Virus record (IMG/VR): IMGVR_UViG_3300049893_000779
Coordinates: 1 to 23,069 of that record
Strand: one strand, 5' to 3'
From: a virus
Length of the DNA: 23,069 nt
Positions 1 to 23,069 of this stretch are shown piece after piece. Position numbers and translations under genes: made by a program. Within the stretch, counting starts at the first letter, position 1, and every line of letters starts with the position of its first letter. Below the pieces are notes generated by a model. That model had not been told where the DNA came from. It made no database searches and was given only the letters and a program-made list of their open reading frames with translations.

Positions 1-2
1 CC

Positions 3-293
3 ATAGAGGAACCCACCTTCACCCCCATACTCCGTGACGAGGTAGCCCACGCTCAAGAGGCCGCAGGTCCAATCGAGCGCATGATAGCTAAGATCAAAGA
101 GGCTGGCGAGAAGGCACCCAAGGGCGCTTTCAAAGTGTTTTTCGGCATTGAAGAAGGGCAGGCCATTCAAGAGATAGGCGCATATCTTGAGGGTTCTGGC
201 TTGCCGTATCGCTTGGCTTCGGACCCATTCGGAAACCAGGCCACACTGGACCCGCCGAATAGGCGGTGGGTGGTGAATTTTGCAAAGCTGTAA
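3..293 (+). CDS. Unknown protein, C-terminal part (open at left edge)
   Basis: The frame is open from the first bases of the window to a TAA at 291-293, giving 96 residues with no stop. The true start lies outside the window, although an internal ATG at 81 could give a 70-residue product. The sequence is soluble, with a charged helical first half (many Ala, Glu and Lys) and a Gly/Pro-rich second half ending in WVVNFAKL. I do not recognise a family. Its position just upstream of the terminase would suit a small terminase or a packaging-associated gene, but no helix-turn-helix or oligomerisation motif is recognisable in the visible part. Function unknown. Confidence 0.6.
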   Translation: MEEPTFTPILRDEVAHAQEAAGPIERMIAKIKEAGEKAPKGAFKVFFGIEEGQAIQEIGAYLEGSGLPYRLASDPFGNQATLDPPNRRWVVNFAKL

Positions 294-323
294 CTCTAGC
301 AGGCTGAGGGAATGGAGGAAAAT

Positions 324-470
324 ATGATTTGGAGGCACGGTCTTCATTCGGCAGATAAGCTTTGGCTTTCAAGGTGGGAATTGATTAAGTTGTTTTGTGG
401 TTTTCCTGTTAGAAAAAACCTCACCCCGATTGAGGTTTTTGCGGGAGATCCGAGCGATAAAGATAAATAA
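324..470 (+). CDS. 48-residue protein abutting the terminase gene
   Basis: A short ORF begins at ATG 324 behind a clear GGAGG (315-319) and ends with TAA at 468-470, directly followed by the terminase ATG at 471. An in-frame ATG at 312 has no well-spaced ribosome site, so 324 is preferred. The product is Trp- and Leu-rich in its first half (RWELIKLFCGF near residues 18-28) and ends with a charged Asp/Lys tail. It matches no family I know. The terminase start has no SD of its own at normal spacing, so its translation probably depends on ribosomes finishing this ORF. A 10-bp perfect hairpin lies inside the coding sequence. The coding call rests on the good SD and the exact stop/start junction. 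Confidence 0.6.
   Translation: MIWRHGLHSADKLWLSRWELIKLFCGFPVRKNLTPIEVFAGDPSDKDK
414..440 (+). terminator. Terminator-like hairpin inside the 48-residue ORF
   Basis: Perfect 10-bp arms AAAAACCTCA and TGAGGTTTTT flank a 7-nt loop. The A-run on one side and T-run on the other give the form of a bidirectional intrinsic terminator. It lies inside an ORF translated toward the terminase, so ribosomes crossing it could prevent the hairpin forming, as in an attenuator. Whether it terminates is inference. Confidence 0.5.
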
Positions 471-1973
471 ATGTCAGTAGCCTTTAGCTGGACAAAGCCA
501 AACGGCCAAATTTTAGAGAAGGCCAGACGCTTCTGCTATAACCCACACCCATTCAGCGCAATGGTTGGGGGGATTCGTAACGCCAAGACAACGGCAGCTT
601 GCAGGCGTGTTATCTTGCTTGCCTTGGCCTATCCCGGCAACCGCATCTTGATAGCCCGTTATCAGAATACAGATCTTGAGAAGTCAACCTTGGCAATCTT
701 CAAGGAAGAATTGGCCAGACTTGGGCCTAACGTGGTCAAAAAGCATGACCAGAATTACAACTTCTACAAGCTATACAACGGCACGATGATCTATTATGCC
801 CACCTTGACAAGCCGGAGGACATTCAGGGCTCAGAATGGGGGGGCGTGTACATTGACGAGCTTCACGAGGTCAAAGAGGACACGTTCAATCAGATCAAGT
901 CACGCATGACGTTTTGGAATCCTAGGCGTATTCAGGAGTTCAAGACCAATCTGGCCGTTCAAAGGATGCAAAAGGAAGTATTGGGGTATAACGCGTCTCC
1001 CAAGAATTTCTTTTTTATCACACAGAATCCAAGTCCTAACTGGACAAAGCGGAGGATTAAAGAAAACGTGGACGGGGAATTCCATGTCATTGAATCCACG
1101 ACAATGGACAATATTGAGAATCTCCCGCCTGATTGGTGGGATTCTGTCAAGAATATGCCTGATGACTGGAAGCGGCGATTCTTGGAAGGTTCGTGGGATA
1201 TCAGCGGCGGACAGGTTTACAAGGAATTCTCCACGGCTATGCACGTTATCGAGCCGTTTGAAATACCAGAGCATTGGGAAAGGCTTAGAGGCTTGGATTT
1301 CGGCCTGCGTAACCCCACGGCTGTATCGTGGATGGCGGTGGATGAGTTTGGGAACCTGTTTCTCTATGACGAGCATTACAAGCCTGAGATGCTACCAGAG
1401 CAACACGCCACGATTATCAAGGCTAAGAGCGTAAGTAAGACCCATGAGAACGGAAAGGTTGAATACTTTAATTCGTATGAAATGGATGGGGTAACGTATC
1501 TAACCACGATTGCTGACCCGTCTGGACAGAATAGGGCCATAGGTAGCAAGGATAAGCTATTTGATGAGTATCGGCGGCATGGGATAGCCTGCATACCTGG
1601 TAACAATGACTGGCCCCTTGGATATGCGCGGGTAAGCCAGTATCTACATTTTGACCCTTCCCATACGCATCCTAGAACGAAACAGAGGGGCTCCCCGCGC
1701 CTATTCGTATTCAATACTTGCGTGAATACCATCAAGGAATTCATTGGGTATGAGTGGGAAGCTGTGCCGCAGGGGGATAAAGACCCAAGTGACAAGCCGA
1801 AGAAGTGGAATGACCATCTTATGGATGAAATCAGGTATCTGTGCGCTACCCGTCCAGACCCTTCAAAACTCAGGGTATTGGAGGAGCCTGAATCTAGGCA
1901 CGTTCAAATGGCAAGGGCGGCATTTACGCAGATATTTGACGGGGAAGAAGGGGAGGCCATGTTTTCGGAATGA
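471..1973 (+). CDS. terL: Phage terminase large subunit
   Basis: This is the ATP-driven DNA packaging motor and headful or site-specific nuclease, acting at the portal vertex of the prohead. The 500-residue length is normal for TerL. The N-terminal ATPase shows a Walker A-like loop GGIRNAKTT (33-41), with Ala in place of the usual Gly before Lys, a Walker B strand VYIDE (126-130), and a coupling motif in FFITQNPS. The C-terminal RNase H-like nuclease has LDFG after RLRG, then IADPSGQ, and a final acidic motif NDHLMDEIRY, which supply the expected metal-binding aspartates. The start at 471 immediately follows the stop of the 48-residue ORF. The gene is complete and the call is secure; only the subgroup is open. 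Confidence 0.95.
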   Translation: MSVAFSWTKPNGQILEKARRFCYNPHPFSAMVGGIRNAKTTAACRRVILLALAYPGNRILIARYQNTDLEKSTLAIFKEELARLGPNVVKKHDQNYNFYKLYNGTMIYYAHLDKPEDIQGSEWGGVYIDELHEVKEDTFNQIKSRMTFWNPRRIQEFKTNLAVQRMQKEVLGYNASPKNFFFITQNPSPNWTKRRIKENVDGEFHVIESTTMDNIENLPPDWWDSVKNMPDDWKRRFLEGSWDISGGQVYKEFSTAMHVIEPFEIPEHWERLRGLDFGLRNPTAVSWMAVDEFGNLFLYDEHYKPEMLPEQHATIIKAKSVSKTHENGKVEYFNSYEMDGVTYLTTIADPSGQNRAIGSKDKLFDEYRRHGIACIPGNNDWPLGYARVSQYLHFDPSHTHPRTKQRGSPRLFVFNTCVNTIKEFIGYEWEAVPQGDKDPSDKPKKWNDHLMDEIRYLCATRPDPSKLRVLEEPESRHVQMARAAFTQIFDGEEGEAMFSE

Positions 1974-1989
1974 AACAGCATTTCGCCTA

Positions 1990-2017
1990 TTGAAAACGAA
2001 ATAAAAAAAGTTATAAT
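1990..2017 (+). promoter_or_regulatory. Consensus-like sigma70 promoter before the portal gene
   Basis: TTGAAA at 1990-1995 and a perfect TATAAT at 2012-2017 are separated by 16 bp of A-rich sequence, in the 71-bp gap between terminase and portal. Transcription would start near 2024, leaving a leader of about 20 nt before the portal ATG. It is the only place in the window where I saw such a good match. A host-type promoter here would uncouple the capsid genes from terminase transcription. Confidence 0.6.
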
Positions 2018-2044
2018 TATCCTTGACTAACCTTTTGAGGGTAT

Positions 2045-4000
2045 ATGGAGCCGTTGACCAATAATGCGCCTTTGATTCCAAGCGGTGATAATGTTGATTC
2101 CTCACAGGTTGAGGAAAAGTTTCCTGTTTCCTTGCCTGAAGGCTTGACGGCTGCACAGGTTAAAGAGAAGACGAAAAACTACAAGAAGATTTGGGAGCCG
2201 TTCTTTAAGAAGAAATCCCAAGACCTTGAAACGTTTCAAAAGATGTTCTACGCGCAACCTACTGGGCCGCAGAAGTCTAAGGCTACGGTTGTATTGCCCG
2301 TAGCACCTGGAATCATCGAGACAAGCGCAAGCCGAATTGATAAGGCGGTATGGGGCAGGGATAAGCTGGTGGACGTTATGCCGCTTGACCCAAATGTTTC
2401 AAAAGAGCAGGCGCAGGTTGTCGAAGATTTCATCAATCAAGAATTGATTTACGTTTCACGCGGAACAAAGAAGGGCAAGAGCCTGATTAAGTCCGCCTTG
2501 ATTGATGGCGTGGGCCTATGGCGTGAAAAGTGGAATGTGAAGCGGGAGGTTAGGACTAGCCCTAATTATCAATCGCCTTCACCCATGATGCCGCCTATGT
2601 ATGTTGGCGAGAATCCCCCGCAGGAAATTGAATACGGGTGTTGGGATTGGGTAGAGGGTGATCCCTCTCGGTTCATGTTTGACCCAATGGCAACAACGTC
2701 TATTGCCGAATCCCCTTGGCTTGGAATACGGGACTACATGAGCCTATCAGAGCTTAAGAAGTGGGAGCAGATGGGCAAGATTCAGAATGTGGACGCCATT
2801 GCACAGATAACGCCTAGTGGGATTGCCAACAAGGACGATTGGGAAAGCAAGCGGCGAAATGCGATTGGTAACGGCATGAGTTCGTTTGAATATGCCGATT
2901 ACAAGGAATACAAGGTTGACGAGTGGCATGGGAATATCACTTGGGAAGTTAATCAAGAGGGAACGGATGCGGAGGGAAAGCCGCTTCCCAAGAAGGTGAT
3001 GAGCGAGGACTTCCATTGGATTATGGTGGAGGAAGACGTTCTGATTCTTTTTGAGCCGCTTGACCTCATGCCCAAGAGGATTCCCGCTGGCTCGTTTCCA
3101 ATCCTGATTGACCCGCGCAAGGTTTATGGCAAATCTGCCTTGCATGATGTGCGCGGTGTGCAGGAGATGCTGAATAACTTTGCAGGGAAGCAGGCTGATC
3201 TTGTGGCGCAAGCGGCTGACAGGCCTGTGTATTATGACAAGTCTAGCGGTTTGAGTGGGCGCACAGCGTTTCAAAGAACACAAGGGCTTATCCCCGTTGA
3301 CAACGTGAACGGCATCAAGTTTGGCGAGATCAACACTCAGGCTATTGCGGCGAATCAGAATTTCATTCAATTCTTGATTGAGTTTTCACGGCAGATCACG
3401 GCGGCGAATGAGCAGGCGCAGGGGATTAGCGGTGGGGCGCAGACGGCTACTGAGTTTGCAGGCCTTGTGCAGCTAATTGGGGCCAGGTTTGATGATATCG
3501 TGGACAATATCATCCAATTCTGCTGTGTGCCGCAGGGTCAAGGATGCCTGGATTACTACCAGCAGTTTGGCGTAGATGGTCAAATGGTGGTGAGGGAATC
3601 GAGCATTGACGGCTCAAGCAAGATGGTTACACGCCAGATGCTTCAGGGGCGCTGGCAGATTGTTCCAAGTGGGGCTAATGCACAGGCCAACAAGGAAGCG
3701 CGTATCAAGTCAGCGATTGAAGTGATGAAGATGCTGATTGAGCTTGCTAACCAGTCCACGGCTAATCCAATGCTTCTTAATGGTTTCATGCCTGATATCA
3801 AGCGGTATGTGGATGAGGTGCTTGCTCCGGTCATGGATTTGAGGCAATCGAATAATCTTTGGACGCAGGCGCCTCCCCCAATGGCTCCGGGGTTGCCTGC
3901 TATGGGGCCGACTGGTGGGCCACCTCCCCCTATTGGGGGGCCTGATATGGGGCCAGTCGGCCCCTCCCCGCAACAGATGGGCATGGGGCCGCAGGGATGA
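2045..4000 (+). CDS. Phage portal protein
   Basis: This is the dodecameric ring at the capsid vertex through which DNA enters and leaves. The call rests on its place directly after terminase, its 651-residue length typical of podovirus-type portals, and its composition. An N-terminal region rich in Lys/Trp and charged helices is followed by a beta-rich stem/wing region with FMFDPMA near 208-215. A long helical part carries FSRQITAANEQAQGISGGAQTA, typical of portal crown or stem segments. The last 45 or so residues are Pro/Gly/Met-rich and probably disordered. The ATG at 2045 follows GAGGG at short spacing. The GC-rich proline tail also creates spurious long reverse-strand frames. Confidence 0.85.
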   Translation: MEPLTNNAPLIPSGDNVDSSQVEEKFPVSLPEGLTAAQVKEKTKNYKKIWEPFFKKKSQDLETFQKMFYAQPTGPQKSKATVVLPVAPGIIETSASRIDKAVWGRDKLVDVMPLDPNVSKEQAQVVEDFINQELIYVSRGTKKGKSLIKSALIDGVGLWREKWNVKREVRTSPNYQSPSPMMPPMYVGENPPQEIEYGCWDWVEGDPSRFMFDPMATTSIAESPWLGIRDYMSLSELKKWEQMGKIQNVDAIAQITPSGIANKDDWESKRRNAIGNGMSSFEYADYKEYKVDEWHGNITWEVNQEGTDAEGKPLPKKVMSEDFHWIMVEEDVLILFEPLDLMPKRIPAGSFPILIDPRKVYGKSALHDVRGVQEMLNNFAGKQADLVAQAADRPVYYDKSSGLSGRTAFQRTQGLIPVDNVNGIKFGEINTQAIAANQNFIQFLIEFSRQITAANEQAQGISGGAQTATEFAGLVQLIGARFDDIVDNIIQFCCVPQGQGCLDYYQQFGVDGQMVVRESSIDGSSKMVTRQMLQGRWQIVPSGANAQANKEARIKSAIEVMKMLIELANQSTANPMLLNGFMPDIKRYVDEVLAPVMDLRQSNNLWTQAPPPMAPGLPAMGPTGGPPPPIGGPDMGPVGPSPQQMGMGPQG

Positions 4001-4030
4001 TCAAAAATATCAAAATAAGGAGGATTAAAA

Positions 4031-4510
4031 ATGTTTATTAGTCCCGGTATGTTGGATTCTTCAATTAGTCGATTTTCTAAGGGGGGGGCTGGTGGAATCG
4101 GAATAAATCAGATTCCAAGGGCAGAAGTTACGCCTCCAGTAAATTCCATGTTTGGAAATGGAGTTTCTGGTTTTTGGGGTAATTTTTCAAATATTCTCTC
4201 ACGGGATAAAAGCCCTTTTTTAAATGTTACATCTCCTAAAATGGGTAGTTTGTTTGGAGAGTTTAATTTTCCAACACAAAACTTTACGCCCAAGGATAAT
4301 TCCGAACCAGTTTTTAATCCGGACAATACGCCGGATCAATTGTTTGATAGTAAGGCAATAGGTCAAGCAATTAAAAATCCAGGTTCGGTTCCTCTTACAT
4401 ATACTCCAGAACCGCCAGCACCCAAACCGAAAGAAAACACTTTGCGTGGGTCTTTAAATTCTGCTTTTTCGGGTTCAGGAATAGCCGGGGGGCCTTCTTG
4501 GAGATGGTAG
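4031..4510 (+). CDS. Hypothetical Gly/Pro/Ser/Phe-rich protein between portal and scaffold
   Basis: 159 residues behind a very strong SD (AAGGAGG, about 4017-4023). There is no recognisable fold. The sequence is rich in Gly, Ser, Pro, Asn and Phe, with PEPPAPKPK near 125-133, and looks largely disordered. Codon choice is visibly more A/T-rich than in the flanking portal and capsid genes, which suggests a separate origin or relaxed selection. Its place between portal and scaffold, and the 7-nt overlap with the next gene, suggest a minor head or head-completion component, but this is only context. Confidence 0.7.
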   Translation: MFISPGMLDSSISRFSKGGAGGIGINQIPRAEVTPPVNSMFGNGVSGFWGNFSNILSRDKSPFLNVTSPKMGSLFGEFNFPTQNFTPKDNSEPVFNPDNTPDQLFDSKAIGQAIKNPGSVPLTYTPEPPAPKPKENTLRGSLNSAFSGSGIAGGPSWRW

Positions 4511-4776
4511 ATTTAAAGTCGGGGATAGAAGAATTATCCCTTGAGCTTAATCACCTTCGAGCTATGGAACGTAGCGAGGGGTGGAATATCATCAACAAGG
4601 AAGCGGAGCTTTATTTAGCTCAAAAGTTTGAAGCATTGGCGGCGTGTAAGCCAGAGGACGTTGCCAAGATTCAAGGAATGATTGCCGGGGTGAGGTTTAT
4701 CATGGGTCATCCCCTCGCCGTGGCTAAAGAGCTTGAGAGGCTGGAAGAAGCACTCAAGGCCGAAACTACCGAATAG
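4504..4776 (+). CDS. Small helical (coiled-coil) hypothetical head-region protein
   Basis: About 90 residues, starting at ATG 4504 and overlapping the TAG of the preceding gene by 7 nt. An in-frame TTG at 4498, 6 nt after a run of six G, is a possible alternative start. The product is rich in Glu, Ala and Leu, with long amphipathic helices and a Glu/Lys-rich end, as expected for a small coiled-coil protein. The MIAGVRFIMGHPLA stretch is the only hydrophobic part. Small helical ORFs in this slot are common in phages with N4 gp56-type capsids, but the function is unknown. It ends 78 nt before the scaffold gene, in a leader with stem-loops. Confidence 0.7.
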   Translation: MVDLKSGIEELSLELNHLRAMERSEGWNIINKEAELYLAQKFEALAACKPEDVAKIQGMIAGVRFIMGHPLAVAKELERLEEALKAETTE

Positions 4777-4811
4777 CTTCTCGGTCTTTCGGCTATCGTT
4801 AGAAGCCTAGC

Positions 4812-4841
4812 GCAATCGTGAAACATAGTTTCACCTATTGC
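4812..4841 (+). promoter_or_regulatory. Stem-loop in the leader of the scaffold gene
   Basis: In the 78-nt gap before the putative scaffold gene, GTGAAAC (4818-4824) and GTTTCAC (4828-4834) pair perfectly around ATA. Outer arms GCAAT (4812-4816) and ATTGC (4837-4841) extend the stem to 12 bp with a small internal loop. No T-run follows, so this looks like an mRNA leader or processing structure and not an intrinsic terminator. It ends 13 nt before the ATG, next to the GGGG ribosome site. A weaker GCTTCT/AGAAGC pairing lies just upstream. Confidence 0.45.
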
Positions 4842-4854
4842 AAAGGGGTATAAA

Positions 4855-5643
4855 ATGGATGATGACTACAAGGAAAGCACTTCGGTTGTTGAGGCCGCGA
4901 TAGCGAAAGCTGACGAGGGTTCAACGGACGGGAGTGAAGCGAATCAGGCGCAGGGACAGGCTCAGGCGGCACCAGCCGAACCAGCCTTTGACCCTAAAGC
5001 GGCCTATGAGGAGCTTAAACAGCAATATGGGAATGTAGGGCGCGAGCTTGGGCAATTTCGCTCAATGCAAAGCAAGATGGATAAGATTCTATCAGCCCTG
5101 CAAGGAGGCCAGCAGGCTTCCAATCAACCGGAGATTTTGAAGACTCTGCCGCCTGAACAGATTCAGAACGCGGAGCAGTTAATCGAGGCCCTTTGGAAGA
5201 AAAAGTTTGGGAGTGATTGGGAATCCATGCAGAATTTCCGTGAGGAAATGATGGTGGAGAAAACGACCTCACAGATTGAATCTGCAACAAGGGGATTGCT
5301 TGGCGCGGAGTATGAAAAACTTGAGCCAATCATGGCTAACATTGTCCAAGACGCTAAAGCGGCAAGGGATGAAGGCAATGAGGAAGCGCAGGAGTTTCTG
5401 AATACTTTGCACAAGATGCCAAGGACAGGAGCCAGGATTCTTGCTTCATTAGCCCGTGAGGAATTTGCTAAGAGCCTGAATGGTCAAAGCCAGCAGGCTA
5501 CCAATGCACTCAAGGCAAGTGGGGCAAGGGCGTCAAACTCGGTTCCTTCCACGGCAAAGGTTGCAAATGCGGCTAACCCCGCAGAAATGACCATCGAGCA
5601 ACTGCGTGAAGCGGCTGAAAAAGAGGCAATGGGTGCGCTTTAA
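4855..5643 (+). CDS. Putative capsid scaffolding protein
   Basis: A 262-residue acidic, Ala/Gln/Glu-rich, mostly helical protein directly upstream of the major capsid gene, which is the usual place for a scaffold. The first 50 residues are acidic and low-complexity. Residues 50-100 can form a coiled coil (EELKQQYGNVGRELGQ onward). The rest is helical and ends with a conserved-looking charged helix, MTIEQLREAAEKEAMGAL. Scaffolds guide coat assembly and leave or are degraded before packaging. Sequence conservation among them is poor, so the assignment rests on composition and synteny. The start follows AAAGGGG and a leader stem-loop. An internal virion or minor head role is the main alternative. 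Confidence 0.65.
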   Translation: MDDDYKESTSVVEAAIAKADEGSTDGSEANQAQGQAQAAPAEPAFDPKAAYEELKQQYGNVGRELGQFRSMQSKMDKILSALQGGQQASNQPEILKTLPPEQIQNAEQLIEALWKKKFGSDWESMQNFREEMMVEKTTSQIESATRGLLGAEYEKLEPIMANIVQDAKAARDEGNEEAQEFLNTLHKMPRTGARILASLAREEFAKSLNGQSQQATNALKASGARASNSVPSTAKVANAANPAEMTIEQLREAAEKEAMGAL

Positions 5644-5644
5644 A

Positions 5645-5665
5645 TCTCCTTTTACTCTAAGGAGA
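5645..5665 (+). promoter_or_regulatory. Hairpin that covers the ribosome binding site of the capsid gene
   Basis: TCTCCTT (5645-5651) and AAGGAGA (5659-5665) pair perfectly over 7 bp around a 7-nt loop, TTACTCT. The 3' arm is the SD sequence of the major capsid gene, whose ATG is at 5670, so the hairpin could hide it from ribosomes. The 5' arm begins just after the scaffold stop codon. A ribosome terminating there could block the 5' arm and free the SD. Confidence 0.5.
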
Positions 5666-5669
5666 GAAC

Positions 5670-6641
5670 ATGTCAACCAGCACTAGTTCAACTGGTTTTG
5701 CAACAATGTCCTCTACCTTGTTCAACAAGGTAGCTCAGGACCGTCTGACGAAGAATTTCGTGTTTTACCGCTTTGCGGATAAGAAGCGCCTGCCCAAGAA
5801 TTCGGGCCAGGTGATGCAGTTCAACCGTTATGTGACCGTGGCTGGCACCACGGCCACGATTGCGGAAGGGACGCTTACGGCTGGTGAAGTGAACATCTCG
5901 GCCGACACCGCCACCCTGACGTTTTCGAGCTATGGGCAGTTCACCACGATCACGCAGACGCTTACCGACACCAACAGGACGACCGTGATTGAGGAAGCCA
6001 CGGAAGTTCTCGCTGATGGCGCTAGCGACACGGTGGACCTGCTTTGCATGTACAACTATGCGGGGAACGCTACCCTCCGCGTGGCTAACGGCAAAACCAC
6101 GGGGACCATTACCAACGGCGACAAGCTGACTGGTGACGAGCTTCGTGCGATTGTCCGCGACATGCAGCTTGCTAACGTCCGTCCGTTTGACGAGGGTGGT
6201 AACTATGTTGGCATCTACTCGCCTGCGCAGACTTATGACCTGCAGGGCGATACGAGCGCTAATACCTCCTGGACCGAAGTGCATAAATATACCGACAAGC
6301 CCGTAACAAATATGTTCGGGATGGAACTCGGTGCGCTTTGGGGCGTCCGTCTGATCCGCAGCAACAACGTCCTGACTGCCAGCGTTACCTCGTCTGTCAC
6401 TAACAGCGCCTACCAGGGCTATGTGATCGGCAAGCATGCGCAGGCGGCTGTGTCGCTTACCGAGAATCCGATTGAAATGATCGTGAAGCTTCCGGGCAGC
6501 GGTGGAACCTATGACCCCTACAACAACATCTGCACGGTTGCCTACAAGCTCCCGTACTTTGGTGTGAAGTGGCTTGGGTTCGGCACGGACACCGGAAACG
6601 CGAAACGCGCATACAGGAACATCACCTGCGTGAGTGCGTAA
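5670..6641 (+). CDS. Major capsid protein, N4 gp56 family
   Basis: This 323-residue protein forms the icosahedral shell (HK97-like fold). The N-terminal half fits the N4 gp56 family: a helix LFNKVAQDRLTKNFVFYRFA, then ADKKRLPKNSGQVMQFNRY (35-54), a TIAEGTLTAGE loop, a YGQFTTITQTLTDTNR strand, and a helix VIEEATEVLADGASDTVDLL. The remainder has the expected beta-rich P-domain and A-domain character (YVGIYSPAQTYDLQ and the ending LGFGTDTGNAKRAYRNI). Codon use is clearly more G/C-ending and regular than in neighbouring genes, as expected for the most highly expressed virion gene, and this creates a long spurious reverse frame. A perfect SD, AAGGAG, lies within a hairpin. Confidence 0.9.
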   Translation: MSTSTSSTGFATMSSTLFNKVAQDRLTKNFVFYRFADKKRLPKNSGQVMQFNRYVTVAGTTATIAEGTLTAGEVNISADTATLTFSSYGQFTTITQTLTDTNRTTVIEEATEVLADGASDTVDLLCMYNYAGNATLRVANGKTTGTITNGDKLTGDELRAIVRDMQLANVRPFDEGGNYVGIYSPAQTYDLQGDTSANTSWTEVHKYTDKPVTNMFGMELGALWGVRLIRSNNVLTASVTSSVTNSAYQGYVIGKHAQAAVSLTENPIEMIVKLPGSGGTYDPYNNICTVAYKLPYFGVKWLGFGTDTGNAKRAYRNITCVSA

Positions 6642-6647
6642 TCACCA

Positions 6648-6685
6648 AGCCAAGGCGTAGGCTAGTGCCTTGTAAGACCTTGGCT
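6648..6685 (+). terminator. Hairpin pair after the capsid gene (possible weak terminator)
   Basis: AGCCAAGG (6648-6655) pairs perfectly with CCTTGGCT (6678-6685), followed by AACTTT. Within it, CAAGGC (6651-6656) can instead pair with GCCTTG (6667-6672). The two stems share bases 6651-6655 and exclude each other. The position 6 nt after the capsid stop would suit a partial terminator or an mRNA-stabilising end that sets high capsid expression relative to downstream genes. The T-run is short, so termination would be leaky at best. Confidence 0.4.
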
Positions 6686-6709
6686 AACTTTACGAAAGGA
6701 GAATAAACA

Positions 6710-6835
6710 ATGGCTGAGAATATGGAAAATCCCCCGATTCCTACGGCGGATAAGCCTGCCCCTCATAACTCCACGGAGAAGGATTCGTATGGTGAGGGTG
6801 TGAAGCCCAAGAAGCTTCCGGTGCAGGACAAGTAA
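6710..6835 (+). CDS. 41-residue disordered protein downstream of the capsid gene
   Basis: ATG 6710 follows a strong SD (AAAGGAG, about 6696-6702) and the frame runs to TAA 6833-6835. The product is almost entirely polar, rich in Pro, Lys, Glu and Asn (PPIPTADKPAP near residues 8-18), with no hydrophobic core, so it should be disordered. Very small ORFs after the capsid gene are common in this phage group, and some encode head accessory proteins. No function can be assigned here. The good SD and its own leader argue that it is translated. Confidence 0.65.
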   Translation: MAENMENPPIPTADKPAPHNSTEKDSYGEGVKPKKLPVQDK

Positions 6836-6856
6836 CAATCAACAAAGGGGGAAGGC

Positions 6857-7336
6857 GTGAACGGCAAGGAGTTTGTAGCCAAGCTCAAGAAATTGAATCC
6901 AAGGATTAAGTTTTTTGAGGGTCGGGGCCATATTGCGGGGTTGTATTTGTATATGCCAAAACACCCTATGGCTAATCCCGAGACCGGCTTGAAGCACCTT
7001 GGCGGTATGCCTTCCCCCCGTTTTTTTGGCAGGCTTCCAAAGGAAGCGTTTTGGGACGATGCTCTTGGAGGGTTTAACAAGGGCTGGACATCGGTTGTAA
7101 GGGAGCTTTGTAACTGGCGGATTGGTGGAAGGCCAGTTATTTACAGAAGCCAAGCCCTTAAGGAGTTTGGAAACTTCATGTCATTCAGACCCATGCCGAA
7201 GCCTATCAAAAAAATGTGGGCGGGTAAGGAAAGGCTTAAGCAGAAATATCAATTACACAATGAAAGTGACAGGGCAAAGGTCGAGGCGGAAGTAAGCCGC
7301 ACAACGGATATGGGAATGAAATTGAGGGCTGCATGA
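6857..7336 (+). CDS. Hypothetical basic protein
   Basis: A 159-residue frame starting at GTG 6857 behind an extended purine SD (AAAGGGGGAAGG). No ATG lies near the start. The protein is basic, with aromatic and Pro-rich segments (GHIAGLYLYMPKHP near 24-37, GGMPSPRFFGRLP near 49-61) and a charged C-terminal helix. I recognise no domain. Its stop overlaps the HAD gene start (ATGA), so it is translationally linked to the HAD and glycosyltransferase genes. It could be an accessory gene or a small head/tail factor. Confidence 0.7.
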   Translation: MNGKEFVAKLKKLNPRIKFFEGRGHIAGLYLYMPKHPMANPETGLKHLGGMPSPRFFGRLPKEAFWDDALGGFNKGWTSVVRELCNWRIGGRPVIYRSQALKEFGNFMSFRPMPKPIKKMWAGKERLKQKYQLHNESDRAKVEAEVSRTTDMGMKLRAA

Positions 7337-7644
7337 CAGGGTGGATAGGCGTTGACCTTGACGGAACCTTAGCCCATTACGATGGATGGAACGGCGGCAA
7401 GATAGGCCAGCCAATTCCCAAAATGCTTTCAAGGGTAAGTGGTTGGATTGCAGAAGGGAAGCTGGTGAAGATTTTCACGGCCAGGGCCTGCAATGAAGAT
7501 CAGATTCCTTTGGTGAAAGATTGGCTTGAAAGCATTGGTCTTCCTCGCTTGGAAGTGACCAACGTCAAAGACTTCAACATGATTGAGCTTTGGGATGACA
7601 GGTGTATCCAAGTTATTCCCAACACAGGAGAAAAGGCCGCATGA
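7333..7644 (+). CDS. Small HAD-superfamily phosphatase-like protein
   Basis: A 103-residue cap-less HAD hydrolase. Motif I is DLDGT (8-12), with Asp8 the expected nucleophile and Asp10 the acid/base. Motif II is Thr49 in KIFTAR, motif III is probably Lys79, and motif IV is the acidic pair Asp88-Asp89 in ELWDDR, which binds magnesium. The family removes phosphate from small molecules such as sugars and nucleotides, or acts on nucleic acid ends. The substrate cannot be read from sequence. The gene overlaps its upstream neighbour and the following glycosyltransferase by ATGA junctions, so the enzymes are probably made together, possibly for phosphosugar handling. Confidence 0.85.
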   Translation: MTGWIGVDLDGTLAHYDGWNGGKIGQPIPKMLSRVSGWIAEGKLVKIFTARACNEDQIPLVKDWLESIGLPRLEVTNVKDFNMIELWDDRCIQVIPNTGEKAA

Positions 7645-8924
7645 AAGCCTTTGCGTATCACTACGGGGCATCGGGAGTGGCTTGGTATCGTGTATGGCAA
7701 GCCGTTAAGTATCTCCAAAAGCGTGGTATGGACATCAAGCGCTTGTGCAACGAATCAGACAGGGTGCATATCCCCGATTCAGAGGGGATAAGTAACTATC
7801 CCGGCGTAACGAATCACAAGGATATTGCGGAAAAGCATGATCTGATTTTCAGTCAATTTCAGAACACGCGCAAAAATGCGTTCAGGCTGGTAGATCAAAG
7901 CACAATTTGCCCCGTAGTGATTGACATTGATGATGATATTTTCAGTTTACATGGGTCAAATCCGAATGCTGAGGCATGGAAGCCCATGCCGGACGAATTT
8001 GAGGCACTTGATCCAGGTGAGGAAGACAGCCCACGCATTAAAGACCTTGTGGCTAGGGGTATCGGCTCCGTCTGTGAGCATGAGGGAAAGCCCTATTTCG
8101 TGATTCCGGGAGAGGATAAGCGGGAAAATGTGCTTCTTTCCATGAAGCACGTTCAAGCGGTAACGGTTTCAACGGAGCCATTAAGGAAACTCTATTCAAG
8201 GGTTAATCCGAACTGCCATGTTATTCCAAACGGGGTGGATTTTGACCTGTGGAAGCCGCAATATAACGAAACAAAGCAGTTTCGGATTGGTTTGTTTGGC
8301 TCAAACACGCATTATTTGGACTGGAAAGAGGCCAAGGACGGAATAAAGCAGTTTTTGGCTGAATTTCCTGATGCCATCTTGGTTACAAATGCCTCATTGA
8401 CACTTTTGGACGGGAAACAGGGTGAAAGATTTGAAAAGGCCAAATCAATTCCTAGATTCCCGGATTATTTTGAGGATTTATTCAAAACTGGACGCATGGA
8501 GCTTCATAAGCCTGCGGAAGTGGAGAAATACCCTGCTTGGCTGGCCGATAAAAAGGTAGATGTTATCTTGGCTCCCCTTGCCGATTTGAAATTTAACGAG
8601 AGTAAATCTAATATTAAGTATCTCGAAGCGGGAGCCTTGAAGGTTCCTACCATTTGCTCGGACATGACGCCTTACAACGGCGATATTGAGCATGGAAGGA
8701 ACGGGTTACTCGCTAAGAAGCCGATTGATTGGTATAGATACCTGAAGATGATGTATCAGGACAAATCGGCAAGACGGGCGATGGGTAACAGGGCATGGAT
8801 GGATGTTAAAAACCGCTACGACATGGCGTTGATAGCGGAAAAATATGAAACGCTGTTTCGCAGTTTGACAAGGGGGAAAGCAAATGAAGAAGTTTCTGAC
8901 AATCGCGTTGCTGTGGGCGTCTAG
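7641..8924 (+). CDS. GT-B fold glycosyltransferase (GT4-like C-terminal domain)
   Basis: The start is ATG 7641, overlapping the HAD stop (ATGA) and preceded by AGGAG. An in-frame upstream ATG at 7602 lies deep in the HAD gene and is unlikely. The 427-residue product has a GT-B outline: an N-terminal domain with VVIDIDDDIFSL near 99-110, a linker ending CHVIPNGVDFDLW, and a nucleotide-sugar-binding C-terminal domain with ESKSNIKYLEAGALKVPTIC followed by DMTPYNGDIEHGRNGLL. That last block is the donor-binding Glu region of GT4-type enzymes. Phage enzymes like this modify virion proteins, phage DNA or host surface glycans. Its place in the morphogenesis cluster favours a virion or host-surface target, but this is inference. 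Confidence 0.85.
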   Translation: MKAFAYHYGASGVAWYRVWQAVKYLQKRGMDIKRLCNESDRVHIPDSEGISNYPGVTNHKDIAEKHDLIFSQFQNTRKNAFRLVDQSTICPVVIDIDDDIFSLHGSNPNAEAWKPMPDEFEALDPGEEDSPRIKDLVARGIGSVCEHEGKPYFVIPGEDKRENVLLSMKHVQAVTVSTEPLRKLYSRVNPNCHVIPNGVDFDLWKPQYNETKQFRIGLFGSNTHYLDWKEAKDGIKQFLAEFPDAILVTNASLTLLDGKQGERFEKAKSIPRFPDYFEDLFKTGRMELHKPAEVEKYPAWLADKKVDVILAPLADLKFNESKSNIKYLEAGALKVPTICSDMTPYNGDIEHGRNGLLAKKPIDWYRYLKMMYQDKSARRAMGNRAWMDVKNRYDMALIAEKYETLFRSLTRGKANEEVSDNRVAVGV

Positions 8925-8937
8925 CCTCCAGTCATAG
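8884..8937 (+). CDS. 17-codon signal-peptide ORF ended by an in-frame amber codon
   Basis: ATG 8884 overlaps the end of the glycosyltransferase gene and follows a very strong SD (AAGGGGGAAAG, about 8870-8880). It encodes MKKFLTIALLWASSLQS and then TAG (8935-8937). The peptide has the form of a Sec signal: Lys-Lys, a hydrophobic core, then small polar residues. The frame is identical to that of the following gene, with no other stop between the TAG and its ATG at 8962. This looks like the missing front end of that gene, separated by one amber codon. It could be read through, re-initiated from, or be a recent mutation. Confidence 0.55.
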   Translation: MKKFLTIALLWASSLQS

Positions 8938-8966
8938 TCAACGCAGAATCTTGCGTTGACTATGAC
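8931..8966 (+). promoter_or_regulatory. Perfect 15-bp hairpin holding an amber stop and a start codon
   Basis: GTCATAGTCAACGCA (8931-8945) and TGCGTTGACTATGAC (8952-8966) are perfect inverted copies around GAATCT. The 5' arm contains the TAG that ends the signal-peptide ORF. The 3' arm contains the ATG (8962-8964) of the next gene. No T-run follows, so it is not an ordinary terminator. It could influence stop readthrough or re-initiation, be a protein-binding site, or be a product of template-switch mutation. Confidence 0.75.
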
Positions 8967-9477
8967 GGCGCAGGACGATCAAAGCGTAGCTAAAACAGCT
9001 TCATTTTTGTATGGGCAGGATCAGAGCCTGACCTATACGGCAACCGATAGGCGGCTTGCGGTAGATAATCGAGGATATCTTTATTTTATTGCTGGCGGAG
9101 GTGGTGCAACTAGTGCTGTAACGGTTACTTCCCTTCCCGTTTATGTTTCTGTGTCAAATCCAGCGTATACGGTGCTTTCATCGACAGCTACAAGCCGCAA
9201 CATCACAAGCGAAGCCGGAACTAGCGCCAATTATGATCTGGCGATAAGCAATAATTATGGTGGTTCAGCTATTCGGTATGCTATTACCTTTAGCTCCGGC
9301 GCACCCAGCGATCTTTCAACTCGCGGGGCATACTTAGCAGCCACAAGCACAGTGCAAATTGATGGCACTTGGGGGCCTGGAGCGCATCTTCATATGTATT
9401 CGGTGGGCACTGCACCTACAGGGAATGATGTGTCTGTTTACTACCGCAGGCGCGGAAACAACACTGCAAATCCGTAG
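8962..9477 (+). CDS. Beta-rich putative virion surface or fibre protein
   Basis: 171 residues from ATG 8962, with an in-frame TTG at 8956 as alternative. Neither has a visible SD, whereas the in-frame signal-peptide ORF at 8884 has an excellent one, so the natural product may begin at 8884 with amber readthrough at 8935. The protein is Thr/Ser/Gly/Ala-rich and predicted beta-structured (ATDRRLAVDNRGYLYFIAGG near 26-45). The C-terminal block contains VQIDGTWGPGAHLHMYSVG and ends in YYRRRGNN. Such composition is typical of phage decoration or fibre-tip domains. No enzyme motif is seen. Its neighbour downstream is another probable surface protein. Confidence 0.7.
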   Translation: MTAQDDQSVAKTASFLYGQDQSLTYTATDRRLAVDNRGYLYFIAGGGGATSAVTVTSLPVYVSVSNPAYTVLSSTATSRNITSEAGTSANYDLAISNNYGGSAIRYAITFSSGAPSDLSTRGAYLAATSTVQIDGTWGPGAHLHMYSVGTAPTGNDVSVYYRRRGNNTANP

Positions 9478-9485
9478 AGGATAAC

Positions 9486-10487
9486 GTGAAATTTTTTGCA
9501 ACTCTGTTTTTCATTGTGGCAAGCCTAAGAGGGGCAAGTGACCCTTCTTACAGCTTTGTTTCGTCATTGATTCAATTTAGCGGAACCAATGGACAGACAA
9601 CCGGGAATGATGACAAGACCGGAACTACATTGACTTTCAACAATGGGGCGGCACTTTCTACGACATCGCCACCTACAGGAATGCCATCCTCCTTGGCGAC
9701 AGACGGTACTAATGACTTTGTGAATTTCACCGATGCAGGCCAATGGGATTTGGGTTCGGGCGATTTCACTATTGAATGGTGGTTTAAGAATACGGCGATA
9801 GCCGCGAATCAAGCCTTTCTTGGCAATTACCTTGGATCAGATACACACAAGGGTTACATCATAGATATGTCCACCACCAACTTGAGGGTGGTGAGGGATA
9901 ACGATACCGTGAATCAGGTTGCGCTTACCCTTACGTCTGGTTCTTGGTATGCGGGGTGCTTGTGCAAAACGGGAACATCGGCTCAGTTCTATATTAACGG
10001 GGCCACGCAGGGGGCGTCTTTCTCTGATTCTAAGACATACACCCCCGACACAAATGTTTCTCCAAGTATTGGAAGGGCATCGGCGGCTGATGGTGAATAC
10101 TGGAACGGGAATATTGGCCCAATTCGTATCACGAAGGGCCTGTGCCGTTATTCTGGAGCATATACGGTTCCTTCCCTCCCGTTGCCCACAAGTGGCGAGG
10201 ATGTGCTTTCGCCATACTTAAAGAATAGTAATAGGCTCAATCTTACTCCCCCTCGTCTTTTCATGTGGCTGTTTGACGCCTTCACCACAAAGGGCTATGC
10301 CATGTCATCGGATAATAGGCTGGAGAGCCAGAGAAACCAGGCTTTGATGAAGACGGAGCTTGACCTCTACACCCGTAATAAATACATATCTGACGTAACG
10401 GCAAAGCGGATTGTTACCCCCACGCCCACGCCTACGCCTGCACCACGGGCAACCACGCCCACAAAAACACCTACTCCGGGCAAATAA
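9486..10487 (+). CDS. Signal-peptide-bearing LamG (concanavalin A-like) surface protein
   Basis: 333 residues from GTG 9486 (SD GAGGATA). Residues 1-17 form a Sec-type signal (MKFFATLFFIVASLRGA), with likely cleavage before SDPS. Residues about 28-230 fit the laminin-G/concanavalin A-like jelly roll used for glycan binding. Markers are DGTNDFVNF, WDLGSGDFTIEWWFK, GSWYAGCLC, AQFYINGATQG and WNGNIGPIRITKGLCRY. After a helical stretch the last 26 residues are a Pro-Thr linker (PTPTPTPAP then TTPTKTPTPGK). LamG domains occur in phage fibres, but a secretory signal is unusual for a cytoplasmically assembled virion. It may be a host-adhesion or host-surface protein carried by the phage. Confidence 0.75.
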   Translation: MKFFATLFFIVASLRGASDPSYSFVSSLIQFSGTNGQTTGNDDKTGTTLTFNNGAALSTTSPPTGMPSSLATDGTNDFVNFTDAGQWDLGSGDFTIEWWFKNTAIAANQAFLGNYLGSDTHKGYIIDMSTTNLRVVRDNDTVNQVALTLTSGSWYAGCLCKTGTSAQFYINGATQGASFSDSKTYTPDTNVSPSIGRASAADGEYWNGNIGPIRITKGLCRYSGAYTVPSLPLPTSGEDVLSPYLKNSNRLNLTPPRLFMWLFDAFTTKGYAMSSDNRLESQRNQALMKTELDLYTRNKYISDVTAKRIVTPTPTPTPAPRATTPTKTPTPGK

Positions 10488-11215
10488 TGGCAAACTTAGC
10501 AGGACAAAGGACGGGGGCGCAAATTGTAAGCGCTGTTGATTCGATCTTGTTTAACAAGACGAGTGGCAGCGCAAACACATACCCCACAAGCACCACAATA
10601 CTTGAGTTAATCAATAGGTACTACAAAACCTTCGTGGACAAGTACCAGTTTTTGTGGGCGATGAAGTCCACCACGGCATCCACTTCAAGCGGTGTTACGC
10701 TTCTGACAATGCCTGATGATTGCATACAGGTTTACCAGATGCAGATCAGGGCAAATGGGCGATATCTTCAATTCCTTCCCCGCAAGACGTTTGAGCGCAT
10801 GTTTCCGGCGGGATGGACAAGTGTGGGGAATAGTCAACCGATCTATTACGTTGAAGCGGCTCCGGCCTCTAATAACGCAATTCAATTTGACTTATTCCCC
10901 ACACCTGATGCGACATACACGATCAATTATGACTATCGTGCGAGGTTTACGCCTCTTGTCGGATCAACTGAAGTATCGGTCATCCCGCCTGAATACGATA
11001 TGTATTTGATCTATGGCCCTGCTATGGAGGGGCTAATCATGTTGGGTGATCCACGGGCAAAGCAGTATGCGGAATTGCTCGATGAGACTGATAAACGTGC
11101 TTGGATGGCGAATGAACGGCTGACGGATTATCAAAACTCATTCTCGGAAGCACCTACGGCCTATGAATACGGATTGAGGCCTGGACAGGTGCTGCCTTAC
11201 TTGCCCAATGCGTAA
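10487..11215 (+). CDS. Head-tail adaptor protein (SU10 adaptor type)
   Basis: 242 residues, with the start in a TAATG overlap with the LamG gene. The N-terminal helical part (TGAQIVSAVDSILFN, ILELINRYYKTFVDKYQFLWAM) is followed by a beta-rich middle that begins SGVTLLTMPDDCIQVYQMQI and GRYLQFLPRKTFERMFP. A C-terminal helix bundle follows, with the IPPEYDMYLIYGPAMEGLIML and KQYAELLDETDKRAWMANER regions. This matches the phage adaptor family that binds under the portal ring and carries the short tail in podoviruses, functionally like T7 gp11 or P22 gp4. Its place directly before the nozzle-like protein supports this. Confidence 0.8.
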   Translation: MANLAGQRTGAQIVSAVDSILFNKTSGSANTYPTSTTILELINRYYKTFVDKYQFLWAMKSTTASTSSGVTLLTMPDDCIQVYQMQIRANGRYLQFLPRKTFERMFPAGWTSVGNSQPIYYVEAAPASNNAIQFDLFPTPDATYTINYDYRARFTPLVGSTEVSVIPPEYDMYLIYGPAMEGLIMLGDPRAKQYAELLDETDKRAWMANERLTDYQNSFSEAPTAYEYGLRPGQVLPYLPNA

Positions 11216-13613
11216 CCAAGGTAAATCGAACAAATACGAGGTATTCAGCAACCTAAACGGGGGCTTGGCTACCCGTCCTACGCCATTGGTGATTGAAGCA
11301 GGAAGCAAAAAGAAGATGCTTTCCCCTGCTTTGCGTAATGTTGACTTTTTTGCCAAGGGCGGGATTGATAAGCGGAATGGGAAGACGATTCAGGGAAGCG
11401 CAATATCCTCAACGTCCTACCAATCCCAAACAACCGAAGACCTGACCATATCGCTTACTTCGGTAGGCGGTGAATACGCGATTGCCCAAAAGATAACAAC
11501 GGGTGCCGCTGTATCGGTGGCGTCCATAGCGGTTAAGATTTCCGCAGATTCCGCCACGGGAACATCAACGCCGACAACCTGCAAAATTTATACTAATTCA
11601 TCCGGGATTCCGGGGGCTCTTGTAACAAACGGAACATCGTCAATTCAAACGTTAAATGACAGCGCCACGCCCGTTTTGACAACATTTACATTTCCCACCC
11701 CTCCAAGCCTTAGCGGGGCCACTATCTACTGGTTTGTTTTTGATTTCGATGGTGGCCCGGGGGATATTGGTTACATGAAAGGAACAACCGGGGCTTCCGG
11801 GAATGTAAAAACAGACGCAAGCTATGATAGCGGTTCTTGGGCAAGCCTATCGCGTGATCTTTATTACGTCATTACTTCAACGGCTACGACTAATGTCATC
11901 CAAGGTATTTACGATTTTCGTTTTGGCTCAAGCTCGACACAGAAACAAATGGCGGCTATGGGCGGTGCGCTTTACTGGAACAATAGCGGCACATGGACTA
12001 GCCTGACAACCGGATTGGGAAGCGGTCAGAATAATCTATGGTCATTCAGCGCATTGGATGACTACCTATTCACTTGGGATAACGGGACAAATATAAGCCG
12101 ATGGTGGAATGGGTCTGCGTCTGCGACTAGCCCACATGGATATAGGCCCGTAGGGACGTTTGCAAGGTCTGCGGGTGGTGGGTCAATAGCTAATGGCACG
12201 TATAAGCTAATGATGGTCACTACGTTGACAAGTGGCGGGTTCAGGTCATCGGCAGAGGCTACTGTAACCACTACGGGCGGCGGGACTGACAAAATAGCGG
12301 CTTCTGGCGTGGCTATTGACGATGTAGCCGCACAATTTGGCCCCGATCATGCCGGAAATGATACCGCCACAAAAATATTCATGACCACGGCTGGCGGGTC
12401 AATCTATTACAAGCTTGCTACCGGAAGTGTCAGCGTAGGAAATCCAATTCCTGACGCTACACCCGCGTTTAACGTAACTGCGGCTCCAGCAGGGACGGAA
12501 AACACGCTGTTAGACGAGTATGGCGTTCCCCAAGAATATTTTACAAATCAAATCACCACGCCGACTTGTAAGTATTCGACCGTATTTAATAACTTCCTTG
12601 TCATGGCGGGGGACGGAACATACCCAAGGCGTATCTGGTTTAGTGAATTGGGGGCACCTCAGATTTGGGCCGCGCCTGCGGTGGACAGCACATCATCCCC
12701 TATCTACGGAACATACTTAGACATAGGGGATTCAGATGATAACGAGCCTTTGGTTGGGGTCTTCGCATGGGGGGAATACCTCTATGCTCTTAAACGCCAC
12801 AGCGTTTATATCGTGGCTTATACTGGCAATGCCTCCGCGCCGTTTCAAGTAAAGAATATTTCAAGGGGGTTGGGGTGTCTTTCCCATTGGTCGTGCAAGG
12901 CCCTTGGGTCAAGTCGTTTCGTGTTTATCTCGGAACGCGGACCCGTGGAATGCTATGGAACGGTGGTAAGGCTGATTCCTTCATCCGCGAATATTCTGGA
13001 CAGGTTCGACCCAAACAATTCAAGCCGTTACAACCTAGCGGCTATGCAATATACCACGGGTGGGAATAACTCGACCAAGATGCAAGTGTGGTGGGGTGTT
13101 TCGTCCACAAGTGCGACTACCCGCGATTTAACGCTTGTCTATGACTATGAAAACGACAGCTTTTGGGAGAATGACGTATCGGCTAATTATTATGCCGAAG
13201 TAACGGATTCAAACTTCTTCCCATCTGTCTGGTCTGGTGATTATTCGGCCCAAATATTTAAGATGGACAACGGCACCACGGACAACGGAAGCGCGATTGA
13301 CTTCTATTTTGATACCCCTTGGTATCAGGGTTCAGAAGCAAACGTTTGGAAGCAATGGGATAACCTGTTTATTCAGGGAACGGTCCAAAATAGCGGTACC
13401 CTTAGTGTTGACGTTTACTTGGACTTCGCCACAAGCTCGTCATATTCACTGACGTATGACATGACGGCGGCGGAGTTTAAGGGCGGCTCAAACAGGCCAC
13501 TCGGGGACAGGTCCAAGGCCATAAAATTCAGGGTTAGGAATAGTGAATTAAGCGTTCCTGTCCACATTGATTCCATAGCCATAGCCTATCAAGACTTGGG
13601 GTTTAGCGTATGA
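11208..13613 (+). CDS. Tail nozzle/stabilization-like beta-propeller protein with inserted lectin-like domain
   Basis: 801 residues, overlapping the adaptor gene by 8 nt. Residues 1-65 (FSNLNGGLATRPTPLVI, LRNVDFFAKGGIDKRNGK) and 228-801 are typical of short-tail nozzle or P22 gp10-like stabilization proteins. The long beta-rich body includes the FSALDDYLFTWDNGTNISRWW, GVFAWGEYLYALKRHSVYIV and GCLSHWSCKALG regions and a FVFISERGPVECYG repeat. Between them, residues about 70-227 form a separate jelly-roll-like unit (KITTGAAVSVASIAVKISA, CKIYTNSSGIPGALV, ATIYWFVFDF) resembling bacterial choice-of-anchor/carbohydrate-binding modules. The body would close the tail channel. The insert may contact host glycans. 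The tail role is firm in outline, the insert assignment weaker. Confidence 0.75.
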   Translation: MRNQGKSNKYEVFSNLNGGLATRPTPLVIEAGSKKKMLSPALRNVDFFAKGGIDKRNGKTIQGSAISSTSYQSQTTEDLTISLTSVGGEYAIAQKITTGAAVSVASIAVKISADSATGTSTPTTCKIYTNSSGIPGALVTNGTSSIQTLNDSATPVLTTFTFPTPPSLSGATIYWFVFDFDGGPGDIGYMKGTTGASGNVKTDASYDSGSWASLSRDLYYVITSTATTNVIQGIYDFRFGSSSTQKQMAAMGGALYWNNSGTWTSLTTGLGSGQNNLWSFSALDDYLFTWDNGTNISRWWNGSASATSPHGYRPVGTFARSAGGGSIANGTYKLMMVTTLTSGGFRSSAEATVTTTGGGTDKIAASGVAIDDVAAQFGPDHAGNDTATKIFMTTAGGSIYYKLATGSVSVGNPIPDATPAFNVTAAPAGTENTLLDEYGVPQEYFTNQITTPTCKYSTVFNNFLVMAGDGTYPRRIWFSELGAPQIWAAPAVDSTSSPIYGTYLDIGDSDDNEPLVGVFAWGEYLYALKRHSVYIVAYTGNASAPFQVKNISRGLGCLSHWSCKALGSSRFVFISERGPVECYGTVVRLIPSSANILDRFDPNNSSRYNLAAMQYTTGGNNSTKMQVWWGVSSTSATTRDLTLVYDYENDSFWENDVSANYYAEVTDSNFFPSVWSGDYSAQIFKMDNGTTDNGSAIDFYFDTPWYQGSEANVWKQWDNLFIQGTVQNSGTLSVDVYLDFATSSSYSLTYDMTAAEFKGGSNRPLGDRSKAIKFRVRNSELSVPVHIDSIAIAYQDLGFSV

Positions 13614-14068
13614 TGCTGGATACCCCGTCAATCAATGCGGATATGGAGGAAATCAGGGAAACCCTGAAGAAAAATAGCCTTGAAATCATGCGGAATGTGA
13701 ACAAGTTGGGAGTAAGCCTGCTTGTTGACGTTAATTCAAGGACGGCTCAGGCCACTACATCCGCAACCTATTCAAAATTAACCGATTTCCAGGCGGGTTT
13801 TAAAACGTCGGGCGGTTTAATTATAATAATGGGTGTATTGCATTCCTCAATGAATGACGGGGATGTTCAATTAAAGGTAGATGACGAGGAAAAGAAGGTT
13901 TTTGGGAATGTGGGTTCCACAATAGCAATGCCTATCCTTTGGATTGGTTCGCTACCGGAAGGAAGCCACACAGCGAAACTTTACTTCAGGGCGAATGGCG
14001 GAACATCAACCATTGGCTCTACAACACGCGACAGCTTTATGTATGTTGTCGAATTACTGAGGGGGTAG
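13610..14068 (+). CDS. Small tail-associated protein, function unknown
   Basis: 152 residues starting in an ATGATG cluster that overlaps the previous stop; the second ATG (13613) is equally possible. The first 35 residues form a charged helix (INADMEEIRETLKKNSLEIMRN). The remainder is beta-rich, with GLIIIMGVLHSSMNDGDVQLKVDD and ILWIGSLPEGSHTAKLYFRANGG, reading like a small jelly-roll or Ig-like module. A helix followed by a beta domain is common in trimeric tail accessory or fibre-attachment proteins. No database-level family is recognisable by eye. Confidence 0.7.
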   Translation: MMLDTPSINADMEEIRETLKKNSLEIMRNVNKLGVSLLVDVNSRTAQATTSATYSKLTDFQAGFKTSGGLIIIMGVLHSSMNDGDVQLKVDDEEKKVFGNVGSTIAMPILWIGSLPEGSHTAKLYFRANGGTSTIGSTTRDSFMYVVELLRG

Positions 14069-14069
14069 T

Positions 14070-14723
14070 ATGGATTGGAATCCATTTCATTCGAGTTTGT
14101 TTACGGGGGCTGGTACTCCGTGGGGAGCTATGGAGTACGGCAAACCCGATGCCCCTAAATTCTCGAATGACCCGAATCAGTTTCAGGGCTTTAATTCAAG
14201 TTCTTTAAGGGACGCCCTTAATCAGTCAATTCGCAGGGGCGCGGCGGCTAATCGTGCGGCCTCCCTCGCTGCGGCTCAAAAGGGCGGGGCACTTTCAAGC
14301 GGCCAGATGCAAACCGGATTGGGTGGAGTTTCTGCACAGCAGGCCGAACAAGAAAACCTGATGAATGCTAACCTTGCTCGTCAGGACTGGATGGATAAAG
14401 TTGCGGCTATGGATAGGTATAATCAGCAGCAGATGGCAAAGTATGCTATTGATAAAGAAAACTTTGATTCCGAGCAAAAGGGGCGCGGGGAGTTTTGGGG
14501 CAATGTCGGAAAGATTGCTGGAACGGTGGGCGGTGGGCTTCTTGGCGGTCCGGCTGGTGCCGCAGTGGGGTCTAGCTTGTTTGGCGGTGGCGGCGGGGGA
14601 GGTGGCGATTCATTTGCCAATGCCATGCTGATGGGTTCTTTGTTTGGCGATAAGGGCGGCGGGGGCGTTAAGAAGGGCAAGGGCACCTGGCATGCTCCCC
14701 TAGTAGCCGGATACGGAGAATAA
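14070..14723 (+). CDS. Putative internal virion (DNA ejection) protein, glycine-zipper
   Basis: 217 residues from ATG 14070 behind GAGGGGG. The first half is polar. Residues about 48-130 are Ala/Gln-rich helices (RRGAAANRAASLAAAQKGGA and LMNANLARQDWMDKVAAMDR). A glycine-zipper membrane-active stretch follows near 145-170 (GKIAGTVGGGLLGGPAGAAV), then a run of eight Gly and a Gly/Lys-rich tail. This pattern and its place after the tail genes match the small ejection proteins of podoviruses, which leave the virion and enter the host envelope. The GC-rich Gly segment creates a long false Pro-rich frame on the other strand. Confidence 0.65.
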   Translation: MDWNPFHSSLFTGAGTPWGAMEYGKPDAPKFSNDPNQFQGFNSSSLRDALNQSIRRGAAANRAASLAAAQKGGALSSGQMQTGLGGVSAQQAEQENLMNANLARQDWMDKVAAMDRYNQQQMAKYAIDKENFDSEQKGRGEFWGNVGKIAGTVGGGLLGGPAGAAVGSSLFGGGGGGGGDSFANAMLMGSLFGDKGGGGVKKGKGTWHAPLVAGYGE

Positions 14724-14725
14724 AA

Positions 14726-15640
14726 ATGCCTACCAATTATGGGGCTTGGAACGCGGGACTTAGCGGGATAATGGGCGGTGCTGAAAGGGGCATGAGCCTT
14801 TATCAAGCCCTGCAGGATGCGGCTATGAAGAAGAAACAGAATGAATTGGCTATGGATTGGGATAGTCCTGTTGACATTCCGGGCATAGGCACTGTTCCTA
14901 AGTCTAAGGCGGCTGAATACAAATTGAAGATGATGGAGATAATGCGTAAACCAGGTGGAACGGGTGCGCCTGCTGGATTGCGTCTTAAGCCGGGTGAAGT
15001 TTGGGATGAAGTCACGCAAAGCATTATTGCGTTGCCGGGAGGTGATCTTTACAAGAACCAAAAAAATAAGTTTTCCCAAGACCTCGCCAATATGAAGGCT
15101 ATTGAGGATAGGTCAACCGATACTGAAAATAAAATAGGTGATCTCCTTAAGGCTCCTGGATTTGAAAGTCAATTTGGGGGTTATAACGCCTATCTTACTA
15201 AACATCTTCCTTGGGGCGGCGCACAAGATGCGGGAGTAAAGGTTGATAGCCTTAAATCTGGACTTATGGCGGCTGGTAAACAAATGATGGCCTCCGGTGG
15301 AGCTATTGGTCAAATCACGGAAAGGGAATGGCCTATCCTTGAAGGCATGATTGCTCGTATTAGCCCCACGATGAGTGAAGATGAAGCGAGAAACACACTA
15401 GAGGGCATTAAGGCAAAAATGGAGGGAATTAAGAGGCGAGCCCAAGAAGCCTATCAAAGTGAATGGGGCGGCTCTCAATTTGAAAGGGAGCAGGGGATGA
15501 AGCCTTTATTGCCTCCTGCGCTTTCAGGAATCACGAATCAAAACAATGATCTATCTGCCGCTGATAAAATTCTTTCAAACCCTTCTGCCTATCCTGCCGA
15601 TATGGTGGCAGAAGCAAAGTTATTGAAAGGCATCAAGTAA
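14726..15640 (+). CDS. Putative internal virion protein, helical
   Basis: 304 residues, starting 2 nt after the preceding stop with GGAG overlapping that stop. It is mainly helical and charged. An N-terminal Gly/Met/Ala-rich segment (LSGIMGGAERGMSLYQALQD) is followed by IPGIGTVPKSKAAEYKLKMM. A middle domain has ITEREWPILEGMIARISPTM followed by SEDEARNTLEGIKAKMEG. That acidic/helical pattern recurs in podovirus proteins encoded just before the large ejection protein. It has no enzyme motif. The gene overlaps the next one by TAATG, so the two are translated together and may form one ejection complex. Confidence 0.6.
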   Translation: MPTNYGAWNAGLSGIMGGAERGMSLYQALQDAAMKKKQNELAMDWDSPVDIPGIGTVPKSKAAEYKLKMMEIMRKPGGTGAPAGLRLKPGEVWDEVTQSIIALPGGDLYKNQKNKFSQDLANMKAIEDRSTDTENKIGDLLKAPGFESQFGGYNAYLTKHLPWGGAQDAGVKVDSLKSGLMAAGKQMMASGGAIGQITEREWPILEGMIARISPTMSEDEARNTLEGIKAKMEGIKRRAQEAYQSEWGGSQFEREQGMKPLLPPALSGITNQNNDLSAADKILSNPSAYPADMVAEAKLLKGIK

Positions 15641-17547
15641 TGGGATTGGCTGATAAGCTATCTGCATTTGAGGCTACACAGACTAAACCGCAAGGGAGTT
15701 TAGCTGATAGGCTTAGTGCGTTTGAAAAATCCCAAAGCGCATCTATGCCACAGGCGCAAGAGGCTAATGAGCCTTCATTTGCTTCATTCCTTCCTTTTGG
15801 CGCTACGGGTGAACGCTTGGCGCAAGGTAAAGGATTTGGCTATGATGAAGGTGCAGAAGGCGCTTCGAGGGCGGCGGGTGATATTGCCACGGGAGCAGGG
15901 GCTATTGGTGCTGGTGCTGCGGCGGGTGCGGCTGGTGCGCCCATTGCACCTGTGCTTGGGGCTGGGTTGGCTGGTGCTGGATTAGCAGGCCTTGTTGGGT
16001 ATGGCGCTGAAAAAATGGGTATAACGCCAGCCCTTAAAAGTGCATCGGAAAAAATGAGGCAAGATTTACTGCCGAAAATATTAACCGAGCCTCAAACCCA
16101 AAGTGTTCCGGCAAATTTCGCTTTACAATTACTTGGCATGGCTACCCCCGTGGGGCAGGCCTCATTAGCGCTTGAATCCCTCCCTCTTGCGGCTCAATTT
16201 GCTGCGGGGGCTAAAGGCGCTAAAATGGGTGCTGGAGCCATAAATAGATTGGGCCAAATGGCAGAGGCTAAAGTTCCTCAAGCCGTTCTTGATCTTGAAA
16301 AATATGGAGGAAAGCCTACCCCTGCGGCTAGTGGTGGCGCATTAGCTAAGACGCTTGAATTTTCTGCAAGGTCGAATCCATTGATGCAAATGATAGATAA
16401 CCTCGGATTCAAGGGTGCCGATGAAGCTAACATGGCTGCGGCTCAAAAGTTTGCAGAGGGTAAATTTGGCTCAGATATCAAGATGGGTGTTCGGCCTGCA
16501 ATTGGCGAAACTATGCGTGGCCTTCTTAATGAGCTTGCGGGACGCAGGGCGGCTAAGTATGAGCCTGCGGTAGAGGCGCTTTCACAGGCTAAGGGCTTTC
16601 CTAATTACTCTAATACGCTTTTGAAAGCAGTTGAAGGCGCGGCTGAATCTCTTAACGTTACAGGTTCAGCTAAGAAAGCATTTCTTTCTGCGGCTAAAGA
16701 ATCACTCAAAGGCGCTAATACGCCTATGAAGGTTGACAAGGCGCTTACTGATATTCGGATAAAGTTTGCCGATAAGCTGAAGGGTGTAACGGACAAACGC
16801 GCCTTAGATCAACTTGACCGTGATTTCGGTTCCATGAGCCAAGCCCTTAAACGCGCTAACTACGATGCTCTAAATAAAATTCAGCCTGGTTTGGGTGATG
16901 AAATTGCTCAAGCCAAGGGAGAATATGCTGGAGCTTCTCAGGTGATAGCTCCTATGGCTAAAGTTATGAAGGCAAGAGGTCAAAAGCCAGAAGCGATCAT
17001 GGGCGATATCTTAAATCAGGGTAGTGAAGGCATAAAGGCTATGATGGCTGAATTGACACCTTCCGAGAAAGTAGCTTTCCAAAAGGATTTCGCAAGATTT
17101 ATTTTGGAAGAGTCAAAAAAAGGCGATAAGGGGCCTAGTGCGGCTACTATCAAGACAATGCTGGGGGGGAGATACAAGGATATTGCTCCTGTAATTGGAG
17201 GTGAAGGAATCACAAATCTAACCCGCCTTGCCGAAATGATGGAAGCGGCTAAACTTGGTGAATTGTATTCTCAAAACCCTAGCGGTTCAGGTTCAACAAT
17301 TGCCAAGTTTGGTCAATTGGGGGCATTGTTTGACCCTACGTTTACAGCGCAAGGCCCGATGCTTGCTAAAACAGCATTTATAGACGCGCCTTATGCTTTA
17401 GCGGGTGGGCCTGTAATGAAGGCGCTTGGTGCGACAAAGAAAACGGTGGGTAAATTGGCGGGTGGAGGAAAGAAGCCTAATCTACCGCCTGATCTTTTAC
17501 GCGCACTATCCGTAATGAACGCAGCGCCTGCGGCAATTGCGAGATAG
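15640..17547 (+). CDS. Large putative internal virion (ejection) protein
   Basis: 635 residues, coupled to the previous gene by a TAATG junction. It opens with two tandem copies of a short motif (LADKLSAFE at 3-11 and LADRLSAFE at 21-29). A long Gly/Ala-rich membrane-active stretch follows near 78-125 (GAGAIGAGAAAGAAGAP and GAGLAGAGLAGLVGYG). Then comes a large helical, Ala/Lys-rich body with repeated KAxxxA patterns (AKFADKLKG-type helices near 375-400). Such glycine-zipper plus long helical proteins are the largest ejection proteins in podoviruses. No transglycosylase or peptidase active site is seen. The role is inferred from order and composition. Confidence 0.65.
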   Translation: MGLADKLSAFEATQTKPQGSLADRLSAFEKSQSASMPQAQEANEPSFASFLPFGATGERLAQGKGFGYDEGAEGASRAAGDIATGAGAIGAGAAAGAAGAPIAPVLGAGLAGAGLAGLVGYGAEKMGITPALKSASEKMRQDLLPKILTEPQTQSVPANFALQLLGMATPVGQASLALESLPLAAQFAAGAKGAKMGAGAINRLGQMAEAKVPQAVLDLEKYGGKPTPAASGGALAKTLEFSARSNPLMQMIDNLGFKGADEANMAAAQKFAEGKFGSDIKMGVRPAIGETMRGLLNELAGRRAAKYEPAVEALSQAKGFPNYSNTLLKAVEGAAESLNVTGSAKKAFLSAAKESLKGANTPMKVDKALTDIRIKFADKLKGVTDKRALDQLDRDFGSMSQALKRANYDALNKIQPGLGDEIAQAKGEYAGASQVIAPMAKVMKARGQKPEAIMGDILNQGSEGIKAMMAELTPSEKVAFQKDFARFILEESKKGDKGPSAATIKTMLGGRYKDIAPVIGGEGITNLTRLAEMMEAAKLGELYSQNPSGSGSTIAKFGQLGALFDPTFTAQGPMLAKTAFIDAPYALAGGPVMKALGATKKTVGKLAGGGKKPNLPPDLLRALSVMNAAPAAIAR

Positions 17548-17551
17548 GAAT

Positions 17552-17580
17552 AAAAAAAATAGGCCATAGAAAGTGGCCTA
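17552..17580 (-). terminator. Intrinsic terminator acting on leftward transcripts
   Basis: Read on the minus strand, TAGGCCA and TGGCCTA (17560-17566 and 17574-17580) form a 7-bp stem with a 7-nt loop, followed by eight T (17552-17559). On the plus strand no T-run follows, so it should stop only leftward transcription. It lies just after the last internal virion gene. It would stop antisense transcription reaching the virion genes, for example from the leftward operon at the right end. Confidence 0.6.
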
Positions 17581-17651
17581 AAGCAAGTAAGAACAAGAAA
17601 AATATTACCTGAAACATGGTAGTATCATAACAAGAAACGGAGGTTTGGACA

Positions 17652-17837
17652 ATGGGAGAGCTAAAGGAAGCGCTTATGGAAGCCGCCATGAAGCATAAGA
17701 ACGTAACGGCATACACCAAGGGCCGTTTGGCGGAGGAATTGAAAAAGGCGCGGCAACGGGCCAAGGATGAGAAGTTAGCGGCTGGGGGCGAATCAAACGC
17801 GGGTCGGGAAGCGTGGCTGGCCCTCAATGACGAATAG
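17652..17837 (+). CDS. 61-residue basic helical protein
   Basis: ATG 17652 follows GGAGG (17639-17643) with good spacing, after a 104-nt gap that contains the leftward terminator. The product is one or two charged helices (LKEALMEAAMKHKNVTAYTK, RLAEELKKARQRAKDEK), rich in Lys, Ala and Glu, without membrane segment or known motif. Possible roles are a nucleic-acid-binding or small structural protein; neither is supported beyond charge. It precedes a 13-residue basic ORF with an equally strong SD. Confidence 0.65.
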   Translation: MGELKEALMEAAMKHKNVTAYTKGRLAEELKKARQRAKDEKLAAGGESNAGREAWLALNDE

Positions 17838-17845
17838 GAGGGAAT

Positions 17846-17887
17846 ATGCCAAAAAAGAAAAAGGCTAAAAAGTCCGCTTACGTCTAA
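17846..17887 (+). CDS. 13-residue highly basic microprotein
   Basis: ATG 17846 follows GGAGGG (17837-17842), placed right at the previous stop, and encodes MPKKKKAKKSAYV before TAA. Seven of 13 residues are Lys. The strong, well-placed SD and the hairpin right after the stop suggest a real translated unit, but coding cannot be proved at this length. A DNA- or capsid-lumen-binding peptide, or a leader peptide controlling the downstream gene, are the obvious options. Confidence 0.4.
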   Translation: MPKKKKAKKSAYV

Positions 17888-17894
17888 AAAGCTC

Positions 17895-17911
17895 ACCCCG
17901 GCTTGAGGGGT
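17895..17911 (+). terminator. Weak hairpin after the 13-residue ORF
   Basis: ACCCC (17895-17899) and GGGGT (17907-17911) pair around a 7-nt loop; an alternative CTCA/TGAG stem uses the same bases. AACATAACTTTT follows, so any termination would be weak. The sequence around it (A-run, CTCACCCCG, TTGAGG) closely resembles the hairpin at 414-440. Confidence 0.3.
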
Positions 17912-17943
17912 AACATAACTTTTACTACATGGAGGTAAACGAA

Positions 17944-18519
17944 ATGAAAAAAATGCTCATGGTTCTTTCTTTGGCGCTGGCTTCAATTGTTGAAGCTGGC
18001 CCTAGGTTCTCGTATGTGTTTGTTCAGCCCCGCCAGTTTTTGCAGGGTGATGGCTTCACGGCTCCCCTTTCGGCGGCATCTAATAGCGCAATCTATTGGT
18101 CTATGTTCAAGAGCAATACGGTTGGGTCTATGGCTGCTGCCACGGGCGTATCAATGACAGCGCAGTTTAAGGTTCCCACCAATTTCAAGCCTGGTTATCC
18201 GCTTACCATTGGTTTCACTTGCGCTTATTCTGGCGTGACCAATTCGGCGGTTCTGTCCGGGACGGCTAAGGTTCAGGTTGCTGGTTATTCCGATTATGGA
18301 TTTATCACTTCCACGGCCCTTACTGTTTCGTCACAGATTCAGATCACCAACGCTAATACCTATGGTGGCCCCACGCAGTATGAGCTGGTTGACATTCCCA
18401 ATGTCTATCCCGGCTCCATTATTGATGTGTATCTTGAGCGTATTGCGGGAACAAACTCGGTTCTGCATCTTTACGAGGTGTGGGCCAAGTTTGAGCCGTC
18501 TTCTGGCTGGCTCTGGTAA
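17944..18519 (+). CDS. Secreted beta-rich protein with Sec signal peptide
   Basis: The start is ATG 17944, 8 nt after GGAGG (17931-17935); an in-frame ATG at 17929 precedes that site and is unlikely. Residues 1-18 are a signal peptide (MKKMLMVLSLALASIVEA) with an excellent cleavage site before GPRF. The mature part, about 170 residues, is Thr/Ser/Gly/aromatic-rich and predicted all-beta. The FKPGYPLTIGFTCAYSGV and AVLSGTAKVQVAGY stretches and a C-terminal VLHLYEVWAKFEPSSGW are typical of jelly-roll modules. It is unrecognised by family. It would be exported to the periplasm or cell surface and not built into the virion in the cytoplasm, unless the signal is ignored. Confidence 0.7.
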   Translation: MKKMLMVLSLALASIVEAGPRFSYVFVQPRQFLQGDGFTAPLSAASNSAIYWSMFKSNTVGSMAAATGVSMTAQFKVPTNFKPGYPLTIGFTCAYSGVTNSAVLSGTAKVQVAGYSDYGFITSTALTVSSQIQITNANTYGGPTQYELVDIPNVYPGSIIDVYLERIAGTNSVLHLYEVWAKFEPSSGWLW

Positions 18520-18526
18520 GTCAACT

Positions 18527-18554
18527 AAAGCCGTTAAGGAAACTTAACGGCTTT
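18527..18554 (+). terminator. 12-bp hairpin with GAAA tetraloop after the secreted-protein gene
   Basis: AAAGCCGTTAAG (18527-18538) and CTTAACGGCTTT (18543-18554) pair perfectly around GAAA. The arms begin with AAA and end with TTT, the form of a short bidirectional terminator, but no longer T-run follows. It separates the secreted protein from the lysis genes and could partly terminate transcription or protect the 3' end of the upstream mRNA. Confidence 0.6.
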
Positions 18555-18576
18555 GATGGACTTACAAGGGGGAGAA

Positions 18577-18795
18577 ATGCCATTAGATGACAAAGATAAA
18601 GAATGGCTGGCGCTGACGCTTGAGAATGCACACCTGAAGGCTGCCGAAAGGCACCGAAAAGAGGATCATGAGCCACTTGAGCAAGCTGTGGCAAGCATGA
18701 AAGCCAAGAGCGCTGTCAATTCACGTTGGATGAAGGCGGCATTAACGGCGGCGGCTAGTGCATTGGGAATACATGGTGTGAAGGCCATGCACTAA
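18577..18795 (+). CDS. 72-residue hypothetical protein before the lysis genes
   Basis: ATG 18577 follows AAGGGGGAG at good spacing. Upstream in-frame TTG/ATG codons (18553 and 18556) overlap the hairpin and are rejected. The first 55 residues are a charged, mostly helical region (DKDKEWLALTLENAHLKAA). The end is a short Ala-rich mildly hydrophobic helix (WMKAALTAAASALGIHGV), too weak to call a confident membrane span. It overlaps the endolysin start (TAATG) and may be a lysis accessory or regulator. Confidence 0.65.
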   Translation: MPLDDKDKEWLALTLENAHLKAAERHRKEDHEPLEQAVASMKAKSAVNSRWMKAALTAAASALGIHGVKAMH

Positions 18796-19169
18796 TGCCT
18801 GAATTCAGCGAAAAATCCAAGGCGCGGCTTTCAACGTGCTGTCAGGAATTGCAGGATGTGTTTAACGCTGTGATTCGTGAGGTGGATTGCACCATTATAT
18901 GTGGATTCCGTAACGAAGAAGATCAGAACAAGGCATTTGAGCAGGGTTTTAGCAAAAAGAAGTGGCCTGACGGGAATCACAATAAACAGCCTTCATTAGC
19001 GGTGGATGTTTGCCCGTATCCGATAGATTGGAAGGATGAGAAGCGGTTTAAAGAGTTTTCCGAAGTGGTGAAGTGCAAGGCGGCTGAGTTAGGCATTAGC
19101 ATAACTTGGGGCGGGGACTGGCAGGATTTCGTGGATTTTCCTCATTGGGAGGTAAAGGCAAATGGATAA
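18795..19169 (+). CDS. Endolysin, M15 family L-alanyl-D-glutamate peptidase type
   Basis: A 124-residue single-domain peptidoglycan peptidase that cuts the stem peptide during lysis. It matches the VanY-like M15 endolysins of T5 and ply500 type: TIICGFRNEEDQNKAF (33-48), KKKWPDGNHN with His62, SLAVDVCPYP with Asp71, WGGDW with Asp108, and FPHWE with His117. His62, Asp71 and His117 are the expected zinc ligands and Asp108 the catalytic acid. No cell-wall-binding domain and no signal peptide are present, so release must rely on a holin. Such a holin-like gene follows, overlapping by 8 nt. Confidence 0.9.
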   Translation: MPEFSEKSKARLSTCCQELQDVFNAVIREVDCTIICGFRNEEDQNKAFEQGFSKKKWPDGNHNKQPSLAVDVCPYPIDWKDEKRFKEFSEVVKCKAAELGISITWGGDWQDFVDFPHWEVKANG

Positions 19170-19380
19170 GGATGTTTTAATTCGCTTCATTCAATTCCTT
19201 GAAACGACATTTGCGCGGATTAACTCAAAGCGTTTGATGACGCTTTATGCCTATTTGCTTTTTCTGCTTTACAGCAAGGAAATGACGGATAGTGCGGTTT
19301 TGTATGGAACGCTTGTTACCATACTTGTTCTCTTGCTTTTCATGATGCGGGGTAAAGATTCGGTGGTAGAGGCTAAGTAA
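19162..19380 (+). CDS. Putative holin
   Basis: 72 residues from ATG 19162 (SD GGAGG). It has two hydrophobic segments, LMTLYAYLLFLLY near 25-37 and a stronger one, AVLYGTLVTILVLLLFMM, near 45-62, with charged N- and C-termini. Size, topology and position directly after the endolysin fit a two-span holin that opens the inner membrane. Holins share little sequence, so this is a call from context. The stop overlaps the next start (TAATG). Confidence 0.65.
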   Translation: MDKDVLIRFIQFLETTFARINSKRLMTLYAYLLFLLYSKEMTDSAVLYGTLVTILVLLLFMMRGKDSVVEAK

Positions 19381-20948
19381 TGGCCCCCAAGGATAAGGAT
19401 TACAGCGCGGGTAATGCCCGTATCATGAATGATGATACGGGATTCGCTGTTAATGCAGATAATCCTTTTCCGGTAACTATTGGAGCGGGGCCGTCCAAAA
19501 GCGCCTTTGGCGAGATAGTCGCCATTCCTAATACCCCCTTGATGCAGGGTGACTTTGTTTATGGGAACAATAATCAGCTTTTCAAGACAACACAGCAAGG
19601 AAGCGGAACGGTCACTAATGCAACGGGCATGGCTGTTATCGCTACTGGAGCAAATACTTCAAGCCTTGCCAACATAAGATCAGGGCGCGTTCTCAGATAC
19701 AAGCCTGGTCAGGGGGCTGTGGCTCGGTTTGCCTGCTTGTTCAGCGCGGGGGTTACGGGGAACACTCAAAGCGTAGGCGTGGGGACGGCTGAATCGGGTG
19801 TTTTCTTTGGTCACATTGACAACAACGGGTTTTCCATCATCCATAACCAGACAAACACCCGCGAAATCCAGAGTGTCCAAATCACCACCAAGTCAAGTAA
19901 CAGCCAGAACGCTACCGTTACGCTTGGCGGTGTGGCTTATACGGTTCCCGTGACAAACGGGGCATCGGTGCAGGCTACGGCTTGGGAGATTGCCAGCTTT
20001 GATTACAATTCTTCATTTCCGGGCTGGATTGCAACTGCCGTTGGGGACACCATATATTTTGTGTGCTCTGCGGCAGGGAACCAGACGGGAAGTTTCAGCG
20101 TTTCTTTCCCAACGTCTGGTGTGGCTGGTGCTTTCACCGAAGTCGTAGCGGGTGCGCTTGGAACCACCAATGTAATTTTACAGACGGCTTGGAATGTTGA
20201 CCGGATGAATGGGGCGGGGGGCGCGTTTAACCCATCCGGCCTCACGCTCGACCCGACAAAAATCAACGTTTATGAAATCAAGATGCAGTATCTTGGTGGC
20301 GGTGCTGTCGAGTGCTACATTGAAAACAGCGACACCGGGGCTTTTGTTCTGGTGCATCGGATTAAATACGCTAATCTGAACACGATTCCTAGCTTGAAGA
20401 ATCCCGGTATGCCGTTCCAAGCGTCAAGCCGAAACACTACAAATAATACAGCCGTGACCATCAAGGTGTCATCGTGCGCCTTGTTCCTTCAAGGGCCTCG
20501 CGGATTTCTCGGAATCAAAAACTCAAAAGGTGCTACGCTTGCCGGAGTTACCACGGCAATCACGCCCATTCTCAGTATCAGACCCGGATTGCTTTTCAAC
20601 AACAAGGTGTCAACGTGCGAGATTGTTCCGTATCTTCTCAGCGTGTCAAACATTGGAACCAAGGGCGCACAGATATACGTCTATAAAAACGCCACGTTAA
20701 ATAACACGGCTAACTTTTCAAAGCTGGATGCCACAACGTCCGTTGCAGAAACGGACACCACGGCAACAAGCCTCACGGGGGGGCGGGTTATTGCCACCTT
20801 GGGCATCGGAAACGGAAACAGGGAATCCATTAACCTTAAAGACTTTGAAACCTATGTTGAAACAAATGATATCTTGACCATAGCCGCCGCTTCGGTTACA
20901 GCCACAACCGATATCACCGTGGGTCTGTCATGGGAGGAAGAACAATGA
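19380..20948 (+). CDS. Putative tail fibre or virion structural protein
   Basis: 522 residues, all-beta and Thr/Asn/Gly/Ala-rich, with no signal peptide. The segment SAFGEIVAIPNTPLMQGDFV followed by YGNNNQLF, then VTNATGMAVIATGA near 80-93, RSGRVLRYKPGQGAVARF, and GVGTAESGVFFGHIDNNGFS resembles repeat-bearing structural proteins seen in environmental phages. I cannot name the family. The C-terminal part (ISLRPG-like strands and EIVPYLLSVSNIG) suggests a receptor-binding or fibre-shaft domain. Its location after the lysis genes is unusual for a tail gene but common for late-added fibres. The stop overlaps the next ATG. Confidence 0.55.
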   Translation: MAPKDKDYSAGNARIMNDDTGFAVNADNPFPVTIGAGPSKSAFGEIVAIPNTPLMQGDFVYGNNNQLFKTTQQGSGTVTNATGMAVIATGANTSSLANIRSGRVLRYKPGQGAVARFACLFSAGVTGNTQSVGVGTAESGVFFGHIDNNGFSIIHNQTNTREIQSVQITTKSSNSQNATVTLGGVAYTVPVTNGASVQATAWEIASFDYNSSFPGWIATAVGDTIYFVCSAAGNQTGSFSVSFPTSGVAGAFTEVVAGALGTTNVILQTAWNVDRMNGAGGAFNPSGLTLDPTKINVYEIKMQYLGGGAVECYIENSDTGAFVLVHRIKYANLNTIPSLKNPGMPFQASSRNTTNNTAVTIKVSSCALFLQGPRGFLGIKNSKGATLAGVTTAITPILSIRPGLLFNNKVSTCEIVPYLLSVSNIGTKGAQIYVYKNATLNNTANFSKLDATTSVAETDTTATSLTGGRVIATLGIGNGNRESINLKDFETYVETNDILTIAAASVTATTDITVGLSWEEEQ

Positions 20949-21094
20949 TAAAGAAGCTCATTGAAAAGTGGCGTGAGGGTAAAGTAAAACGTGATTGTGC
21001 TGCCGGAAAGCATAGAGAAGGTGTAAGGGTTATCAAAACAGAGACGGATTCAAAGATTGAAAAATTCTGCCAAACATGTGGGGTGAATCTGTGA
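20945..21094 (+). CDS. 49-residue zinc-finger-like microprotein
   Basis: ATG 20945 overlaps the stop of the fibre-like gene (ATGA) and the frame ends at TGA 21092-21094. The small basic product has Cys18, His23, Cys42 and Cys45 (FCQTCG), the spacing of a minimal zinc ribbon. It is rich in Lys and Arg. It overlaps the following gene's start. Roles such as binding nucleic acid or stabilising a structure are guesses. It is too short for standard ORF callers, but the coupled junctions on both sides argue for translation. Confidence 0.6.
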   Translation: MIKKLIEKWREGKVKRDCAAGKHREGVRVIKTETDSKIEKFCQTCGVNL

Positions 21095-21639
21095 TTTCAG
21101 AATTGGCTTTATGGGCCTGGTCCTATGCAAAGGAGCATTGGGGCGGTATATGTGCCGTTTTGCTTGTTCTGGTCATATTTGACGATGTAATGCTAAGGGG
21201 TAAATTGGCCGCTTGCCAGTCCTCAAAAATGGTATTGGCCCAAGCCCAATCCTTGACCAATACCGCAAGCGCGAATTCGTCTTTAAAGGGCAAAATAACC
21301 ATTCAGCCTTGTGGCGGGGCATCTACCCCTAATGACCGTAAATGCCCTCCCTGTGGGGCTATTACGGTCGATTTCGAGGCATTGAATAACGCATATGCGG
21401 AAGGTGTAGCAAGTCAAAGTCAAAAGGCTGAAATTAAACCTACTAGTGCTGAAAATACAGGGAAATTGAGCCTATGGGCAAGCTACCACGTTTCCAGCCG
21501 CTTTCTCACGATAGGCCCTAGTTATCGCTTCGGCATTTACAGCTTGGGCGCTGGAATTTCCAAACCTGTGAATGACCAAATCTTTAAGAGCTTCGATGGC
21601 CTTGAGCCAGCCCTTTTCGTGAATCTTGGCCCGTTTTGA
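21091..21639 (+). CDS. Membrane-anchored hypothetical protein (spanin-like topology)
   Basis: About 182 residues from GTG 21091, which overlaps the previous TGA and follows GGGG at good spacing; ATG 21076 in the same frame is an alternative without SD. Residues about 12-33 form one membrane span (HWGGICAVLLVLVIF). It is followed by a polar region with Cys pairs (KCPPCG) and a C-terminal beta-like part (LWASYHVSSRFLTIGPSYRF). An N-terminal anchor and an outward domain near lysis genes recall an inner-membrane spanin, but the domain is not the usual coiled coil. Its last 168 nt overlap a gene on the opposite strand. Confidence 0.6.
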   Translation: MISELALWAWSYAKEHWGGICAVLLVLVIFDDVMLRGKLAACQSSKMVLAQAQSLTNTASANSSLKGKITIQPCGGASTPNDRKCPPCGAITVDFEALNNAYAEGVASQSQKAEIKPTSAENTGKLSLWASYHVSSRFLTIGPSYRFGIYSLGAGISKPVNDQIFKSFDGLEPALFVNLGPF

Positions 21640-21807
21640 TTCCCATACCTGGAGGAATCCAATAAGACGGTGGGTGTGGCACCAATAGTCATTCGTCCTT
21701 TCGTGCCTCACCCATCCCCCTTCAAATTCTTCCCAATGGGCCTTGTATTTGTGCAGCTTGACGAAATTCACATCGGCTTGATTGAGGCATTTAGCGCACG
21801 TTTTCAT
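21472..21807 (-). CDS. Zinc-ribbon-like hypothetical protein, leftward operon end
   Basis: 111 residues from ATG 21807, which overlaps the stop of the 28-residue gene (ATGA); a GTG further upstream (21825) is not needed. The N-terminus has CAKC (residues 4-7) and DYWCHTHR near 45-52, a Cys2/Cys-His pattern suitable for one zinc ion. The rest is helical (KGWLKAIEALKDLVIHRFG). The frame runs 168 nt into the convergent membrane-protein gene. Because both frames look protein-like and each is coupled to its own operon, I keep both; one of the two tails could be shorter in reality. Confidence 0.55.
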   Translation of the reverse strand: MKTCAKCLNQADVNFVKLHKYKAHWEEFEGGWVRHERTNDYWCHTHRLIGFLQVWESKRAKIHEKGWLKAIEALKDLVIHRFGNSSAQAVNAEAITRAYREKAAGNVVACP

Positions 21808-21890
21808 GACGGCACCACAATACACACCACGCCAAATATAAAGCCTATGACGAATCCGATCATCAGGTATTTCCAGTCGCGCTCGGTCAC
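21804..21890 (-). CDS. 28-residue single-span membrane microprotein
   Basis: GTG 21890 overlaps the stop of the upstream gene (GTGA) and follows a near-perfect GGAGGTGA at 5-nt spacing. The stop overlaps the next ATG (ATGA). The product starts with a charged MTERDW and continues as one hydrophobic helix (YLMIGFVIGFIFGVVCIVV). The strict coupling on both sides and the SD make it likely to be translated. The function is unknown; it resembles small phage membrane proteins that modulate a host membrane complex, which is only an analogy. Confidence 0.6.
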   Translation of the reverse strand: MTERDWKYLMIGFVIGFIFGVVCIVVPS

Positions 21891-22123
21891 GGCTTCACCT
21901 CCACCCATTTGGATTTGATAAGACCCTTTCTTAAAAATTGAAGTATCATTCCGTTTTCATCAACAGCCGAAAACCACAAGGCCCCATCCTTGGAAACATA
22001 TTGCCCAAGGTAGATTCCTGAAAGGGTATGCGCACACTCCACCTCGCCGTTTTTGTTCATGCTATACGCTTCACACCACCACACCCTCAGCATCAGCGCG
22101 AAGCAGAGCATCCACTTTTTCAC
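21887..22123 (-). CDS. Small secreted protein with signal peptide
   Basis: 78 residues from GTG 22123, overlapping the previous stop (GTGA) with AGGGGAGG upstream. Residues 1-20 (MKKWMLCFALMLRVWWCEAY) look like a Sec signal; a lipobox is not evident. The mature part is small and beta-like (LSGIYLGQYVSKDGALWFSA), with one Cys in the ECAH motif. No family is recognised. A secreted product in the leftward operon points to an effect on the host envelope, which is inference. Confidence 0.6.
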   Translation of the reverse strand: MKKWMLCFALMLRVWWCEAYSMNKNGEVECAHTLSGIYLGQYVSKDGALWFSAVDENGMILQFLRKGLIKSKWVEVKP

Positions 22124-22272
22124 AGCTTCCTCCCCTTTCGCTTCGCCTTAAGGCGTAGGTAGGCGCGGGCGCGGTGAATCAAGCATCCCTTTCTGCATTT
22201 TTGAAACCTACTGACAAGGCATGGCCTTGATGCCAGCGCCCTCACTATCGCTTCAGCCGTGTCGCGCTTCAT
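22120..22272 (-). CDS. 50-residue basic Cys-containing protein
   Basis: ATG 22272 overlaps the previous stop (ATGA) and follows GGAGAA at good spacing; longer in-frame starts upstream would lie inside the preceding gene. The protein is very basic (CRKGCLIHRARAYLRLKAKR), with Cys-x6-Cys-x3-Cys and a nearby His that could hold zinc. It probably binds nucleic acid or a negatively charged partner. There is no known family. Confidence 0.6.
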   Translation of the reverse strand: MKRDTAEAIVRALASRPCLVSRFQKCRKGCLIHRARAYLRLKAKRKGRKL

Positions 22273-22469
22273 GGGTTCTCCATAAAATTTGCAATCAACG
22301 CCGCGCATATACCCGCCTCCCCACAATCACAACACCCCTCACAGCTTCCACATTCCTCGCAACCAGGCTCAGTCATGCCGTGGTCGCCGTTCTTGCAAAC
22401 GGTTACTATTGCGTCATTTCTCATTTTCCGCCTTTTCCCCCGCCGTAGCGCGGCTGTGAAGTCGGTCAT
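22269..22469 (-). CDS. 66-residue Cys-rich protein
   Basis: ATG 22469 overlaps the previous stop (ATGA) after AAGGAG; an internal ATG at 22424, with its own purine-rich SD, is possible. Eight Cys residues are concentrated in PGCEECGSCEGCCDCGEAGI and its flanks, with one His, in the form of a small metal-binding or disulfide-knot protein. The first 20 residues are basic. Such small Cys-rich ORFs are frequent in phage early regions. No specific function is visible. Confidence 0.6.
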   Translation of the reverse strand: MTDFTAALRRGKRRKMRNDAIVTVCKNGDHGMTEPGCEECGSCEGCCDCGEAGICAALIANFMENP

Positions 22470-22786
22470 GGCTTCTCCTTCAAATACGCCAGTAGTGCGT
22501 GGCAGAGGGCAAGGGGGGCGGTATCGCCCCTATAACCCGTGTCCTTGTAAACGCAGGCTTCGTGAAAACAATCTTTCCGTCCGCTTGTTACGCTTTCTAG
22601 CTTAAACCACAAGTTCCTCGCATCGATCTCCGCGACTATGGCGTCTAGTGAGGTGGTGAAAGGCGGTGGCGGTTCGCCGATGGTCCAAGAAAAATCTTGA
22701 TTCCTCCGCCAAGACCTTTTTCTTCCAATACGTTTTGATTCCCACCCCAGCGCCTTCGCCATAATTTCATCAGTGAGCTTCTTCAC
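22466..22786 (-). CDS. Phage ABA sandwich domain-like protein
   Basis: 106 residues from GTG 22786, overlapping the upstream stop (GTGA). The N-terminal TDEIMAKALGW, the PPFTTSLDAIVAEIDARNLWF segment, and the ending TAPLALCHALLAYLKEK match the pattern of small phage proteins with the ABA-sandwich fold: Tyr/Thr-Ser-x-Asp-x-Ala, then a final Ala-rich helix. Its biochemical role in phages is not established. It sits in an operon of small, probably early or accessory genes. Confidence 0.7.
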   Translation of the reverse strand: MKKLTDEIMAKALGWESKRIGRKRSWRRNQDFSWTIGEPPPPFTTSLDAIVAEIDARNLWFKLESVTSGRKDCFHEACVYKDTGYRGDTAPLALCHALLAYLKEKP

Positions 22787-22965
22787 TTCCTCACCCCCTT
22801 GCGCTTCTTGCGTGAGGCGCGGATTGCGATTTGCATAAAGGCTATTTTTGACAGCGTGGCTTCATACGCCTTGACCTTGTACCATATCTCAAGAAGTTCT
22901 TGGAAGCGGCGCATTTGTAATAAAAGATCGTGGTAGTTGATCTTATCCGTAATCCTACTTTCCAT
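22783..22965 (-). CDS. 60-residue basic helical protein
   Basis: ATG 22965 follows GGGAGG; an in-frame GTG at 23010 lacks an obvious SD. The product is a charged helical protein (LLLQMRRFQELLEIWYKVKA) ending in a Lys/Arg cluster (RKKRKGVRK), suggesting nucleic-acid or membrane-surface binding. It overlaps the downstream gene (GTGA) and is overlapped by 11 nt at its start by a frame entering from the right edge. Confidence 0.6.
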   Translation of the reverse strand: MESRITDKINYHDLLLQMRRFQELLEIWYKVKAYEATLSKIAFMQIAIRASRKKRKGVRK

Positions 22966-23068
22966 TTTTCCTCCCGCATTCAGCGCGGATTGTGCGATTG
23001 ATGCAAGCACGTAAAGACTTTGCTGTTCTAGCTTCGCTTAACCGTCCGGGTCTAGTCCAGCAACACCA
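22955..23068 (-). CDS. C-terminal part of an unknown Arg-rich protein (open at right edge)
   Basis: A minus-strand frame is open from the edge to TAG 22957-22955, giving 37 residues that are rich in Arg and Cys (RPGRLSEARTAKSLRACI). It overlaps the start of the next gene by 11 nt, in keeping with the compact style of this operon. Because it is short and cut off, coding is plausible but unproven. Confidence 0.4.
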   Translation of the reverse strand, partial: WCCWTRPGRLSEARTAKSLRACINRTIRAECGRKNGK

Positions 23069-23069
23069 T

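Follow-up and report, generated by a model that had tools for sequence, protein, structure and literature searches.

Why is a signal-peptide-like leader with a strong ribosome-binding site closed by an amber codon when the same frame then runs on, without another stop, through a 171-residue body? The locus in question occupies positions 8884–9477 (plus strand) of the uncultivated virus record IMGVR_UViG_3300049893_000779. We analyzed 23,069 bases of this record, hereafter the window, which is a genome fragment and an assembly consensus. By gene content it is podovirus-like, carrying a terminase, an SU10-type portal, a major head protein, an SU10-type adaptor, and virion proteins, and we regard it as belonging to an unclassified bacterial virus. 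The closest relatives that we found are distant: terminase identity is 31% over the full length (38–40% over C-terminal fragments only), and the major head protein is ~34% identical to its nearest relatives found. The product of the virion protein gene at 19380–20948 shares 37% identity with a protein of LR745208, an uncultured phage of 485 kb, and ~30% with Synechococcus phage proteins, matches that hint at an aquatic phage.

A leader and a body in one frame

Translated as a whole, 8884–9477 reads MKKFLTIALLWASSLQS*STQNLALTMTAQDD...NNTANP*, with a single internal TAG (8935–8937) and a final TAG (9475–9477). The leader ORF (8884–8937, plus strand) consists of 17 codons, MKKFLTIALLWASSLQS, closed by the internal TAG; it is Sec-like, where "signal-like" is for all leaders here a judgment made by reading the sequence. 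Upstream of its ATG lies a Shine-Dalgarno (SD)-like purine run, AAGGGGG (8873–8878, approximate limits, plus strand), with a duplex energy of −10.5 kcal/mol, compared with −0.8 kcal/mol at both ATG 8962 and TTG 8956; on this scale random sites average −3.8, with a 5th percentile of −8.9. The body ORF (8962–9477, plus strand, 171 residues) has an intact coding signature, a start that lacks an SD, and no homologue that we could find. A preliminary description had ranked the SD at ATG 8884 among the strongest in the window, had read a Sec-like leader ending at TAG 8935 with the frame open beyond it to 9477, and had seen no SD at the internal ATG 8962; duplex energies and translation bear out all of this. 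Its label for the body, "surface protein," is not established, as profile searches gave no family match and the fold model is meaningless, carrying no confidence (pLDDT 32).

Is TAG an ordinary stop codon in this virus? It terminates 7 of the 25 genes in the window, whereas under amber reassignment TAG should end no genes. No tRNA gene lies within the 23,069 bases, a fragment of the phage genome. Together these two results make general amber recoding unlikely, as had already been proposed from the sequence.

Were leader and body ever one gene? The log-likelihood ratio per codon for coding is 0.18 in the leader and 0.15 in the body (0.31 in the 8-codon bridge between them, which is too short to weigh), and is negative in both other frames of the whole gene; around the TAG, those two frames soon run into stops. 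An unrelated leader would nevertheless share the frame, and leave the eight codons from the TAG to ATG 8962 open, with a chance of ~0.24, so that frame continuity alone is weak evidence. What makes a single gene likelier is the signal-like leader with its strong SD, the SD-less start at 8962, and two similar neighbors: signal-like leaders also begin the window genes at 9486 (MKFFATLFFIVASLRGA) and 17944 (MKKMLMVLSLALASIVEA). The latter gene (17944–18519) is itself an orphan, for which a weak all-beta model (pLDDT 51) matched, with low confidence, beta folds of virion and carbohydrate-binding proteins. Codon usage in the body is normal, no second stop interrupts it, and no other lesion was seen there, so that any loss or decay would be recent.

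Searches of phages, plasmids, viral_contigs, and genome_contigs returned no body homologue, the pattern searches being for exact short peptides, by which relatives of moderate identity are easily missed. Searches with the body, major capsid protein (MCP), terminase, LamG, and leader DNA recovered distant phage relatives and not the gene itself, and no relationship between the body and sp2 was detectable. A 2.2-Mb scan of related contigs plus the window yielded 57 mechanically called cases of genes split by a stop behind a short, SD-led leader. Most resemble wrong-frame calls or ordinary gene junctions, and by inspection it is only in the window's case that a signal-like leader and a long hairpin occur together.

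Upstream of the locus lies a glycosyltransferase gene (7641–8924, plus strand; phrog_7162, E = 1.2e-31 over residues 161–409), the final 41 nt of which, ending in its stop TAG at 8922–8924, are shared with the leader ORF; the overlap falls in the tail after residue ~409, beyond the conserved domain. Just 5′ of this gene, a short ORF at 7333–7644 opens with MTGWIGVDLDGTLAHYDGW, which reads as a HAD-type phosphatase-like motif. Downstream are a LamG-domain gene with the signal-like N terminus given above (9486–10487, plus strand; PF13385, E = 2.1e-10) and the SU10-type adaptor gene (10487–11215, plus strand; PF24175, E = 8.5e-15). In L003, L117, and L149, three distant relatives, nothing separates the glycosyltransferase and adaptor genes, which abut or overlap; this indicates that the amber-containing gene and, as its second member, the LamG gene form a lineage-specific accessory insert (8884–10487); no repeats of note were found at its boundaries. 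Loss of a gene within such an insert would probably be tolerable.

A perfect hairpin around the stop codon

The amber codon sits in a perfect hairpin (8931–8966, plus strand; −24.4 kcal/mol) with 15-bp arms (8931–8945 and 8952–8966) and a 6-nt loop (8946–8951). All 15 pairs are Watson–Crick, with no G-U. Within the left arm, the TAG is 4 nt past the first base; ATG 8962 is in the right arm. This is the longest short-loop hairpin of the window, and its arm length is far beyond chance: perfect arms in 15 shuffled windows reached 10 bp at most. Across 2.18 Mb of related contigs, ten distinct hairpins have arms of at least 13 bp, half of them mechanically flagged directly after a stop codon. Two further features surround the stop. 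Identical codons flank it on both sides—TCA TAG TCA (8932–8940, plus strand), the layout of a stop-hop, expected by chance in 2.1%—and the codon CAG at 8929 recurs in frame as CAG 8971, just past the hairpin (~6% by chance).

Does the hairpin have known relatives? Within the IMG/VR set its core turned up in just two viral contigs, each time in an unrelated context, which argues against a widespread mobile element. Rfam gave nothing above threshold for it, its weak microRNA matches reflecting a generic resemblance between hairpins. An intrinsic terminator was considered and rejected: the stem is followed by GGCGCAGG, with no T run, and the site is absent from the list of terminators. We found no relative of the hairpin stretch, and hence no ancestral or sister repeat with which to compare it.

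Position relative to starts and stops might account for a hairpin here. It begins 7 nt 3′ of the glycosyltransferase stop (8924), the strongest folding of the window (−25.8 kcal/mol) starting 5 nt past that stop, and it spans +47 to +82 relative to ATG 8884. Folding of mRNA has been reported to show a transition peak 30–70 nt past start codons (PMC7063772). In the window, structure is elevated 30–50 nt after starts compared with synonymous shuffles (22 genes, amber gene excluded; t test, P = 0.0002), at an offset picked after the data had been seen; several relatives have a weaker post-start peak. Individual hairpins ~37–43 nt past starts, part of this window-wide peak, are found in the genes for the head protein (5713–5733), LamG (9526–9550), and g23 (19417–19441).

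Strong structure is also general in bacteria after the stops of well-separated genes, a position at which structures that govern re-initiation are found, and is depleted if the following start is close or overlaps (PMC7518266). In the window the mean z score of post-stop structure is about −1.0 for gaps of at least 25 nt (n = 8) and about 0 for close genes (n = 15), groups that are small and support arguments from position only. Strong post-stop structure follows the MCP, sp2, and g17 genes. Folding is strong from 6642, behind the major head protein stop, and at 17560–17580, behind that of g17, and a similarly strong hairpin with no T run (18513–18568) comes directly behind the stop codon of the gene at 17944. 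At our locus the gap from the glycosyltransferase stop is −41 to the start at 8884 and +37 to ATG 8962. Either trend, post-start or post-stop, could explain the site of the hairpin; neither accounts for the stop codon.

Weighing the explanations

Which account best fits these observations? On balance we lean toward a single gene in which a nonsense codon has recently interrupted the export leader; its product would be an accessory protein, either exported or associated with the virion. Among the possibilities, a broken gene start is likelier than a deliberate readthrough switch. Ribosomes that initiate at 8884 would terminate at the TAG after the 17 residues of the leader, and the body would then be made poorly or not at all, through weak re-initiation at 8962 and without a signal peptide. 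We infer that leader and body once formed a single gene and that a recent event abolished export. The perfection of the repeat leads us to guess at its origin: one template switch may have copied one arm onto the other, creating the stop and the perfect hairpin together. In a yeast coding gene, a template switch turned a repeat with 5-bp arms into a perfect 16-bp one (PMC8604942), and template switching also occurs in E. coli (PMC7202029). A fresh nonsense mutation was among the options of the preliminary description, and the evidence supports it as such. Several points count against an interrupted gene. We found no intact homologue showing the sense version; a deleterious stop should usually be rare in a contig that is an assembly consensus; frame continuity arises by chance in 24%; and a stop inside a perfect hairpin, within UCA UAG UCA, could have the look of a recoding site. 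If the interpretation is right, the locus is an instance of export-leader loss, at a hairpin, in an accessory phage gene, and it advises caution in calling small leader ORFs.

Re-initiation and stop-hopping are live but weaker than an interrupted gene. Under coupled re-initiation, which we consider rather unlikely, termination of the leader in the left arm would open the hairpin and free ATG 8962, as in an attenuator, to give a cytoplasmic (virion) body. The geometry suits this, with the stop in one arm and the next in-frame ATG 24 nt away in the other, and a terminating ribosome should cover the left arm; the hairpin also begins 7 nt past the glycosyltransferase stop, where structures controlling re-initiation are found (PMC7518266), and the shared frame is expected in 24% by chance. 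It is harder to reconcile with the lack of an SD at ATG 8962, with a signal-peptide-like leader similar to the N termini of two other genes, and with the depletion of post-stop structure before near or overlapping starts, to which the other genes of the window conform. Might the stop instead be recoded, by readthrough, by a UCA-UAG-UCA stop-hop, or by a gene-60-like bypass from CAG 8929 to CAG 8971, so that part of the product is full-length and exported? Judging from the size of its footprint, a ribosome whose A site is occupied by the TAG sits over the left arm, so that the hairpin cannot act from downstream to stimulate readthrough. Conventional programmed readthrough, another suggestion of the preliminary description, thus finds no support: the stop is within the stem, and no stem or other structure lies 3′ of it at readthrough distance. 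More favorable to recoding are the matched UCA codons directly flanking the stop and the in-frame CAG repeated just past the hairpin (2.1% and ~6% by chance, as above). Stop-hops of the same layout function in synthetic constructs, and in T4 gene 60 a stop sits beside the take-off codon, which is later taken up in a stem loop (PMC5009743). The passages of that review considered here cite no natural stop-hop, however, and the key part of the gene 60 nascent-peptide signal lies ~30 residues before the take-off site, so that 17 codons ahead of the stop are too few for a signal of that type. Recoding in any of these forms strikes us as quite improbable, and a natural phage stop-hop or short bypass at UCA-UAG-UCA that sets the dose of exported protein, the other ribosomes stopping after the leader, as very improbable. 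Were recoding real, the locus would be one of few natural examples of bypassing or stop-hopping beyond T4 gene 60 and mitochondria, and its site at a signal peptide would decide between exported protein and none.

Two further accounts place the cause outside the gene. Template switching can yield perfect short inverted repeats in vitro as well as in vivo, and an assembly or amplification artefact could produce such a repeat too; the contig, from an uncultivated virus record, would then be chimeric or a rare variant from which the phage population differs. Arms of 15 bp fit within single reads, however, so that the artefact would have to be present in most reads to enter a consensus, and no other lesion lies nearby; we hold this to be unlikely. 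An amber suppressor tRNA, supplied by the host or by the missing part of the phage, would restrict expression of the gene to that host. The fragmentary state of the window leaves room for it, but the window holds no tRNA and strong suppression would also extend the 7 of 25 genes that end in TAG, and we rate it the least probable of all. We allow a slim chance, slightly above that of a suppressor, for something that we have not thought of.

How does the locus compare with known systems? It shares with translational attenuators such as ermC (PMC5118997) a short leader ORF that ends in one arm of a hairpin while the downstream start lies in the other; it differs in that no SD is sequestered, the leader is signal-peptide-like, and the two ORFs share a frame. 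As in T4 gene 60 (PMC5009743), a UAG directly 3′ of a candidate take-off UCA (8932–8937) lies inside a stem, and the matched codons UCA-UAG-UCA recall the synthetic stop-hops of the same source; unlike gene 60, this locus has no room for a nascent-peptide stimulator. A stable hairpin 7 nt past the glycosyltransferase stop is reminiscent of ribosome termination structures, although these are depleted at an overlapping next gene (PMC7518266), and the leader ORF overlaps here. At +47 to +82 from ATG 8884, the hairpin is placed like the transition peak (PMC7063772), as in the other genes of the window, but it is far stronger, perfect, and contains a stop codon. The remaining comparison is with template-switch (quasipalindrome) mutations (PMC8604942, PMC7202029, and PMC8794818). 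Unlike those cases, the event here is deduced, not seen, and the change would also have brought in a stop codon; like them, the locus has, within coding sequence, a short inverted repeat whose arms match perfectly across a small spacer, for which yeast REG2, whose arms became 16 bp in one event, provides a precedent (PMC8604942).
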